Source: Limnohabitans sp. Jir72 (GTDB taxonomy: Bacteria > Pseudomonadota > Gammaproteobacteria > Burkholderiales > Burkholderiaceae_C). Taken from it: a stretch of DNA of 64,000 nt. Location: positions 62,001 through 126,000 of the forward strand of contig NZ_NESC01000002.1 in assembly GCF_003063575.1 (NCBI RefSeq), read 5' to 3'. A program made the position numbers and the translations under genes. The notes under the pieces were generated by a model. That model saw only the letters and a list, made by a program, of their open reading frames with translations, made no database searches and had not been told where the DNA came from. This document shows positions 1 through 64,000 of the stretch, piece after piece. How positions within the stretch are numbered: position 1 is the first letter of the stretch; each line of letters starts with the position of its first letter.

Positions 1-169
1 CATCAAGACCAATCCATCCCTCATGCTTCTGGCTCTTGATAAATGCAATCGCTGCGTCACGCTGAGCCTCAAGGCTGTTGTATTCCTGATCAAGTCCTTC
101 CTCTGTTGACTTCCTTGTGTAGATGGCACAGCGCATTTTTTTCACTATGGGTTGACTTGTATTGCTCAT
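1..169 (-). CDS. Large serine recombinase, N-terminal part (cut by window edge)
   Basis: Reverse-strand translation from the ATG at 169 gives 56 codons open to the edge. The start of the protein reads M-S-N-T-S-Q and then carries the serine-recombinase signature Y-T-R-K-S-T (nucleophile Ser21), followed by a conserved stretch of the type SLEAQRDAA. Such enzymes cut and rejoin att sites through a phosphoserine intermediate. The ATG overlaps the DUF2924 stop in an ATGA junction, so the two are translationally coupled. It is probably the integrase of the prophage to its right. The zinc and coiled-coil domains lie outside the window, so activity cannot be judged. Confidence 0.85.
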   Translation of the reverse strand, partial: MSNTSQPIVKKMRCAIYTRKSTEEGLDQEYNSLEAQRDAAIAFIKSQKHEGWIGLD

Positions 170-642
170 GCGTGTGCCCTCCCTTTTGCTGCTTTCTGTT
201 TCTTCAACCCAAAAAAAGCTGGGCCAGACCAATTGGTCCCTGTGATTGCACGAGCAATCGACGACAGACTTTTGAATGGCTTGTTCAAGTAGAGGTAGCA
301 ACCATCCTCTAGTACCTCAACTCTGTGTTCATGACCTTCATGGACTCGAAGCAATGTTGTGCCAGGCAGTAGGTCATGCTCAGACCTGCGTTTGTGGTTG
401 GGGATGTCTCCCGTTTCACCAATCTTCTCTAATCGCTTTTTGATGGATGCCGACAGCGCTCCATACGCAACCTCCTGGATGCGATAGGCCAGTCGCCCCT
501 CAAGATACGACCGGTGATGATTCCCGGGTCGGAAATCAAAGTGGGTATCCCACACTACCCATAGTTCCTTCATAGTGAGCAGGGCGAGATTTTTTATCTC
601 TGCTCGAATATTTTTTTCGTCACTCATAACCGACCGATTCAT
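166..642 (-). CDS. DUF2924 family protein
   Basis: This 158-residue protein matches the DUF2924 pattern that I recognise: an early segment with LEGRLAYRIQEVAYG, a middle PGTTLLRVHEGHEHRVEVL and a C-terminal SLSSIARAITGTNWSG followed by FFGLKK. Family members commonly sit directly upstream of large serine recombinases in mobile elements, exactly as here; the biochemical role is not established. I chose the ATG at 642 because it overlaps the upstream stop (ATGA); a TTG at 648 is also in frame. Its own stop overlaps the recombinase ATG. A recombinase accessory or directionality role is only inference. Confidence 0.8.
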   Translation of the reverse strand: MNRSVMSDEKNIRAEIKNLALLTMKELWVVWDTHFDFRPGNHHRSYLEGRLAYRIQEVAYGALSASIKKRLEKIGETGDIPNHKRRSEHDLLPGTTLLRVHEGHEHRVEVLEDGCYLYLNKPFKSLSSIARAITGTNWSGPAFFGLKKQKAAKGRAHA

Positions 643-872
643 ACGCAAACTCCTTCTATCTGAGACGGGTCTGTATGAACGCTCTGTTCGGCCAATACTC
701 CTAGTTGAAGATCGACTGTTCCGGGGATCTGTGAGGTTTCAGCGACACCATCACCTGATTTCATGCCTCTTAGGACAGCCTGCGCGAGTAACGCCTCAAT
801 TACCAAGTGTCCCGGCTTTGCCTTTGCCGTGATTTCGCCATTTGCACATCGGCTTTGTTTTCCATTTGCCAT
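639..872 (-). CDS. Small hypothetical protein, first gene of the recombinase cassette
   Basis: This 77-residue ORF starts at an ATG preceded by TGGAG and ends in an ATGA overlap with the DUF2924 gene, so it reads as the leader gene of a three-gene coupled cassette. I recognise no domain; the first 25 residues are Lys-rich, the rest is neutral with no membrane segment. Position suggests an excision or regulation accessory, but that is a guess. The coupling is the main evidence that it is real. Confidence 0.55.
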   Translation of the reverse strand: MANGKQSRCANGEITAKAKPGHLVIEALLAQAVLRGMKSGDGVAETSQIPGTVDLQLGVLAEQSVHTDPSQIEGVCV

Positions 873-1028
873 CTAACCACTCCAGTTAAAAACTGGCTCT
901 ATTGCAAAGGCGAAGGCTTCAATTTCTAAGCGTGGAATTGGCTCAGAACTGCTTGTGTTTGGGCTGCTTTGGGGACTCTGACCCCATATGGCGGTCGATG
1001 GCGATGCCGCCAATTTGTTAATACCTAA

Positions 1029-1040
1029 GAAATTAATTTC
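1029..1040. promoter_or_regulatory. 12-bp palindrome, candidate second operator
   Basis: GAAATTAATTTC is a perfect palindrome of the form GAA-N6-TTC, the same outline as the palindrome at 1079-1090. The two centres are 50 bp apart in the gap between the leftward recombinase cassette and the rightward repressor gene. It may be a second, weaker site for the repressor. A 12-bp AT-rich palindrome can also arise by chance. Confidence 0.35.
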
Positions 1041-1069
1041 GATTGATTTCGATCGGGTGATGGGTGGGC

Positions 1070-1098
1070 TTGCGTGGTGAACGATCGTTCACTACAAT
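1070..1098 (+). promoter_or_regulatory. Repressor promoter with operator in the spacer
   Basis: TTGCGT (1070-1075) and TACAAT (1093-1098) are separated by 17 bp. The spacer contains the perfect palindrome GAACGATCGTTC (1079-1090), which has the GAAC-N4-GTTC form of LexA boxes from Gram-positive-type LexA. Binding there would block RNA polymerase, giving autorepression. The predicted transcription start (about 7 nt after the -10) coincides with the GTG at 1106, suggesting a leaderless mRNA, as for lambda cI from PRM. Confidence 0.65.
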
Positions 1099-1105
1099 CA
1101 TTACC

Positions 1106-1693
1106 GTGAAAAAGTTAAACAACGATCCCCACTACCTTGCGACCTTGCAGCGCTACTACGCAGAGCATCGAGTTCTGCCCTCGTATGCACGCATGTTGCC
1201 GCTGCTTGGGTTCGCGTCAAAGGCCGCCGTCAAGAAGGTTCTTGAACGTCTTGAAGACGTCGGCATGCTTGAACGAACCCCAGATGGTGACTGGGCTCCA
1301 AGTGAACGATTCTTCGAGCGTGCGTTTGCAACCCAACCTGTTCCGGCTGGGTCGCCGATTGCTGCCGAGGCAGATGTTCATGAGCACATCACGATCGACA
1401 GGTTCTTGATTCGCGATCCAGAAAACACAGTTCTGATCCGCGTCAAGGGCGATTCAATGGTTGAAGCAGGAATTCATGAGGGCGACCTTGCTGTGGTGAA
1501 AAAGACCACACAGGTGAGCATTGGTGAAATTGTCGTGGCGATTGTTGATGACGAATACACACTCAAGACCTTGGCCCGAGACAAAGGCGGCTACCACCTA
1601 CTTCCAGCGAATAAGAGCTATGCACCTATTCGCCCCGAGGGGAAGCTCGAAATTTACGGTGTCATGGTCGGACTAGTCCGAAGATACCAATGA
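1106..1693 (+). CDS. LexA/CI-like S24 repressor
   Basis: 195 residues from the GTG at 1106. The N-terminal 70 residues form a winged-helix-like DNA-binding domain of LexA type. A self-cleavage Ala81-Gly82 pair sits in PVPAGSP. The S24 peptidase domain shows KGDSM (Ser117) and YTLKT (Lys154), the catalytic dyad, so the protein should cleave itself when RecA is activated and link induction to DNA damage. A GTG at 1064 would add 14 residues, but its coding stretch would run over the promoter and operator, so I reject it. It is the probable lysogeny master regulator. Unusually, it lies on the same strand as the early genes. Confidence 0.85.
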   Translation: MKKLNNDPHYLATLQRYYAEHRVLPSYARMLPLLGFASKAAVKKVLERLEDVGMLERTPDGDWAPSERFFERAFATQPVPAGSPIAAEADVHEHITIDRFLIRDPENTVLIRVKGDSMVEAGIHEGDLAVVKKTTQVSIGEIVVAIVDDEYTLKTLARDKGGYHLLPANKSYAPIRPEGKLEIYGVMVGLVRRYQ

Positions 1694-1814
1694 GGGCCAT
1701 CTCATTTGCAAAGAAGAAGAACAACACCTTCACAAAGAAACACTACCTACCTTAGCGAATGCTTCTCGTCTGACATCCAAGTCTCACGGCGGCTTCTGCT
1801 TTCTGGAGACAAAA

Positions 1815-3041
1815 ATGATCGACGCTGAAAACCTTACCCGGCTCTTGGGCCACCTCCCTCCAAAGACGTTCCACGAACTTGTGGTGGAGTCATTTCGAAC
1901 GCCTTTGACCGCGCTTGATGAGAAACAAAACAAGACCGAGCAGCGCGCAGCCATGTCAGAGCAGCTGCTGGCGCTGCCGATCGGTAAGCGCAAAGGCATG
2001 GAGGATGAGGCAGAAAAAATCATGCTTCTCTCGGATGGCCCTGGTCAAGATGTCATCGAAGGATTCCGCGAACTGATCCCAGGACTCAACAACAGAACTG
2101 CTTTTGCCGCGCTGAAGACTCAGCACGAACGGGCCTACTGGCTTTACTCCAACAATCGAAAACTTTTCACAGAAGCGCTTGATGCTAGGCAGGCCGACAT
2201 CTTTCGTCAGAGCTCAATCTGCTACTCAGGCTTCACGGCTCCACCACAGCTAAATTTCCATGTCGACGAAGTATCCGTGGCGAAGTTTCGTTCGCAAATG
2301 GCAGAGAAATTGACTTGCAATGTGGATGATGTCGCCGTTCAAATCTTCAAACGAATGAGGCCCGATGCAGAGCAAGGCGAAGATGTTGACCTGTACCAGG
2401 TCAGCATTCACTACAACCGCCCTCCTGAAGTCGTCGAAAAGGTTGAGAACAGTACGCTCAAGAATCAAGAAATCATCCGAGCCGTTTCCAGCTATGCCAC
2501 GTATGAGCCTGTGAACGGGCATCTAGAGGTTTTATCCCGAGACAACGTTGGACGAGAAGGCTTAGCGCGCCTGGTCGCGGATGTGCTGTTGGAGTCACCA
2601 ATTACAGGTGAGCGCATACCGCTCAAATCGTATGACTACCAATGTCTGGCCGGAGACTTCTCATTTGACCTGTCGACCGAGCCAACGGTTGCCTCGGCAA
2701 AAGTCATCGAACTCGGGTATTCGAATGGCGAAAACCGATCGGTGGTCATGAAAATTTGGGCCAAAGACGTTGATGACATTCACACTGTTGCCAAAAAATT
2801 GATTGGACCGACATTCACATTCTCAAGCCATCGTCTCAATTACGCTCGAATTTCAGTCCGCACGCACAAGGCCGCAGGAGAGCGAGCAAGAAACATCAGC
2901 ATCGTGATGCGCGACGAGAACAAGTGCAACATCAAAACGAAGAGGGATAAAGACCGTGCACTGTGCGACCGCCTTCTTGCCCGTTGGGGATTGGTAAAAG
3001 AAATCGGCAATGAACAAGCTGACGACACCATCACTGATTGA
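1815..3041 (+). CDS. Unrecognised 408-aa protein, first of a two-gene unit
   Basis: Starts at an ATG with GGAGA about 6 nt upstream. The protein is soluble-looking: no signal peptide, no membrane segment, no nucleotide-binding motif that I can see. The N-terminal half is helical and charged; the C-terminal half has more beta-type sequence. It overlaps the next gene by 32 bp, so the pair is probably co-translated, and the pair ends at a strong terminator. Lying between a repressor and the early operon, it could be lysogenic-conversion or defence cargo. I do not recognise the family and assign no function. Confidence 0.7.
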   Translation: MIDAENLTRLLGHLPPKTFHELVVESFRTPLTALDEKQNKTEQRAAMSEQLLALPIGKRKGMEDEAEKIMLLSDGPGQDVIEGFRELIPGLNNRTAFAALKTQHERAYWLYSNNRKLFTEALDARQADIFRQSSICYSGFTAPPQLNFHVDEVSVAKFRSQMAEKLTCNVDDVAVQIFKRMRPDAEQGEDVDLYQVSIHYNRPPEVVEKVENSTLKNQEIIRAVSSYATYEPVNGHLEVLSRDNVGREGLARLVADVLLESPITGERIPLKSYDYQCLAGDFSFDLSTEPTVASAKVIELGYSNGENRSVVMKIWAKDVDDIHTVAKKLIGPTFTFSSHRLNYARISVRTHKAAGERARNISIVMRDENKCNIKTKRDKDRALCDRLLARWGLVKEIGNEQADDTITD

Positions 3042-4026
3042 ATTGACCGAAGTCTTTGAAAGGTCCAGCTCGTCGTTGACGGATCTTGAAGGGCTTCGAG
3101 TTCAAGGTGTGCCTGGTTGGGATTTGTCAAAGTACACGCACATCACTCCTGCCGTGACCAAACACTGGCTGAACAAGGTGGGATACGCGGGAACTATGCC
3201 CGCTTACCGTGGAGAAGAAAAGGTTCCGGTCGAGATTACGGAAGTCGATGGCACAGGCCCGTCAAATTTCCAATACCGATGTCCAGAAACATTTCGCATG
3301 CGCCGTGTTTCAGCCAATGCAATTGCCGTCTACACCGTAAAGCCAGAGGTTTATCTTGATTACGTTGCGGAACTATTCGGAATTCACAATGCTGCTCGCT
3401 CGGGGATCAAGCAAGCCTCCATTTCAGGTTGCTTTTGGAAACTAGGCGGTGCTCGCATAGGGCCATCTCAAGTCCCGATCTGGTTCGTTCGAGATCTTGG
3501 AGTGAAACTTGATCAAGTTCTAACGCACCTGAATGATTCTTCTGTGTCTCCTGGTGGCTTAATCGTTTCATCTGGACTAGACCTGCCAAAACACATTCAG
3601 TTGCCAAAGAGTTTCCGGGTTGTGAACTTACAAAAGGCACTCGTCGAATTCACAAGATTCTCACAACTTGATCTCACCTACCTTGAGCGACTCATGAGTC
3701 AACCTGTAGGAGAGCGGGCCATCAAAACAAACAAGGTGTATTTCAACGACAGTACATCCACGCTTTCAATCGGCTCGATAAAAGAATCATGGAAGATTGG
3801 TGGCGTTAAGCAAGCTAAGGCTGTTCACTGCATGTACCAGGCTGCCTGCTCAGACGTATGGGAGTTAACACACGCAGAGGTACTTGATGCTGCGTACAAA
3901 GGTGCTCCAGAGAGCGAACGCAAGGGGAAAACGATCCAGCATTTGTTCAAAGGGAATGCCAAATGGGAGATCTATTTGCGCATCACACGCAGAGGACATA
4001 TTGCATTCAATTTAGCCTCTGACTGA
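3010..4026 (+). CDS. Unrecognised 338-aa protein, second of a two-gene unit
   Basis: Its ATG lies 32 bp inside the end of the preceding gene and its stop is followed within 20 bp by a terminator hairpin, which closes the unit. No membrane segments or familiar catalytic motifs are visible. It is a mixed alpha/beta globular protein with several Trp and Tyr residues. The shared transcript suggests that it works with its 408-aa neighbour. I do not recognise it. Confidence 0.7.
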   Translation: MNKLTTPSLIELTEVFERSSSSLTDLEGLRVQGVPGWDLSKYTHITPAVTKHWLNKVGYAGTMPAYRGEEKVPVEITEVDGTGPSNFQYRCPETFRMRRVSANAIAVYTVKPEVYLDYVAELFGIHNAARSGIKQASISGCFWKLGGARIGPSQVPIWFVRDLGVKLDQVLTHLNDSSVSPGGLIVSSGLDLPKHIQLPKSFRVVNLQKALVEFTRFSQLDLTYLERLMSQPVGERAIKTNKVYFNDSTSTLSIGSIKESWKIGGVKQAKAVHCMYQAACSDVWELTHAEVLDAAYKGAPESERKGKTIQHLFKGNAKWEIYLRITRRGHIAFNLASD

Positions 4027-4044
4027 CCACTGCAAAGCTTTCAG

Positions 4045-4072
4045 AAAACCGCCTTCGTGGCGGTTTTTTTTT
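4045..4072 (+). terminator. Rho-independent terminator
   Basis: A 9-bp stem (AAAACCGCC / GGCGGTTTT) with a five-base TTCGT loop runs into nine consecutive T. It lies 18 bp after the stop of the 338-aa gene and separates the repressor/cargo unit from the early operon. Confidence 0.9.
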
Positions 4073-4115
4073 GACTTTGGCGACCTGAAGACACTTGAAA
4101 CAGCCAAAAAGCTCA

Positions 4116-4159
4116 GCCCCCATATTCGCCCCCATATTTTGGGGGTGGCCGCCCCCATA
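4116..4159. repeat. Three GCCCCCATA repeats with hairpin
   Basis: GCCCCCATATT occurs at 4116-4126 and again at 4128-4138 (12-bp period); GCCCCCATA recurs at 4151-4159. The second copy also forms a CCCCCA/TGGGGG hairpin (4129-4145). The cluster sits in the 143-bp gap between the terminator and the first early gene. It could be a regulator-binding array for the early promoter or part of a recombination site; the sequence alone does not decide. Confidence 0.5.
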
Positions 4160-4214
4160 AGCCCAAGAGGACAGTCCAACTCACGAACTCGCAATTACCT
4201 GAAAGGAGCGAAAA

Positions 4215-4427
4215 GTGAGCGTAAAACACCTCAATCAACGCCAATTGGCAGAACGTTGGGACATCAGCTTGAGGACCTTGGAGCGCTGGCGCTGTGAGGG
4301 TATTGGTCCCCTTTATCTCAAGCTTCAAGGCCGAGTTTTGTATCGAGTCGAAGACGTCGACAAGTACGAAACCCGATGCCTGCATGCCAGCACTTCGGCA
4401 CGCGCAGCAGTTGGAGGTGTGGCATGA
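4215..4427 (+). CDS. Small helix-turn-helix protein (AlpA/excisionase-like)
   Basis: 70 residues from a GTG with AAGGAG 8 nt upstream. Residues 5-52 fit the HTH_17 winged-helix pattern seen in excisionases and phage regulators: QRQLAERWDISLRTLERWR, then a short wing and YRVEDVDKYE. It probably binds DNA as an early regulator or excision factor. It is the first gene of the early operon and its stop overlaps the next ATG (ATGA). Confidence 0.75.
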   Translation: MSVKHLNQRQLAERWDISLRTLERWRCEGIGPLYLKLQGRVLYRVEDVDKYETRCLHASTSARAAVGGVA

Positions 4428-4897
4428 CTGCACCTCTTACACACGCCGAAATCAGCGGCACGCCAATCTCCACCTTGGCAAATCTTTCAGCCCAAAAGCT
4501 GTTGGTACTCAAGGCATCACTGTCTCGTGACTATGTCACCGCCAAGTCTGCACTTGAACACCTGGATCGGGCGCTGAATCAAAAGTACAGCGAACGCGCC
4601 AAAAGCCTTCGCATGCAAGAAGGCAAAGACACAGGGGTTGTCCATTTCACCGATGGCGATGTCCGTGTGAGCTTTGACCTTCCTAAACGCGTCGATTGGG
4701 ATCAGGAGATTTTGTCAACCCTGTACACGACGTTCGTGTCGACGGGACAAGACCCTGCCAAGTACATCGACTGCGCATATCGCGTGAGCGAAACCAAATT
4801 CAAAGAGTGGGACACGGAAATCCGCCAGCTCTTTGAGCCCGCTCGAACCGTCAAAGGTGGCAAGCCATCTCTATCCCTTGAACAAATCACGGAGTAA
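4424..4897 (+). CDS. Hypothetical early phage protein
   Basis: 157 residues from the ATG at 4424, which overlaps the preceding stop and has GGAGG upstream. No recognisable domain; the middle is helical and charged (residues 35-65), the rest mixed. Lying directly before a recombination ATPase and its partner, it may support replication or annealing, which is context only. Confidence 0.65.
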   Translation: MTAPLTHAEISGTPISTLANLSAQKLLVLKASLSRDYVTAKSALEHLDRALNQKYSERAKSLRMQEGKDTGVVHFTDGDVRVSFDLPKRVDWDQEILSTLYTTFVSTGQDPAKYIDCAYRVSETKFKEWDTEIRQLFEPARTVKGGKPSLSLEQITE

Positions 4898-4901
4898 AGC
4901 C

Positions 4902-5186
4902 ATGTTCAAAAACCTTCTCCCCTCCTTGCGCAAGAAGTCCTTCGTTATGGAGGATTTGCCTGAAACCATCTCTGTTCCTGGCTACGGCAATAAGCCAGAA
5001 GTCCCAGCGCTGAGCATTGAAATCGCGACAGTGGATGACATTGCATTCGCCATTCGCGAACTGGATCAAAAGTCCACTGCCATCTATACGCAGATCAGCT
5101 CCTTGCGTCGCTTGCATGATCTTGCGCGCCGTCGCGGTGCCGTTGGTACGGACAAAGTCGCCGACATCTTTGAAGGCGAGGTCTGA
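4902..5186 (+). CDS. Hypothetical early phage protein
   Basis: 94 residues from the ATG at 4902, just after the previous stop; its own stop is one base before the ATG of the Sak4-like gene. The sequence after residue 40 is helical, with heptad-like leucine spacing (AIRELDQKS to LRRLHDLARRR). No family recognised. Tight packing in the operon supports it as a real gene. Confidence 0.65.
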   Translation: MFKNLLPSLRKKSFVMEDLPETISVPGYGNKPEVPALSIEIATVDDIAFAIRELDQKSTAIYTQISSLRRLHDLARRRGAVGTDKVADIFEGEV

Positions 5187-5187
5187 C

Positions 5188-6015
5188 ATGAAGTTGCAGT
5201 TCATCACAGCTGAGCAGCGCATGGCAGAAAAACGCGGCTCCAAAGGCGTCATCTTGGGTCCATCTGGCGTAGGGAAAACCTCGCTGCTGCACACCACAGA
5301 TCCAGAGAAAACCTTATTCATTGACTTGGAGGCAGGTGATCTGTCTGTCATGGGATGGAGTGGCGCAAGCGTCCGCCCCAGAACTTGGCAAGAGTGCCGC
5401 GACCTCGCTTGTTTTATTGGAGGCCCAAATCCCGCTTTGCGAGATGACCAGCCCTATAGCCAGGCTCATTACGACAGCGTATGTGCAGCGCTTGGTGATC
5501 CAGCAGTCCTGGACAAGTACTCGCTGATCTTTGTCGACAGCATCACGGTAGCCGGACGTCTGTGCCTCCAGTGGGCCAAGGGTCAACCGCAGTCCTACTC
5601 GGAGAAAACAGGCAAAGCAGACACACGAGCTGCGTATGGGCTCCACGGAAGCGAGCTGATTGGATGGCTCACACAGCTGCAGCACGTGCGCAACAAAGAC
5701 ATCTGGATGGTTGGGATCTTGGATGAAAAGCTTGATGACTTCAATCGCAAGGTGTTCTCACCGCAAATTGAAGGCTCCAAGGCTTCCCTTGAGCTGCCCG
5801 GAATCGTTGACCAAGTTGTCTCAATGGTTGTCCTCAAAAACGAAGAAGGCAATCCGTACCGCGCATTTGTGTGCCAGCACATCAACCCATGGGGCTACCC
5901 ATCAAAAGACCGCTCTGGGCGACTTGACGTCATCGAAGAGCCAAACCTCGGGCGCTTGATCTCAAAGATCACCAGCCCCCGTCAACAACAAATCGATAAA
6001 GGGAATTCCAAATGA
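5188..6015 (+). CDS. Sak4-like phage recombination ATPase (AAA_24 type)
   Basis: 275 residues from the ATG at 5188. Walker A GPSGVGKT lies at residues 24-31, and a Walker B-like LIFVDSI follows about residue 113. The architecture of a single RecA-like core without other domains fits the AAA_24/Sak4 group, which promotes single-strand annealing with a phage SSB in homologous recombination. The stop overlaps the next ATG by 4 bp; that next gene is the likely ssDNA-binding partner. Confidence in the exact subfamily is moderate. Confidence 0.75.
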   Translation: MKLQFITAEQRMAEKRGSKGVILGPSGVGKTSLLHTTDPEKTLFIDLEAGDLSVMGWSGASVRPRTWQECRDLACFIGGPNPALRDDQPYSQAHYDSVCAALGDPAVLDKYSLIFVDSITVAGRLCLQWAKGQPQSYSEKTGKADTRAAYGLHGSELIGWLTQLQHVRNKDIWMVGILDEKLDDFNRKVFSPQIEGSKASLELPGIVDQVVSMVVLKNEEGNPYRAFVCQHINPWGYPSKDRSGRLDVIEEPNLGRLISKITSPRQQQIDKGNSK

Positions 6016-6629
6016 ACAGCTACTCACCTAATGCCGCTTGGTCGGATTTCAACGACGCAGAAGATCAACGTGAATTCGCACTGATTCCACACAAATCAAT
6101 CGTCAAAGTTATCGCCAGCATTCGTCCCGGTGGTTATGACGATGCCAACCACGGTTGGGTTGGTGGATATGCAACGCGCTCGGACAAGACTGGTGCCATC
6201 TACCTCAACGTCAAATACACAATCATCGAAGGTCAGTACGCCAAGCGAGTGATTTTTGGACTGATTGGATTGCACAGTTCAAAGGGACCCGAATGGGCAA
6301 ACATTGGTCGTAGCTTCCTACGGGCAATGCTCAATTCCGCTCGCGGCATACACCCGGCAGACAACTCACAGCAGGCACAAAACGCACGGCGTATTCGTGG
6401 ATTCGGCGATCTGGATGGCTTGACATTCGCCGCCAAGGTGGAGATCGAAAAGGACCAAAACAACGAAGAGCGCAACGTGATCAAGGCGGTGATCCAACCC
6501 GATCACAAAGAGTACGCAAGTGTGATGGGTGGCACTCCAACCGCTCAAGCGCCTGTCCCTCAATCTTCTCCGACTCAAGCTGTTCAGCCTAGCTCGAATG
6601 GCTTTTCGATGCCCGCCTGGGCCAAGTAA
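6012..6629 (+). CDS. DUF669-like protein, probable ssDNA-binding partner
   Basis: 205 residues; the ATG overlaps the ATPase stop (ATGA). The N-terminal 165 residues are beta-rich with many aromatic residues, the tail (170-205) is Gln/Pro/Ser-rich and ends in MPAWAK, an arrangement like a folded OB domain plus flexible linker. The pairing with a Sak4-like ATPase is the main argument for an SSB role. It lacks the acidic tip of bacterial SSB. Confidence 0.6.
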   Translation: MNSYSPNAAWSDFNDAEDQREFALIPHKSIVKVIASIRPGGYDDANHGWVGGYATRSDKTGAIYLNVKYTIIEGQYAKRVIFGLIGLHSSKGPEWANIGRSFLRAMLNSARGIHPADNSQQAQNARRIRGFGDLDGLTFAAKVEIEKDQNNEERNVIKAVIQPDHKEYASVMGGTPTAQAPVPQSSPTQAVQPSSNGFSMPAWAK

Positions 6630-6638
6630 GGGGGCATC

Positions 6639-8321
6639 ATGATTCTTCGCCCCCGTCAGAGAGACTTTGTCTCTCGGTGTGTCAGTGCCCTCAAGGCACA
6701 CGGGAACACGCTTGGCGTCGCCCCCACGGGGGCGGGAAAAACAATCTGCCTCTCAGGAACAGCAGGTGAGCTGCTGTCTATGCCTGATGCAAAGGCATGC
6801 GTCATAGCTCATCGTGACGTTCTGACCAGCCAGAACCGTGACAAGTTCTCCAAAGTGAATCCGCGAATCAAGACCTCGGTCTTTGACTCACGGGAGAAGT
6901 CTTGGGATGGCCAGGTCACGTTTGGCATGGTTCAGACGTTGGCTCGAAATGTCTCTCACATCCCACGACTTGATTTGCTGGTATTTGATGAGGCGCATCA
7001 CTGTGCGGCACCGACATACCGCGCGGTCATTGATCAGGTGCGGGATAAAAACCCGAACGCATTGATCTTTGGCGTTACGGCTACTCCGAACCGGGGTGAT
7101 GGCAAAGGCCTTCGAGAAGTTTTCACAAACGTGGCTGATCAGATCAGACTTGGGGAACTAATTCGTTCAGGTCATCTGGTCACTCCCCGTACCTTTGTGA
7201 TCGATGTCGGCACGCAATCTGCGCTAGACGGAGTCAGGAAACTTGCTTCGGACTACGACATGGAGCAAGTCGCCTCCATCATGAACACGTCCCCAGTGAA
7301 CGAGTCTGTCGTAAAGCACTGGAAAGAGAAAGCAGCAGGAAGAAAAACCATCGCATTCGCTGCAACCGTTGAACATGCGCGTGCAGTTTGCACTGCCTTT
7401 TTGAAAGGCGGGGTGAATGCAGACGTGATTTACGGCGAAATGAGCGCAACAGAACGCTCTGTCGTACTTGATCGTTTCGAGCATGGTCAAACCGAAGTAC
7501 TGGTGAATGTGGCGATCCTGACTGAAGGGTACGACTTCACCCCAACAGCCTGTGTCGTGTTGCTGAGACCAAGCTCATACAAGTCAACTCTGATCCAAAT
7601 GATTGGGCGTGGACTTCGTGTTGTTGATCCGAATGAGCATCCTGGCCTCGTCAAATCCGACTGCATCGTTCTTGACTTTGGCACTGCGTCTCTCAAACAC
7701 GGAAGTCTTGAGCAAGAAATAGATCTAAATGGATATGACGCCCAGGGAGATGCGCCACAGAAGACTTGCCCTGAGTGTGATGCCGAGATTCCACTTGGTT
7801 GTCACGAGTGTCCGATCTGCGGGCATGAATTCTCGAGTACCGAAAAAGACAACGGATCGGGACTCAGTGACTTCGTGATGACTGAGATTGATCTTCTCAA
7901 GAGATCGAATTTCTCGTGGTGCGATCTCTTCGGCGATGACTGCGCCTTGCTTGCGACAGGCTTTATTGCTTGGGCAGGAGTCTTCTTCCTAAGCGGGCGC
8001 TGGTACGCAGTGGGCGGGGTTGAAAAAGGCGGCTCACGCTTGCTGGGTGTTGGTGAGCGAAGTATTTGTCTGGCTCAGGCAAATGACTGGCTCAACAACA
8101 ACGAAAGCGATGACGCCGCCCACAAGACCAAACGCTGGCTCAACGAACCGCCAACAACCGGGCAACTCAAGTACCTCCCAGTGGAGTTCCGAGCTGATTA
8201 CGGTTTGACTCGATATCAAGCCTCTGCCTTGCTGACTTTCATGTTCAACAAGTCTGCCATTCGTCGTCTAGTCAATGCAGCCAATGACTCTCAAATGAAC
8301 CCACAACTGGAGGCTGCGTGA
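6639..8321 (+). CDS. SF2 DEAH-box helicase with zinc ribbon
   Basis: 560 residues. Helicase motifs in order: Walker A APTGAGKT (28-35), DEAH (117-120), TATPNR (motif III), then a second RecA domain with MIGRGLR (motif VI). A four-Cys zinc ribbon follows (CPEC...CPIC, roughly 378-397) and a C-terminal domain of about 150 residues that I do not recognise. It should unwind or remodel phage DNA during replication or recombination. It sits in the early operon and overlaps the next gene by 4 bp. Confidence 0.9.
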   Translation: MILRPRQRDFVSRCVSALKAHGNTLGVAPTGAGKTICLSGTAGELLSMPDAKACVIAHRDVLTSQNRDKFSKVNPRIKTSVFDSREKSWDGQVTFGMVQTLARNVSHIPRLDLLVFDEAHHCAAPTYRAVIDQVRDKNPNALIFGVTATPNRGDGKGLREVFTNVADQIRLGELIRSGHLVTPRTFVIDVGTQSALDGVRKLASDYDMEQVASIMNTSPVNESVVKHWKEKAAGRKTIAFAATVEHARAVCTAFLKGGVNADVIYGEMSATERSVVLDRFEHGQTEVLVNVAILTEGYDFTPTACVVLLRPSSYKSTLIQMIGRGLRVVDPNEHPGLVKSDCIVLDFGTASLKHGSLEQEIDLNGYDAQGDAPQKTCPECDAEIPLGCHECPICGHEFSSTEKDNGSGLSDFVMTEIDLLKRSNFSWCDLFGDDCALLATGFIAWAGVFFLSGRWYAVGGVEKGGSRLLGVGERSICLAQANDWLNNNESDDAAHKTKRWLNEPPTTGQLKYLPVEFRADYGLTRYQASALLTFMFNKSAIRRLVNAANDSQMNPQLEAA

Positions 8322-8731
8322 AATGTCATATCTGCTCCAGACAAGCAAAAGGTTACGGCTACTTCAATCCGAGGCTCAAACGATCCGACCCGATGCGGTA
8401 CAGCCATCGTTGGGTGTTTTGCAGTCGTCGGTGCCAAGAGGCCTTTTCAAAAGCCATGAAAAAACTCACCGACTGCACGGAGGCCGTTGTGATTGATCCA
8501 TCTGAAATGGAAACCGAGTCCATGCACTCAGCGCTCCTCCCATTGGGGGAATTCGTGAGTTCCATTGGGATGGAGCGACCTTTCTCTCAATACAGCAAAG
8601 CTGAAGTTCTTCGCCTGATTGAGGTTGTCATCGATGCCTATCAAGCCTCGATGCTCGCCAAACACGAGGAACAAGCTGAACGCGAACGCATTTATTTCGA
8701 GCGTCTTGCCGAGCGCCAATCTCGTCAATGA
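8318..8731 (+). CDS. DUF6511-like zinc-finger phage protein
   Basis: 137 residues; ATG overlaps the helicase stop. An N-terminal zinc finger is formed by C3-C6 (MKCHIC) and a later FCSRRCQEAF pair. The middle LGEFVSSIGMERPFSQYSK region matches my memory of the DUF6511 phage family; the end is a charged helix. Function is not established. Zinc and operon position suggest a DNA-associated early protein. Confidence 0.65.
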   Translation: MKCHICSRQAKGYGYFNPRLKRSDPMRYSHRWVFCSRRCQEAFSKAMKKLTDCTEAVVIDPSEMETESMHSALLPLGEFVSSIGMERPFSQYSKAEVLRLIEVVIDAYQASMLAKHEEQAERERIYFERLAERQSRQ

Positions 8732-8759
8732 CACCTACAAGTCACAGGAACAAGAACAA

Positions 8760-9542
8760 ATGATTGACCTAAACCACCAACCAAAATTTCATGAACGAGT
8801 TAGCGCACTACTTGATGCGTCAATTCAGCGTGAGCGAGGCAAACAGCCCAAGCGCTCCTATCTCGGCGCATCTCGTCTTGGGGTTTCCTGCGAGAGAGCA
8901 CTTCAATTCGAGTTCACCAACACGCCGAAGGATGAGGATGGAGATTTTCCTGGCCGGATCTTGCGCGTCTTTGATGTTGGGCACGCCCTTGAGGACCTTG
9001 TCATTAATTGGCTGAGAGCAGCTGGATTTGATCTGTACACCCAAAAACAAGACGGGCATCAATTTGGTTTTTCTGTCGCTGGCGGAAAGATCAAAGGTCA
9101 CGTCGACGGGATTCTTGCCGGAGCCCCCACAGAGCTTGATCTGACATTCCCCATGCTTTGGGAGTGCAAGACGATGAACGACAAGAACTGGAAGGAAACC
9201 GCCAAAAAAGGTGTCGAGGCATCTAAACCAATTTATGCAGCGCAAATGGCCATCTATCAAGCCTACATGGAGCCAAGCGTGCCCGGAATTTCCTCCAATC
9301 CGGCCTTGTTCACTGCCGTTAACAAAGACACCCAAGAGGTTTGGTGTGAGCTTGTTCCCTTCAATGCCGCCTTGGCTCAGCGTATGTCAGACCGGGCTGT
9401 AAAAGTGCTTCAGGCAACCACTGTGGGCGAACTACTTCCACGCATCGCAAGCCAACAAACCTTTTATGAGTGCAGGTCTTGCTCGTGGAGCAACCGCTGC
9501 TGGAGCGGTCCACAGGAAATTTCGATGGGAGTGCCTCAATGA
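8760..9542 (+). CDS. PD-(D/E)XK nuclease, Cas4/RecB-like
   Basis: 260 residues from the ATG at 8760 (AGGAAC upstream); an in-frame upstream extension would run back into the previous gene. The nuclease core shows GHVDGIL (the Asp) and MLWECKTM (E-x-K), and the C-terminus carries a Cys cluster C-R-S-C followed by a later Cys, like the Fe-S cluster end of Cas4/AddB-type nucleases. It probably resects DNA ends to supply the ssDNA used by the Sak4-like system. It overlaps the next gene (ATGA). Confidence 0.75.
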   Translation: MIDLNHQPKFHERVSALLDASIQRERGKQPKRSYLGASRLGVSCERALQFEFTNTPKDEDGDFPGRILRVFDVGHALEDLVINWLRAAGFDLYTQKQDGHQFGFSVAGGKIKGHVDGILAGAPTELDLTFPMLWECKTMNDKNWKETAKKGVEASKPIYAAQMAIYQAYMEPSVPGISSNPALFTAVNKDTQEVWCELVPFNAALAQRMSDRAVKVLQATTVGELLPRIASQQTFYECRSCSWSNRCWSGPQEISMGVPQ

Positions 9543-9883
9543 CAGGCAGTGCAAATAAAGCATCCACTCCCAAGAAGGCTTGCACTCTCGCTCGCGCCAA
9601 GCCACTGATCTCTGCCTCACTGGTCGAAAGACTGCTGATGCGTCACGTTGAATTTGTTTCGCCCGAGACGCGATTGATCGTTGCCGTGATTAAGCAAGGC
9701 TTCATTGATCTGAACGCGCCGTCTGAACATTTGCGGCGAGAAGCATGCAAGTTTTTCAAAGATGACCGACTAAGCCTCTGGTCTGAGCGCGTCGGTATTT
9801 CTGCGGATTTCGTGCGTGAAATTGCCATCAAAGGAGGTTTTTTGCCCGTCGACTTCAGAGGGTTGGGAGGTGCACATGCTTGA
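9539..9883 (+). CDS. Hypothetical early phage protein
   Basis: 114 residues from the ATG at 9539, overlapping the nuclease stop; it ends inside the start of the primase gene. The middle resembles a small helical DNA-associated domain (LRREACKFFKDDRLSLW), which is reminiscent of a helix-turn-helix. No family assigned. Confidence 0.6.
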   Translation: MTGSANKASTPKKACTLARAKPLISASLVERLLMRHVEFVSPETRLIVAVIKQGFIDLNAPSEHLRREACKFFKDDRLSLWSERVGISADFVREIAIKGGFLPVDFRGLGGAHA

Positions 9884-12188
9884 TTTCAATGACGATGAAG
9901 CTCGCGCATCCTCAATTCCTCATGACTCAGATCGGGACACCATTCGCCATGAGCTAGTTACACGCATCGAGTCTGTTCTGTTCTCGATCATGCCTGCTGG
10001 CAAAGTAGTCCATGGGAAGTTCGTGGTTGGGGATATCTTGGGGAGTCCTGGTCGAAGTCTGGAGGTCGAACTTGATGGCGATCGTGCAGGTCTTTGGATC
10101 GATAGAGCTACTGGCCACGGCGGTGATGTCTTTGATCTGATTGCGGCGCACACGGGCCTATCTTCACAAGTTGACTTTGCTGAAGTACTCAATGCGTCTC
10201 GAGAGCTCCTTGGTCGACCATTGATTCAACGACCTGCCCGAAAGAAGTCCAACGTATTGATTGATGACCTTGGACCTGCAACGGCAAAGTGGGATTACTT
10301 TTCTGCAGACGGCACACTCATCGCTTGCGTCTACCGATATGACCCTGAGCCTGGTCGGAAGGAATTCAGGCCTTGGGACGCAAAGCGCAGAAAGCTAGCG
10401 CCTCCTGATCCTCGCCCATTATTCAATCAGCCAGGGATTGCAAATGCAGACACCGTTGTCCTGGTTGAAGGAGAAAAGTGCGCTCAAACACTGATCGACT
10501 TGGGCGTGTGCGCCACTACGGCCATGCATGGTGCAAACGCGCCTGTGAACAAAACGGACTGGACTCCTTTGACCGGAAAGCGCGTATTAATCTGGCCGGA
10601 TCGGGACAAACCAGGCTGGGAATATGCAATGCATGCCTCCGAGGCTGTGATGGCTGCGGGTGCAGCGACTTGTGCCGTACTTATCCCACCGACGCAACCC
10701 ACTCCTGAGCATCCTCAGGGAGAGCCTGATGGATGGGATGCTGCAGACGCGCTCGCTGACGGTTTTGACATTCATGAGTTTCTTTCGCATGGAGAGCGGT
10801 TGCAGCTCCAAGCTGCGGTCGCTGACGTCGAACCAGTCGTTGAGGAAATCACTGACCAGTCGGTTTGGGCCACTGAAGATGCTTTGGCACTGACTTTCTC
10901 GACCCGCTACGGTCAGGATTGGCGCTACGTCGCGACCTGGGGCAAGTGGGTCTTCTGGACTGGCAAACGCTGGCAAGTTGAGGAAACACTGGCTGCAAAC
11001 CATCTGATGCGACAGATTTGCCGAGAGGCAGCTCTGAAAGCCGACTCCCATAGACTGTCGGCCCGATTGGCAAGTAGCGGAACTGTTGCGGGACTGGAGC
11101 GACTCGCTCGCTCGGATCGCCGACACGCCTCGACTGCAGAAGAGTGGGATGCAGATATTTGGCTGCTCAACACCCCTGAGGGTGTCGTGAATCTGAAGTC
11201 TGGACACAAACGCCCTCATGACCGCTTAGATCGAATGACCAAGATCACGACGGCCAGCCCATCTGGAGATTGTCCGGTTTGGAAGCAATTCCTCAACGAG
11301 GTGACTGGTGGTAACAAAGAGTTGCAGGCTTACCTCCAAAGAATGGCCGGGTACGCCCTTACTGGATCAACCCAAGAGCATGCAATTTTCTTCCTGTATG
11401 GGACTGGGGCAAATGGAAAGTCAGTCTTTACCAACACCCTGGCCACGATCATGGGGGACTACGCTGCCAACGCACCCATGGACACGTTCATGGAGAGTCG
11501 CACAGATCGTCATCCAACAGACATGGCTGGCCTTAGGGGAGCTAGGTATGTGTCTGCAGGTGAAACGGAGCAAGGTCGGCGATGGGCCGAGTCAAAAATC
11601 AAAAGCCTCACTGGGGGCGACAAGATTTCGGCTCGATTCATGCGTAAGGACTTCTTCGAATTCTTCCCGCAATTCAAGCTCTTTTGCGCAGGCAATCACA
11701 AACCAGCAATTCGCAACATCGATGAGGCGATGAAACGTAGGCTGCATTTGATTCCTTTCACGGTAACGATCCCTCCCGAAAGGCGTGACAAGAACTTGCA
11801 GCAAAAGCTCCTGGCCGAGCGCGATGGAATCATGGCATGGGCACTTCAGGGATGTCTGGACTGGCAACGACTTGGAAAGCTTGAGCCACCCAAGGATGTT
11901 CTGGATGCCACAGACGAGTACTTCGAAGAAGAAGACTCGATCGGCGAATTCCTGGATGAGGAATGCACCCTCTCTGCAACTTCACGCGAAACGATTTCGG
12001 CGATTTACATCCGATGGCGGGAGCGAGCTGAAAGACGCGGGGAGTACTACGGGACAAGTCGCTGGCTTTCTCAACAGCTTATCAACAGAGGCTTTTCGCG
12101 GACCCGCCTGAGCGGAGGAACAAAAGCACTCATGGGTTTGTCGCTCAAGCCCAAAGAGATGGGCTACATGCCCTATCGAGATGACTGA
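9876..12188 (+). CDS. TOPRIM / SF3 primase-helicase (D5-like)
   Basis: 770 residues from the ATG at 9876, preceded by GGGAGGTG. The N-terminal half holds a primase-associated region and TOPRIM motifs VEGEK (197-201) and WPDRD (240-244). After a D5_N-type linker, the SF3 helicase core begins with Walker A GTGANGKS (509-516), with downstream SF3 signatures (GLRGARYVSAGE, then LFCAGNHKP). P4/D5-type proteins both prime and unwind at the phage origin as hexamers. The gap that follows holds a structured repeat that could be the origin. Confidence 0.92.
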   Translation: MLDFNDDEARASSIPHDSDRDTIRHELVTRIESVLFSIMPAGKVVHGKFVVGDILGSPGRSLEVELDGDRAGLWIDRATGHGGDVFDLIAAHTGLSSQVDFAEVLNASRELLGRPLIQRPARKKSNVLIDDLGPATAKWDYFSADGTLIACVYRYDPEPGRKEFRPWDAKRRKLAPPDPRPLFNQPGIANADTVVLVEGEKCAQTLIDLGVCATTAMHGANAPVNKTDWTPLTGKRVLIWPDRDKPGWEYAMHASEAVMAAGAATCAVLIPPTQPTPEHPQGEPDGWDAADALADGFDIHEFLSHGERLQLQAAVADVEPVVEEITDQSVWATEDALALTFSTRYGQDWRYVATWGKWVFWTGKRWQVEETLAANHLMRQICREAALKADSHRLSARLASSGTVAGLERLARSDRRHASTAEEWDADIWLLNTPEGVVNLKSGHKRPHDRLDRMTKITTASPSGDCPVWKQFLNEVTGGNKELQAYLQRMAGYALTGSTQEHAIFFLYGTGANGKSVFTNTLATIMGDYAANAPMDTFMESRTDRHPTDMAGLRGARYVSAGETEQGRRWAESKIKSLTGGDKISARFMRKDFFEFFPQFKLFCAGNHKPAIRNIDEAMKRRLHLIPFTVTIPPERRDKNLQQKLLAERDGIMAWALQGCLDWQRLGKLEPPKDVLDATDEYFEEEDSIGEFLDEECTLSATSRETISAIYIRWRERAERRGEYYGTSRWLSQQLINRGFSRTRLSGGTKALMGLSLKPKEMGYMPYRDD

Positions 12189-12196
12189 CAAGGTCT

Positions 12197-12288
12197 GTGA
12201 CCGAAAGTGACCCTTCCTTCTAAATCTCTCTATACGTGCGCGTGCGCACACGTGAGCAGTTATTGGAAATCAGGTCACTTTTGGTCAC
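12197..12288. repeat. Inverted repeat with paired hexamers, candidate origin or control site
   Basis: GTGACCGAAAGTGACC (12197-12212) and GGTCACTTTTGGTCAC (12273-12288) are inverted copies matching at 15 of 16 positions. Each arm holds two hexamers GTGACC spaced exactly 10 bp (one helical turn). Between them lies the palindrome GTGCGC-GT-GCGCAC (12236-12249). It occupies the only sizeable gap between the primase-helicase and RuvC-like genes. Confidence 0.6.
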
Positions 12289-12305
12289 TCATAAAAGAAA
12301 TGGAG

Positions 12306-12797
12306 ATGAAAGTGTCAATTAATCATGTATTCGCGCTCGATCTGGGCACACAAACAGGTTGGGCTTTGATTGGAGCTAATGGCTCAATCACAAGCGGAAC
12401 CCAGTCGTTCAAGCCTCAACGCTTTGAGGGAGGTGGCATGCGCTTCCTGCGGTTCAAGCGCTGGCTCACTGAAATGAAGCAATGCACCCCCTTGATCGAG
12501 TTGGTTGTTTTCGAGGAAGTCCGTAGACATGCAGGGGTGGATGCTGCGCATGCATACGGTGGCTTCATGGGCCAACTAACCGCCTGGTGTGAGCATCACC
12601 AAATTCCGTATCAAGGCATTCCAGTTGGAACGATCAAGAAGCACGCTACTGGTCGTGGCAATGCGAGCAAAGAGGAAATGATCGATGCAATTCGATCCAA
12701 GGGGCATCACCCGACTGACGACAACGAGGCTGATGCCATTGCACTGGCATATCTGGCACGTGAGTTGAACGGATCTACGAAGGAGATCGCACAATGA
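12306..12797 (+). CDS. RuvC-like Holliday junction resolvase
   Basis: 163 residues from the ATG at 12306 (GGAG just upstream). RNase H-fold features: first Asp in FALDLGTQTGW (Asp12), a Glu in VVFEEVRRH, and the terminal acidic pair in DDNEADAIAL. Phage members of this group cut four-way junctions during recombination or before packaging. An ATG 6 bp upstream is also possible. The stop overlaps the next ATG. Confidence 0.85.
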   Translation: MKVSINHVFALDLGTQTGWALIGANGSITSGTQSFKPQRFEGGGMRFLRFKRWLTEMKQCTPLIELVVFEEVRRHAGVDAAHAYGGFMGQLTAWCEHHQIPYQGIPVGTIKKHATGRGNASKEEMIDAIRSKGHHPTDDNEADAIALAYLARELNGSTKEIAQ

Positions 12798-12994
12798 AAA
12801 TCCCGAACCGCCCCTATCAATGCCCATTGGGCAAGGCTCAGCCAATACCAGTCAACCTTGATGCGATAAAGAAAACTGGATGGCAGGAGCAACATATCTT
12901 GGTTGTTTCAGATCAGGATGAGCGTCTTGATTTCATTGAGCGGGAGTTGATTCGCCGAATCGGCAATCGGCTGTACGGAACAGGGAGGATCTGA
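12794..12994 (+). CDS. Small hypothetical protein
   Basis: 66 residues; ATGA overlap with the resolvase stop and 1 bp before the next gene. A short mixed protein with a Lys-rich start and an acidic middle. No family recognised; retained because of tight packing. Confidence 0.5.
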   Translation: MKIPNRPYQCPLGKAQPIPVNLDAIKKTGWQEQHILVVSDQDERLDFIERELIRRIGNRLYGTGRI

Positions 12995-12995
12995 G

Positions 12996-13391
12996 ATGGG
13001 GATTCCTCAAAAAACCTGGACCATTGATGACGTGGATAGTGAGCTTCGTCAGGCTGCACTCACAGCCCATCGACTGCCTCCAGTCAGGGTTGCTGGATAC
13101 GTGGGCCGCTGGCCTGTAATCATCAGGACAGATGCAGAACCTGCAACCGCAGATGATCGAAAAGAATTTCGTATTCCACCATCTCCAAAAGATGTAGACC
13201 AGATGCTTGAAGCAATGAGGTGGATGCACTGGTTGGAAGTCGAGCAGCGCCACCTTCTTTGGATGAGGGCAGAGAGGCATCGTTGGTCTGAAATTGCGAA
13301 GCGCTTTGCTTGCTGTTCAAGAACTGCGCAGAGGCGGTGTGATGCAGCAATGCATTTGATTTCTCTCTACCTGAACAAGGAGAAAAAGTGA
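12996..13391 (+). CDS. DUF6362-like helix-turn-helix protein, possible late regulator
   Basis: 131 residues. The C-terminal part (about 88-125) has a clear HTH: RHRWSEIAKRFACCSRTAQRR. The N-terminus (WTIDDVDSEL, then RPPVRV-like) resembles DUF6362, a family common at the end of the early operon of related phages. Position, last early gene before the late and methylase modules, suggests a role like an antiterminator or late activator; this is inference. Confidence 0.65.
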   Translation: MGIPQKTWTIDDVDSELRQAALTAHRLPPVRVAGYVGRWPVIIRTDAEPATADDRKEFRIPPSPKDVDQMLEAMRWMHWLEVEQRHLLWMRAERHRWSEIAKRFACCSRTAQRRCDAAMHLISLYLNKEKK

Positions 13392-13523
13392 AATAGACGG
13401 GCCTCGAATATGAATGTCGGGGCCTGTCGGTTCATAGCAATGCAGCCCCTTCCGAAGGGTGTCGCATTTGGTCCGGAAATCATCTACATTCTGGATACGG
13501 TCAGCAAGACCACGCGCTTTTGA

Positions 13524-13543
13524 TTCCCGAAACGACTCGGGAA
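13524..13543. other. Hairpin upstream of methylase gene
   Basis: TTCCCGA (13524-13530) and TCGGGAA (13537-13543) form a perfect 7-bp stem with a six-base loop. No T-tract follows, so it is not a typical terminator. It lies 30 bp before the methylase start and could be an operator or an mRNA structure that limits its translation. Confidence 0.4.
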
Positions 13544-13572
13544 CTCCTCTCCAAACTTCCCCCCAATTTCCT

Positions 13573-14850
13573 ATGAAACCCGAGATCCAAATGGTCCCGG
13601 TGGATTCGCTCATCCCGTATGCGCGAAACGCCCGCACCCACAGCGAAGAACAAATCGCCCAGATAGCTGCCAGCATTCGTGAATTCGGTTGGACCAATCC
13701 GATCCTGACCGATGGCGACAAAGGCGTGATCGCTGGCCACGGTCGTTTGGCTGCAGCTCGAAAGCTTGAGCTCACAGAAGTGCCTGTCATTGAGTTGGGA
13801 CATCTGAGCCCCGAACAGAAGAAGGCCTACATCCTGGCCGACAACCGTATTGCGCTGAACTCGGGTTGGGATGAGGAACTGCTCAAGCTCGAATTGCAAG
13901 AGCTCCAAGGCGCGGACTTTGATCTTGACTTGCTCGGTTTTGGTGATGATGAGATTGAGCGATTGCTCAATGGCGATGAGGCAGGCGGTGGTTTGACTGA
14001 GGATGATGCAATCCCAGAAGCACCAGCAGATCCAGTATCCAGACCTGGGGACTTGTGGATTCTCGGCAACCACCGCCTACTATGTGGCGACTCAACTGTC
14101 CTGTCAGATGTGGAACGCCTCATGGATGGCCAGCTGGCTGACATGGCATTCACCGATCCGCCCTATAACGTGGACTACGGTAACAGTGCCAAAGACAAGA
14201 TGCGAGGCAAAGACCGCCGTATCCTGAACGATGCTCTTGGCGACGGCTTCTACCAGTTTCTATACGATGCTTGTCTGAACCTTTTGGTCGTAACAAAGGG
14301 GGCTTGCTACGTCGCCATGAGCTCTTCGGAGTTGCACACGCTGCAAAAGGCGTGGCTTGATGCAGGTGGTAAATGGTCGACCTTCATCATTTGGTCCAAG
14401 AACACGTTCACCCTGGGTCGGGCCGACTACCAGCGCCAGTACGAACCGATCCTGTACGGCTGGAAGCAGGGCGCAGACCACTTCTGGTGTGGTGACCGCG
14501 ATCAGTCTGACATCTGGAACTACAACAAGCCCAGGGTCAACGACCTGCACCCGACCATGAAACCGGTCGAGCTGGTCGAGCGGGCCATCAAGAATTCGTC
14601 CAAGAGCCGGGACATCGTGCTGGACCTCTTCGGTGGCTCGGGCACCACGCTGATCGCTTGTGAGAAAAATAATCGTCAGGCACGTCTGATTGAACTCGAT
14701 CCCAAATTTGTGGATGTGATCGTCAAGCGCTGGGAGGAGTACACCGGCCAGAAGGCTGTGCGTGAGGGCGATGGCGTGAAGTTTGCCGAGCTGACGACTA
14801 GTGCTGGTGATGCACCGGTCCAAAAGGTCCCTGCGGCGCAGGTGGCCTGA
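13573..14850 (+). CDS. ParB-domain / DNA methyltransferase fusion
   Basis: 425 residues from the ATG at 13573. Residues 5-95 are a ParB-type nuclease-like domain (GHGRLAAA at 55-62). The methylase half carries DPPY (195-198) and later LDLFGGSGTT, the order of a beta-class amino-methyltransferase (m6A or m4C). Such fusions are common in phages and are thought to modify phage DNA against host restriction. It is flanked by a leftward block of small genes, so this region is an accessory module placed between early and late genes. Confidence 0.9.
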   Translation: MKPEIQMVPVDSLIPYARNARTHSEEQIAQIAASIREFGWTNPILTDGDKGVIAGHGRLAAARKLELTEVPVIELGHLSPEQKKAYILADNRIALNSGWDEELLKLELQELQGADFDLDLLGFGDDEIERLLNGDEAGGGLTEDDAIPEAPADPVSRPGDLWILGNHRLLCGDSTVLSDVERLMDGQLADMAFTDPPYNVDYGNSAKDKMRGKDRRILNDALGDGFYQFLYDACLNLLVVTKGACYVAMSSSELHTLQKAWLDAGGKWSTFIIWSKNTFTLGRADYQRQYEPILYGWKQGADHFWCGDRDQSDIWNYNKPRVNDLHPTMKPVELVERAIKNSSKSRDIVLDLFGGSGTTLIACEKNNRQARLIELDPKFVDVIVKRWEEYTGQKAVREGDGVKFAELTTSAGDAPVQKVPAAQVA

Positions 14851-14852
14851 TC

Positions 14853-15053
14853 TCAGTTGCCTGGGAAATTTGGGTACAGGTCGCCGCTGGTGATGTCGGC
14901 GTTGTAGGTGACCTTGTCAAACTCGCCGCGCTCATCGGCCAGGTACACGCCGCCCACTGACTGAATGGCCACTCCGTATTTGCGGGTCAGGGCGGTCAGT
15001 TCGGTGATGAATTGGTCGTAGTTGTTTTCGGTCTGGGTGGTGGTGGCTGCCAT
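14853..15053 (-). CDS. Small hypothetical protein
   Basis: 66 residues on the reverse strand; AAGGAG lies 6 nt before the ATG. It converges on the methylase gene with only 2 bp between stops. Thr/Asn-rich start, then a helical part. It is the last gene of the leftward block. Not recognised. Confidence 0.55.
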   Translation of the reverse strand: MAATTTQTENNYDQFITELTALTRKYGVAIQSVGGVYLADERGEFDKVTYNADITSGDLYPNFPGN

Positions 15054-15152
15054 TTTGGTCTCCTTGATGCGATGGCTCTATGAACGCTCTACTTCGATCA
15101 GAAGTAAAGCGATTCATTCAATCTTTTCGATCAGTTGCCTCTTCGCGACTGA

Positions 15153-15512
15153 TCAGCCCAGACGCGCGAGGTAGCGAACGCTGTCTCCTCCGGACGGATC
15201 GATGAACAAGTAGGGTCGACCGGGTGCGCGCACCATCACGCACAACTTGCCATCCCAGTAATCGCCTCCCTTGCCTTTGAGCCAATCGCGAGACTTTCCA
15301 AGGTTCAATTTGAAGCCATCGAATTCTTCGGGGTCCATCTCCCGGATCTCGGTCACGTAGACCGCCTCGACGCCGCAAGCGGCAATGTCCGATATGTCCG
15401 TAGGCTTGCGGCCAAAGGGCAGCGGGATGCTGAGCTTTTGCACCTGCATTTCGCGGCCATCGAAGTTGATGGTTGTGGGTTTGGATTCAATGGTGATGCT
15501 GATGGGGTTCAT
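15153..15512 (-). CDS. Hypothetical protein of leftward small-gene block
   Basis: 119 residues from the ATG at 15512, 7 bp after the DUF3489 stop; an upstream ATG would overlap that gene heavily. Beta-rich, with no membrane segment. Conserved-looking GKGGDYWDGKLCVMV core; no family that I can name. Co-transcribed with the DUF3489 and DUF6900-like genes. Confidence 0.6.
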   Translation of the reverse strand: MNPISITIESKPTTINFDGREMQVQKLSIPLPFGRKPTDISDIAACGVEAVYVTEIREMDPEEFDGFKLNLGKSRDWLKGKGGDYWDGKLCVMVRAPGRPYLFIDPSGGDSVRYLARLG

Positions 15513-15519
15513 GAGGTGC

Positions 15520-15972
15520 TCAAACGGTTGTGGTGGTGATGCGGTACTTACGTTCCTGACCATTGGTCTTGTCTGACACGATGTTCAAGCCCAGCTTCTT
15601 CTTCAATGCTCCGGCCATGGCACCACGGACTGTGTGCTGCTGCCAGCCGGTGGCCTGAACCATCTCGGAAAGGCTGGCCCCGTCGGGTCGCTTGAGCACC
15701 TCGATCAGGGTGGCCTGTTTGGTGCCCTCGCGTTGCTTGGGGTGTTTCTCTGGCGCGCTTCCGATCGCTTCAAGACCTGCCGGTGTGATCGCCAACTGCA
15801 TGCTGCCTTCGGGGGCTTTTTCGTATCTCACAACCAGTCCTGCATTGCCCAGTGCGGTGAGCACCTTGATGAGTGCGCCGCCCTTGAGGTTGGCTGGAAA
15901 GTCGGTCAACAGTTTTTGAGGATGCTTGGCCGCTGCTTCGAGCAGGCTGCGCTGGGTGTCCGTCAGTTTCAT
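15520..15972 (-). CDS. DUF3489 family protein
   Basis: 150 residues; ATGA overlap with the upstream gene. The C-terminal half is typical of DUF3489: TKQATLIEVLKRPDGASLSE followed by a second helix and MVQATGWQQHTVRGAMAGAL, a winged-helix arrangement. Members are frequent in proteobacterial prophages and mobile islands; a regulatory DNA-binding role is likely but unproven. Confidence 0.8.
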   Translation of the reverse strand: MKLTDTQRSLLEAAAKHPQKLLTDFPANLKGGALIKVLTALGNAGLVVRYEKAPEGSMQLAITPAGLEAIGSAPEKHPKQREGTKQATLIEVLKRPDGASLSEMVQATGWQQHTVRGAMAGALKKKLGLNIVSDKTNGQERKYRITTTTV

Positions 15973-16172
15973 TTTTTGCCTTTCGATGTTGTTGATGTGT
16001 TTTGTGCTGCTGCGATCCCTGCGGCATAGGCGGCTTCAAGTGCGCTCTTGACCGCCCAGACCGAGACGTCATGAAAGTCCAGCCGATCGCGGTGCTGGGT
16101 TTCCAGCGTTTCTATGAACAAGTGATCAAGCGCAATCTTCTCGATGACTTTTTGCTTGTCGGGTTGCTTCAT
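15969..16172 (-). CDS. DUF6900-like small protein
   Basis: 67 residues from the ATG at 16172, which has GAGGAA 7 nt upstream; a GTG at 16187 overlapping the previous stop is an alternative. The LDFHDVSVWAVKSALEAAY segment fits DUF6900 as I remember it. Function unknown; Lys-rich tail. Confidence 0.65.
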   Translation of the reverse strand: MKQPDKQKVIEKIALDHLFIETLETQHRDRLDFHDVSVWAVKSALEAAYAAGIAAAQNTSTTSKGKK

Positions 16173-16183
16173 GGCTTGTTTCC

Positions 16184-16381
16184 TCACGCGTTGTAAATCT
16201 GATTGGCCTTGTCAAAGCCAACCCACTGGCCTTGCTTGTCCAGCCCTCGGTTAGCGAGTTCCTTGCGAGCCAGGTCGTTGAGGTCAAGCTCGCCGTTTGC
16301 GACGGCGACCAAGACCTTGTTCAAGGCGATCTGGATAAATCCAAGCTCGTCGACGGTGAAGGTGGTTGCTTCGGTAATCAC
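16184..16381 (-). CDS. Small hypothetical protein, first gene of leftward block
   Basis: 65 residues from a GTG at 16381 with AGGAGA upstream. The sequence is acidic and leucine-rich; no known family. It is likely the promoter-proximal gene of the five-gene leftward block, so the promoter should lie in 16382-16486. Confidence 0.55.
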   Translation of the reverse strand: MITEATTFTVDELGFIQIALNKVLVAVANGELDLNDLARKELANRGLDKQGQWVGFDKANQIYNA

Positions 16382-16486
16382 TGAAATCTCCTGTGTGCGT
16401 TGCGATGTAGAGCATTGACGCTCTGATTTGGAGTGAAGCCAAGTCATTAAGCGAGGCTGTCTCAAATACCTTGAAAGAAGCTGGAA

Positions 16487-16861
16487 TTGCCAAGAAGCGC
16501 ACCAACACCTTGCAGATATCCGGGATGTATGGCTGTCTTGGATAAACCCGGGTTCTGCGATTCACACCGCTCAGTTACTCACCGTGAATACGGTCGGGCA
16601 AGACGTAGTTTTGATACCGAGCTGGGCTTTTACCAATCGAAGAGTTGGCGGCTCCTGCGCGCGGGTTTCCTTCGGATGCACCCCTTGTGTGAGGGTTGCG
16701 CCAAATTAGGAAACGAAACACCAGCGGTCGTGGCTGATCACATTCAGCCAATCAAGGATGGCGGGGGACGCTTCGACCCAAGCAATCTGCAGGCGCTGTG
16801 CGTCTCCTGTCACAACCGAAAGACAGCGCAAGAGACTGCCCGACGCCACCCTAGGGGGTAG
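16487..16861 (+). CDS. HNH endonuclease
   Basis: 124 residues. I place the start at the TTG at 16487 because related proteins begin with a short PRxxPxPCRxPGC segment, present here. Core motifs: CEGC, then ADHIQPIKDGG (HNH His) and LQALCVSCHNRKT. HNH proteins next to HK97-type terminases stimulate DNA cleavage at packaging. It lies 105 bp before the small terminase gene, the usual place. Confidence 0.85.
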   Translation: MPRSAPTPCRYPGCMAVLDKPGFCDSHRSVTHREYGRARRSFDTELGFYQSKSWRLLRAGFLRMHPLCEGCAKLGNETPAVVADHIQPIKDGGGRFDPSNLQALCVSCHNRKTAQETARRHPRG

Positions 16862-16965
16862 GGGGTCTAAATCTCTAGGGATAGCGGCCAAAGATGCGCG
16901 CGCCAGCTCAAATTTTTGCGCGTGCAAATTGAACTAGGGGGGGGCTCCCCCGGAGATGGATATTT

Positions 16966-17427
16966 ATGGCCGGTCGAAAACCGCTACCCACCAAAGTTAA
17001 GCAAATCAAAGGCACGCTTCAAAAGTGCCGCACGAATTTGCGCGAACCAAAGCCAATTGGCGACTTGGTTGAACCACCTGATTACATGCCCGATGGGGCA
17101 AAGGCAGCTTGGAGATATGCGCTTGAGTGCGCACCGCCCAATTTGCTCAAGAAGTTGGACATGTCGGTGCTTGAGGTCTGGGCATGTGCTGCAGACCTTT
17201 ATCGAAAGGCTCAAGCGGGCATTGCAAAAACTGGGTTGCTTGTTAAAGCCCCAAACACAGGTGTGCCGATGCAGTCGCCATATTTAGCGATTGCCAATAA
17301 GCAGGCACAGATCATGACTAAAGCCGCTACTGAGATGGGGTTCACGCCTGCATCTCGATCCAGAGTCACATTGCCGATGGAGGCAGCAGATGACGATTTG
17401 GATCCGTGGGCTGATATCGCGGGATAA
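16966..17427 (+). CDS. terS: Phage terminase small subunit, P27 family
   Basis: 153 residues. The N-terminus GRKPLPTKVKQIKGTL is typical of P27-family small terminases, as is the central TKTGLLVKxPNTG-like segment seen here as KTGLLVKAPNTG. It recognises the packaging site and loads the large subunit, encoded 5 bp downstream. Confidence 0.9.
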   Translation: MAGRKPLPTKVKQIKGTLQKCRTNLREPKPIGDLVEPPDYMPDGAKAAWRYALECAPPNLLKKLDMSVLEVWACAADLYRKAQAGIAKTGLLVKAPNTGVPMQSPYLAIANKQAQIMTKAATEMGFTPASRSRVTLPMEAADDDLDPWADIAG

Positions 17428-17432
17428 CTTCA

Positions 17433-19145
17433 ATGGCACAAGACAGTTATGCGGACATTGCCAAGATGTACGCAGAGAGAGTCGTGGCCGGAGAGATTCT
17501 TGCGTGCAAATGGGTTAAGGCAGCTTGCAAGCGACAACTCAATGATTTGAAGAGGTTCAAGGGAAAGTCCAGTCCTTACCAATTCAATCCAAAGCTCACA
17601 AGCAAAAGCGGTAAGAGCTACTACCCGGCAGACAACCTGTGTGCGTTCATTGAACGATTACCGCACGTCAAAGGCCCTCTTGCAGGTGAGCCCATCACTT
17701 TGGAGCCATGGCAAGTATTCATCCTCGCGACGGTGTTTGGTTGGGTGAAGGCTGATGGGACGAGAAGGTTTCGTCGCTCGTATATCGAGGTTCCACGAGG
17801 AAACGCCAAATCAACTTTGTCTTCTGCTGTTGGGCTGTACATGCTTGCAGCTGATGGCGAAGGTGGTGCGGAGGTTTACTCACTGGCCACAACACGTGAT
17901 CAGGCTCGTATCGTTTTCGGGGACGCACAAACCATGGCGCGTCGCAGTCCGGGATTTCGTAATCGGTTCTCGGTGAATGTCGGTGCGCACAACATGAACG
18001 TGATGGCCTCGGGGTCGAAGTTTGAAGCTCTGTCGGCTGAGGGCTCCACGCTAGATGGTCTGAACATTCACTTCGGTTGTGTGGACGAGTTGCATGCGCA
18101 TAAAACCCGCACGGTTTATGACGTTGTTGAAACTGGTACCGGTAAACGGGACAACTCCCTGCTTTGGGTCATTACTACGGCTGGTAGTAACCGTGCAGGC
18201 ATCTGTTACGAGGTCCGCTCGTTTGTGACAAAGCTGCTTGATGAGGTGTTCGAGGATGACACCCAATTCGGAATCATCTACGGACTAGATGACGGTGATG
18301 ACTGGACGACTGAAGAGTCGCTCATCAAGGCTAATCCCAACTGGGGCATTTCGGTGCGCTCGGAGGTGCTTGGGCCTTTGCAAGCCAAGGCGATGCAGTT
18401 GCCAAGTGCGGTGAACAATTTCAAGACCAAACACCTCAATGAATGGGTGAACGCCGACACGGCCTGGATGGACATGCGCTCCTGGGATGCCTGTACCGAG
18501 CACGGGATATTCATTGAGCAATTCGAAGGCCAGCCCTGCTGGATTGGCCTGGACCTGGCCAGTAAGACTGACATTGCTGCCTTGGTGGCGGTGTTCCGGC
18601 ATCCTGAGATTTCGGACGCCTACGTGACCTTTGGCAAGTACTACCTGCCCGAGGACACGGTCAACGGCGCAGGCAACAGCCAGTACGGCGGCTGGATGCA
18701 TTCGGGGCGGCTCATCGTCACCCCGGGCAACGTAATCGACTTTGGCTGGATCGAGTCGGATTTGCTGGACATGGCAACCCGTTACGAGATTCAAGCGGTG
18801 GCCTTCGACCCGTTCCAGGCCACGCAGCTCTCGACCCGGATGCTAGCCGAGGGCCTGCCCATGATCGAGGTGCGCCCCACGGTGCTGAATTTCAGCGAAC
18901 CGATGAAGACGCTTGAAGCCTTGGTCCTGCAAAAGAAGCTCATCCATGACGGCGACCCGGTATTGACCTGGATGGCCAGCAACGTGGTGGCGCATCTGGA
19001 CGTCAAAGACAACATCTATCCACGCAAGGAGCGAGCAGAAAACAAGATAGACGGCATCGTTGCACTGATCATGGCCCTCTCAAGGGCGATCAAACCGGGG
19101 GACTCGGTGGTGCTCGGATCCGACTATGAGTTGATGGTGCTCTGA
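17433..19145 (+). CDS. terL: Terminase large subunit (HK97-like)
   Basis: 570 residues. ATPase part: Walker A VPRGNAKST (120-128) and Walker B-like GCVDEL (215-220). The nuclease half begins near residue 360 with IGLDLASKTDI, whose Asp is a likely metal ligand. It pumps DNA into the prohead and cuts it. Length is normal for Terminase_1. Together with the HNH and P27 genes it forms a standard cos-type packaging set; the packaging mode itself cannot be read here. Confidence 0.93.
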   Translation: MAQDSYADIAKMYAERVVAGEILACKWVKAACKRQLNDLKRFKGKSSPYQFNPKLTSKSGKSYYPADNLCAFIERLPHVKGPLAGEPITLEPWQVFILATVFGWVKADGTRRFRRSYIEVPRGNAKSTLSSAVGLYMLAADGEGGAEVYSLATTRDQARIVFGDAQTMARRSPGFRNRFSVNVGAHNMNVMASGSKFEALSAEGSTLDGLNIHFGCVDELHAHKTRTVYDVVETGTGKRDNSLLWVITTAGSNRAGICYEVRSFVTKLLDEVFEDDTQFGIIYGLDDGDDWTTEESLIKANPNWGISVRSEVLGPLQAKAMQLPSAVNNFKTKHLNEWVNADTAWMDMRSWDACTEHGIFIEQFEGQPCWIGLDLASKTDIAALVAVFRHPEISDAYVTFGKYYLPEDTVNGAGNSQYGGWMHSGRLIVTPGNVIDFGWIESDLLDMATRYEIQAVAFDPFQATQLSTRMLAEGLPMIEVRPTVLNFSEPMKTLEALVLQKKLIHDGDPVLTWMASNVVAHLDVKDNIYPRKERAENKIDGIVALIMALSRAIKPGDSVVLGSDYELMVL

Positions 19146-19149
19146 GGCA

Positions 19150-20634
19150 ATGGGACTTTTCACATTCATCGATCGATTCAGAGCCTCGAGCAGTGACCGA
19201 TCCCCTTGGGGAGACTTCTTCTTTGAACCGGTGTCGGTGCGCAGCGCCTCAGGCATGCGCGTCTCGCCTGACGGGGCGTTGCGGCTCGCGGCGGTGTATG
19301 CCTGTGTGCGCATCCTGTCGGAGACCATGGCATCTCTTCCGGTGGTGGTTTACCGCCAGCGCAAGGACGGAGGCAAGGATCGGGTGATCGATCACTGGCT
19401 CTACGGCCTTCTGGCCCGCAAGCCCAACCGGTTCCAGAACCCATTCGAGTGGCGCGAGATGCTGCAGGGGCACCTGGCTTTGCGAGGCAATGCTTTCTGC
19501 CAGATCATCTCCAACCCCAAGGGAGAAATCACCGAGCTCATGCCGATTCACCCAGATCGGGTGCGCATGGAGGTGATGGACAGCGGGGACTTCCGATACC
19601 GGGTTCGCATGCAAAACGGGGATGAAACCGTATTCCCACGTGGGCAGATCTGGCACCTGCGCGGCCTGTCCTCGGACGGTCTGATGGGCATGAGCCCCAT
19701 CGAGTTGGCCCGTGAGAGTCTGGGCATAGCACTGGCCGCTCAGGACTACGGGGCGCGGTTCTTCACGAACGACGCCAAACCCACGGGCGGCTGGATCGAG
19801 TTTCCGGGCACGTTCAAGGACCCTGAGGCCAAGCGGGTGTTCAGGGATTCCTACCAGGCGGCGCAGTCCGGCTCCAACCGGGGCAAAGTCCTGGTGCTGG
19901 AAAACGGAATGAAGTTCCATGAGGTGGGGGTCACAAACAAGGACGCCCAGTTCCTGGAGCTGCGCAAGTTCCAGATCACGGATATCGCCCGGCTGTTCCG
20001 GGTGCCTCCACACATGATCGCGGACTTGGATCGAGCGACATTCTCGAACATCGAGCAGCAGAGCCTGGAATTCGTCATGCACACCATGACGCCTTGGGCC
20101 GAGCGCTGGGAGGCCTCGATCGAGTCGGACCTCATGCTCGATGGTGACCAACTGGAAGTCGAGTTCGACTTTGCCAACCTGATGCGCGGGGATGCGGCCA
20201 GCCGCTCAGCCTACTACCAAAGCGGTATCCAAAACGGCTGGCTCACCCGCAACGAGGCACGGATTGCAGAAAACCTCAACCCGCTGCAAGGCTTAGACCA
20301 ACCCCTTCGCCCGCTGAACATGGTGGAAGAAGAGGACGCCGATGAGGTCGAGCAGGAAAACGAACCCAACGACTCAGAGCCCAACGAGAACGATGCACCC
20401 TCTGGTGATCAGGAGATGAGCATGCGCTTTCGCAAGCTGGTGCAGTCAAACGCAAGCCGATTGGGCAGGCGAATTGCACGCAAAGGCGTCCTTGATACCA
20501 ATGAGATCCATCTGATCTCCCAGGCCTTTGGGCTCAATGAGAGCCATGTGCGTACCTGGGCGCAACAACAAACACAGCCCTTTGAGGAAAACGCACTGGC
20601 TACTTCCCTGATTCAACTTGGAATGAACACATGA
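19150..20634 (+). CDS. Portal protein (HK97 family)
   Basis: 494 residues, 4 bp after the terminase stop. The central AVYACVRILSETMASLP and DYGARFFTNDAKPTG-type segments are diagnostic of HK97-like portals. A low-complexity acidic stretch (about 393-420, EEEDADEVEQE) precedes a C-terminal extension of some 75 residues that I do not recognise. The portal forms the dodecameric DNA gate of the head. The stop overlaps the protease ATG. Confidence 0.95.
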   Translation: MGLFTFIDRFRASSSDRSPWGDFFFEPVSVRSASGMRVSPDGALRLAAVYACVRILSETMASLPVVVYRQRKDGGKDRVIDHWLYGLLARKPNRFQNPFEWREMLQGHLALRGNAFCQIISNPKGEITELMPIHPDRVRMEVMDSGDFRYRVRMQNGDETVFPRGQIWHLRGLSSDGLMGMSPIELARESLGIALAAQDYGARFFTNDAKPTGGWIEFPGTFKDPEAKRVFRDSYQAAQSGSNRGKVLVLENGMKFHEVGVTNKDAQFLELRKFQITDIARLFRVPPHMIADLDRATFSNIEQQSLEFVMHTMTPWAERWEASIESDLMLDGDQLEVEFDFANLMRGDAASRSAYYQSGIQNGWLTRNEARIAENLNPLQGLDQPLRPLNMVEEEDADEVEQENEPNDSEPNENDAPSGDQEMSMRFRKLVQSNASRLGRRIARKGVLDTNEIHLISQAFGLNESHVRTWAQQQTQPFEENALATSLIQLGMNT

Positions 20635-21557
20635 ACAAACAACTTCTGCTCTCCGAATTCCTGACCACGCCATGGGCGCTGATGCCCGAGCGTTTGCAGG
20701 CCATGTCCGGCATCCTGACGCGCTGGTCTGCGGGCGAGCCGCCCAACGACGAGACCCTGTTTCAAGTCAACACCGATCGTCTGATCCGTGACACCCGAAA
20801 ACAAATGGCAGCCGCCAGCACGGGCACGGGCATCGCGGTGCTACCCCTGTACGGGGTGGTGACGCAGCGCGGCAACATGGTCGATGACATTTCCGGGCCG
20901 GGCAGCACCAGCACCCAGCAGTTCACTTCGGTCCTGCGCCAGATGTTGACCGATGACACTGTGGGCCAGATCCTGATCGACATCGACAGCCCTGGTGGCA
21001 GTGTCTATGGAGTCAGTGAGCTGGCCAGCGAAATCGTCAAGGCCCGCGCCCAAAAGCCGGTCATTGCCGTGGCCAACAGCCTGGCGGCGTCTGCTGCTTA
21101 TTGGATTGGCTGTTCGGCCAGCGAGTTCTACGTCACCCCGGGTGGCGAGGTGGGCTCAATCGGTGTGTGGCAAGCCCACTTCGATTATTCGAAGGCTCTG
21201 GAAGAAGAAGGGGTCAAGCCCACCCTGATTTCAGCGGGCAAATTCAAGGTCGAAGGCAACCCGTATGTTCCGCTCGACGAGCAGGCACAGGCCTTCATGC
21301 AATCCCGTGTGGACGACTACTACAACGCATTCGTTGAAGCAGTTGCCGTTGGAAGAGGAGTCTCGATCAGCGATGTCAGAGATGGAATGGGCGAAGGTCG
21401 CGTGCTTGGCGCTGATGCAGCTTTAGCAATGAATATGGTCGATGGAATTTCAACCTTCGATGAAGTCCTTGCCAAGATGCATTCCAGCATCAAGACCTCT
21501 GTGCCACGCGGTCAATCGCGATTGAAACAAGCGCGAGACGCACTCGCCTTGATCTGA
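20631..21557 (+). CDS. S49 (SppA-like) capsid maturation protease
   Basis: 308 residues; ATGA overlap with the portal gene. SppA-type signatures: DIDSPGGSV (118-125), ASAAYWIG with probable nucleophile Ser154, and SAGKFKVEGNP with probable general base Lys206. It cleaves the scaffold/delta part of the capsid protein during prohead maturation. No signal peptide, as expected for a capsid enzyme. Confidence 0.92.
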   Translation: MNKQLLLSEFLTTPWALMPERLQAMSGILTRWSAGEPPNDETLFQVNTDRLIRDTRKQMAAASTGTGIAVLPLYGVVTQRGNMVDDISGPGSTSTQQFTSVLRQMLTDDTVGQILIDIDSPGGSVYGVSELASEIVKARAQKPVIAVANSLAASAAYWIGCSASEFYVTPGGEVGSIGVWQAHFDYSKALEEEGVKPTLISAGKFKVEGNPYVPLDEQAQAFMQSRVDDYYNAFVEAVAVGRGVSISDVRDGMGEGRVLGADAALAMNMVDGISTFDEVLAKMHSSIKTSVPRGQSRLKQARDALALI

Positions 21558-21631
21558 TTCATTTCATTTTTATTGCATTCCTCCGTTGAGGGGTGCGCCC
21601 ACCTGCGACCCGTTGGTTGCAAACCCTGTCG

Positions 21632-21664
21632 CCGCCTTGAGTCATTTCGACCTGGCGGTTTTTT
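21632..21664 (+). terminator. Possible weak terminator between protease and capsid genes
   Basis: CCGCC (21632-21636) and GGCGG (21654-21658) can pair across a 17-base loop and run into six T (21659-21664). Stem is short, so it may only attenuate; the capsid gene downstream has its own good ribosome site TGGAG. Confidence 0.45.
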
Positions 21665-21684
21665 CATTTCTGGAGAACAAATCC

Positions 21685-23001
21685 ATGAGTAAGCAACTCC
21701 GCGAGCTTCAGTCTCGCAAAGCAACCCTGGTCAAGGACGCTCGCTCCCTGACCGACATCGCTGCCGCTGAGCAGCGTGACATGAATGAGGTAGAAATCAG
21801 TGCATTTGAAGCCCTGAAATCAAAGATCGAGGCAACTTCTGCTGCTATCGATCGAGAGGCAGCCTTGATCTCAGAAGAAGCGCAGATGAACTACACGGCT
21901 CAACTGCCCCATGCTTCTGTGATCACAGTTGTGGATAACGCAGCCGCAGACCTCAAGCATGGCTTCAAGAGCGTTGGCGAATTCCTTAAAACTGTTCGCC
22001 ATGCACAAAATCCTGGTGCCTCGATTGATGAGCGTCTGCTCATCGGCATGAACCGAGGTGCCGTGGCTCCAAGCTCCTTCGGCAACGAAGGTTCTGCCCA
22101 AGATGGCGGCTTCTTGGTTCCTCCTCAGTTTGCACAAGAGATTTTCCAGCTGTCGCTGGGCGAGGACTCCCTCTTGCCTATGACCGACAACGTGGAAATC
22201 ACAGGCAACACGATGGCGTTTCCCAAGGATGAGACCACGCCTTGGGGTACCAACGGCATCCGGGCCTATTGGCAAGGTGAGGCAGCTTCGGCGATTGGCA
22301 CCAAACCAGTGCTTGGCCTGTCGACCCTGCGCCTTAAAAAGTTGATGGCGCTCGTGCCTGTGACGGATGAGTTGTTGGACGACACCAATGCGTTGTCCAC
22401 CTATCTACCCGACAAGATTGCGACTTCCATCCGCTGGAAGACCAATGAGTCGATCCTGTTTGGCTCCGGCACTGGTTTGCCTGTTGGCTGTATGACCAAC
22501 GCAACGACCGTGACTGTGGCCAAGGAGTCGGGTCAAGCAACGCAGACGCTTTTGGCACAAAACCTGGCCAAGATGATCTCGCGCCTGCCACCCGGCTCAT
22601 TTGGCAAGGCCGTCTGGATCGTGAACAACGATGTGCTGCCTGCACTGTTCACCCTCACCTTGGGCAACTACCCGATCTACCTGCCTACTGGCATGAATCC
22701 GGGAGGCATTCAGGTCTCGCCCTACGGCACCTTGCTCGGTCGTCCTGTATTTGTCTCTCAGCACGCCAACACTTTCTCCGCTGCGGGCGATGTGTTGCTG
22801 GCTGATCTGTCTTACTACCAGACGATCACCAAGGCAGGTGGCATGCAAACAGCAACTTCCATGCACCTGTATTTCGATGCGGATCTCACTGCATTTCGCA
22901 CGACATTCCGCATGGATGGCCAATCCAAGATCGCTGCGCCGATCTCCCCCGCTAAGGGCAGCACGACCATGTCGCCCTTTGTCCAACTTGGCGCACGTTG
23001 A
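21685..23001 (+). CDS. Major capsid protein (HK97 fold)
   Basis: 438 residues from the ATG at 21685. The first 100 residues are a charged helical delta/scaffold region, likely removed by the neighbouring protease. The mature domain shows HK97 features such as GGFLVPPQFAQEI and the E-loop/P-domain stretch around KLMALVPVTDELLDD. An upstream ATG-like extension would run through the terminator-like hairpin and is unlikely. Confidence 0.95.
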   Translation: MSKQLRELQSRKATLVKDARSLTDIAAAEQRDMNEVEISAFEALKSKIEATSAAIDREAALISEEAQMNYTAQLPHASVITVVDNAAADLKHGFKSVGEFLKTVRHAQNPGASIDERLLIGMNRGAVAPSSFGNEGSAQDGGFLVPPQFAQEIFQLSLGEDSLLPMTDNVEITGNTMAFPKDETTPWGTNGIRAYWQGEAASAIGTKPVLGLSTLRLKKLMALVPVTDELLDDTNALSTYLPDKIATSIRWKTNESILFGSGTGLPVGCMTNATTVTVAKESGQATQTLLAQNLAKMISRLPPGSFGKAVWIVNNDVLPALFTLTLGNYPIYLPTGMNPGGIQVSPYGTLLGRPVFVSQHANTFSAAGDVLLADLSYYQTITKAGGMQTATSMHLYFDADLTAFRTTFRMDGQSKIAAPISPAKGSTTMSPFVQLGAR

Positions 23002-23030
23002 TCGTCGCCTGAACAATAAGGAGAACTCTG

Positions 23031-23480
23031 ATGTTTCCCAATGCAAAAGGCAGCGAACTGTTTTCGGTTCTGGCCACCCTCGACCCCGTCAGTCAAGCTG
23101 CGGGCACTGCAACGACAGGTTGGGTCTCTGCAGGCAACCATCACAACCTGCTAGCGCTGATTCAAAGCGGTGTCCTTGGCACTGGTGCTACGCTCGACGC
23201 GAAGATTCAGCAGGCAACGGATGCTTCCGGCACCGGAGGTAAGGATGTAACTGGAAAGGCCATCACTCAACTGACTCAGGCCGGTAGTGGCTCTGCAAAG
23301 CAGGCCATCATCAATCTGCGTCCTGAGGATTTAGATGTCACAAACGGTTATGCCTACGTTCGCCTCTCGGTGACTGTGGGCGTTGCCGCCAGCCTGACTT
23401 CTGCGCAGCTGCTCGGCTTCAATCCCCGGTTCGCAGCGGGCGATGCAAGCAATCAGGCAGCGGTCGCGCAAGTCGTCTGA
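23031..23480 (+). CDS. Probable head decoration or structural protein
   Basis: 149 residues, Ala/Gly/Thr-rich, directly after the capsid gene with AAGGAG upstream. No sharp motif, but the composition and position fit head-decoration or minor head proteins of related phages. Function is from context only. Confidence 0.6.
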   Translation: MFPNAKGSELFSVLATLDPVSQAAGTATTGWVSAGNHHNLLALIQSGVLGTGATLDAKIQQATDASGTGGKDVTGKAITQLTQAGSGSAKQAIINLRPEDLDVTNGYAYVRLSVTVGVAASLTSAQLLGFNPRFAAGDASNQAAVAQVV

Positions 23481-23501
23481 TTCTGAGGGGAGACCAATCG
23501 C

Positions 23502-24125
23502 ATGCCTATGCAATTGATCACCCCTCCCGCAGGCGAGCCCGTCTCTCTTCAAGAGGCCAAGACTCATCTGCGGGTGGATTTCGATGATGACGATGGGTTG
23601 ATCCAAGCATTGATCGCTGCAGCAAGACAAGCAGCAGAGACCATCACCAACAGGCAGTTGATGTCTGCACGATGGAAACTGGTTATGGATAGCTTTCCCG
23701 GACCAAGCCTCATGGGCGTGCCCGCTGGACAGCCTTTCTCATTGCCTGGGCATGCCATCCTCATCCAAAAGTCACCCGTCTTGAACGTGGTGTCCATTAA
23801 CTACCTCGACATGGCAGGCGTACTCCAGTCCATGCCTGCGAGTAATTACACGGTCGACACAGCTTGTGAACCAGCGAGGATCACACCTGTGTTCGGTCAG
23901 ATCTGGCCGATTGCTCTTCCTCAAATTGGAGCGGTATCCGTCACCTTCGACGCTGGATACGGGACGGCGGCATCGGTTCCCGAGGGGATTAAGAGCTGGA
24001 TCAAGCTCAGAGTTGGCAGCCTGTATGCGCATCGAGAGGAAGTGGCTGCACTCTCTCGTGGACGTATTGAGCCGTTGCCTTTTGTAGATGGGTTGCTTGA
24101 CCCTTTCAAGGTTTCCTTCATATGA
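23502..24125 (+). CDS. Head-tail connector (gp6-like)
   Basis: 207 residues. The N-terminus, VSLQEAKTHLRVDFDDDDGLI, is the classic phage connector (HK97 gp6 / Phage_connect_1) signature. It forms the adaptor ring under the portal. The stop overlaps the next ATG. Confidence 0.9.
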   Translation: MPMQLITPPAGEPVSLQEAKTHLRVDFDDDDGLIQALIAAARQAAETITNRQLMSARWKLVMDSFPGPSLMGVPAGQPFSLPGHAILIQKSPVLNVVSINYLDMAGVLQSMPASNYTVDTACEPARITPVFGQIWPIALPQIGAVSVTFDAGYGTAASVPEGIKSWIKLRVGSLYAHREEVAALSRGRIEPLPFVDGLLDPFKVSFI

Positions 24126-24472
24126 ACCCAATCAGCGCAGGCATGCTCACACGGCGCATCAAAATCCAGCGCCCCAGCACCATCAAAGATAGTGTCGGGG
24201 CACCATGCAGATCCTGGCTTGATGTTGCTACTGTGTGGGCGGACATCCAGCCGCTGTCTGGAAAAGAAGCCGTAATTGCCAACCGGATCTCAGCGGAGTT
24301 ATCGCATCAGATCATCGTCCGGTACCAGAGCCTTTTTGACAACCCTCAACAGGTGGCACAGATGCGAGTGCTTTACAAGGCACGGATCTTCAACATTCAT
24401 TCGGCACTCAATGAGGATGAAAAGCGCACGCAGATCATCCTGCTGGCGTCGGAAGGGCTTGACGATGGCTAA
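24122..24472 (+). CDS. Head closure protein (SPP1 gp16-like)
   Basis: 116 residues with the beta-rich stopper pattern of the head closure family: N-terminal LTRRIKIQRP, central WADIQPLSGKE, then ISHQIIVRYQ-like stretch. It seals the filled head below the adaptor. It overlaps the next gene by 8 bp. Confidence 0.85.
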   Translation: MNPISAGMLTRRIKIQRPSTIKDSVGAPCRSWLDVATVWADIQPLSGKEAVIANRISAELSHQIIVRYQSLFDNPQQVAQMRVLYKARIFNIHSALNEDEKRTQIILLASEGLDDG

Positions 24473-24953
24473 GCATGAAACGGTCAAAGTCGAAGGGCTA
24501 GCCGAGTTGGCCAAGGCACTCCGTGAGCTACCCGATCGAGTTGCCAAGAACGGGTTACGAGTGTCCGTCTACGCGGGAGCAAAAGTCATTCGAGACGAGG
24601 CAAGATTGCGTGCTCCCAGGGCGGCTCAGTCGCTGGGACCCAATCAGCCTCCACCGGGAACGCTCAAGCGCTCAGTGATCATGAAACACATCCCTGAGCT
24701 TTCAACCCTGACCCGACAGACATTCTTTGTGACCGTGCGTCATGGAAAAAAGTACCTCAAGCAAGGCAAGAAAGGCACCCTTTCGCAGGATGCCTGGTAC
24801 TGGAGATTTCTGGAATTCGGCACGCGAAAGATGCGGGCACAGCCTTTCCTTCGACCAGCCCTTGAGGCCAAGCGACGCGAAGCTGTCCAAGCAATGAAAG
24901 ACCGCCTGTCAGATCGCATCGAGCTTGAGACTAAAGCGCTCAACAGAAAGTGA
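24465..24953 (+). CDS. HK97 gp10-like tail completion protein
   Basis: 162 residues from the ATG at 24465. N-terminal GLAELAKALRELPDRVAKNGLR and the C-terminal WYWRFLEFGTRKMRAQPFLRPAL (in two pieces here) are typical of the HK97-gp10 family. It helps join head and tail. Confidence 0.88.
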   Translation: MAKHETVKVEGLAELAKALRELPDRVAKNGLRVSVYAGAKVIRDEARLRAPRAAQSLGPNQPPPGTLKRSVIMKHIPELSTLTRQTFFVTVRHGKKYLKQGKKGTLSQDAWYWRFLEFGTRKMRAQPFLRPALEAKRREAVQAMKDRLSDRIELETKALNRK

Positions 24954-25291
24954 CTATGCAGGACTTCTACAACGCCATCAAGGATTTGGCGGCTGGCGAG
25001 GTCTATGCGCTTGTCGCCGCTCAAGACGCACAGTACCCAGCCATCGTCTATACGCCCATCGTGCAAGAACACATCTTCGGCATTGATGGTCCTCACGGCT
25101 TGCAGCGCGTGCGCGTGCAGGTCGACACCTATGCCAGAACGTATCAAGAGGCCTTGTTGCTTCAAGACCAAGTCTTGGATGCGCTCTTGGCAGACAAGAG
25201 CACCGTCGCCGATGTGCGCATGGGGCTCTCCGATTTTGAAGAACAGGCCCGGCTGTACCGGGTAAGCGTTGACTACACCTACCACCGGTAG
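24950..25291 (+). CDS. DUF3168 tail terminator-like protein
   Basis: 113 residues from a GTG that overlaps the previous stop (an ATG 6 bp later is the alternative). DUF3168 signatures such as YPAIVYTPI and the C-terminal EQARLYRVSVDYTYH are clear. Members resemble tail terminators (lambda gpU type), which stop tube growth. Confidence 0.85.
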   Translation: MTMQDFYNAIKDLAAGEVYALVAAQDAQYPAIVYTPIVQEHIFGIDGPHGLQRVRVQVDTYARTYQEALLLQDQVLDALLADKSTVADVRMGLSDFEEQARLYRVSVDYTYHR

Positions 25292-25321
25292 AGAGTCCGC
25301 ATCACAAACAGGAGCTAACGC

Positions 25322-25732
25322 ATGAGCAGCACTGCGATTACCGCACAAGGCATCACGATCGCCAGATTTGGCACCACCACCTTTGAGACGATTCCTAACG
25401 TGGTTTCATTTCAAGGGCCAGGAGGTCAAGCCGCCGTCATTGATGTGACAAATCTGGGATCAACCTCAAAAGAAAAGCGAGTGGGTCTGCGCGATGAAGG
25501 CCAACTCTCCCTGACCATGCACTACAACCCCGACGACCTTATTCACCAGGGTCTGCGTCTGGATCGTGCAAACCGAACTCGTCGGCAGTTCAAGCTGACA
25601 TTCACCGACACCAATCCCGCTACATGGTCCTTCTATGGCTATGTCACGCACTTCAGCGTGCAGGGTGGCGTTGATGCCGTGGTGCAAGCGTCCGTGACCA
25701 TCGAAATCGATGGCGAAATTACCGAAGCCTAA
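25322..25732 (+). CDS. Major tail tube protein
   Basis: 136 residues with AGGAG 7 nt upstream. Beta-rich; the middle DVTNLGSTSKEKRVGLRDEG and the later sandwich-like part match small siphovirus tail tube proteins of the lambda gpV/phi-like family. It polymerises around the tape measure. Confidence 0.85.
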   Translation: MSSTAITAQGITIARFGTTTFETIPNVVSFQGPGGQAAVIDVTNLGSTSKEKRVGLRDEGQLSLTMHYNPDDLIHQGLRLDRANRTRRQFKLTFTDTNPATWSFYGYVTHFSVQGGVDAVVQASVTIEIDGEITEA

Positions 25733-25743
25733 GGAATCAAACT

Positions 25744-26082
25744 ATGTTGACCCGTGAACAAATTCTTCAATGCGATGACTTGCCTCGCGAAACAGTGCAA
25801 GTCCCCGAGTGGGGTGGCGAGGTGCTAGTTCGAACCATGACGGGCACTGACCGAGATACCTTTGAGGCGAGCTTGATTGGCAAGGAAGGGCGACTTGAAA
25901 ACGTGCGAGCTCGACTCGTCTCTCTAGCGCTTTGTGATGTAGAGGGTCATCGCCTTTTTTCAGACGCTGACGTTGCAGTGCTTGGTGGCAAAAGCGCCAA
26001 AGCACTGGACCGGGTGTTTGCTGTAGCCCAGCGACTCAATGGCATTGGCTCTGACCAGGTAGAAGCAGCAAAAAACGCCTGA
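25744..26082 (+). CDS. Tail assembly chaperone (lambda G-like)
   Basis: 112 residues from ATG 25744 with AAGGAA upstream. The position between tube and tape-measure genes and the presence of an A-AAA-AAC slippery heptamer 6 bp before its stop identify it as the short form of the G/G-T pair. These chaperones coat the tape measure before tube assembly. Confidence 0.85.
   Translation: MLTREQILQCDDLPRETVQVPEWGGEVLVRTMTGTDRDTFEASLIGKEGRLENVRARLVSLALCDVEGHRLFSDADVAVLGGKSAKALDRVFAVAQRLNGIGSDQVEAAKNA
26070..26076 (+). promoter_or_regulatory. Programmed -1 frameshift site A-AAA-AAC
   Basis: The heptamer at 26070-26076 is in the exact X-XXY-YYZ register of the G frame (GCA AAA AAC). A slip back by one base joins the open T frame without an intervening stop, and the first T residues (RLIAQPSRRFVFRLALALG) look like those of known gpT proteins. 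Confidence 0.85.
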
Positions 26083-26414
26083 TCGCCCAACCTTCGCGGC
26101 GCTTTGTGTTTCGTCTTGCCCTTGCATTGGGCATGACGGTTCGCGAATTGCTGCAACGGATGGGCTCAGATGAGCTTTCCGAGTGGATGGCCTTTTACCA
26201 ACTGGAGCCATTCGGGGATTACAGAGCGGATTACAGATCTGGCGTAGTCGCCTCCACATTTGCCAACGCCCACAGGGCAAAGGATGCGAGCCCATTCAGG
26301 CCCGAGGACTTCATGCCCTTCCTCGAGAAAAAGCGCACCGTAGACGAAACCCCTCTCAATGTGGCCAGGTTCAAGGCCATGTTCTCGCACAAGGTAGTTA
26401 AAAAGCATGGCTGA
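26076..26414 (+). CDS. Tail assembly protein T, made as G-T frameshift fusion
   Basis: The T frame has no convincing start of its own (a GTG at 26106 lacks a good ribosome site and would drop the conserved N-terminus). Read from the slip site it adds 112 residues, giving a 223-residue G-T fusion. The VRELLQRMGSDELSEWMAFY segment is typical of phage tail T proteins. The stop lies inside the tape measure start. Confidence 0.85.
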   Translation, partial: RLIAQPSRRFVFRLALALGMTVRELLQRMGSDELSEWMAFYQLEPFGDYRADYRSGVVASTFANAHRAKDASPFRPEDFMPFLEKKRTVDETPLNVARFKAMFSHKVVKKHG

Positions 26415-28851
26415 TATCGGCTCTCTGGTGGTCAAACTCGCTGCAGAGACGGCTGAATTCCGTGAAGATTTGGGTAAAAGCGCCCACCTTCTAGAAAAGC
26501 ATGCCGAATCCATGCGGGGTTCGCTTGAGAAAGTCGCCGAGGTCGCCAAGACCACCTTCGCGATCGCGATTGGAGTGGAGTCTGTGGGGGCACTCAAGGA
26601 GTTGGTGGCTCACACACTGGAAACGGTGGCCGCTCTGCAAGACCTGGCTGAGCAGACTGGGGCGAGCGCCACGGCCCTGTCCGGCTTTGCGCCCGTGGCC
26701 ACCATTTCAGGCGTGGCCATGGACCAAATTGGGGTGGGCCTAACCAAGCTCTCCAAGGGCCTAGCAGGAGTGGACGATGAAACCAAGGGCGCTGCACAGG
26801 CTCTGCAGTTTCTGGGGCTAAAGGCCAAGGACTCAGGCGGGAATTTGCGTGACCCAGCTGAGGTGATGAATGACATTGCCCTCAAGCTCTCCCAGTTTGA
26901 GGATGGCGCAGGCAAGACGGCCATTGCACTGGAGTTGTTTGGCAAGTCTGGGGCGAGTCTTCTTCCTTTCCTCAAGGATCTTGCAGCCAATCAAGACCTG
27001 AACATTCGACTCACCGACGCAGAGATCGAGTCTGCTGAGAAAGCCTCTAAGGCACTGGGTCGTATGCGGGCCGAACACAATTTCGTCGCTCAGACGATCG
27101 TGACGGCAGCCCTGCCCGCCCTTGAAGAGTTGGTTGGGGAACTGAAAGCCGTAGTGCTTGGCACGCACAACACTGCTGATGCCATGGTGAAGCTGCGTGA
27201 TGACGGCACGCTCAAGACCTGGGCTCAAGATGCGGCCTATGGCATGGCTGTCGTGATCGATGCGCTGCGTGCCGTGATTCAGATGACCAAAGCGGTCACT
27301 GGCAGTTTTGAGGCGGTGTGGGCCGACATCGAATTGCTCGGCACCTTTTTAGCCGGTGGCAAGGGCTTGAACCCGTTCTCCGAGGAGAACCAGGCCACCC
27401 TCAAGACCGCACTGGAAAAACGCAATGCGATCGTCGAGAAGGCCAACCAGACTTACGTTGACTTGTGGAAGATGCCCTTGCTCGCTGATGCGGTCAAGGA
27501 ACGTTTCGATGCGATCAACAAAGGTGAAGCAGAGGCTGCGTCTGAAGCCAAGAAACCAAAGCTCAATTACAACTCGGCCACTGGTGCGCTCACGGCTGCG
27601 GCAATGGCCAAGATCGAGAGCGACATCAAACAGCTACAGGGCTTGACCGATGTTGAAACGGGGATTCTCAAAGATCGTCAGAAGATCATCGATCTCTATG
27701 AGAGTCAAGGCTTCATTACCTACAGGGAAGCCAGCGAAGCACGCCTGAATGCTCAACAGGACTTCGCTGATCGCCTCGCTGAAATCTATGCACAGGAGGA
27801 GTCGATCCTGAAACGAGGCTTGGCCACTGTGGCCAAGACCACCCAGGACAAGCTCAAACTCCAGGACAAGCTCTCTGAGATCACCCTGCGCCGGGAAAGG
27901 CTCGAACGTGAGGCCCAGCAGTCCAACCTTGAGCGCGAGATCAAGCTGCCAGGCGAAACGCTCAAAGACTTGCAGGAGCAGGTGGCCAGGAGCCAGGGAC
28001 AACTGCGCTCGACCGAGGAGCAGATCAAGGTTTTGCGCGAGACAGGCTCGATCAGCGAGCTCGATGCATTGCGACGACTGTCGGCTGCGCGAAAGTCCAG
28101 TGCGGATGAGCTGGCCGACTTCGCGGCCAAGGCACGGGAACTGGTGGAAGCCACCCCGGGCAATGACAAGTTGGCTGAATCCTTCCGACGCATTGAAGAA
28201 GCCGCCCGGCAAGCTTCCGATGGAGCGAAGCTTCTGGGCCAACGAGCGCTGGAGTTGTCAGACCCAGGCGCTGGATTTGCCAAAGCACTCCGCACGCTCG
28301 GGGAGGAAACCGAGCAAGTGGGCAAGCAGATGGAAGCGGTGACCACCAAAGCCTTCAATGGCATGACCGATGCGCTCACCAATTTTGTGATGACGGGCAA
28401 GCTCGACTTCAAGTCGTTGGCTACATCCATCATTTCAGACTTGATTCGCATCCAGATTCAACGAGCAATCACTTTGCCGATGGCGAAAGCCTTAGGCAGC
28501 ATGTTCGGATTCGCGGATGGAGGCGTCATGACCTCGGCAGGTCCATTGCCTCTGCGTGCATATGCAAGCGGTGGGATCGCATCCACGCCTCAGCTTGCAG
28601 TTTTTGGTGAGGGCTCCAAGCCCGAGGCCTATGTGCCGCTGCCGGATGGACGCTCGATTCCCGTAACGATGAACCAATCCTCATCCGGGGGCGGGAGCGT
28701 TTTCAACATCTCAGTCAATGTGGCCGAGGGTGGAGTGACCAGCAGTGCTGGGCAGGGCAAGGACCTGGGACGGGCTATTTCCAGCGCGGTACGCCAGGAG
28801 TTGCTCAACCAGAAGCGGGCTGGTGGTCTGTTGGACCCGCGTCGGCAGTGA
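26407..28851 (+). CDS. Tail tape measure protein
   Basis: 814 residues. Long helical stretches with charged coiled-coil character (about 370-620) are flanked by hydrophobic segments. The C-terminal GLTD-like start MTDALTNFVMTG and LKFKSLATSI-like part fit the lambda gpH C-terminus. It sets tail length and is ejected with DNA. It overlaps the T stop by 8 bp, the usual arrangement. Confidence 0.92.
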   Translation: MADIGSLVVKLAAETAEFREDLGKSAHLLEKHAESMRGSLEKVAEVAKTTFAIAIGVESVGALKELVAHTLETVAALQDLAEQTGASATALSGFAPVATISGVAMDQIGVGLTKLSKGLAGVDDETKGAAQALQFLGLKAKDSGGNLRDPAEVMNDIALKLSQFEDGAGKTAIALELFGKSGASLLPFLKDLAANQDLNIRLTDAEIESAEKASKALGRMRAEHNFVAQTIVTAALPALEELVGELKAVVLGTHNTADAMVKLRDDGTLKTWAQDAAYGMAVVIDALRAVIQMTKAVTGSFEAVWADIELLGTFLAGGKGLNPFSEENQATLKTALEKRNAIVEKANQTYVDLWKMPLLADAVKERFDAINKGEAEAASEAKKPKLNYNSATGALTAAAMAKIESDIKQLQGLTDVETGILKDRQKIIDLYESQGFITYREASEARLNAQQDFADRLAEIYAQEESILKRGLATVAKTTQDKLKLQDKLSEITLRRERLEREAQQSNLEREIKLPGETLKDLQEQVARSQGQLRSTEEQIKVLRETGSISELDALRRLSAARKSSADELADFAAKARELVEATPGNDKLAESFRRIEEAARQASDGAKLLGQRALELSDPGAGFAKALRTLGEETEQVGKQMEAVTTKAFNGMTDALTNFVMTGKLDFKSLATSIISDLIRIQIQRAITLPMAKALGSMFGFADGGVMTSAGPLPLRAYASGGIASTPQLAVFGEGSKPEAYVPLPDGRSIPVTMNQSSSGGGSVFNISVNVAEGGVTSSAGQGKDLGRAISSAVRQELLNQKRAGGLLDPRRQ

Positions 28852-28868
28852 TGTATTGAAAGACTCTC

Positions 28869-29207
28869 ATGGCGACATTCACATGGATCGCCTCGATCGG
28901 GGCATCCCTCACCGTCAAACCCAATGTCCGCAAGGTCTCGTTTGGCGATGGTTACGAGCAGCGCCTGGCCTATGGCATCAACACCCAGCCCGAGGTCTGG
29001 TCGCTGGAGTTCCGGGGCAAGTCCACTCTAGAGGCTGCAGCGATCGACAACTTTCTCCGCTCCCGGGGCGCTGTGCAGTCCTTTGACTGGACCACCCCGA
29101 GCGGCATTGTGGGCAAGTTCCTCTGTGAGGAGTGGAGCCGCAGCATCGAAGAACCCAATCTGGAAAACATCCACGCCACCTTCCGGCAGGTGTTTGATCT
29201 GTCATGA
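28869..29207 (+). CDS. Minor tail protein M-like
   Basis: 112 residues. The conserved VRKVSFGDGYEQR segment identifies the phage minor tail protein family of lambda gpM. It works at the tail tip between tape measure and L. Its stop overlaps the L start. Confidence 0.9.
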   Translation: MATFTWIASIGASLTVKPNVRKVSFGDGYEQRLAYGINTQPEVWSLEFRGKSTLEAAAIDNFLRSRGAVQSFDWTTPSGIVGKFLCEEWSRSIEEPNLENIHATFRQVFDLS

Positions 29208-29908
29208 CCAGCCAAGCGATCACCTCAGAAATTCAGAAGCTGGCCCCGAGCGCGGTCATCGAGCTCTTTGTGCTGGACCTGTCTCTCTTCAACGAGGGGG
29301 TGGTTCGGTTTCACGCGGGTACCAATGAGCTGCGCCGTCAGGTGGTCTGGCAGGGCAACACCTACGAGCCGTTTCCCATTCAAGCCGAAGGCTTCGAGTT
29401 CAACGGCAACGGTCAGGTGCCGCGCCCCAAACTGAAGGTGGCCAACGTCACAGGAAGCATCACCGCGCTCATCCTGTCCTACCAGGACCTGGTGGGGGCC
29501 AAAGTCACCAGAAAGCGCACGCTCCTGAAGTATTTGGATGCTGTGAACTTTATCTCTGGGGCCAATCCGACAGCGGACGCCACTGCTGAATTCGCCGACG
29601 ATGTGTATTTCATTGACCGCAAGTCGCGTGAAACCCGCGATGTGGTCGAGTTCGAGCTGGCCGCAGCGTTTGATCTGGAAGGGGTGTCATTGCCCCGGCG
29701 GCAGATCGTGCAAAACGTCTGCCCCTGGCAGTACCGGGGTGCCGAGTGCGGTTACACCGGCACCGCGTACTTCAACGCCAATGATGAAACCGTGAGCTCA
29801 CGAGCGCAGGATGCTTGTGGCAAACGTCTGGTGTCCTGTCAGAAGCGCTTCGGGGCGAACGCCGAGTTGCCCTTTGGCGGGTTTCCTGCAGCGGGGTTGA
29901 TCCGGTGA
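29204..29908 (+). CDS. Minor tail protein L-like, with probable Fe-S cluster
   Basis: 234 residues. Four C-terminal Cys at 173, 182, 205 and 212 keep the spacing that I recall for lambda gpL, whose C-terminal domain binds a [4Fe-4S] cluster. The N-terminal domain resembles tail-tip hub proteins. The stop overlaps the K start. Confidence 0.9.
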   Translation: MTSQAITSEIQKLAPSAVIELFVLDLSLFNEGVVRFHAGTNELRRQVVWQGNTYEPFPIQAEGFEFNGNGQVPRPKLKVANVTGSITALILSYQDLVGAKVTRKRTLLKYLDAVNFISGANPTADATAEFADDVYFIDRKSRETRDVVEFELAAAFDLEGVSLPRRQIVQNVCPWQYRGAECGYTGTAYFNANDETVSSRAQDACGKRLVSCQKRFGANAELPFGGFPAAGLIR

Positions 29909-30636
29909 TGCTTGAGACCAACCAGTTGCTGGCGCTGGCGCATGCTGCTCGGGAGTTTCCCCGCGAAGCCTGTGGCCTGCTCGTCATTCACAAGGGCCGG
30001 GAGACCTATGTCCCTTGCCGCAACATTGGCGTGGGTACCGACCAGTTCGTGATCCACCCCGAAGACTATGTGCGCGCCGACCAACTTGGAGAGATCGTGG
30101 GGGTGTTTCATTCCCACCCCAACTTGAGCCCCGAGCCCAGCCAGGCCGACCGGGTGGCCTGCGAAGCCACGGCGCTGCCCTGGTTCATCGTGAGTTTCCC
30201 CTCCGGGCAATGGACCGAACTGCAGCCGCAAGGCTATGCCGCACCGCTGGTGGGGCGCGAATGGGCGCATGGCGTGCTCGACTGCTACTCGCTGATCCGG
30301 GACTGGTACGCCCAGGAGCGCGGCATTGACCTGCCAGATTTCGCACGCTTTGACGAGTGGTGGAAGCGCGGCGGGAACCTGTACCTAGACAACTTCGCTG
30401 GCGCAGGCTTCCATGTGGTGGAGGCCTACGACATGAATCCGGGAGACGTCCTGCTGATGCAGGTCGCATCGCCAGTACCGAATCACGCCGCTATTTACCT
30501 GGGCGACGGACTCATCTTGCACCACCTGCAGGGCAGGCTTTCCAGTCGCGATGTCTATGGCGGCTACTGGCAAAAGATCACCACCCACACCCTAAGACAT
30601 CAACTTCTGAATGGTCACGATCCTTCTTCTCGGTGA
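29908..30636 (+). CDS. Tail tip protein K-like: JAB metallopeptidase + NlpC/P60
   Basis: 242 residues. N-terminal JAMM domain: Glu20, H68-S-H70, then S78 and D81 in the H-x-H-x7-S-x2-D pattern. C-terminal NlpC/P60 domain: C126 and H193. The dual peptidase acts on tail maturation or on peptidoglycan during entry. The end overlaps the I gene by 26 bp. Confidence 0.92.
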   Translation: MLETNQLLALAHAAREFPREACGLLVIHKGRETYVPCRNIGVGTDQFVIHPEDYVRADQLGEIVGVFHSHPNLSPEPSQADRVACEATALPWFIVSFPSGQWTELQPQGYAAPLVGREWAHGVLDCYSLIRDWYAQERGIDLPDFARFDEWWKRGGNLYLDNFAGAGFHVVEAYDMNPGDVLLMQVASPVPNHAAIYLGDGLILHHLQGRLSSRDVYGGYWQKITTHTLRHQLLNGHDPSSR

Positions 30637-31204
30637 ACTGGGCAAGCGCTTCGGGCGACGCCACAGGATGGCGGTGGCCTCAGCGGCTGAGGCTGTGCGA
30701 GCCTTGTGCGCCAACTTCTTCAGTTTCGAGCGTGAGCTGGTGGCCTCGGGTGAGCGCGGGGTGGGCTACCGGGTACTGGCCGGGCGTGATGCTTTGAGCC
30801 TGGACCGGTTGCACGAGCCCAGTGGCCAGCAGCGCATCACCATCGCGCCGGTCGTCTCGGGCGCCGGTGGTAATGGCCTGGGTCAGATCCTCTTGGGCGC
30901 TGCCTTGATCGCGGTGTCCTGGTGGAACCCGATGGGCTGGGCCGCAGCAGGCTCGTTCCTGTCTCAGGCCACGCTGTATTCGGTGGGCACATCCATGATT
31001 TTGGGAGGTGTGGCCCAGATGATTGCTCCAACGGCCAAGGCACAGGATCCATCTGAGCGACCTGAGAACCAGCCTAGTTATGTTTTCAACGGGGCGGTCA
31101 ACACCACGGCGCAGGGCCATCCCGTACCCGTGGGTTACGGCCGCCTCATCGTCGGATCGGCCGTAATCAGCGCGGGCATTGATGTGGATGATATTGCGGT
31201 ATGA
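30611..31204 (+). CDS. Tail assembly protein I-like
   Basis: 197 residues. The N-terminal half is a ubiquitin-like beta-grasp of lambda gpI type; residues 100-140 are hydrophobic (WWNPMGWAAAGSF and neighbours), as in gpI. It assists J assembly. Stop overlaps J start by 4 bp. Confidence 0.85.
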   Translation: MVTILLLGELGKRFGRRHRMAVASAAEAVRALCANFFSFERELVASGERGVGYRVLAGRDALSLDRLHEPSGQQRITIAPVVSGAGGNGLGQILLGAALIAVSWWNPMGWAAAGSFLSQATLYSVGTSMILGGVAQMIAPTAKAQDPSERPENQPSYVFNGAVNTTAQGHPVPVGYGRLIVGSAVISAGIDVDDIAV

Positions 31205-34200
31205 GCACCCCTGAGTCTGGATTGATCATTGGCGCAGGCGGTGGCGGCAAGGGGGGAGGTGGCAGCGCCCGTGTGGCACAGGAAGCGCCGGACAGCCTGC
31301 GCTCCAAGGCCTATGCCCGGGTGGTGGACCTGGTCTGCGAGGGTGAGATCGAAGGGTTGGCTGCTGGCCTGCACTCGGTGTACCTCGACGACACCCCGAT
31401 CCAGAACCCGGACGGCAGCTACAACTTCACGGGGGTCACGCTCGAAACCCGTCCCGGTACCCAGCAACAAAGCTACGTCCCAGGCTTCTCTTCGGTAGAA
31501 AACGAGGTGGCCGTCGGTGTGGAGTGCAAGGCCAACCAGCCGGTGGTGCGATCCATCAACGACCCTGATGTAGATGCCGTGCGCATCAAGGTCAGCATCC
31601 CAACCCTGACGCTGCAAGACACCACCAACGGAGACCTCAACGGCACCTCGGTCAGCTACGCGATCGACGTGCAGGCGCGCGGAGCGGGGTATGTCCAGGT
31701 TCTGGCTGACAAGGTGTCCGGCAAGACCACCTCACGCTACCAGCGCAGTTACTACATCCCTTTGACTGGCACCGGTCCCTGGGACGTGCGCCTGCGTCGC
31801 ATCACTGCCGATTCGACTCAGACCAGCCTGCAGAACAAGACGTTTCTGGAGTCCTACACCGAGGTCATCGAGAGCAAGCTGCGCTACCCCAACAGCGCCC
31901 TGATGGCACTGCGGGTGGATGCCTCTCAGTTCACCTCAATTCCTCGGCGTAGCTATGACCTCAAACTCCTGCGTGTTCGGATCCCCTCGAACTACTTTCC
32001 CGAGACTCGCACGTATACCGGGGTTTGGGACGGGACCTTCAAGGTGGCTTGGACGGACAACCCCGCCTGGTGTTTCTACGACCTGGTGACAAATACTCGC
32101 TACGGGCTGGGCAGTTTCATTCCCGAGTCGCAAGTGGACAAGTGGGCGCTGTACCGGGTGGCCCGCTACTGTGACGAGCTGGTTCCCAATGGGCTGGGCG
32201 GCTATGAGCCGCGCTTCACCTGTAACCTGTACCTGCAAAGCCGCGAGCAGGCCTACAAGGTGGTGCAGGACATGGCCTCGATCTTTCGGGGCATGGCTTA
32301 TTGGTCTGGCGGAGCAATCACTGTCACGCAGGATGCGCCCCAGGATCCTGTCTACCAATTCACGGCTGCAAATGTCCTGGGTGGCGAGTTCGCCTCCCAA
32401 GGATCGTCCGCCAAGGCTAGGCACACCGTGGCTCTGGTCAGCTGGGTGGACCCTGATGATTTCTACCGCCAGAAGGTGGAATACGTCGAAGACATGGCAG
32501 GCATTGCACGTTATGGCGTGGTGCAGGCCGATGTGGTGGCCATGGGCTGCACGTCACGGGGCCAGGCCAACCGGGTCGGCAAGTGGCTGCTGTATTCGGA
32601 GCAGTCCGAATCGGAAATCATCACTTTCCGCACGGGGCTGGAAGGCGCTGTTGTTCGTCCCGGCGATGTCATCAAGGTGGCCGACAGCAGCCGGGGTGGC
32701 CTACGCTTGGGTGGGCGCATCGCTGCGGCAACCACGGTAAGCGTCACGCTGGACCAGGACCTTCCCGCCGGTTCGTGGCGCATCTCAGTGCTGCTGTCCA
32801 CGGGCGCGGTGGAGGAACGCCAAGTCGGATCCCTGTCTGGCCGAACGGTTGGTGTGACCAGCGCATTCTCTTTGGAACCTCAGGTGGGTGCCATCTGGGT
32901 GCTGGCCTCCACCCAAGTGGAGACGCAACTGTTCAGGGTGGTGCAGGTCGCGGAGAGCGAGCCAGGCATCCATGAGGTCACGGCACTGGCCCATAACCCG
33001 AGCAAGTACGACGCCATCGAGCGTGGGCTGGCACTGCAGCCGCGCGACATCACGGTGCTTTCAACTACGCCGGTGGCCCCTACGGGTCTCACGGTCACTG
33101 AGAGTCTTTACCGGGTTAAGAATCAGGCGATGGTGCTCATTCAGGTGGGCTGGGAGCAAGTCTTCGGGGCCCTGGAGTACCAGGTGAGCTACCGGGTCAA
33201 TGGTGGCAACACCATAACCTTGCCCCGCGTCTCCAGCACCTATCTGGAGATTCGTAACGCAGAGGCCGGGGACTATGTGTTCACCGTGCGGGCCGTAGGG
33301 GTGTCCGGCAAGCTTGGGGCATCGGCCACGCTGAGTCAAACCATCTTGGGCAAGTTGCAGCCGCCCGACGATGTGCAGGACTTTGTGGTGCTGCGTCGCA
33401 CGACCGATCTGCTACTTCGTTGGAGCGCCAATACCGATGCCGATCTGGCAGGGTACGAGGTTCGCGTGGGCACGGGCTGGGATGCTGGCGCCTTGGTTGG
33501 GCAAACCGCTGGCACCCAGCTCGTGCATGACCAGAGTGAATCTGGTCAGTACAACTACTTCATCCGGGCGTTCGACACCTCGGGCAAGTACAGCCAGCAC
33601 GTCACCACCTTTCGTCTGACCCTACTGGCACCTGCTGCGGTACGTCAGTTCGATGTGGTGCAGTCGGCCAACCGGCTGGAGTTTCGCTGGCTTCCCAATG
33701 CGGAGCCGGAGGTGGTGGCTTATGAGCTGCGCGAAGGCACGGCTTGGGACACTTCGATCTTCATTGCCGAGGTCAAGTCCAGCAGCTTCACGCTGCCCTC
33801 GGGCTTTGACGGTGAGCGCAGTTTCTGGATCAAGGCAATCGCATCGCCCGGCATCTACTCTAACGATGCCACCTTCGTCTCAACTGTTGTAGCTCAGCCT
33901 CAGAATGCCAACCTACTGGTCACCATCGATGCGCAGGCCACCCGGTTTCCCGGGGTGAAACACTTCGCATCGGTGGAATCGGTCAACAGCTTGGACGTGC
34001 TGCGCATGGACAGTGGCGTGGCGCAGTCTGAGTATCTGTTCGAGGTGAATCTGCCCACCAGCTACCGGGCGCAGAACACGCTGCTGGCCAGCATCGGGGC
34101 CACTTTGGACGACCGGGAAACCTGGTCTACGGCGAACTATGTCTGGAGCAGCAATGCGGGCAAACGGCAGTGGACTTATGACGGTGCACTCAAAAGCATC

Positions 34201-34710
34201 GAGGCCCGCTTTCAGATGGCCCGCGAAGACACGTTGCAGGCGGGTGAGCTATACGGCTGGCGTCTCAATGGGGTGCTGGCAGGCTACGGGAGTCCCGCCA
34301 GTGGTGAGGCCATCGGTGTGAGCTATGGCGACGGTCGCTACGGCAGTGGGGTACTCATCAAGGACACAACCCGGATCTCCTGGGGTGTGAGCATTCCGGG
34401 GGTGTTCCATGTGAGCTTCTGGTTCATCCCGAACCAGATCACCACTTCGGTGATCTGGACAGCTACTGGTGCCGCAGTGAGCTTGCTTGTCGGGTTCGAT
34501 GCGGCGACTGGCAGCTTCTTTTTGGAAGACCACCTGTTCAACCGGATCGTGGTGCCATACCCCGTGAATGTGAGCGATCGAGTCTGTATTGGCGTGTGCC
34601 AGACCGCTGCCGAGCGCAGGCTGTTTGTCGGAAAGATGGGCGCAGAAGTTCAAAGCGCAAGCAGTCCTTTGCTCCCCACAGCCGGTTACACGGCGCTCAA
34701 GCTGTACTGA
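31201..34710 (+). CDS. Tail tip attachment / host specificity protein J
   Basis: 1169 residues, a usual length for J. The N-terminal Gly-rich start and RSKAYARVVDLVCEGEIEG are diagnostic of J. The central hub (to about 600) is followed by three fibronectin III-like repeats (about 620-900), then a C-terminal domain that probably faces the receptor. Conserved overlaps with I support a single operon. Confidence 0.95.
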   Translation: MSTPESGLIIGAGGGGKGGGGSARVAQEAPDSLRSKAYARVVDLVCEGEIEGLAAGLHSVYLDDTPIQNPDGSYNFTGVTLETRPGTQQQSYVPGFSSVENEVAVGVECKANQPVVRSINDPDVDAVRIKVSIPTLTLQDTTNGDLNGTSVSYAIDVQARGAGYVQVLADKVSGKTTSRYQRSYYIPLTGTGPWDVRLRRITADSTQTSLQNKTFLESYTEVIESKLRYPNSALMALRVDASQFTSIPRRSYDLKLLRVRIPSNYFPETRTYTGVWDGTFKVAWTDNPAWCFYDLVTNTRYGLGSFIPESQVDKWALYRVARYCDELVPNGLGGYEPRFTCNLYLQSREQAYKVVQDMASIFRGMAYWSGGAITVTQDAPQDPVYQFTAANVLGGEFASQGSSAKARHTVALVSWVDPDDFYRQKVEYVEDMAGIARYGVVQADVVAMGCTSRGQANRVGKWLLYSEQSESEIITFRTGLEGAVVRPGDVIKVADSSRGGLRLGGRIAAATTVSVTLDQDLPAGSWRISVLLSTGAVEERQVGSLSGRTVGVTSAFSLEPQVGAIWVLASTQVETQLFRVVQVAESEPGIHEVTALAHNPSKYDAIERGLALQPRDITVLSTTPVAPTGLTVTESLYRVKNQAMVLIQVGWEQVFGALEYQVSYRVNGGNTITLPRVSSTYLEIRNAEAGDYVFTVRAVGVSGKLGASATLSQTILGKLQPPDDVQDFVVLRRTTDLLLRWSANTDADLAGYEVRVGTGWDAGALVGQTAGTQLVHDQSESGQYNYFIRAFDTSGKYSQHVTTFRLTLLAPAAVRQFDVVQSANRLEFRWLPNAEPEVVAYELREGTAWDTSIFIAEVKSSSFTLPSGFDGERSFWIKAIASPGIYSNDATFVSTVVAQPQNANLLVTIDAQATRFPGVKHFASVESVNSLDVLRMDSGVAQSEYLFEVNLPTSYRAQNTLLASIGATLDDRETWSTANYVWSSNAGKRQWTYDGALKSIEARFQMAREDTLQAGELYGWRLNGVLAGYGSPASGEAIGVSYGDGRYGSGVLIKDTTRISWGVSIPGVFHVSFWFIPNQITTSVIWTATGAAVSLLVGFDAATGSFFLEDHLFNRIVVPYPVNVSDRVCIGVCQTAAERRLFVGKMGAEVQSASSPLLPTAGYTALKLY

Positions 34711-34740
34711 ACCAAAACTTAGTTCTCATTCCCACTATTC

Positions 34741-34778
34741 CGGGCGTTGTATCGAAAGGTGCAGCGCCCGTTTTGTTT
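34741..34778 (+). terminator. Probable terminator after J
   Basis: CGGGCG (34741-34746) pairs with CGCCCG (34765-34770) over an 18-base loop, followed by TTTTGTTT. Strength is moderate; it may separate the core tail operon from the fibre and modification genes. Confidence 0.55.
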
Positions 34779-34796
34779 AAAGAAACGGAAAACTCC

Positions 34797-35243
34797 ATGA
34801 TTGAAGAAGGCATGAGCATCAAGGGCTCAATCACGTTGCTGCTGGCCAAGCCCACGGGCGAGGTCGAGGTGGTGCACAAGGACAACATCATCGTCAACGG
34901 CGGCTTTGACTTCGTCGCAGATGCCATTGGCAACTCGGCCAGTCGTCCTGGGGTGATGGGCTGGATCGCAATGGGTACCGGCACCACTGCTGCCGCTGCC
35001 ACGCAGACTGCGCTGGTCACCGAGATCAAGCGCAATGCGGCCTCCTATGCCCACACGGCGGGCACCAAGGTGTTCACCTTCACCGCCAGCTACCCGGCCG
35101 GTGACGCTACTGGGGCGCTCACGGAAGCAGGTGTCTTCAATGCCGCTTCGGCGGGCATCATGTTCGACCGAGTGGTCTTCCCTGTGGTGAACAAGGGTGT
35201 GGACGACAGCCTCACGGCCGTCTTCACCTTCACCATGAGCTGA
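34797..35243 (+). CDS. Hypothetical structural protein after J
   Basis: 148 residues from the ATG at 34797 (another ATG is 15 bp later). Ala/Thr/Gly-rich beta protein with IIVNGGFDFVADAIG and LTEAGVFNAASAG segments, found in several phages next to tail fibres. It is probably a fibre-tip or baseplate accessory; no experimental role is known to me. Confidence 0.65.
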   Translation: MIEEGMSIKGSITLLLAKPTGEVEVVHKDNIIVNGGFDFVADAIGNSASRPGVMGWIAMGTGTTAAAATQTALVTEIKRNAASYAHTAGTKVFTFTASYPAGDATGALTEAGVFNAASAGIMFDRVVFPVVNKGVDDSLTAVFTFTMS

Positions 35244-35256
35244 TCGGGCACTTGAG

Positions 35257-36447
35257 ATGGCCGAGACCGTCAACGTCTCCAGCTCCCCAGGGGCCAACTA
35301 CAGCTGGACCTCTGGTACGTTCACCTGGGGCAGCGCAACGGCAGGCAAGAACTGGTCAACGGCTTACCCGGCCGTCTACGTGCTGAGCGTGGCTACGGAC
35401 CTGAGCTTTGCAGAGCTCGCCAAGAAGCTGGGTATCAAGCGAAGTTCCGAGACCCTGGCCTTGGCAGAAAAGCCCAGCCGGGCGCTCACTCTCAGCAAGT
35501 TCGAGACCCTGAGCTTCGTGGAGACCTACACCGACCTGATCGCCTTTGTGCTGCGCTTCGTGGAGTCGCTGACCTTCTCGGAGAAATACGCACGCACAGG
35601 CACCAAGGCCGTGTTCGAGGTGTTTCAAGTGGCCGAAGGTCTGGCCAGGCAACTGGCCTTGCGCAAGTACGAAACGCTGGCGCTGGCTGAGACATACACG
35701 GACCTGATTGCCTACATCCTGCGGGTATCGGAGAGCCTGAGCTTTGTAGAAAAGCCTTCCAAGGCCGTGACCAAGCCTCAAAGGGAGAGCTTTGGGATGA
35801 GTGATGCGCTGGCCCGCTCACATGTCAAGCGAGTAGCGGAAGCCTTCTTGTTTGCCGAGGGCTTGGGCAGAACAGTTGCATACCGACTGTCCATCAGTGA
35901 GGGCTTTGCGATTGCAGAGGCACTGCGCCGGGCCCAGACCTTGAAGCTCAGTGAAGCCCTGAACCTTGCCGAACAGTATCGTCGCCGGGCCAATGGAGTG
36001 ATCAGCGACATGATCGTTGCCAGCACCGAAATCACCGATCAGGACTTCATGGACATCCTGGAGTCCGGACATCCCCCGGGGTACACCAACTTTAGGGATT
36101 TCATTCAGGGCGACTACACCTACCAGCGGGCGCTTTTCAGGGCGATTCTGACTTCCAGCAATGCCGACCGTGGCTACATCGATGGCCTGAGGGTGACGGT
36201 GGACGTTCCCGATGTCTTTGACCGGGGCACGGCGCAGGTTGTCACAGCCGCCAATGGCGTGACCGTGGTCTTCACCAGGCAGTTTCGTGTGGCACCGGAA
36301 GTCACGTTGACCTTCAAAGGCGGCACCACCATCGCCATTCCCCGAATCCTCGGTTCAGTCTCTACCACTGGCTTCACCGCCATTCTTGAAAACACCTCTG
36401 GAACCCGCGTAACGGGAGCCATTTCTTGGGTTGCCCAAGGGTATTGA
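35257..36447 (+). CDS. Tail fibre-like protein with ~18-residue repeats
   Basis: 396 residues. Residues 64-240 contain about ten copies of an ~18-residue unit with the core E-(T/S)-L-x-(L/F)-x-E; one long pair (82-118 and 138-174) is nearly duplicated. The last 130 residues form a separate domain with FTRQFRVAPEVTLTFKGG, similar to H-type lectin-like ends of tail proteins. It is probably an elongated fibre arm with a carbohydrate-binding-like tip. Confidence 0.7.
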   Translation: MAETVNVSSSPGANYSWTSGTFTWGSATAGKNWSTAYPAVYVLSVATDLSFAELAKKLGIKRSSETLALAEKPSRALTLSKFETLSFVETYTDLIAFVLRFVESLTFSEKYARTGTKAVFEVFQVAEGLARQLALRKYETLALAETYTDLIAYILRVSESLSFVEKPSKAVTKPQRESFGMSDALARSHVKRVAEAFLFAEGLGRTVAYRLSISEGFAIAEALRRAQTLKLSEALNLAEQYRRRANGVISDMIVASTEITDQDFMDILESGHPPGYTNFRDFIQGDYTYQRALFRAILTSSNADRGYIDGLRVTVDVPDVFDRGTAQVVTAANGVTVVFTRQFRVAPEVTLTFKGGTTIAIPRILGSVSTTGFTAILENTSGTRVTGAISWVAQGY

Positions 36448-36458
36448 TAGGGTACTAA

Positions 36459-37469
36459 ATGCAAAACTACACCGAAATTCCTTCCACTACGACGCTCTCG
36501 GACTCGCTGTCGCAGATCCTGAACAATGACAAGACGGCGTTGTCACTCTCCAGTGGAACGGCATTCCCAACTGTGAATCTGCAGCTGGGTATGCCGTGTT
36601 TCAGGACCGATGAGCAAAAGCTCTACATGCTCACCGTGGTCAGTCCCGTCACGTGGAAGATGGTCATTGACCTGTCGGCCACGGTGGGAAAGGTGGCCAA
36701 TGCAGATCTGCTGGATGGCATCGACTCCACTGGATTTGCACTGAGTGGTCACAACCACGATGCCGCATATGCGGCGCTGGGGCACAACCACAACACGGCA
36801 TACCTGGGCATCACGGCGAAAGCCGCCGACGCTGACAAGCTCGATGGTTATGACTCCACAGCCTTTGTGCGTTCAGTCAATGGCAACGCGCCGGATGCCA
36901 CTGGCAATGCCACCGTACCGATCGATTTGTCGAGTCGATTGGCCAAAGCCGGTGACACGATGACAGGTCATCTGTACATGGGTACTGGTGCAGTGATTTA
37001 TTCGTCACAGTCTGGTGCGGCGGACAACGCTCGCAACACCGGCTATCGCATGAACGATGGTCAGGACATCGGCGAGATGGGACGCAGCAACCAGTACTAC
37101 GACGATCTGGCGGGCAACTGCAACGGCATCTTGCCAACCGGCAACTGCGCAAGCAATACGTACTGGAAGCCCTCCAATACCAACTGGTGGACCTGGGGTC
37201 TGGGGTTTAACTACTGTGCCAACTCGGCCCAATACGACGGCGCTGGAGGGACGACCTACGCCTACAACGCTGTGCCCAGCACGGGCTACAACTACGACGC
37301 CTACTACCTGGCCCAAGACGAAATTGGCGGGGGCGAGTATCACCGCTGGTACCGAGCCTGCAATTGCAACTGCAACTGTGGCAGCTACACCAACTGCAAC
37401 TGCGGCAACACGGCCTTCAACTGCCGAACAAATTGCAATTGCAACTGTGCCTGCTGTGGTTGCTGCTGA
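36459..37469 (+). CDS. Tail fibre with Asn/Cys-rich C-terminus (candidate modification substrate)
   Basis: 336 residues. N-terminal fibre-like segment with GHNH motifs at 97-100 and 108-111 (SGHNHDAAY, then LGHNHNTAY), resembling iron-binding HxH in fibre trimers. From residue 301 to the end there are 14 Cys and 10 Asn in 36 residues, with repeated C-N-C; four further Cys lie at 47, 221, 230 and 253. No signal peptide. Immediately downstream is a run of oxygenase and radical SAM genes. A metallothionein-like metal-binding tail or a thioether-modified tail are the main readings. Confidence 0.8.
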   Translation: MQNYTEIPSTTTLSDSLSQILNNDKTALSLSSGTAFPTVNLQLGMPCFRTDEQKLYMLTVVSPVTWKMVIDLSATVGKVANADLLDGIDSTGFALSGHNHDAAYAALGHNHNTAYLGITAKAADADKLDGYDSTAFVRSVNGNAPDATGNATVPIDLSSRLAKAGDTMTGHLYMGTGAVIYSSQSGAADNARNTGYRMNDGQDIGEMGRSNQYYDDLAGNCNGILPTGNCASNTYWKPSNTNWWTWGLGFNYCANSAQYDGAGGTTYAYNAVPSTGYNYDAYYLAQDEIGGGEYHRWYRACNCNCNCGSYTNCNCGNTAFNCRTNCNCNCACCGCC

Positions 37470-37480
37470 AGGAGATGCAC

Positions 37481-38287
37481 ATGAAAGTCTTTCTTGTGCG
37501 CGCTGGCAAGCTCTCGACCACACTGGACTACGCCATCCATCTCCTGATCGACAAGACCACCGAGCAGGTGCGCATGCGTTTTGGTTTGCGTCACAGGCCT
37601 GATTCGGGACTGACCCCAGACTTTGAAGTCAATGGCAACTCCTACCAGGTGGTGGCAGAGCAGTTTTTCACATATCGCGAACTGCGCAACAACCGAGGCT
37701 GGTCCGATCGCCAGTCCTTCATGACGGGTTACCGCTGGGCAGAAAAACGCCTCATCGACCCCTTACCGCTATACATCTACACACTGTCCACGCGGTTCAC
37801 CGCGCCTGAGGCTGCCGGGCATGTCTGGAACGGCAACTTTCTGACCGGCTTCAATGTGCCCTTTGCTGACAGCCCGTTTGACGAGTGCTTTGTCACAGTG
37901 AACCTGCATCCGACGCTCGGTGGCTGCTTGGTCGAAGGGGTCGATCCTTTGGATGTGGAGCAGACCGATTACCAGTCCTCGGCTCAGGTACGTGAAATGC
38001 AGTTCCCGGACCTGCGGGTCACAGCCCCAACCTCTGTGAAAGCAGGCGATCCGGCCGTGTTTACGGTCCACATGCTCGATGGCATTGGTGACGTGAGCAC
38101 CCGCGATGCGGAAGTGTTCCTCGAAAGCGTCAATGGCTACCTGCCCATCAGTCGTCGCCAGACACAGGGTGGCACCACAACCGCAACGGTCCTGACCACG
38201 GGACTTGCAGCAGGCGACACAGTGCGCCTCAAGGCTGGCTTCAAGTTCTACCCCGGCTGCGCCGACGCGCAGGTGACGCTTTCATGA
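37481..38287 (+). CDS. Fibre accessory protein with C-terminal Ig-like domain
   Basis: 268 residues from the ATG at 37481, which has AAGGAG 6 nt upstream. N-terminal 170 residues are unrecognised and include two Cys and many aromatics; residues 185-268 fit a bacterial Ig-like sandwich (VTAPTSVKAGDPAVFTV, later TGLAAGDTVRLKAG). It ends in an ATGA overlap with the first oxygenase gene, so it belongs to the coupled block. It is likely structural, but could be a second substrate or chaperone of the fibre. Confidence 0.65.
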   Translation: MKVFLVRAGKLSTTLDYAIHLLIDKTTEQVRMRFGLRHRPDSGLTPDFEVNGNSYQVVAEQFFTYRELRNNRGWSDRQSFMTGYRWAEKRLIDPLPLYIYTLSTRFTAPEAAGHVWNGNFLTGFNVPFADSPFDECFVTVNLHPTLGGCLVEGVDPLDVEQTDYQSSAQVREMQFPDLRVTAPTSVKAGDPAVFTVHMLDGIGDVSTRDAEVFLESVNGYLPISRRQTQGGTTTATVLTTGLAAGDTVRLKAGFKFYPGCADAQVTLS

Positions 38288-38883
38288 TCCGCGAACTGTT
38301 TTCTGCAAGGATCTTCCAGGGATACCTGCACCTCGGTGATGTACAGCGCGATCAAATGATCGAAGTTGCCATGGGATTTCATGAAAGGCTCAATCGGGAT
38401 GGACAACCCTGGGCGCGAAAGAGCCGAGAGTCGCTCATCGGAAACACCACTTGGCCTGATGCCTTGGACCCACTCATGGTTCAGGTTCATGCGGCCATCG
38501 AGCAAACTTTTAGCTGCGTTCCTGTCTGGCAAACAGCCCGTGAGGTGATCACCCAGCCTGGGCAATTCATCCCGCTGCATGCTGAAGACACGGACCTGTC
38601 GGCCATTTACTGGGTAGATGGCGATGCCAAACCTGATCCGGCGCGCCAGGACTATTCCGGGGCCTTTGTGTTGATCAACCCCAGCGGAGCCTACGGCAGC
38701 CGCAGGTTGCCATGGGAAGGCTGGCGCTCGGAAATCATCCATCCCAAGCCCGGGATGCTGCTGGTGTTCCCAAGCTATCTGGCCCACCACTCTTACCCCT
38801 ACAACGGCACGCGAGCGAGCGTGGAAATCCATTTCGAGTTCCGTGTTGAAGCCATCTCGGGAGAACACCATGCGCATAGTTGA
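38284..38883 (+). CDS. 2OG-Fe(II) oxygenase-like protein 1
   Basis: 199 residues. Iron ligands fit H99-x-E101 in FIPLHAEDTDLS, distal H168/H169 in SYLAHHSYPY, and a 2-oxoglutarate-binding Arg177. This is the putative 2OG-Fe(II) oxygenase group frequent in cyanophages and marine phages (PF13759-like). Such enzymes hydroxylate protein or small-molecule substrates. It overlaps the genes on both sides, so it is translated with them. Confidence 0.8.
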   Translation: MIRELFSARIFQGYLHLGDVQRDQMIEVAMGFHERLNRDGQPWARKSRESLIGNTTWPDALDPLMVQVHAAIEQTFSCVPVWQTAREVITQPGQFIPLHAEDTDLSAIYWVDGDAKPDPARQDYSGAFVLINPSGAYGSRRLPWEGWRSEIIHPKPGMLLVFPSYLAHHSYPYNGTRASVEIHFEFRVEAISGEHHAHS

Positions 38884-39472
38884 CGACCTGATTGCACCGG
38901 AGCTGACCTCCGAGTGTCGGCAGTGGTTGCTGAGCCAGACCCTGGTGTTCGGCTGGAAGGCCCATGCTGAAGCCCCAGGTGTGTTCTGGCATCGCAACTT
39001 CGTGCTGCCGGGCACCCACAAGCACCACTACGACCCGGGGGCCTGGCGTCCGGAGCTGACGTTCGATGCGTTTGTGGCCCGAGGTGGTCCCATGGCGATG
39101 GCAGCGCAGCAAGTCAAGAAGCGCTTTTTCCCTGACAGCTCGATCACACGGCTATGGGTCAATGTTCAGGCCTTCGGCGACGAGGCATCGTTGCACAGGG
39201 ACTTCCCGGCCGAATTCCTGCAAACGGCCAGATCCGTGATCTGGTATCCCGTGGCCGAGTGGGATCCGGGCTGGGGCGGGGACCTGGTCGTGCTCGATGC
39301 ACAGGGCGAGATCGAGTCAGCCGTGCTGGTCAAACCAAATCGGATGGTGGAGCTCAATGGCTGCATGGCGCATGCCGCGCGTCCCATGTCCCGTTACTGC
39401 AACGCTCTGCGCATCGCGGTGGCTTTTGGTTCGGAAGTGGGTGCCGGGTCGAATTCGGGAGGTGTAACTTGA
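38870..39472 (+). CDS. 2OG-Fe(II) oxygenase-like protein 2
   Basis: 200 residues from the ATG at 38870 (GGGAG upstream). Canonical facial triad H109-R-D111, distal H168 (CMAHAARP) and Arg181 (ALRIAVAF). The sequence is clearly different from its two neighbours, so this is not a simple duplication. The start overlaps oxygenase 1 by 14 bp. Prolyl-4-hydroxylase-like fold is expected. Confidence 0.85.
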   Translation: MRIVDDLIAPELTSECRQWLLSQTLVFGWKAHAEAPGVFWHRNFVLPGTHKHHYDPGAWRPELTFDAFVARGGPMAMAAQQVKKRFFPDSSITRLWVNVQAFGDEASLHRDFPAEFLQTARSVIWYPVAEWDPGWGGDLVVLDAQGEIESAVLVKPNRMVELNGCMAHAARPMSRYCNALRIAVAFGSEVGAGSNSGGVT

Positions 39473-40146
39473 TCGACTATCTCTGGCCCACTCCGGTTCT
39501 GAAAGACACCGCGCCCTGGACGCCTGACGAGATGGAAGCTCTTAGGCGCTTCACCGTCGAGCGGTTTCATAACCACAAGGCTAACCCGCCCGAGCACGGG
39601 TTGCCGGATGTGGATGTGCGTCTGCGCGTGCAGCTGAACCTGTTTCATGCCGAGCATGAATCGCATGCGCCCCCGGTCTGGCATCGGTTTCGGCGCTGGG
39701 TGGAAGACACCTACCGCGACTACCTGCTGGGAGCGCATGGGGTTCGCAATGCCAAGGATCTCAGGATCGAGGCGCGCTGCATCTCTGTGCACTACCAGCC
39801 TGGCATGCGCGCACAGCCTCATTACCACCACACCTGTGACCATGTGCTGTGCCTGTACCTGGATTGTGGTCAGGAGCGAAGTCCGCCCAACGCACGCGAC
39901 TGGACCGTTGGTGACGGTGAACTCATCTTGCAAGACCCCCGCCCGATGGCGGGGTTTCCTTTTTGGGAAAAGGTTCACTACGTCGAGACCGTACCAGGCC
40001 TGGTTGTCCTGCACCCATCGCGCCTTTGGCACGAAACCAATCCCTTCAACGCCAAGGGGGAGCGAACTCTTCTGGTGGTCACCCTGCGGGTGGCCTCACA
40101 CAACTATGTTGACCTTTACACCGAGCTCAAAGGAGAGACCCCGTGA
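39469..40146 (+). CDS. 2OG-Fe(II) oxygenase-like protein 3 (TTG start)
   Basis: 225 residues. The start is a TTG (39469) in a TTGA overlap, with GGGAGGTG at 39458-39465 as ribosome site; no ATG gives a better fit. Ligand candidates are H118/H120 or H121 and D124 in the PHYHHTCDH stretch, distal H188 (RLWHETNPF) and R199. It is again distinct from the two others. The stop overlaps the small gene (GTGA). Confidence 0.75.
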   Translation: MIDYLWPTPVLKDTAPWTPDEMEALRRFTVERFHNHKANPPEHGLPDVDVRLRVQLNLFHAEHESHAPPVWHRFRRWVEDTYRDYLLGAHGVRNAKDLRIEARCISVHYQPGMRAQPHYHHTCDHVLCLYLDCGQERSPPNARDWTVGDGELILQDPRPMAGFPFWEKVHYVETVPGLVVLHPSRLWHETNPFNAKGERTLLVVTLRVASHNYVDLYTELKGETP

Positions 40147-40352
40147 ATCTGAATCTACAAACCCGGCCTGGCTATGACGTCGATGTGGTCCAGCTCGATG
40201 ACAGCAATCTGCGAATGACAGTGCTCGTGACCAATCCTGATGGAAAAGTCTCCGGTCGCCATGTTTTTAACCTCAAGACGATGGCTGGCGCAGATCCTGC
40301 GCAGGTCTGTCGTGAGGCCTATCCAATCGCATTCGAGGAGCTCCTGCCATGA
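40143..40352 (+). CDS. 69-aa protein between oxygenases and radical SAM enzyme
   Basis: 69 residues from a GTG overlapping the third oxygenase stop; its own stop overlaps the radical SAM ATG. A beta-rich N-terminal half (YDVDVVQLDDSNLRMTVLV) with one Cys. Size and position recall RiPP recognition elements or small chaperones that deliver a substrate to radical SAM enzymes; no motif proves this. It is unlikely to be a Cys-rich substrate itself. Confidence 0.6.
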   Translation: MNLNLQTRPGYDVDVVQLDDSNLRMTVLVTNPDGKVSGRHVFNLKTMAGADPAQVCREAYPIAFEELLP

Positions 40353-41767
40353 AATTCACACTCACTCTCAATGGCAAGAATGGTTTTGAACGACAGGCTA
40401 TCTATGACCCCGAAGATTCCAGTCTGATCTGGGCCGACAGCGGTGAGTCTTTGCCTCTGCCACAGGCGTTTCCCAAACAAGACATGCAGTGGCAGCCTTT
40501 CTGGCATGTACATCACCCGAACAACCCGGCAGGCAAATCGAGAGCCATACGGCACCTGAAACTGCAGTTGGGCCTCAAGTGCAATTACGCCTGCCAGTAC
40601 TGCTCGCAAGCGCACCAGCCCCATGACATTGACGGCCACCCTGAGGACGTCTTGCCGTTCATGCAGCAGCTTGAGGGTTGGTTTGCTGGTGGCGAGGACG
40701 GACAAGGCGATGGCGTCAAGATCGAGTTCTGGGGTGGCGAGCCCTTTGTCTACTGGAAACTGCTCAAGCCGCTGGGTGAAGCCGTGAAGGCGCGGTACCC
40801 CAATGCCCAGTTGTCCATCGTCACTAATGGTTCGCTCTTCGATGATGAGAAGCTTGCCTGGGTGGAGAAGCTGGACATTGGAATTGGCCTGTCACATGAC
40901 GGGCCTGCACAGTCCTACCGTGGACCAGATCCGCTAGACGATCCCGAAATGCTGACTCAGATCAAGCGCTGGGTGTCCCGGCGCATGCCACTGGACCGAA
41001 TGAGCTTCAATACCGTACTGCACCGTCACAACCAGTCCCTCAAGGCAGTGCGCCAGTTCTTCGCTGAAAAGCTCGATCTGCCTGTGCGGGCTATTGTGCT
41101 GGCCACCGAGGAAGTGATGCTGCCATATGACCAGGGCGGCATGTCTTTGGCACTGAAGGGTACAGACCACGACCGCTACCTCCATCAGGTGTTCTGGGAA
41201 CTGGTCACCGGCTCAGGCATGGCTGTGGGCACGATGCGCGACAAGGTCGATGAATTCATGCGCGCGCAGGCCCAGTGCAGGCCACTGGCTGCACTGGGAC
41301 AGAAGTGCGGCATGGACCGGGATGACTCGATTGCCGTGGACATGAAAGGCAACGTCACGACCTGCCAGAACATGAGCGCATCGACCCATCACAAGATCGG
41401 GCATGTCGATCAGTTCGATGCCATTGCGCTTGATACGGCCTACCACTTCAGTACCCGCAGTCAATGCCCGCGTTGCCCGGTGGTTCAACTCTGCAAGGGG
41501 GCCTGCCTGTTCCTTGAGGGAGAGTACTGGGATGCTGCTTGTGACAACGCGTTCTCACATAACTTGGCTGTCATGGCAGCCGCGCTTTATTACCAGACAC
41601 AAGGTTTGATCCTCACGCGCATCGAGTCTGATGCGATTCGGTATGACTCTGTCTCATGGGTCGATGTGGTCAAGCTCGCGTTTGTCGATTCTGGCGGGGA
41701 TATGGGGGCTGTTGTGCCCCTAAAGCAAGAGCGCAGACCGTTTCCCGTTGCAGTTGTCGCCGCCTGA
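40349..41767 (+). CDS. Radical SAM enzyme with SPASM domain
   Basis: 472 residues. The radical SAM cluster motif is C78-NYA-C82-QY-C85, followed by the SAM-binding GGEP (129-132). The C-terminal SPASM pattern is complete: C320-x13-G-x4-C339, then C373-x2-C376-x5-C382-x3-C386 and C398, enough for two auxiliary [4Fe-4S] clusters. SPASM enzymes modify ribosomal peptides and sulfatases, commonly forming thioether or C-C links. It overlaps the 69-aa gene; a terminator follows at 41.8 kb. Substrate is unknown; the neighbouring Cys-rich fibre is the best candidate. Confidence 0.92.
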   Translation: MKFTLTLNGKNGFERQAIYDPEDSSLIWADSGESLPLPQAFPKQDMQWQPFWHVHHPNNPAGKSRAIRHLKLQLGLKCNYACQYCSQAHQPHDIDGHPEDVLPFMQQLEGWFAGGEDGQGDGVKIEFWGGEPFVYWKLLKPLGEAVKARYPNAQLSIVTNGSLFDDEKLAWVEKLDIGIGLSHDGPAQSYRGPDPLDDPEMLTQIKRWVSRRMPLDRMSFNTVLHRHNQSLKAVRQFFAEKLDLPVRAIVLATEEVMLPYDQGGMSLALKGTDHDRYLHQVFWELVTGSGMAVGTMRDKVDEFMRAQAQCRPLAALGQKCGMDRDDSIAVDMKGNVTTCQNMSASTHHKIGHVDQFDAIALDTAYHFSTRSQCPRCPVVQLCKGACLFLEGEYWDAACDNAFSHNLAVMAAALYYQTQGLILTRIESDAIRYDSVSWVDVVKLAFVDSGGDMGAVVPLKQERRPFPVAVVAA

Positions 41768-41798
41768 GCGCTGCCTTTTTTACTTTTATCTTGTTCAT

Positions 41799-41832
41799 AG
41801 CCGCCATGGTTCGCCCTGGCGGCTTTTCTTTT
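41799..41832 (+). terminator. Terminator after the radical SAM gene
   Basis: AGCCGCC (41799-41805) pairs perfectly with GGCGGCT (41818-41824) over a 12-base loop, followed by TTTTCTTTT. It separates the modification cassette from the lysis module. Confidence 0.75.
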
Positions 41833-41842
41833 GGAGAAACGA

Positions 41843-42226
41843 ATGCCAGAACCTACAAGCAGTGGGGTCGCCGGAGCAGCGGTGGCCTACAAAGCATTTG
41901 GTGGAACCGCTGCAGCGGCTGCCAGTGGAGCCACCCTGGCTGCAGTGGTGGTCATGTTGATGACGCCACCTCGCAACAAACGGGAGTGGGCCGTTGGGCT
42001 AATCAGCACCGTGGTGTCCAGCATCGGTGGTGGTGCGATGACCGTCGAGCACTTTGGACTGCACCACTGGGCGTTCTCAACCATGGGGCTGTGTGCTTTG
42101 GGTGGGTTGATCTTTGCGTGTGGACTGCCTGGGTGGGCAATGGTCCGCTGGACATTTTCTTTCATCGACAAGCGCCGAGACGACTCTATTGATGAGGTAG
42201 CCAGAGACTTGAAGGAGCTCATGTGA
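41843..42226 (+). CDS. Holin-like membrane protein
   Basis: 127 residues from the ATG at 41843 with TTGGAG upstream. Hydrophobic stretches at about 23-45, 52-72 and 80-105 suggest three membrane passes (class I holin-like), and the C-terminal tail is charged. It precedes the lysin gene and overlaps it (GTGA), the normal lysis order. Identification is from topology and position. Confidence 0.75.
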   Translation: MPEPTSSGVAGAAVAYKAFGGTAAAAASGATLAAVVVMLMTPPRNKREWAVGLISTVVSSIGGGAMTVEHFGLHHWAFSTMGLCALGGLIFACGLPGWAMVRWTFSFIDKRRDDSIDEVARDLKELM

Positions 42227-42687
42227 ATCCCAGTGAATTCATCATGCGGCTCACCACGGCTGCCGTTGCATCAGCTAAGACAAGTGGCGTTCCCGCCAGT
42301 ATCACCATTGCACAGGCGGCACTTGAGTCTGGTTGGGGTGAGTCTGCCTTGACCAAGACTGGCAACAACCTCTTCGGAATCAAGGCGGACAGCCTCTGGC
42401 GCGGTCAGACCCTGACCTTGAACACCAAGGAATTCATCAAGGGTCAGTGGGTGGTGGTGCCTGCTTTGTGGCGCAAGTATCCGAGCTGGCAAGCCAGTGT
42501 GGATGATCACGCGGCGTTTCTTAAGCGTAACCCGCGCTACAAGATTTGCTTCGCATGCACCACGGCCCAGGCATTTGCCAAGGCGCTGGCACAGGCAGGC
42601 TATGCCACCGATCCGGCTTATTCGGACAAGGTCATTGGTCTGATCAAGCAGCACAACCTGCTGGCCTTGGACGGAGGTGCTCCGTGA
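42223..42687 (+). CDS. Phage lysin, GH73 glucosaminidase type
   Basis: 154 residues from a GTG in a GTGA overlap. The motif IAQAALESGWGESAL with the catalytic Glu and the later NNLFGIKA are typical of FlgJ/GH73 muramidase-like enzymes. No signal peptide, so export should depend on the holin. It overlaps the Rz start. Confidence 0.9.
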   Translation: MNPSEFIMRLTTAAVASAKTSGVPASITIAQAALESGWGESALTKTGNNLFGIKADSLWRGQTLTLNTKEFIKGQWVVVPALWRKYPSWQASVDDHAAFLKRNPRYKICFACTTAQAFAKALAQAGYATDPAYSDKVIGLIKQHNLLALDGGAP

Positions 42688-43181
42688 ACTGGTTCAACCG
42701 ATTCTTGTTGGCCAACTGGTCACACATCCTGGATGCACTCCTGCTGCTCACAGCATTGCTGTGCGGAATGCAAATGGGAGAGTCTCGTGTTCAGAAAGCC
42801 TGGGACGCTGAAAAGCAAACGATCGCCCAGGCGCAGGCCAAGCAAGAGCAGCACGTCGCCGACGTTCGGCAGTCTCAACTTCAAATCTCGCAGGAGATCT
42901 CACGTGAATTCGCGAAAAGTTCAAAGCTGCTGGCTGATCGCCAGCCTGACAATCATGTTAGCGGGGTGTGCAACGGCCCCTCAGCCGGTGGCAGGGATCT
43001 GTCCGCCGTTTCCGAAGCTTCCGTCGGAACTGCTCCAGCCCGCGCCGACCCTCTACCTTCTCCCCAGGGAGATGCAGTAGCGGTGAGCTGTGAACAGCTG
43101 AGCAAGGATGCAGCACAGACCACACTTATGCTCACTGCGCTCCAGCGTTGGTATGAGCTTCAGTCGCAGGCCTTCAAATGA
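42684..43181 (+). CDS. Rz: Rz-like inner-membrane spanin
   Basis: 165 residues from a GTG overlapping the lysin stop. One N-terminal membrane segment (about 10-30, LLLLTALLCG) is followed by a long helical periplasmic part (AEKQTIAQAQAKQEQ and on). The end converges on the terminator. It works with the Rz1 protein encoded within it to fuse inner and outer membranes at lysis. Confidence 0.8.
   Translation: MNWFNRFLLANWSHILDALLLLTALLCGMQMGESRVQKAWDAEKQTIAQAQAKQEQHVADVRQSQLQISQEISREFAKSSKLLADRQPDNHVSGVCNGPSAGGRDLSAVSEASVGTAPARADPLPSPQGDAVAVSCEQLSKDAAQTTLMLTALQRWYELQSQAFK
42904..43080 (+). CDS. Rz1: Rz1-like outer-membrane spanin lipoprotein, nested in Rz
   Basis: 58 residues in the +1 frame inside Rz, from a GTG at 42904. 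Signal peptide ends in lipobox L19-A-G-C22; the mature part is Pro-rich (PPFPKLPSELLQPAP), as in known Rz1 proteins. Fully nested Rz/Rz1 pairs are well known. Confidence 0.85.
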   Translation: MNSRKVQSCWLIASLTIMLAGCATAPQPVAGICPPFPKLPSELLQPAPTLYLLPREMQ

Positions 43182-43419
43182 TGCAAGCCCCCAGTAGCCA
43201 CACTCGGCTGCTGGGGGCTTTTTTTGATTTCAGAGCTTCGCGCACCTTCACAGCGAGTTCCATCACCTTGGGGTCATTGCCAGATTTCGTGATCACCATT
43301 TCCAAGACAGACTCAATTGCCGTCTTCATGGTTGGGCTGTATCGCACATCCTTCAGCTTGGCCACTCGTGCGCACTCGTCTTTTGCCAGCTTAATCAGGC
43401 CGTTGATCGTTGTTGTCAT
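43174..43419 (-). CDS. Small hypothetical protein at prophage end
   Basis: 81 residues, leftward, with AAAGGAAC 6 nt before the ATG at 43419. Mostly helical, Lys/Val-rich; C-terminus is encoded by the terminator stem. Opposite orientation at the end of the lysis operon is typical of a lysogenic-conversion gene. No family recognised. Confidence 0.6.
   Translation of the reverse strand: MTTTINGLIKLAKDECARVAKLKDVRYSPTMKTAIESVLEMVITKSGNDPKVMELAVKVREALKSKKAPSSRVWLLGACII
43185..43225 (+). terminator. Strong terminator at the end of the lysis operon
   Basis: AAGCCCCCAGTAGCC (43185-43199) pairs with GGCTGCTGGGGGCTT (43206-43220), 15 bp with one mismatch, and runs into nine T. The stem overlaps the C-terminal codons of the leftward gene 43174-43419. 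Confidence 0.92.
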
Positions 43420-43739
43420 ATTGTTCCTTTCGGCGTTGATTTCGTTTTTTCAGAAGACCACATTTCCGGCTTGGTCGTCAACTTCTGATCTGCTCCGGCT
43501 AGCCACACCTACGGTGTGAATTCCCGACTTTTTTGAGCGGGAATTGATCTCGTCCCGGACATCTCAAATTCTTCCGCTGGCCAGGCTCACGCCTTGAGCC
43601 CAGCCCTACCTACATTGACCTCTAGTCAGTCTGCCCCTCTGGTTTGGGTGATGGTTCTCGGTAAAAGTGGCCTGATTTATTGCGACAGTTGATTACGACA
43701 CTTTCAACTGTTACAATAATTCAAAACGCCCCTCTGAAC
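43420..43739. other. Non-coding gap with two adjacent hairpins
   Basis: This 320-bp stretch has no convincing gene. It holds two abutting perfect hairpins, CACACC-TAC-GGTGTG (43504-43518) and AATTCCCG / CGGGAATT (43519-43545), and the regulator promoter at its right end. It may contain the right prophage boundary, since the lysis operon ends just before it, but no attachment site can be named: serine recombinase cores are too short to recognise here. Confidence 0.55.
43686..43717 (+). promoter_or_regulatory. Promoter with inverted-repeat operator, MerR-like gene
   Basis: TTGATT (43689-43694) and TACAAT (43712-43717) are 17 bp apart. An inverted repeat CAGTTGA (43686-43692) / TCAACTG (43704-43710) overlaps the -35 and spacer. 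MerR-family regulators typically bind such a dyad between -35 and -10, so autoregulation of the next gene is likely. Confidence 0.65.
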
Positions 43740-44156
43740 ATGAACACCAAGACCTTTACCGCTGACGAGTTGAGTCAGTTGACGGACATCCCGAAGAGGA
43801 CGATCCGCTACTACATCCAACTCGGATTGGTGGACAGACCGATCGGCGAAACCAAGGCCGCTCATTACGTTGATACCCATCTGGACCAGCTCCTGCGGGT
43901 AAAGAAACTGACTGAAGCCAAGGTTCCGCTGGAGCGGATTCGGCAGGTGATGGATGGTGAAGCTGAAGCTCCCCCAACCAGCACTAGGAAGCCAGGCTCG
44001 ATGGAGGTGAAGACGCACCTCCATGTGATGCCTGGGATTGAGATACAGATTTCTGCTGAGGAGGCAGGTATGAGTCCAGAACAAATTCGGATGCTGCTCA
44101 AGGAAGTTATGGCAGCAACACAGCGAGTAATGAAAAAAGACAACGGCGAGAGCTGA
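43740..44156 (+). CDS. MerR-type regulator
   Basis: 138 residues from the ATG at 43740. The N-terminus FTADELSQLTDIPKRTIRYY and the following GLVDRP wing fit a MerR-like winged HTH, with the usual LRVKKLTEA helix. The C-terminal part (80-138) is not a classic ligand-binding domain; it has a Gly/Ser linker and a helical end. It precedes the VIT/vWA gene by 176 bp, which includes another inverted repeat, so it probably controls it. Confidence 0.75.
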   Translation: MNTKTFTADELSQLTDIPKRTIRYYIQLGLVDRPIGETKAAHYVDTHLDQLLRVKKLTEAKVPLERIRQVMDGEAEAPPTSTRKPGSMEVKTHLHVMPGIEIQISAEEAGMSPEQIRMLLKEVMAATQRVMKKDNGES

Positions 44157-44179
44157 TTGGTGGGCCTACGTGATATGGG

Positions 44180-44216
44180 CAGTCAGGTGATGCCTTGTAG
44201 ATGCGAAACCTGACTG
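44180..44216. repeat. 9-bp inverted repeat before VIT/vWA gene
   Basis: CAGTCAGGT (44180-44188) and ACCTGACTG (44208-44216) are perfect inverted arms with a 19-base centre. The outer CAGT/ACTG ends are shared with the repeat in the MerR-gene promoter, so it could be a second operator for the same regulator, or an mRNA hairpin. Confidence 0.55.
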
Positions 44217-44332
44217 TCGGTGGTGCTTGTGGCCCTTAATGATTGAGCAAGTACCACCCCTTTCCAACCGCGAAACGAGGGACGCGGAATCTACATCTCC
44301 CCTCAACTAACAACACCAAGCTGGAGCGTCCT

Positions 44333-46687
44333 ATGAAAACAAAGACAGGTCTCGAAAACGAATACGGCCAAAACGTTTCCCTCAAATCTGTTCATCTCGA
44401 GGGCAAACTTGAAGGCCTCCTGCTCACCATGCTCGTGAAGCAGCGGTACCTGAATGATTCAGATGAGACGATCGAAGCCAGCTACACCTTTCCGGCGGGA
44501 TGGGGTGCAAACCTGATGGGCTTCGGTGTGGAGCTCAATGGCAAACGGATGCAGGCAGTAGCTCTTGCCAAGAAGAAGGCGGAAAAGAAGTACGAAGAGG
44601 CGATCGAAAGCGGTGACACCCCTGTCATGCTGGAGAAGTCTCCTCTTGGCCTGTACACAGCTGACCTGGGGAATCTCAAGCCGGGCGAAGAAGCAGTGAT
44701 CAACATCGAGTATGCCCAGCTACTCAGGTTTGAAAAAGGGCGGGTGCGCATTACTGTCCCCACCGTGATCGGAGAGCGGTATGGTGACGAGGTGTCTGAT
44801 GGACATATTGCTCCGCACCAGACGGTGGACACGGACTTACTGGTCGAGTACCCATTCACGGCCACTCTCGACATCCTTGGTCAAATGGCACAAGGCAATA
44901 TTGCCTGCCCGAGTCATCAAGTTGATGTGGAGCAAATTGAGGGAGGAACTCGCCTGCGACTTGCAAAGGGTGGCTTGCTTGATCGCGACTTCATTGTCAC
45001 CGTAGAAGAGCTCAAGGGTGAGTCGTTCGTTTCGGCAAGTGAAGATGATGGGGCGTATGCAGTTGTTGCGAGCTTCTGCCCGAAGCTGCAAGAAAAAGAG
45101 CCGACGCCTCTGGGGCTCAAGATCCTTGTCGACTGCTCTGGTTCGATGCAGGGTGACAGCATTGAACAAGCGCAAGAAGCGATGCATGAGCTGATCCTCA
45201 GGCTCACTGAGCAAGACATGGTTTCCTACAGCAAGTTCGGCTCGAAGGTGATTCACACATCTAATCAACTCGAAAAATGCACACCGCGCTACATCAAGAA
45301 CGTGCTGGCTAAAGCTGTTCACGACACAGCGGCAGACTTGGGCGGTACGGAGCTGAATCAGGCCCTGACATCGACGTTCAAAATCAGCTTCACTAAGGCC
45401 TACACAGAAGGCTGTGATCTTCTCCTGATTACCGATGGCGACGTTTGGGAAATCGAAGAAATCGTCAAGCAAGCCAAGATCAGCAACCATCGAATCTTTG
45501 CCATTGGGGTAGGTAGTGCGCCAGCCGAAAGCTTGCTGAAGGATCTGGCCGAGCAAACAGGTGGCGCATGCGAGTTGGTTACCCCCTCTGAGAGCATCTC
45601 GGAAGCGGTGCTGCGGATGACTCAGAGAATCCGATCTGCTCGGACGAGCTCGATTGCCATTCACTGGGAAGGCGAAGTCCTCTGGCAATCCAAGCTCCCC
45701 AAGCAGGTTTTTTCAGATGAGACGATTCATGTTCATGCGCGACTCAAGAAAAAGCCAACGGCAACTCCGACGTTGCGCTGGACGGTTGAAAACGTCTTGA
45801 ATGAAGAGTCCGCACCTTCAATCGACTGGAATTCAACAGGTGCATTGCCTCGCATGGTTGCGGGGGCTGAAATTACCAGCATCACAGATGAGAAGGCTGC
45901 CGAAGAACTTGCTCTGAAATATCAACTCGCCAGCAAGTACACCAACCTGCTTCTTGTCCATGTTCGCGAGGAAGAAGAGAAGGCGGAAGGGCTGCCGAAG
46001 CTGCAAAAGATCAAGCAAATGAGCGCCGCAGGCTGGGGAGGTTTGGGTACTGTTGAGCAGCCACGCGTGCTGTACTCAATCTCTGCTTCACGAATTCTCC
46101 GAACCGGAACAGATTCGGTTGCGTTTTCTGCCTCTTCAGCTCCTGCTGTCTGGCGTTCCAGTCGAACCGCTGCGGCTTCACGAATTAGCGATTCGTCAAT
46201 TCACGACATAGATGATTTTGAGATTCCTGCCTTCCTTCGAAAGCAAGATGACTCTTCAACATCCCCGATTGTTTTTGATGAGGACAGCTTCACCCCTGAG
46301 GAAATGCTTGAGAAGTTCAATGAGCTTTCACTCACAACCACCAAATTCAGCGATATCACTTGGGAGCTCATGGAGCGAGTATCCAAAGGGTACGTCTGGA
46401 AGGTGTTGTGTGAGATGGCATCGTCCGAAGACGAGATGGATGTCTATTGGGCGTTTCTCTTGCGCTGGCTCTCTAACGAGGTGGCTGGAATCGTTTCGCT
46501 GACAAGGCATTCACAGCGACTGCTTAACGCTCAGATTGCCAATATTGAAGCCTCGTTGGTTCAAGATGTTGAAGAACAACTTGCGCAAGCGTTCCCGACC
46601 ATCTCCAAGTCCTCATGGGGTCAAACTCCTGCGACTGAGAGGCGCTCATTGCTGTCCCGCTTCAAGAAGTTGATGACCGGGGGTTGA
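44333..46687 (+). CDS. VIT domain / von Willebrand A protein
   Basis: 784 residues from the ATG at 44333 with GGAG 8 nt upstream. N-terminal VIT domain (about 10-130, with LPAGWG-like and KPGEEAVINIEY features). The vWA domain shows an intact MIDAS: D267-x-S269-x-S271, T339 and D368, so it can bind a divalent metal and a partner. The last 200 residues are unrecognised and Ser/Glu-rich, with no signal peptide. A cytosolic role with a MerR-type regulator is suggested; no MoxR ATPase is present. Confidence 0.85.
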   Translation: MKTKTGLENEYGQNVSLKSVHLEGKLEGLLLTMLVKQRYLNDSDETIEASYTFPAGWGANLMGFGVELNGKRMQAVALAKKKAEKKYEEAIESGDTPVMLEKSPLGLYTADLGNLKPGEEAVINIEYAQLLRFEKGRVRITVPTVIGERYGDEVSDGHIAPHQTVDTDLLVEYPFTATLDILGQMAQGNIACPSHQVDVEQIEGGTRLRLAKGGLLDRDFIVTVEELKGESFVSASEDDGAYAVVASFCPKLQEKEPTPLGLKILVDCSGSMQGDSIEQAQEAMHELILRLTEQDMVSYSKFGSKVIHTSNQLEKCTPRYIKNVLAKAVHDTAADLGGTELNQALTSTFKISFTKAYTEGCDLLLITDGDVWEIEEIVKQAKISNHRIFAIGVGSAPAESLLKDLAEQTGGACELVTPSESISEAVLRMTQRIRSARTSSIAIHWEGEVLWQSKLPKQVFSDETIHVHARLKKKPTATPTLRWTVENVLNEESAPSIDWNSTGALPRMVAGAEITSITDEKAAEELALKYQLASKYTNLLLVHVREEEEKAEGLPKLQKIKQMSAAGWGGLGTVEQPRVLYSISASRILRTGTDSVAFSASSAPAVWRSSRTAAASRISDSSIHDIDDFEIPAFLRKQDDSSTSPIVFDEDSFTPEEMLEKFNELSLTTTKFSDITWELMERVSKGYVWKVLCEMASSEDEMDVYWAFLLRWLSNEVAGIVSLTRHSQRLLNAQIANIEASLVQDVEEQLAQAFPTISKSSWGQTPATERRSLLSRFKKLMTGG

Positions 46688-46688
46688 T

Positions 46689-47069
46689 ATGCAAACGGAG
46701 TGCAGCACCCTTTGCCCTAGCTTCCAGTCTGTAACGGAGGAGATCAAATGGCACCAGGCCGATGCGAATCTAGGCTTCACCGGTGCGCAGCATCGTCTTG
46801 GGAAGCTCTATCTTGAATCTGCGAGCGGCTCAGATGACTTGTATCAAGCCTACAAGTGGCTATTCATCTCAGTAGCCCTGGGCAACGAAGCGGCTCGTGA
46901 TGATCTCATCGAGGTCAACAGACGGCTTGATTACGAGCAAATTGGCGAAGCCTACCAATTGGCCGAAGATTGGTTCGAAGAAAAATTTGACGATGATTTA
47001 GACCGAGATGAATGCAACTGGTCGCCAGAGTTGATGAAGTGGCGCTTTGCCCTTCCATTGCTCCATTGA
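46689..47069 (+). CDS. Sel1-repeat-like small protein
   Basis: 126 residues, 1 bp after the VIT/vWA stop. About two Sel1-like units: GAQHRLGKLYLES and YQAYKWLFISVALGNEAAR. Sel1 proteins mediate protein-protein contact. Close spacing suggests that it works with the vWA protein. Confidence 0.65.
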   Translation: MQTECSTLCPSFQSVTEEIKWHQADANLGFTGAQHRLGKLYLESASGSDDLYQAYKWLFISVALGNEAARDDLIEVNRRLDYEQIGEAYQLAEDWFEEKFDDDLDRDECNWSPELMKWRFALPLLH

Positions 47070-47080
47070 AAGGAATAGCT

Positions 47081-47383
47081 GTGTCCTCACAACCAACTGA
47101 GATCATGTGCGACAAGGAAGCCATGAAGGCTCGGATGTCAGAAATCATTGGAAAGTTAACCCCTGATCAATGCGAGCACTTCGCCTATGCGTTGGAACAG
47201 GTGGCGAGTTGTTATCTCAGCCCCTCAAGTCATGGGGCACTACTGATTGCGAATGAAAAGGATGAATCGCAGTCCCTAGTTGCGATCAATGCAAGCGAGA
47301 TGCAGATCTCTGAGATGGTTGGCTTCATGGCTGAAGCCATGCAGGGGCGGAATTCCTCTCCTAGCGGGATGTACGTCAATTGA
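47081..47383 (+). CDS. Small hypothetical protein
   Basis: 100 residues from a GTG with AAAGGAA upstream, 11 bp after the Sel1 gene. Acidic and helical, Met-rich end (EMVGFMAEAM). Not recognised; operon context only. Confidence 0.55.
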   Translation: MSSQPTEIMCDKEAMKARMSEIIGKLTPDQCEHFAYALEQVASCYLSPSSHGALLIANEKDESQSLVAINASEMQISEMVGFMAEAMQGRNSSPSGMYVN

Positions 47384-47446
47384 ACAGTAATATCCTCACA
47401 AAATTTACTCAGATAGCAACCGAAATTTTTGAAGAGGATTCAGAAA

Positions 47447-47890
47447 ATGAGCCGTCAATACCCAGAGCCTAAAGACATTGAGTATCTGACCGATTGGGCC
47501 GAGCGCAAGATCGTTCGAATGGCAAAAGAAGATCGAGCGTCTAATTTTGTAAATGTTGCTGACTTGGCGCGCTCAATTACTTTTTATTTGAGCTCCATGG
47601 AATTGGCGTGGGACTCCTCGCATAATTGGTTGCGTCGCAGAATTTCAGACACCTACTACGCGCTGAGTGATATGCGTCGATACGAAGTGGATTCGCAAAA
47701 ATTTATCAGCTCAGAAGTCTTTTTGATAGATACGCTCAAATATATTTCTAGTTACTTCGAAGAAAACGGATGCATTGATCCAAGCTTCAGCTCTGAAATG
47801 CAAGTCTCTTCAGCTGGCGCTCAGAAAGTCTGGCGTCCACCTGCACGATGGCTAGAGGAACACTCGGAAGAGTGGGATGAGCTTGAGTAG
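47447..47890 (+). CDS. Hypothetical protein
   Basis: 147 residues from the ATG at 47447; a TTG 18 bp upstream is the alternative. Helical, Trp/Tyr-rich, with an acidic C-terminus. It converges with the leftward coiled-coil gene, 40 bp between stops, so it is the last gene of the rightward unit. No family recognised. Confidence 0.6.
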   Translation: MSRQYPEPKDIEYLTDWAERKIVRMAKEDRASNFVNVADLARSITFYLSSMELAWDSSHNWLRRRISDTYYALSDMRRYEVDSQKFISSEVFLIDTLKYISSYFEENGCIDPSFSSEMQVSSAGAQKVWRPPARWLEEHSEEWDELE

Positions 47891-47930
47891 TCCTCGATCT
47901 TGGGTATCGCCTAGCAATGTTAGGGGACTG

Positions 47931-49616
47931 CTACGACGGCCAACGGAATCGATGGATCGGCTTGTAGTAAGTCCGCTTGAGCCAATCTAAATCACTCTCC
48001 CATCGAGCGACTGCCTCCATGTGACGTCTAAAGCGCTTGGTCATCAAATGCAGGTGCCAAGCAATACGTCGAAGACGCTTGCGCGAATTTGCTTCTCCCC
48101 AGTCCTCCATGTATTCATCCGAAATGCACCAAGGCAAACTCTCTTCGGCGTATGTTTCTTCCAGCAAGTCATGTCGTCGTGATGGAGTTAGGGCAACTTG
48201 CTGCGCCACGGAGTACCCCATCTTGTACAACGGCGACGAGGCATCTTCACCGTCGAAACCTTCTCCTATAGTGGCGGGGGGGCCGTCTTCAAAAGCGTTT
48301 TCAGGCCATGGAAATTCTTGATTAAACAGGTACTCAAATACTGGGTGTCCGTCTACAAACTTAAGCAAGGATTCAGGATCTGCGATCTCAAGTGGATCCG
48401 CCTGCATTGCCAGCAACATCACAAATAACTCTTGTGGGTAGACCCGCAACGATTCACCATATCGTTCTTCGATCTGAGCGTCAATTACAGACTCTGACCA
48501 GTTCTCTCGTCCAACAATCACGACCTCAATGTCAGCATCACAGCCGTTTTGCCAAACATCGAACCCGACCTCCTGCAGCAACTCCGTGAAGTTATCGATT
48601 GGCCAAGGCCCATCACCAATCAGAAGGACTTGCTTCGGCACTACACGCTCATAGGGATCCTCGAAGTGGCTGACTAGCCATTGGACTGTTTCAAATGATC
48701 GGATGATGACTTCACCGTCTGGCGTCGAAGCCAGCATGTTGAGAGCATCTTTCAGATCACGGCTGATTTTTTTTGCATTCACCTCAGCTGAAGATTGGCT
48801 CTGTAAGGCTTGATCTTTCTCAGCCGTCAGATTGCGAATGCGCGTCTTTCCCGCTTCATAGAGCCTGGTCACCTTCGTGTGTTCTTCTTCTAGGGATCGC
48901 AGCGCTTTTTCGATTCCTCTGAAGTGCCCCACACGCGCCTGTAGATCACTCAATTCGTTTGACAATTTTTCTAAACGAGATCGCTCGACGGCAAGTTTCT
49001 TTTCGGATCTTTCAGAGTCGATGATCCGCAGTCGAATTTCTGCCTCAGATTCTGCTAACTCACGCTGTGCGGCGGACAACTTTTCTGTTGCTTCATCAAG
49101 TGCCTCAAGACGAACTAAATCGGCCTCAAAGGCGGCTCGATCTTCCTCAAGTTGCAGTCGAGCCTTTTGAAGTAAGGCCATTGACTCATCGGCTTCGCGG
49201 ATGATCACATCTGCCTGAATAGCTTTTTCTCTCCAACGCAGGATCAGATCTTTGTGGGGTAACTCTGCAAGCTCGCGCTTCAGCCGCAAGTTATCTTCTG
49301 CCAATAAGCCATTGGAATTCTCTGCGGCTTGCAAGCGCGTAAGGACATCTCTGTGTTGTTCCTGCAATTGACTCAACACAGCATTTGGATTGGCCTTAAC
49401 AAAGTTGAGCTCTGCGGCTAGTTGAGTGTTTGCTGTTCGAAGTCCCTCAATTTCCAGAATTAGGGCTTCATATGAATTTGTAGAGAGTTGGGGACTCTGT
49501 GTCTTAGAAGAAACTGTTGGCTGAAGTTGCTGATGCGTAGCTTGACCAGTCGAGTTTGTCTGAAGTCCTCCGGACCTAGCCAACTTGGCCAACTGCTCTT
49601 GTAGACTTTCTTTCAT
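47931..49616 (-). CDS. Coiled-coil protein downstream of BREX genes
   Basis: 561 residues, GGAG 7 nt before the ATG. Residues 50-295 are long coiled coil. Residues 325-410 have an alternating beta/helix pattern (VLLIGDG... then EVVIVG... then RVYPQELFVMLLA) that looks BRCT- or Rossmann-like. The C-terminal 60 residues are basic and Trp-rich (RWESDLDWLKR). It lies on the BREX strand, 61 bp after brxA, with no strong terminator between, so it may be an accessory BREX gene. Function not known to me. Confidence 0.65.
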   Translation of the reverse strand: MKESLQEQLAKLARSGGLQTNSTGQATHQQLQPTVSSKTQSPQLSTNSYEALILEIEGLRTANTQLAAELNFVKANPNAVLSQLQEQHRDVLTRLQAAENSNGLLAEDNLRLKRELAELPHKDLILRWREKAIQADVIIREADESMALLQKARLQLEEDRAAFEADLVRLEALDEATEKLSAAQRELAESEAEIRLRIIDSERSEKKLAVERSRLEKLSNELSDLQARVGHFRGIEKALRSLEEEHTKVTRLYEAGKTRIRNLTAEKDQALQSQSSAEVNAKKISRDLKDALNMLASTPDGEVIIRSFETVQWLVSHFEDPYERVVPKQVLLIGDGPWPIDNFTELLQEVGFDVWQNGCDADIEVVIVGRENWSESVIDAQIEERYGESLRVYPQELFVMLLAMQADPLEIADPESLLKFVDGHPVFEYLFNQEFPWPENAFEDGPPATIGEGFDGEDASSPLYKMGYSVAQQVALTPSRRHDLLEETYAEESLPWCISDEYMEDWGEANSRKRLRRIAWHLHLMTKRFRRHMEAVARWESDLDWLKRTYYKPIHRFRWPS

Positions 49617-49677
49617 GCCAGGACTCCATCAGCTTATTTCTTGATGGCTAATCAGCTCAATGGAGCAACTGCAGTCA

Positions 49678-50400
49678 TTATTGATCATGCAATGCTACAA
49701 GCTGCTGATTGGCTCCTCCTTGCTGCAAAGCCAACTCTTTGCTATTGGAGACAAGATACGGAAGAGAGTTATCAAAAGCGAAAGGAAATGCAATAGGTGA
49801 CGAGTTAAGCATTTCAATAGGCAAGGGTCTACCTGCTTGTCTTACTAATGCCTCAATCAACCATAGAATCAATTCCGGATCAGAAATCTTCACCTTTTCT
49901 GCAGGCGTCAATTTAGACTCGTTCTTTTCTCTGGTGATAACTTTCCAATCAACAAGCGTCTGAATAACAGCCTGAGCCGCCACTCTAATGTTATGGCGTT
50001 CACCATATAACTCACCCATACGGCGGTACACCTCTGACGAAGAGCATACGCCTTGGATACTTGAGAGCCTGCCAATAGTTTCCGAAACTTTGCCGAAAAA
50101 CATGTTGTTAACAATAATTGAGCCCCAAGCGAAAATCAAGACGCTGTTCGAAGTAGATGAGTTGCTTATGCTGTTAATGCCTCGGTCTATGAAATCTTGA
50201 AGTTCAACTCTTGGCTCTAAGCACAGCAATTTCAGTTTTGTTTTTAACTTGACTCGCGCTTCTTTCCCTAGCTTTACCCCATCAAGATATTTTTCTAATT
50301 CATCAGGATTGCTTCCACTTACCCGCACTTTTAGTGCCTCGGCAATCCATTCAAGTCGAATATATCTATCATATGCAATAGATGAGTTTGCAATTGTCAT
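49678..50400 (-). CDS. brxA: BrxA-like BREX protein
   Basis: 240 residues; ATGA overlap with pglZ. N- and middle parts fit BrxA (DUF1819-like), a small winged-helix protein that binds DNA in BREX. Here the gene is visibly more AT-rich than pglZ and brxHII, suggesting separate origin. It is the last canonical gene, as in type III order. Confidence 0.75.
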   Translation of the reverse strand: MTIANSSIAYDRYIRLEWIAEALKVRVSGSNPDELEKYLDGVKLGKEARVKLKTKLKLLCLEPRVELQDFIDRGINSISNSSTSNSVLIFAWGSIIVNNMFFGKVSETIGRLSSIQGVCSSSEVYRRMGELYGERHNIRVAAQAVIQTLVDWKVITREKNESKLTPAEKVKISDPELILWLIEALVRQAGRPLPIEMLNSSPIAFPFAFDNSLPYLVSNSKELALQQGGANQQLVALHDQ

Positions 50401-52397
50401 TTGTCTTTCTTCTTGTTAATTATCTTGATAAACGGCACCAGCAGCTCTTCTATAGAGAGTCCGCCATGCACTACAGATTGCTCTCCTTGGAGAGTAAATG
50501 CACTGCGACCACCTGCATATAAGACCACATAGTTTGCTGGAAGACCAGTATTTTCCATACGATAGGTACCAAGACAAACGGCTTCAGACTCAGCAGCGAG
50601 CGCTTCGTTGCGATAGGTTCGGACACGTTCTCCGCGCATTTCTGCAGCAACGCCTTGCTTAGGACGGCCTTGGCCGATCGCTTCAACGTTTCCGTGATCC
50701 GCAGTCAGGTAAACATCAAATCCTTTTGCTAGCAGAAGCTCGAACAGACGATCAACGAAGCCGGAGTCACACCAGTTTTCAATCTGATTGGCAATTCCGC
50801 GTTTGCCAAGAACTGCGCCGTGAACAATTTCGTCAACGGTGTCGACGACGATTCCAGCCACCTTTGTCGAGCTTGCGATTGAGGATTCAAGCTCCTCCAG
50901 TTGGTCGATGCGCTTCAGTCCTTTTTGGTAATGGATCTCGTTCGACTTGAGTCCTTGATCCTGCCAAAACCTGCTCCAGTGTGCCGGCTCAGATGCAGTC
51001 GTCTCGATCGTTTCTGTGAACTCTCGTGGCTTCAGACCAGAAAAAATGGCTTGTCTCGATACAGAGGTCAGCGTTGGCATCCATGCAAAGCAAGCGGACT
51101 CATCAAAGCCATAATTTGGGGCGTGGCGGCCAAGACACTCCCGGACGAGTACCCACTGATCGATGGCAAGACCGTCAAACACTAGCAACGCGACGCGACC
51201 AGAACCTTGGGCTCTTTGCCGTTCCAGATAACGGGGAATGTGATGAACCATCACTGGCCCTTTGACTATTGGGAGTGATGGCAGGTCAGCGTAATGCTTG
51301 CGTGACCAAGCGATCAGTTGTTCGTCGGTGGCCCGTTGCAGCTCCGCCATGCTGGCCTTCAATCCCGCCGCTCCAGTCGCGTCCAGCCCATGATAACGAC
51401 CCAGAACCTCGCCAAATTTGCGTGCGGTGTTGATCCAGTCGCGGTACGAGGATTCAGTGTCCGGCAGGGCCTGCTGAATGGCCTTGATCCCTTCTGCTAC
51501 GAGAGTCCGAAGCGCGAGCGGATCCTGAATCACGCCTACCTTCGCCCATTCGGGAATGGAAGTGGGAATGCCTTGCACGGACAGTGGATGCAAGAGCCCA
51601 TCCAGGAACATCGAGTCGATCCAAACGCGAACGTCAGGATGCTCGAAAGGGATCTCGACACGCAGCTGAAGCTCGGCAGGAGAAGGCTCCCCGATCTGCG
51701 TCCCTGTTACCCCATAAATCGACAGGAAGCGATACCAAGCATCCTGTACGGTGCGGAGCAGCGCTGGCTTCGATTCAAATAATTGTCGCAACGGAAGCGG
51801 CTTTAGCGCAGTAATCTCGGACAACACCCCAGCGACATGTTCTGCGAGCACGGCTGGAAGCGCTGCATCGCGGTAATGAAGCCGCAGTAATTCCCGCCAT
51901 AAGTCTTCAGGTCGAGCCATGAGGTGTGGGCTGATCTTGTAAATATGGGTGAGGATGAACTCCTTGGTGGAAGACTCACCCATTGTCTGTGAAGCATGCT
52001 TAGCATGAGCATCAAACAGCGCTTCGTGTTGGTCCGGACCTAGCTGGCGGACGACCGAGTAGCTGAGTTTCGGGAACAGGTTGGCCAGACTAACGCTGAC
52101 TTGCCGCGCTTGCGATAGGTAGTCCCAAGGAAGGTTACCGGTGGAGCTATCCCGCAGATGCAGCACCAAAGCTTTCGTTGGCGCATCCTGGTTATGGACC
52201 CAGGCAGTGCGATACCGCTCCTCATACTCGGCGCGGAATGCGACTGAGTCGTCGTAGGGCAACAGCTCAAAACCGCGCTCACGCAGACCTGACAAGACGC
52301 GCTCGTCCAACAAGACATCATCAGGGTCCGCTGCGATCCACAAGCGAGACAAATCCGCAGTGAACTCCTTGAGGATACGATCCACCCAACTGCTCAT
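50397..52397 (-). CDS. pglZ: PglZ, BREX alkaline-phosphatase-fold protein
   Basis: 666 residues. Motifs of the PglZ phosphatase-like core: VFDGLAIDQW (406-415), TLTSVSR (442-448, nucleophile region) and TADHGN (565-570), with VVHGGLSIEELLVPF near the end. PglZ is the marker of all BREX/Pgl systems and is thought to act with PglX in switching methylation and defence. It overlaps brxHII by 4 bp. Confidence 0.92.
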   Translation of the reverse strand: MSSWVDRILKEFTADLSRLWIAADPDDVLLDERVLSGLRERGFELLPYDDSVAFRAEYEERYRTAWVHNQDAPTKALVLHLRDSSTGNLPWDYLSQARQVSVSLANLFPKLSYSVVRQLGPDQHEALFDAHAKHASQTMGESSTKEFILTHIYKISPHLMARPEDLWRELLRLHYRDAALPAVLAEHVAGVLSEITALKPLPLRQLFESKPALLRTVQDAWYRFLSIYGVTGTQIGEPSPAELQLRVEIPFEHPDVRVWIDSMFLDGLLHPLSVQGIPTSIPEWAKVGVIQDPLALRTLVAEGIKAIQQALPDTESSYRDWINTARKFGEVLGRYHGLDATGAAGLKASMAELQRATDEQLIAWSRKHYADLPSLPIVKGPVMVHHIPRYLERQRAQGSGRVALLVFDGLAIDQWVLVRECLGRHAPNYGFDESACFAWMPTLTSVSRQAIFSGLKPREFTETIETTASEPAHWSRFWQDQGLKSNEIHYQKGLKRIDQLEELESSIASSTKVAGIVVDTVDEIVHGAVLGKRGIANQIENWCDSGFVDRLFELLLAKGFDVYLTADHGNVEAIGQGRPKQGVAAEMRGERVRTYRNEALAAESEAVCLGTYRMENTGLPANYVVLYAGGRSAFTLQGEQSVVHGGLSIEELLVPFIKIINKKKDK

Positions 52398-55237
52398 CTG
52401 GCAACTCCTTCACATTCTGCTTGTGCAGCGCAAAGTGGAGCCGACCCGATCCGAACCATAAGGACCGCGTTCAGGTCAGGCACGCTCGCCTCGGCATCAT
52501 CGAGTGCTGCCATCCTGACGTCATGCTCGGCCTTGAGCCTCTTGCGGCGATGCTCCCGAACCTGCGGGAGACCAATCCGGCCGATAGCTTGGTACCGGGC
52601 TTCGTAGGCGTACTGGGCGCGATCGCGTTCTTCCCGCAATTGAGTGCGCTTCTCTTCAACTAAGTTGGAAAAGATACGCTCGCCCTGCGTCTTGGCTGCG
52701 GCCACAGAAACCTCGAACCATCCTTCTGAATTTTCGATGGACGTTGCGCCCAGAACTTCAACGGACTCCGTCAGTAACAGATCCCAGATACGTTTGGCCG
52801 TGGGGAGGTAGGTACGACCCTCGTCGGTAGAAAAAACAGGCAGGAAACGCTTTCTGCTGAACCCGACAGCAGACAGGCTTATCTCCCACAGTGACCACAC
52901 CCCCTGCAAGTTGTCTGGCAAACCAGCGATCTTCGCCACAGGCATCGGCTGTCCCGCGGCCCATCTTGGTAACTCGCTAATCACTGCTCGTGCGCGCGGG
53001 TCCTCCAGGGTGATCCAATCGAGGTTCGGGTTCTGTTCAGCCGTCCGCGCGTCAAAGCAGGCGCGTGACGATTCGCTACCGTCCATCCAACGCACGCGCC
53101 ACGCATCACCAGCCTTGACTGCGCTGCCGCCGCGTGCTGGCAAACCGGCCGTGATTGCGCGCTCTAGCCAGAACTGGGCTGGATGGTCTCTCCACTTGCG
53201 AGCATCGTCCGCCTCCAGCGAATGGGCGTCAGAAAGCAGTTCGCTGTTCTTCCTGGATTCCGCCACCTTGTCGCGGACTTGATTGATCGCAGCGTCGCAC
53301 TCACGCTCAATTGACGTCGGATCCTGCAAGCCTTGCACGAAGAGTTCATCAAGGATGGGCTCAGCCTCAACAGAGTCCATCACGTCGGATGCTTTGTCGA
53401 CTCCGAATTCTTGGGCGATCAAAGCCAGCTTCTCTTCGAGCACTTGGCGCACGCGATGTTCGACGGTTTCCTCCAGGACAAAGTTGATGGCGCGGACGAC
53501 GTGTTGTTGACCAATACGGTCCACACGGCCGATGCGTTGTTCCAGTCGCATCGGGTTCCACGGCATGTCGAAGTTGACGATGACGTGACAGAACTGAAGG
53601 TTCAGGCCTTCGCCACCAGCGTCAGTGGAAATCAGAACTCGAACATCCTGCGAGAACGCTTGTTGCGCCTTTGTCCGAGCGTCGAGGTCCATGCTTCCAT
53701 TCAACTGCGCTACAGAAAAGCCGCGACTCTCAAGGAGCGACGTTAGCATTGACTGTGTCGGCACGAATTCCGTGAAGATCAACACCTTGAGTGCTGGATC
53801 GTTCTCCTCCTGCTGGAGCTTGTAGACCAATTCCAGCAGTGCTTCGGCCTTGGCATCCGTACCCTGTGCCTCTGTCTCGCGTGCTAGGTTGAGCAGCAGT
53901 TCGACTTCTGACTTTTCCTGAGCCCAACCTTCCATCTGAATAGCGATGTCCACTTGAGACTGACCGTCCAGTTCGGACCATTCTTCGGTGTCGGAAGACT
54001 CGAACAGGCTGTTCTGGAGTTGAGGCTCTTCGAGCAGCGCCAGACGTCGCTCTAATGTAGTGCGAATGGCTGCTGTGCTAGACGTTACCAGTCGCTGCAT
54101 CAGGATCATAAGAAATCCGATATGGCGCTGCTTTGCAGCAAGCGCCTTGTTGTAGCCATGCCGAACGTAGTCTGTGACCGCCTCGTACAGGCGTTGCTGT
54201 GCCCCGTGGCGCTCTTGCCAAGCCACAGCATGCAAGCGTGTCATGCGCGGTTTGAAGAGTGGCTGCCCCTCTGCGTTGATAGCAACGCGCTTCTCCGTTC
54301 TTATGACAAATGGGCGGACGCGATCTTGATTTACGCTGCTTTCATCCGGAAATGCATCCCGGTCAAGGAGTTGCATCAGTCTCAGGAACTGGTCAGTCTT
54401 ACCCTGGTGTGGTGTTGCCGAAAGCAACAACAGGTATGGCGCTGCCTCCGCCAATGCAGCGCCCAGTTTGTAGCGCGCGACCTGTTCCGTGCTACCGCCC
54501 ATGCGGTGCGACTCGTCAATGATGACGAGGTCCCATGACGCGGAGACCAAGTCCTCGAAGCGCTCCTGGTTGTACCGCTGCAATTGCTCCAGGCTCCAGC
54601 CCCGTCGGCCCTCAATGGGCTTCACCGAATCCAGCGAGCAGATGACCTGATCGTGCAGCCGCCAGAGGTTCTCCTCATCGTTGCGCCACTGGCGGAACGA
54701 CGCTAACTCTGCCGGGTCGATGTACTGCAGCTTTTCACCGAAGTGGAGACGCATCTCAGCTTGCCACTGGCGAACGAGGCCTTTGGGTGCTACAACCAGG
54801 ATCCGCTTGGCCATCCCGCGCAACTTCAGTTCCCGAAGGATCAGGCCAGCCTCGATCGTCTTGCCCAGTCCGACTTCATCCGCGAGCAGGTAGCGGATAC
54901 GTTGGTGACTCATCGCTCGGTTCAACGCGTACAACTGATGCGGCAGCGGGACGACGCTGGACTGGATAGGCGCCAGCAGCAGGTTGTCCTCAAGTGCATC
55001 GAGCAGCTTGGCAGCCGACACGGTGTGCAGAACATGGTCGACGGATGGTTGAACGCTATCAATAGCATCCAAATCCACCGAACGCACCCGTACCACTGCG
55101 TCCCTAGTAGGGAGCCAAACACGGTAGACCGTGTCTCCCCAAAACTCCTGGCGATCCACCACCTGGCACGGTGTCGCTTGGCGCTTGTGCCAGCACCAAT
55201 CGCCAATGGAATGCCCCACGGCGGATGCTTGCGCCAT
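52394..55237 (-). CDS. brxHII: BrxHII, SNF2-like helicase of type III BREX
   Basis: 947 residues. Walker A ADEVGLGKT (119-127), DESH (241-244), LLLSATPHQG (motif III), and the C-terminal QRIGRVDRIGQ. A long extension follows the helicase core. It overlaps pglXI and pglZ genes (ATGA on both sides). A DISARM DrmD-type helicase looks similar, but the PglZ and BrxC neighbours settle the BREX assignment. Confidence 0.9.
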   Translation of the reverse strand: MAQASAVGHSIGDWCWHKRQATPCQVVDRQEFWGDTVYRVWLPTRDAVVRVRSVDLDAIDSVQPSVDHVLHTVSAAKLLDALEDNLLLAPIQSSVVPLPHQLYALNRAMSHQRIRYLLADEVGLGKTIEAGLILRELKLRGMAKRILVVAPKGLVRQWQAEMRLHFGEKLQYIDPAELASFRQWRNDEENLWRLHDQVICSLDSVKPIEGRRGWSLEQLQRYNQERFEDLVSASWDLVIIDESHRMGGSTEQVARYKLGAALAEAAPYLLLLSATPHQGKTDQFLRLMQLLDRDAFPDESSVNQDRVRPFVIRTEKRVAINAEGQPLFKPRMTRLHAVAWQERHGAQQRLYEAVTDYVRHGYNKALAAKQRHIGFLMILMQRLVTSSTAAIRTTLERRLALLEEPQLQNSLFESSDTEEWSELDGQSQVDIAIQMEGWAQEKSEVELLLNLARETEAQGTDAKAEALLELVYKLQQEENDPALKVLIFTEFVPTQSMLTSLLESRGFSVAQLNGSMDLDARTKAQQAFSQDVRVLISTDAGGEGLNLQFCHVIVNFDMPWNPMRLEQRIGRVDRIGQQHVVRAINFVLEETVEHRVRQVLEEKLALIAQEFGVDKASDVMDSVEAEPILDELFVQGLQDPTSIERECDAAINQVRDKVAESRKNSELLSDAHSLEADDARKWRDHPAQFWLERAITAGLPARGGSAVKAGDAWRVRWMDGSESSRACFDARTAEQNPNLDWITLEDPRARAVISELPRWAAGQPMPVAKIAGLPDNLQGVWSLWEISLSAVGFSRKRFLPVFSTDEGRTYLPTAKRIWDLLLTESVEVLGATSIENSEGWFEVSVAAAKTQGERIFSNLVEEKRTQLREERDRAQYAYEARYQAIGRIGLPQVREHRRKRLKAEHDVRMAALDDAEASVPDLNAVLMVRIGSAPLCAAQAECEGVAR

Positions 55238-58032
55238 CAGGCACTACCCTCCGATCTAGTTAAGGCCTGGTCATACCAGAGCAGTAGTTTTTCGTCTTCC
55301 TGCAGCGCTTCCTCTGGAATTTTCTGGGCAACCTTGATGATCGTCTGATAGTCCTTATTTGCCCACGCAACCTTAAAGCCCGAACGCAAGACTTCCAGTC
55401 GGAATTCCTTGAGCTTTCTGCCGGCTGCGCCAGCGTAACCCTCGAACTCCTTCAATAGCGCTCTTTCGCGCTTTTTCTCAAGATCTTGAGCCTTATTGGG
55501 GTCAGGCACGTACCACCGGTCCTTTGCCTTGGCAATTAGCTGTGGGCTAGTCTTGTCCAAGCCTCGTAAGTCTTTGTGATTGGTGGACAGATAACTGTGA
55601 ATTTGGCTTGGCACCTCGCCTTTGCCGTCAAATTGAATGAAGTTTTCGTCGAGCAAACGTATGAGTTCGGGGATGACCTCTCCCTTCTTCTTGGCAGCAC
55701 CGACAACAGGCATGTATTCCGGAGTGATTTCAGCATATGTAGATGGCCGCTTCTTCAGGAAATCTGCAAGCCAATCAATGGCACTTCTTTCGTCGGAAAC
55801 AAACATCTCCATCTGTGGCGCTGACGCGACCTGCATGCGTTTTTTGTCATATTCCGCCGCTTGCTCTGGAAGGAATGTCATGCCGTCACGTGACTCGAAG
55901 CGCTGCATTAATCCAGCCTGGAATTCTTGGCTTGACAATGGCACAGCGAAACCGTGCTTCACAAACCACGCAACCATACGGTCAAAAATAATGCGCGGAT
56001 CTCGTTCTTGAATGAACTCAAGTTCTCCGGCTCGCATTTTCACAGAGGGTAGATAACCAAGGTGTGTCCTGACAAAGTCCCACACCGAATCAATATGACC
56101 CTCAGATTTCACGAATCGATCTTCTAGCCCCCCATTAGGTTTGTAGGCGGTAATCACCAGGTCCTGTTTCACAGACGTCGCGTTAGAGACCGCGTTAAAA
56201 CTACCCTGAACCTTATTGAGAGCCGAAACGTTGGCAATAACGAACCCGGCCTCTTGCAATGCGGTTCGAATACCGTTCCATACCGCGGCTTGTGTATTTG
56301 AGAACACAACCGTCATCCAGCGACCGGGCTTTAATACTCGGTAATACTCAGAGAAGCATGCCTTCATCAACCGGTAGTATTCATGCAAGCCTTTTTGCTG
56401 ACTCTCGCTCATGACAGCTTCTGGGCCCTGATGTGTGAACACACGGTGGAAGGCTTCAACAATAAAATTCAACTCCGAATACGCGAGGTTGTCTCCAAAC
56501 GGCGGGTCAGTAAAAATGTAATCAATGCTGCTTTCGGGCAAGCCAAGTGAGGCAGCTGTGCCTGTGGTGACCGCCGCATTGCCTGCCGTGGCTCTGTAAT
56601 CGCGAAAGGCCTTCGTCAAGCGATCAAGTTTTCCGCTCATGTTGTACCAAGGACTGCACTCTGCATGCTGCGAAGCTACGTAGTAAATCCCACTCATCGC
56701 CTGGTTAACCTGTGAACCTCCGGCGCGACCATGTTGGATCGGCTTATAACGATTCAAGACAGACAAACCTGAGATCGACTGTTCGATCATGTAAAGCAAA
56801 AATGCACGAATGCGCGGGTCTGGGTTTTTATTGGCTTTGCCCCATAAATTTCCAATAGCGTGTGCTGAACGCGGGAGAAAAAGATGATGAACATGAGAAA
56901 AGGAAGCTGAGCCCGCACGCCATTTGTCGCCCCATTTTGCCTTTTCCTCAGGTGCATGCATCATTCGTTCTGAAGGCAAGTTAGACGGAAACCCGAGCGA
57001 CCTTATCTTCTCCAAAACAGTTAAATCAAAGACGTCAGGTTTCTTTTCATAGCGCTTTCCGTTCACTGCGTAGCAGATCACACTCGGTACTCGTTTACCT
57101 GTTTTAAGTGCCTTGCCAGAAACGGGGTCGACGGTTGTTTCAAAAAGCTTCTCGAGTTTTTTCTTGGTAAGCTCCGCGCCACAATGCGGGCAAGGAAAAT
57201 CATCGCGCACGCGTTTGGTGTCATCGTCCAGCGCCTCATCCAGAAAGTTGACCTCTCCAGCGCAATGCGGGCACGTGAAAACCTCACTCCAAACCGTGTA
57301 CTCAATCCGCCCCTTAGTTTTTCCATCAGTGTGAGTGGTCTCGTACATCCACCCAATGTTTTGCTCAAGCTCCTTCAGTAACTGCTTGCCGGCTTTGGAA
57401 AAGACCTCCACATCGACCGGGATGTTGTAGTTCGCACCAATGAAGGTGGCGGCAGGTGATAGATCGTTGATGACGGCACGCCGCGCACCCCATTTGGGCG
57501 CTGGTTTGCCTTGTTTCTTCCACTCTATCTCAAGGTCGTGGCGATAAGCCGCCGGAGCCAACCCGCACCACTGCGCCGCAACCCCCGTCATTCCTGAACC
57601 GCCGAAGGCATCCAGAACGATGTCTCCAGGTTCCGTGTAGTGCAGGATGGAGGGCACGATCGCCAAGTGCGGTACCTTAGTGTGATACGAGTGGGCCTTG
57701 TAAAGTGCATCTGTCTTTCCGACTGACACGTCAACCGTTTGAGGCTCTCTGCTGTATTTAGCACTCGGGTCATAAGGCTTGCCGTAGTGATGAACGAAGT
57801 CCTCAAGGAAGGGATTCGGGCACGCTGTGTAGTAAGGCGGATCCGACATGGCCAGAATCGCCTCGTCCGTGCCCGTTGGAAAGCCGTCCAGTTTGCGGAA
57901 AGCTGGATCCTTGAGTTTTTCAGCAAGGATCTTCAGAAAATGCTCGCGACGAGCCTGATCGTTGGGGAATTTGATCCCTAGACACTCGACGGGGCCGGTG
58001 TCTTGGTTTTGGTGTTTGAGCAGATCGTTCAT
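55237..58032 (-). CDS. pglXI: PglXI, type III BREX DNA methyltransferase
   Basis: 931 residues. MSDPPYYTAC (62-71) near the N-terminus, DAFGGSGMTG (141-150, SAM binding), a zinc ribbon C254-PH-C257 / C281-PH-C284, and a second DPPF (509-512). The two DPP(Y/F) motifs on either side of the SAM-binding motif resemble DUF1156-type enzymes. In BREX it methylates the host to mark self. The start is 15 bp after the inserted peptidase-like gene. Confidence 0.9.
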   Translation of the reverse strand: MNDLLKHQNQDTGPVECLGIKFPNDQARREHFLKILAEKLKDPAFRKLDGFPTGTDEAILAMSDPPYYTACPNPFLEDFVHHYGKPYDPSAKYSREPQTVDVSVGKTDALYKAHSYHTKVPHLAIVPSILHYTEPGDIVLDAFGGSGMTGVAAQWCGLAPAAYRHDLEIEWKKQGKPAPKWGARRAVINDLSPAATFIGANYNIPVDVEVFSKAGKQLLKELEQNIGWMYETTHTDGKTKGRIEYTVWSEVFTCPHCAGEVNFLDEALDDDTKRVRDDFPCPHCGAELTKKKLEKLFETTVDPVSGKALKTGKRVPSVICYAVNGKRYEKKPDVFDLTVLEKIRSLGFPSNLPSERMMHAPEEKAKWGDKWRAGSASFSHVHHLFLPRSAHAIGNLWGKANKNPDPRIRAFLLYMIEQSISGLSVLNRYKPIQHGRAGGSQVNQAMSGIYYVASQHAECSPWYNMSGKLDRLTKAFRDYRATAGNAAVTTGTAASLGLPESSIDYIFTDPPFGDNLAYSELNFIVEAFHRVFTHQGPEAVMSESQQKGLHEYYRLMKACFSEYYRVLKPGRWMTVVFSNTQAAVWNGIRTALQEAGFVIANVSALNKVQGSFNAVSNATSVKQDLVITAYKPNGGLEDRFVKSEGHIDSVWDFVRTHLGYLPSVKMRAGELEFIQERDPRIIFDRMVAWFVKHGFAVPLSSQEFQAGLMQRFESRDGMTFLPEQAAEYDKKRMQVASAPQMEMFVSDERSAIDWLADFLKKRPSTYAEITPEYMPVVGAAKKKGEVIPELIRLLDENFIQFDGKGEVPSQIHSYLSTNHKDLRGLDKTSPQLIAKAKDRWYVPDPNKAQDLEKKRERALLKEFEGYAGAAGRKLKEFRLEVLRSGFKVAWANKDYQTIIKVAQKIPEEALQEDEKLLLWYDQALTRSEGSA

Positions 58033-58047
58033 AGGGAAGTCCCAATT

Positions 58048-59967
58048 TCACAGGTTCGGGCGCACTTCGCGCACGTAGGTTGCTTTGTCGATCCCCAGGT
58101 GCTGTAGGAACGTCTTGAAGACGCCCACGCTCACTGGGTCCCGCGTTGGAAGAATGAAGGCCCGTTGGTCGGGACCGGTCCACTTCTGGTGCCCGCCCTT
58201 GCCTCCCGAGACGTCGAGGATGTGTCTGAAGAACTTCAGGGCTCTTTCAAGCTCGCGCCGTGTCGGAACGTTGAAGGTGGCCGGTTGCGACTGGAGTCGA
58301 TCCGCAATTACGCCAGAACCAACGAATCGCAGCGGGATGTCGCTTGCCAGAAAGTCGTATGGCAACGGACCCCACAGCGTGCTCTCCAAAGGCAAGGCCA
58401 AAGCCGAAGCAGACGCTTTCGCCTGCCCAGTAGTGAGTTGTGTAGTGAAGTTTCGCCAGGTGAAGGACTGATGTCCCACTCGCCACTCGCGATAACCCGG
58501 CGGGGAAAGGTCAAGTGACGACTCCACCACCTTTCGTAACCCATCGAGGTTAGCCATGCTGCGTGCAAACAGTGCCTGGACGGGGGCAGATTGAAACCAG
58601 TCCCAACTCGTCCAGTTTGCCAATGCCTCTTCCAGCCACTCGGGCGTCTCGCGCAAGGCGTCATAGACTCGCTGCTTGTAACGCAAATGACGGGGTTGCA
58701 GGGCGTTAAGTTCTACCCACGAAAGCGCAGCCTCAACCCGAGCGTGGAACAGCTCGTGAGCATAAGTTAGACCGAACGCCAGACGCGCTGCATGGGTTGG
58801 GGATGCGTGAATGCGATGCGACCTTATGTCATCCAACAGACTTAACGCGAAATCATCCAGTTTGCGTGCATCGAAATAGATGCCCCAGACATCCTCTGAA
58901 TAAGAGTGGTAGGGCTGAAACCACGCGATGGCCTCGAAGCCTTGCGCCTGTCGGTCTTTTCGACTCGCGTCGATACGTTCCCTGTAGTCGTGATCGTCAA
59001 GCTGGACATCATCCAAGGAGTCGAGCCATTCCTGTCCCCCGCTATCTAGACCGCTGACGGTCCCAGCAGGCTGGTCAGACAGGTTTACGTCGCTCTCGAG
59101 CTTGGGGCGTCCGATATGCGCCAATCTCGGTTTGCGAAGGGCTTGAGGTAGGCGGCGCTGAACTGCCCATCTCACCTCTGAATAAGAAGGGGGGCCACTG
59201 TATGGCTCCCATGTCAGAACGCAGGATTTTTTCGCACCAACAAGGATGTGCCTTATTCCTATGTAGGCACCGTCACGCGATGGCAGCCACCCTGAAGCTT
59301 CGATAGCCGTAATTGATTGACGATCAAGTGCTTCAGGTCGTAACGTTGACGGTGCACTGAACATAGTTGCCTTGGGCAAAAACGGCAACAGCAACTTGGC
59401 TTGCACTGACGGTGGTTGTTCTTGCGGTCCGAGTCCCTCAAACCGCATCAGCTCTGGACTCTTCTCGTACAGCCGTTCTCTTTCGAGTTTCTCGCGACTG
59501 ACACGATCCTCGAAATCAGCCATCTCGGTGAGGTGAGCTGCATACAAGGAATCAGCTGCCGTCTTCAGGGACTGCGAAATCCATTCGTAGGATTGCACGG
59601 GCGCATTCCGTCCTGCAAGAACCAGGAGAGTATCTGAACGGCCAAGGCTAAAGGCTCCGTGAAAGTAGACCTTGACACTTTTTTCTCTCGAGGTGCCAGT
59701 TGCTAATGGTTTCAGTCGCCGCGGATCCCAAGCTGCTATTGCAAGTTGACCAAGCAGCCAGTCTTGTCCATGGATCAGGGCACTCATCGCTCTGACAGCT
59801 TTTTTGGGACGCCAGATCGTCACATCTATTGAGCCCGACGAGACGAATCCGACTAAATCGGGGTCCCCGCCTGATACCTCGACAGCAAAAAGGTCCTGCA
59901 GCGAAGACCACACTATGTAGTGAGGAATCCAACTGCGCAGGGCAGGCTGAGCGGTCGTCTTGTTCAC
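58048..59967 (-). CDS. Zinc-peptidase / HicA-like fusion inside BREX operon
   Basis: 639 residues from a GTG 4 bp after brxC. Residues 403-408 contain HELFH (H404, E405, H408), followed by a conserved-looking EEALANW (446-452) that may give the third zinc ligand, as in gluzincin-type metallopeptidases. Residues 573-632 fit the HicA toxin fold: GGKGGHQKW with the catalytic-type His593, then AFILPTRDPVSVG and LQHLGI. The N-terminal 400 residues are unrecognised. It is not part of the canonical type III set (F, C, X, H, Z, A). Activity of either domain is unproven. Confidence 0.75.
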   Translation of the reverse strand: MNKTTAQPALRSWIPHYIVWSSLQDLFAVEVSGGDPDLVGFVSSGSIDVTIWRPKKAVRAMSALIHGQDWLLGQLAIAAWDPRRLKPLATGTSREKSVKVYFHGAFSLGRSDTLLVLAGRNAPVQSYEWISQSLKTAADSLYAAHLTEMADFEDRVSREKLERERLYEKSPELMRFEGLGPQEQPPSVQAKLLLPFLPKATMFSAPSTLRPEALDRQSITAIEASGWLPSRDGAYIGIRHILVGAKKSCVLTWEPYSGPPSYSEVRWAVQRRLPQALRKPRLAHIGRPKLESDVNLSDQPAGTVSGLDSGGQEWLDSLDDVQLDDHDYRERIDASRKDRQAQGFEAIAWFQPYHSYSEDVWGIYFDARKLDDFALSLLDDIRSHRIHASPTHAARLAFGLTYAHELFHARVEAALSWVELNALQPRHLRYKQRVYDALRETPEWLEEALANWTSWDWFQSAPVQALFARSMANLDGLRKVVESSLDLSPPGYREWRVGHQSFTWRNFTTQLTTGQAKASASALALPLESTLWGPLPYDFLASDIPLRFVGSGVIADRLQSQPATFNVPTRRELERALKFFRHILDVSGGKGGHQKWTGPDQRAFILPTRDPVSVGVFKTFLQHLGIDKATYVREVRPNL

Positions 59968-59971
59968 CGGC

Positions 59972-62900
59972 TCATTCCACGACGAATCGGAGCTTGGATG
60001 CGTCCTTGCCCTTGGAGCGTTCAGTCAGGAACGACTCGAAGCGCTTGCGCAAATCTTCTGGAGAAGCTGGGGAGCCGCCATGCAGTAGCGCCATACGGAT
60101 GTCATCTCCAGAGACTTTGACCTTCTCAAGGCCAGAGAGAGCCTCCTGAATGGCGCTGACAAACTCCGGCGGGATCGGGTCTGGCAGCCTCTTGGATGCG
60201 ATGAACCTCTGGATCAAGTCACGTGCGGCAGCTTTCAGAAGGTCAAAGTTGGCCTGGATGATCGGATCGTCTAGGTTGTCCAGCAGCGTCTGCTGCCATC
60301 CGTCCAGCAGTTTGTCCAGTTCGTCGTCGAGTTGCTTGAGCACGTTGGCTGCCGGCAGGAAATCTCCTTGTTCGTTGGCAGGACGGAAACTGCAGTGTGG
60401 GCAGTATGGACTGGCCGACAACTCCGATTCGACCAGCGACGCGCAACTCTTGAGCTTGTCTAATTTCTCCTCGAAGGACGTCAGCTGGGCTGTGTTCATC
60501 ATTTCGATACTCGCTAGCGCACGCATCGAAACCAATCGGCTGTCCTTGCGCAGTGCTGACTTAGTCTTGTCTTCTGCAACGCCGAGCCGGGCCTTGCTAT
60601 GCTGGGCCACGTAAGCGGTCAGATAATCCTTCTTGAGCTGTTCGAGCGTCTGACGGTACTCGGCAGCATGCTGCGCGCTCCGGTCATTTGCGAGCTTGTC
60701 GAGGACTGATTTCCGAGCCGCTTGGGCCTTTTGGACCCAGGGATGGTCGCTAGTGAGGACCATTTCAGCCTGGGACAGGTACGACGCAGTGGTGCCCAAC
60801 TCGGCGATCAGTTCTTGCAGCTTCTCGACTGCAGACAGAACCTCAAGATTCTTTTTCTGTGCATCGATGTCGTCCGATCCGATCCGCAGGTTCTTGAGTT
60901 TGCCGACGGTGTTGTAAGGACTCAGCCCTTCGGTGAACGTCTTCAGCGCTTCTAATCGTTTGCGCCAGTCGGCGATCTCGTCCTCGGTCAGGAGGGGCTT
61001 GCCCCAGAACGTCAGCTTGCCTTGCAGATCCGTGCCGGCAGTCAGCACGCGGCTAACGAGTTCCGAGACAGAGTCGAGTAGTTGCTTGACAGGCTCTTCA
61101 GACCCTTGGGTGGCCAACTGTGCGAGCCCAGGCGACAGGCCAAGCAGTTCGAACAGCGAACGAAGGACGGCGACGTTGATTTCCTTGGGTGCTTCAACGT
61201 GTTTGAACTGCTTAAGGTCTTCAAGGTTGCGCTCGGCCAGCAGGGTGAGCTTGCCGGAGTCGATCTTGTCCCCAGTGATGGCGAGAACGATGTCGCCGGA
61301 GTAAATCAGGCCTCCGAGAACAGTGACGAGCAGGTCGGGTTCGAGACGGAACTTGATCGGATGGAAGTATTCGACGTCCGTCTGTCCGTTAAGCAGTTCG
61401 CTGCGGTTCAGGACCTGCCCGTGGCCCTTGGTTTTGAGGCGACTCAGAACCTCCTGGGCATATCGAGAGCGCCCGGCGTCGACGCGATCGCCGTCGAGCA
61501 TTTCCAGTGCATCGAGGATGGCGTTTGCGTCCTTGGTGCGAGCGCCACCAGCGAGCATCTTGAGCGCACTGCCCACGAGTTGCTTACGGTTGGCTTCAGT
61601 GACCAGCGTTGAGAATGTTGGGTACTCCGGTGCCAAGTCCGCAAAGCGCTGGTTGAAAGCGATGCCCGAGACTACATTGACGATGTCCCGGAAGTTGGCG
61701 CGTTCGTCGGCACCCAGGCGCAAGCGATCGCGTAGGTTGACGCCCTTTGCCCAGTCCTGAAGAGTCTTGGTCTTGCCTTGGTAAGTGACCTCGAACGCCG
61801 TCATCTGCTTTTCCTGGAGCCACTTACTCATGTCACGCAGCGCGTCCTTGGCCTTATCCAGGTAGACGCCTTTGGCGCTACCGCTGGCAGTCGATGCGAG
61901 GTCTTGTGCTGCGGCGTAGTACGCCAGGTGACGACGGATGGCGTCATCGAGTCCCTTTAGGCGAAAGAAGACTTCGTCAGACTTGCTCTCGTCACGGAAG
62001 CGCGGTGGCTCGAAAGGCTGTATGAAGTAGACGTAGAAGTCGCGCTCGGGTTGTGCAGTGGGGCGATCGTTTGGTGCCCCGAAAAACAGGTAGCCATCCC
62101 GTTCAACACGACGATCCTGCCACTCGATCTGGTATTGCCAGATCTGGTGGCCTGTCACGTAGGTGCTGTCGTCAGTGCGTTCCATGAGCTGCTTGACCGC
62201 TCCGTAGTAAGCACGGTCAAGTGCATCGTCGGACAGTGCCTCGGCACGCTTTTCGATCTGGGCGTCGTAGTCGACGTCTTTCTTGAGGTCGAGGTAGTAC
62301 TGCTCAGTATCCGGCGCCTTGGAGATAAATTGGCCATTCACCGTTTTCACCACCTCACGCAGCGTTGTCTGGACCGCAGTCAGCAGGTCATCGGCAGGCT
62401 CTCCACCCATGTCTTCAATGCCCGGCTGGTACAAGCAAAGCGTGTCACGCAGTTCGGTCGCAGTGGGGCCGACCGGCACATAGATATCGCCACCTGTGGT
62501 TAGTCGCTGTACTGACAGACCAGCAATCACACGCTGAGCCATCGCCTTGTAGGCTGGCCGTGTGAAGGCCTTCTGGATGCGCTCAGTCAGGACCTCTGAA
62601 ACCTTCAGAACAGGACCGATGTTGGGGTCGGACCGCAGCACGGAGTTCGATGTGACAGTCTCCCAGAATTTGTCGTAGCCGATAAGCCCTGGCCGATCCT
62701 CCGGCACGTCTGTGTTCAGGATCGCCTGGATCTGGTCGCGCAGTGTGACCAGCGCTCCTCGCTTTTCCGTGAAAATCAGACGTTCGAAAGTACCGATGTA
62801 CTCGGGGTGGACCGGGAACAGGCGCACGTATTCGTCCATGCGCTCGTTCATCGTGCTGTAGAACTTGGCGAACTTGGTGAGGTAATTCCGGATTTTGTTT

Positions 62901-63697
62901 TGCTGGTCCGTTGTTTTCTTCAGCAGGCGTTCTGCTACCACAAAGCTGACATCCTGTCGGGCCAACAGGACCTGAGTGAATCGGTCCTTCACGCGGCGAA
63001 GGCTGTCCGCCACATGCTGGAAGCGACTGCTGTCAAAGATCGCCTCCTGGACACCGGCCACGAAGCGGAAACGCAGATGCTTTGTGACTTCCCCGATCTC
63101 GCGCAGGAATGAAAGGTCCAGCACGAGGTCATGGTCCTTGCGCGAGCGCAGGTACTCGAGGAACTCGTCGACCACCAGCAAGACGCCATGATTGGGATGG
63201 GCCTCGGCGAACGCAGCCATCATGTCCTCGAACGCGGCCTTATTGTTTACGACCTTGTCGGCAGGAGGGAAGGTGAAGTTGACACCGTTTTGCTCGAGGA
63301 ACAACTCGAGCTGCTGCGTGACGATGTCGCGCAAGGACATCTGGCTTGAAATCTCGATGCGATGAACCTTGAACTTGCCTGCGATTGCCTTCGCGGCTTC
63401 GGAAACCTTCGGGTGCCTGATCATCGACAAATAGGTCGGATCTTCAGCGACCAGAGAAAGCACTGACATCAGGTGCGATTTACCCGTGCCATAGTTGCCG
63501 ACCACCAGCACGCCCTTGTGATCAACTGATTCGTCGAACGAGAGTTGAGGGATCATGAGCTTGGCGATCCGCTCCGCCATGTCATCCGAGATGACGTAGG
63601 TCGCGACGAGCCTCTTGGCTTCGTCGGGCCGGTTTGCGTCGAGCAGCTGGATGACCGATTCGATCGGTTCGAATTGAATGAGATCGCCGTAGCGCAT
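59972..63697 (-). CDS. brxC: BrxC, BREX P-loop ATPase
   Basis: 1241 residues, the expected length. Walker A GNYGTGKS (67-74) and Walker B VLLVVDEFLEYL (172-183). A lone CPHC pair lies near the C-terminus. BrxC is a large AAA-type core component found in all BREX types. It follows brxF by 17 bp. Confidence 0.92.
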   Translation of the reverse strand: MRYGDLIQFEPIESVIQLLDANRPDEAKRLVATYVISDDMAERIAKLMIPQLSFDESVDHKGVLVVGNYGTGKSHLMSVLSLVAEDPTYLSMIRHPKVSEAAKAIAGKFKVHRIEISSQMSLRDIVTQQLELFLEQNGVNFTFPPADKVVNNKAAFEDMMAAFAEAHPNHGVLLVVDEFLEYLRSRKDHDLVLDLSFLREIGEVTKHLRFRFVAGVQEAIFDSSRFQHVADSLRRVKDRFTQVLLARQDVSFVVAERLLKKTTDQQNKIRNYLTKFAKFYSTMNERMDEYVRLFPVHPEYIGTFERLIFTEKRGALVTLRDQIQAILNTDVPEDRPGLIGYDKFWETVTSNSVLRSDPNIGPVLKVSEVLTERIQKAFTRPAYKAMAQRVIAGLSVQRLTTGGDIYVPVGPTATELRDTLCLYQPGIEDMGGEPADDLLTAVQTTLREVVKTVNGQFISKAPDTEQYYLDLKKDVDYDAQIEKRAEALSDDALDRAYYGAVKQLMERTDDSTYVTGHQIWQYQIEWQDRRVERDGYLFFGAPNDRPTAQPERDFYVYFIQPFEPPRFRDESKSDEVFFRLKGLDDAIRRHLAYYAAAQDLASTASGSAKGVYLDKAKDALRDMSKWLQEKQMTAFEVTYQGKTKTLQDWAKGVNLRDRLRLGADERANFRDIVNVVSGIAFNQRFADLAPEYPTFSTLVTEANRKQLVGSALKMLAGGARTKDANAILDALEMLDGDRVDAGRSRYAQEVLSRLKTKGHGQVLNRSELLNGQTDVEYFHPIKFRLEPDLLVTVLGGLIYSGDIVLAITGDKIDSGKLTLLAERNLEDLKQFKHVEAPKEINVAVLRSLFELLGLSPGLAQLATQGSEEPVKQLLDSVSELVSRVLTAGTDLQGKLTFWGKPLLTEDEIADWRKRLEALKTFTEGLSPYNTVGKLKNLRIGSDDIDAQKKNLEVLSAVEKLQELIAELGTTASYLSQAEMVLTSDHPWVQKAQAARKSVLDKLANDRSAQHAAEYRQTLEQLKKDYLTAYVAQHSKARLGVAEDKTKSALRKDSRLVSMRALASIEMMNTAQLTSFEEKLDKLKSCASLVESELSASPYCPHCSFRPANEQGDFLPAANVLKQLDDELDKLLDGWQQTLLDNLDDPIIQANFDLLKAAARDLIQRFIASKRLPDPIPPEFVSAIQEALSGLEKVKVSGDDIRMALLHGGSPASPEDLRKRFESFLTERSKGKDASKLRFVVE

Positions 63698-63714
63698 GGA
63701 TTCCTCTCTTACCC

Positions 63715-64000
63715 TTAAATTGCAAATGGAACCAGGCCATCAATGCCATAGTCCTGATGTTCTGGATGCCCTGTGGTCGCGTAGGTGAGGCGACCTTCGG
63801 TTAGCTGACCAGGCCAGACTGCCACGACACGACGTACGCGCGCTTGTTGCTTGAGCAGGTCAAGCGGATCAAGTTGCAGCGTCCTATCAAAAAGCAGTTC
63901 AATGTTGTCTAACAGCAGCAGGTTGTCCCTAGCACGCTGGTCGGCCAGCTCGCGCAATATCGAAGCTGCCTGGAGTTGGCGACGGCGCTGTGGAATCGCT
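63715..64000 (-). CDS. brxF: BrxF-like protein, 3' part (cut by window edge)
   Basis: 95 codons are readable to the window edge. The sequence runs QAASILRELADQRARDN then LLLLDNIELLFD with an Asp-rich Walker B-like part and a C-terminal AVWPGQLTEGRL. It fits BrxF, the small P-loop protein that starts type III BREX operons directly before brxC. The Walker A segment lies outside the window. Confidence 0.75.
   Translation of the reverse strand, partial: AIPQRRRQLQAASILRELADQRARDNLLLLDNIELLFDRTLQLDPLDLLKQQARVRRVVAVWPGQLTEGRLTYATTGHPEHQDYGIDGLVPFAI

Follow-up and report, generated by a model that had tools for sequence, protein, structure and literature searches.

The cassette lies within a lambda-like siphophage prophage, recognizable by genes for TerL, portal, head protease, major head protein, tape measure and J, in a 64-kb window (here meaning the whole stretch of DNA that was analysed). 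It comprises genes for a predicted tail fibre, a protein with an Ig-like domain, three 2OG-Fe(II) oxygenase-like proteins (2OG-1 to 2OG-3), a 69-aa protein and a radical SAM/SPASM enzyme (Table 1). The gene content, the coordinates and the overlapping junctions between 38284 and 40352 reported in the initial annotation were all confirmed on the sequence, with successive overlaps of 4, 14, 4, 4, and 4 nt. Rfam and tRNA scans of the window gave no match.

Table 1. Genes and sequence features of the cassette, in coordinates of the 64-kb window.
Feature	Position	Strand	Details and basis
Predicted tail-fibre protein	36459..37469	+	336 aa, third gene behind J
Conserved fibre N-terminal domain	36459..36680	+	Sequence alignment of relatives
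Alternating-Cys C-terminal tail, residues 301-336, CNCNCNCGSYTNCNCGNTAFNCRTNCNCNCACCGCC	37359..37466	+	Sequence; conserved partner of radical SAM enzyme
Protein with C-terminal Ig-like domain	37481..38287	+	268 aa; AlphaFold2, Foldseek
2OG-1, 2OG-Fe(II) oxygenase-like	38284..38883	+	PF13759 (2OG-FeII_Oxy_5) 30.5 bits, cut-off 27; phrog_81; HxE...H...R residues
2OG-2, 2OG-Fe(II) oxygenase-like	38870..39472	+	PF13640 (2OG-FeII_Oxy_3) 26 bits, one below cut-off 27; phrog_274; HxD...H...R residues
2OG-3, 2OG-Fe(II) oxygenase-like	39469..40146	+	TTG start; PF13759 30.3 bits, cut-off 27; phrog_81; HxH...H...R residues
69-aa protein, no assigned role	40143..40352	+	GTG start
Radical SAM/SPASM enzyme	40349..41767	+	472 aa; phrog_1802, PF04055, TIGR04085
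Radical SAM cluster motif CX3CX2C (C78, C82, C85)	40580..40603	+	Present in all 34 aligned sequences, including the one from the window
SPASM cysteines C320, C339, C373, C376, C382, C386, C398	41306..41542	+	Invariant in 34 aligned sequences

We predict from its sequence that the first protein of the cassette is a tail fibre, as its gene is located in the tail module behind J and its N-terminal domain is common to proteins encoded behind J in isolated phages. Among 50,697 phage records, the only isolates with close relatives are Achromobacter phages JWF (37.4% identity over residues 1-174) and 2-1 (50.5% identity over residues 1-97), and in each of them the relative is encoded by the second gene behind the respective J/hub gene. 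The top PHROG match is a tail-fibre family, albeit a weak one (E 0.003), and a Pfam search returned no family for either the fibre or the Ig protein.

The fibre contains 18 Cys. As the initial annotation had pointed out, 14 of them fall within its final 36 residues. At a Cys frequency of 2%, the probability of at least 14 Cys in 36 residues is 4e-15. A search of all 45 contigs of the genome (3.69 Mb) for DNA that encodes CNCNC gave three matches, every one of them in this fibre gene. A chance or low-complexity origin of the tail was rejected, since there is no second CNCNC-coding gene in the genome and the off-frame, opposite-strand, and downstream controls given below were empty.

The tail and the radical SAM enzyme are linked in both search directions. 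Starting from the enzyme, we found 59 of 77 enzyme clusters (80% identity) to be preceded on their own strand by an alternating-Cys tail, compared with 0/77 on the opposite strand and 0/66 downstream; this count uses enzyme-first loci only, and the relatives scanned were the best 80 of 581 and the best 80 of 108. It supersedes an earlier figure of 69/88, whose set included clusters found through the tail pattern. A looser rule of three alternating Cys recovered a tail in 78/88 clusters but also in 14/88 on the opposite strand, and was therefore not relied on. Starting from the tail, for which the pattern scan gave at least 120 stretches, 117 new loci were assessed, with the motif at the end of an ORF in 54, the enzyme anywhere in the stored stretch in 40 of those 54, and 3 kb of downstream sequence in 35. 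The enzyme follows in 34 of these 35 viral ORFs with a terminal CNCNCNC, and in 0/55 cases after off-frame or short-ORF matches of the same DNA pattern. With the enzyme threshold set at 100 bits, the 34 include a small number of distant members (122-167 bits; L039, L044, L110, L120, and L142 among them). Further, 80 of the 129 fibre relatives were examined, and among them 51 complete fibres have the N-terminal domain together with 3.5 kb or more of sequence behind them; all 51 are accompanied by both a Cys tail and the enzyme, under a more permissive tail definition (either a terminal run of three alternating Cys or six Cys among the final 40 residues). One S74-ended fibre (L463) has the same N-terminal domain and no Cys tail.

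The distance from tail to enzyme ranges from 4 nt to 7 kb, and the tailed proteins among the relatives range from about 90 to several hundred residues in length. The pair is found on viral contigs and in genomes labelled Comamonadaceae, Roseobacteraceae, and Rhodospirillaceae among others, and its presence at dozens of loci, viral as well as bacterial-genome ones, that are only distantly related suggests that the enzyme likely builds the fibre tip. The initial annotation had proposed that fibre tail and enzyme be sought together in phage and prophage loci, and this joint presence is borne out from either starting point.

The strict tail is missing in 18 of the 77 clusters, eight of which have shorter CxCxC tails. 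L290 and L199 carry other Cys-rich ends, and L252 lacks the strict tail, which is present in its cluster mates L223, L250, and L251. No tail was seen in seven clusters (L242, L269, L287, L294, L301, L302, and L303). The initial annotation would have counted enzymes occurring without a Cys-rich fibre against its own reading; clusters of this kind, with no such tail seen, number 7/77, all of them in bacterial-genome contigs.

The residue between the cysteines is Asn at 250, Ala at 70, Asp at 44, and Lys at 40 of 445 positions, with other residues at the rest, as counted in the longest repeat per cluster over 86 clusters, where stray repeats may be included. Because this residue varies, Asn-specific chemistry was rejected as a rule and the acceptor, if any, is not fixed; the earlier argument from NxxC motifs is weakened. 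A scan for CKCKCKC gave almost exclusively chance matches, the exceptions being L376 and L419, which have long CK repeats and no enzyme in the stored stretch.

The enzyme belongs to the radical SAM superfamily (CX3CX2C motif; PF04055 at 30.4 bits, cut-off 29.5) and to its SPASM subfamily (seven Cys; NCBIfam TIGR04085 at 34.6 bits, cut-off 27). It matches phrog_1802, a family of phage radical SAM proteins (185.3 bits, E 4.4e-54), whose PHROG entry gives the domain name and no function beyond it, and among the 25 of 42 NCBIfam families listed it passes no equivalog cut-off. Among the matches listed, most of the nearest solved structures are of enzymes that covalently modify peptides or proteins, and the nearest of all is CteB (PDB 5WGG/5WHY), a radical SAM/SPASM enzyme that forms thioethers in maturing the Cys-rich SCIFF peptide. 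However, a fold in common with CteB does not show the reaction of the window enzyme, which scores 36.5 bits against the SCIFF maturase profile TIGR03974 (cut-off 425), and the CteB paper itself leaves the role of the open site unsettled. CteB acts on a short leader-bearing peptide, whereas the neighbour of the window enzyme is a 336-aa phage fibre, whose length sets it apart from the short precursors, bearing a leader and a cleaved core, of RiPP systems. Residues 68-387 also match the PapB ranthipeptide maturase profile NF047865, at 58.7 bits against a cut-off of 340. PapB and other ranthipeptide maturases are described as performing thioether chemistry on Cys (PMC9413430). PapB links Cys to Asp or Glu, whereas the neighbouring residue in the window tail is mostly Asn. 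Also close is TigE (PDB 8VPO), whose substrate repeats are not known to contain alternating Cys.

In one Hint-type and two S74-type relatives that score above the Pfam cut-off, the Hint or S74 domain follows the repeat directly or after two intervening residues (of five Hint candidates tested against Pfam, one passes the cut-off, three fall below it, and L182 has no match). Hint and S74 domains are self-cleaving. Because the repeat of these relatives runs up to the Hint or peptidase-S74 domain, a self-cleaved fibre would end in it, and by analogy we infer that the repeat forms the mature C-terminus of these fibres.

Based on the two-way linkage and on analogy with the closest enzymes, we propose, with a probability of about 0.6, that the radical SAM/SPASM enzyme modifies the Cys-x-Cys repeat of the fibre, most probably by thioethers, giving a rigid cross-linked tip. 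The enzyme, encoded in the same operon-like run, would act on the repeat ahead of tail assembly and, by this putative chemistry, join Cys sulfurs to neighbouring carbons. Three fibre chains would then bring their repeats together, with alternate residues facing the same way along each strand, and the fibre would end in the cross-linked tip.

The same three-chain geometry could serve another purpose. In parallel strands every second residue points to the same side, so that three chains would stack their Cys in layers of three, which could bind metal ions or iron-sulfur clusters as a column at the tip, with the enzyme only preparing the site or aiding maturation. The tip of the T4 long fibre holds iron by HxH motifs, HNH motifs are present in the shaft of the window fibre, and four loci each encode three paralogous CNC-tailed proteins. 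We nevertheless regard this as unlikely, since metal binding alone does not explain the constant SPASM neighbour, nor does it fit the prevalence of covalent modifiers among the nearest structures listed.

As for the other genes of the cassette, the Ig protein, which may be a tip or presentation factor, is common (56/77 enzyme-first clusters, with relatives in 66/88 enzyme clusters); its AlphaFold2 model (pLDDT 94.0) has a run of strands at the end, and its top Foldseek matches among solved structures, to intimin domains and the phage Chi neck protein, are weak (E 3e-4 to 1e-3). A 2OG gene is present in 36/77 clusters (this and the 77-cluster Ig count use each cluster's representative), and the 69-aa protein, with relatives in 5/102 enzyme clusters in a single-sequence search, is probably not in the core. 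The full cassette was therefore rejected as the functional unit. As far as gene co-occurrence indicates, the minimal pair is the fibre and the radical SAM enzyme, mostly joined by the Ig protein, and the 2OG enzymes may be optional hydroxylases of the same fibre. For the radical SAM enzyme, its linkage to the tail in both search directions lends strong support to the initial proposal that the cassette modifies its own fibre; the set as a whole is not the unit. That the 2OG enzymes are instead the main actors (e.g., by Asn beta-hydroxylation) and the radical SAM step is secondary could be argued from the three genes placed between fibre and enzyme, with their facial-triad-like residues, but is quite improbable given how many clusters have no 2OG gene, and given minimal loci with no gene at all between the fibre and the radical SAM enzyme.

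Anaerobic sulfatase-maturating enzymes (anSME) convert cysteine to formylglycine, and if the window enzyme oxidized the tail Cys in this way, the resulting run of aldehydes could bond amines on the host surface. This is very unlikely: the anSME profile TIGR03942 gives 42.8 bits, far below its cut-off of 349.45, the additional Cys of the anSME SPASM domain, looked for as a sign of the fully Cys-ligated Aux I cluster, has no equivalent in the alignment (no Cys lies between C320 and C339), and the tail lacks the sulfatase motif CxPxR. Least probable of all is that the enzyme acts on another target, such as a host peptide or a superinfection factor, and adjoins the fibre merely because accessory genes gather there: the seven tail-less clusters, three with YcaO and ATP-grasp-like genes adjoining the enzyme and one or two with a small 69-aa ORF, would fit it, but position alone would not explain why, from either starting point, the enzyme is tied to one rare fibre ending, nor why that ending stays at the C-terminus or ahead of a sequence resembling Hint or S74.

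In the accepted view, phage attachment fibres mature via folding, chaperones, self-cleavage, and metal binding, and to our knowledge no virus attachment fibre has so far been known to be matured covalently by an enzyme. Our search of the open-access literature found no report of a phage fibre as the substrate of a radical SAM enzyme. Radical SAM cassettes were reported as added in the HRC of pelagimyophages, which we read as host-recognition cluster (PMC7029224), and a T4-like genome with 12 radical SAM genes has been described (PMC5332604); the available text of these reports names neither a substrate nor a Cys-rich fibre.

If the modification is real, what is new is the kind of system, the enzyme class being already known. 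The CxCxC-polymer chemistry could be new to radical SAM enzymes, covalent enzymatic tailoring would be added to the host-contacting part of the phage, and phrog_1802, so far annotated by domain alone, would gain a function. Achromobacter phages JWF and 2-1 offer a cultivable test system. More tentatively, and at slightly below even odds in our estimate, the cassette may represent a widespread class of phages in which a dedicated SPASM enzyme staples an alternating-Cys strand into a cross-linked tip, unveiled in some fibres by Hint or S74 domains. Such a system may explain the radical SAM genes noted in host-recognition regions.

The initial annotation had described seven genes in order, namely a tail-fibre gene with a Cys-rich end, an Ig-like protein gene, three 2OG-Fe(II) oxygenase-like genes, a gene for a 69-aa protein and a radical SAM/SPASM enzyme gene, and on re-checking of the window coordinates all seven were borne out as given; the five gene overlaps between 38284 and 40352 measure 4, 14, 4, 4, and 4 nt. 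The cassette occupies the tail end of a lambda-like prophage, preceded by TerL, portal, head protease, major head protein, tape measure, and J, and followed by a phrog_1024 protein (function not assigned in PHROG) and then an endolysin. The fibre terminates in ...RACNCNCNCGSYTNCNCGNTAFNCRTNCNCNCACCGCC. An enzyme of 96% identity (L231) is in a bin labelled Burkholderiales, and close relatives (>480 bits) are present in four of the 35 same-genus genomes, its own excluded (G014, G021, G027, and G035), a patchy distribution as expected for a prophage gene.

Genes and neighbourhoods discussed, in the window and in collected viral or bacterial-genome loci (L numbers)
Feature	Source	Coordinates	Strand	Remarks
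Protein adjoining the fibre	window	35257-36447		396 aa; weak C-terminal H-type lectin match (18.3 bits, cut-off 24)
Fibre	window	36459-37469	+	336 aa
Ig protein	window	37481-38287		C-terminal Ig-like domain
Radical SAM/SPASM enzyme	window	40349-41767	+	472 aa
814-aa protein	window	44243-46687		not part of the tail cassette; VIT/VWA-type look by eye
CNC-bearing protein	L052	44-943	-	just downstream of the enzyme
Enzyme	L052	970-2433	-
Four radical SAM profile matches	L044	3051-10408	-	one at 167 bits, three near 48
79-aa protein	L044	11423-11662	-	ends in CNCNCNCNC plus seven residues
Enzyme relative and neighbours	L303	4391-9302
Enzyme relative and giant ORF	L269	7347-17331		Sulfuricella-labelled; ORF >2200 residues

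We scanned viral contigs for DNA coding for CNCNCNC and obtained at least 120 stretches, 117 of them new loci. The motif ends an ORF of at least 70 aa in 54 of these, and the enzyme lies somewhere in the stored stretch of 40 of the 54. Where 3 kb of downstream sequence is available (35 loci, 26 distinct tails), a same-strand enzyme follows in 34 (25 of the 26 tails), the lone exception, L132, looking like a chance frame. The enzyme was found anywhere in the locus for none of 23 matches in short ORFs and none of 32 outside ORFs; the remaining eight matches are internal or other, and one of them (L052) has the enzyme, in reversed order. As background, only 4 of 1974 ORFs in 120 viral loci chosen by an unrelated pattern end in this way, two being that pattern itself. 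On L359, a 363 kb contig, a minus-strand ORF of 563 aa ends in CGCTCTCTCTCTCNCAHSKCAKWG, and no enzyme of this radical SAM/SPASM family was found in its stored stretch.

The conserved N-terminal domain of the fibre, used as a third query, gave 129 relatives, of which the best 80 were examined. Each of the 51 fibres whose ORF is complete and is followed by 3.5 kb of sequence has both tail and enzyme, as do 14 more with less downstream sequence; in eight the tail is present and the stored stretch ends before any enzyme, six ORFs are cut, and one fibre (L463), which carries an S74 chaperone, lacks the Cys tail. No tailed fibre among these best 80 was shown to be without the enzyme, a sample with almost no contrast.

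For the converse search, with the enzyme alone as the query, we collected 29 viral loci, the best 80 of 581 viral relatives, and the best 80 of 108 genome relatives of the enzyme, plus two isolated-phage records. Together with the pattern-found loci, these 217 loci form 102 clusters at 80% identity; 77 enzyme-first clusters have at least 3 kb upstream. A tail was defined as a same-strand ORF of at least 90 aa, at most 7 kb upstream, with at least four alternating Cys near its end or before a Hint-like or S74-like motif. The initial annotation, which proposed that the cassette modifies its own fibre, had named enzyme genes lacking any Cys-rich fibre as evidence to the contrary; the pairing stands in 59 of the 77 clusters (49 near the ORF end, 8 before Hint-like and 2 before S74-like motifs), and no tail was seen in 7 (L294, L301, L303, L242, L269, L287, and L302). 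The same rule gave 0 of 77 on the opposite strand upstream and 0 of 66 downstream on either strand. Among the 18 clusters failing the strict rule, eight have shorter CxCxC tails (L196, L203, L286, L211, L200, L246, L205, and L297), L290 and L199 have Cys-rich ends of other kinds, and L252 shares its cluster with the tailed L223, L250, and L251.

All seven clusters in which no tail was seen are bacterial-genome contigs. L294, L301, and L303, from Variovorax and Ramlibacter, adjoin relatives of one nitroreductase-YcaO protein and one ATP-grasp-like protein, look like a peptide-biosynthesis cluster, and are a possible outgroup; a 69-aa ORF is also present in L303 and L301. L242 and L269 have neighbourhoods of non-phage appearance, and the giant ORF downstream of the enzyme in L269 is possibly a non-phage surface-protein substrate. 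L302 retains an Ig-profile match. Both halves of the 102-enzyme tree contain tail-linked members.

In 76 of 86 clusters the first Cys of the repeat has an Asn before it, and in 78 of 86 Asn is also the first spacer; the spacers after it are variable. A YCSYCSYC run lies ahead of the CNC part in L021, L022, L203, and L237, with different Cys spacing and a related enzyme. In the fibre of Achromobacter phage JWF, the repeat has its last Cys at position 308, which is also where Hom_end_hint (Pfam Hint family, 47.5 bits, cut-off 32.1) starts. Four more Hint candidates were compared with Pfam; three match below cut-off and L182 has no match, so the count of eight Hint clusters rests on a short motif. 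Peptidase_S74 starts two residues past the repeat in L025 and L029 (44.4 and 50.6 bits, cut-off 22). Hint and S74 families cleave themselves off their partners, and the Cys repeat would therefore be the mature fibre end in the plain, Hint-type, and S74-type designs alike. L209, L212, L215, and L140 each have a row of three paralogous genes, whose products of about 90-170 aa all end in CNC tails, ahead of a single enzyme gene, an arrangement that fits a three-chain tip.

Of 88 clusters searched with iterative profiles, 66 have the Ig protein and 40 have at least one 2OG enzyme; for the 77 enzyme-first clusters the counts are 56 and 36. The Ig protein model is confident (pLDDT 94.0); it weakly matches intimin domains and a phage Chi neck protein among solved structures, and seven of its matches in a viral structure library run over nearly the full length (TM 0.62-0.79, normalised to the length of the Ig protein) and are to phage proteins without a given function. 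A role in the tip or in presentation is our guess.

In L044, tail-fibre-like proteins adjoin the 79-aa protein, which the four radical SAM genes follow; L120 is arranged likewise. These two loci may represent another form of the system, with several enzymes.

The enzyme class is already known and the substrate class is not; our search of open-access papers found no description of a radical SAM enzyme acting on a phage fibre. Judging from the portions consulted, the nearest reports are of pelagimyophages with radical SAM cassettes in a region that we read as a host-recognition cluster (PMC7029224) and of a T4-like genome with 12 radical SAM genes (PMC5332604), neither portion naming a substrate.

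Gene content and linkage, which are the support for the mechanism, suggest with a probability of about 0.85 that the enzyme acts on the fibre tail. Fibre and enzyme would both be produced from one gene run. Before the trimer forms, or while it does so, the enzyme would act on the C-terminal repeat, probably by linking Cys sulfurs to carbons close by; for the bond itself, a thioether is slightly favoured. Hint or S74 domains, where present, would cover the repeat end until cleavage, and the finished receptor-binding tip would be compact and resistant to proteases.
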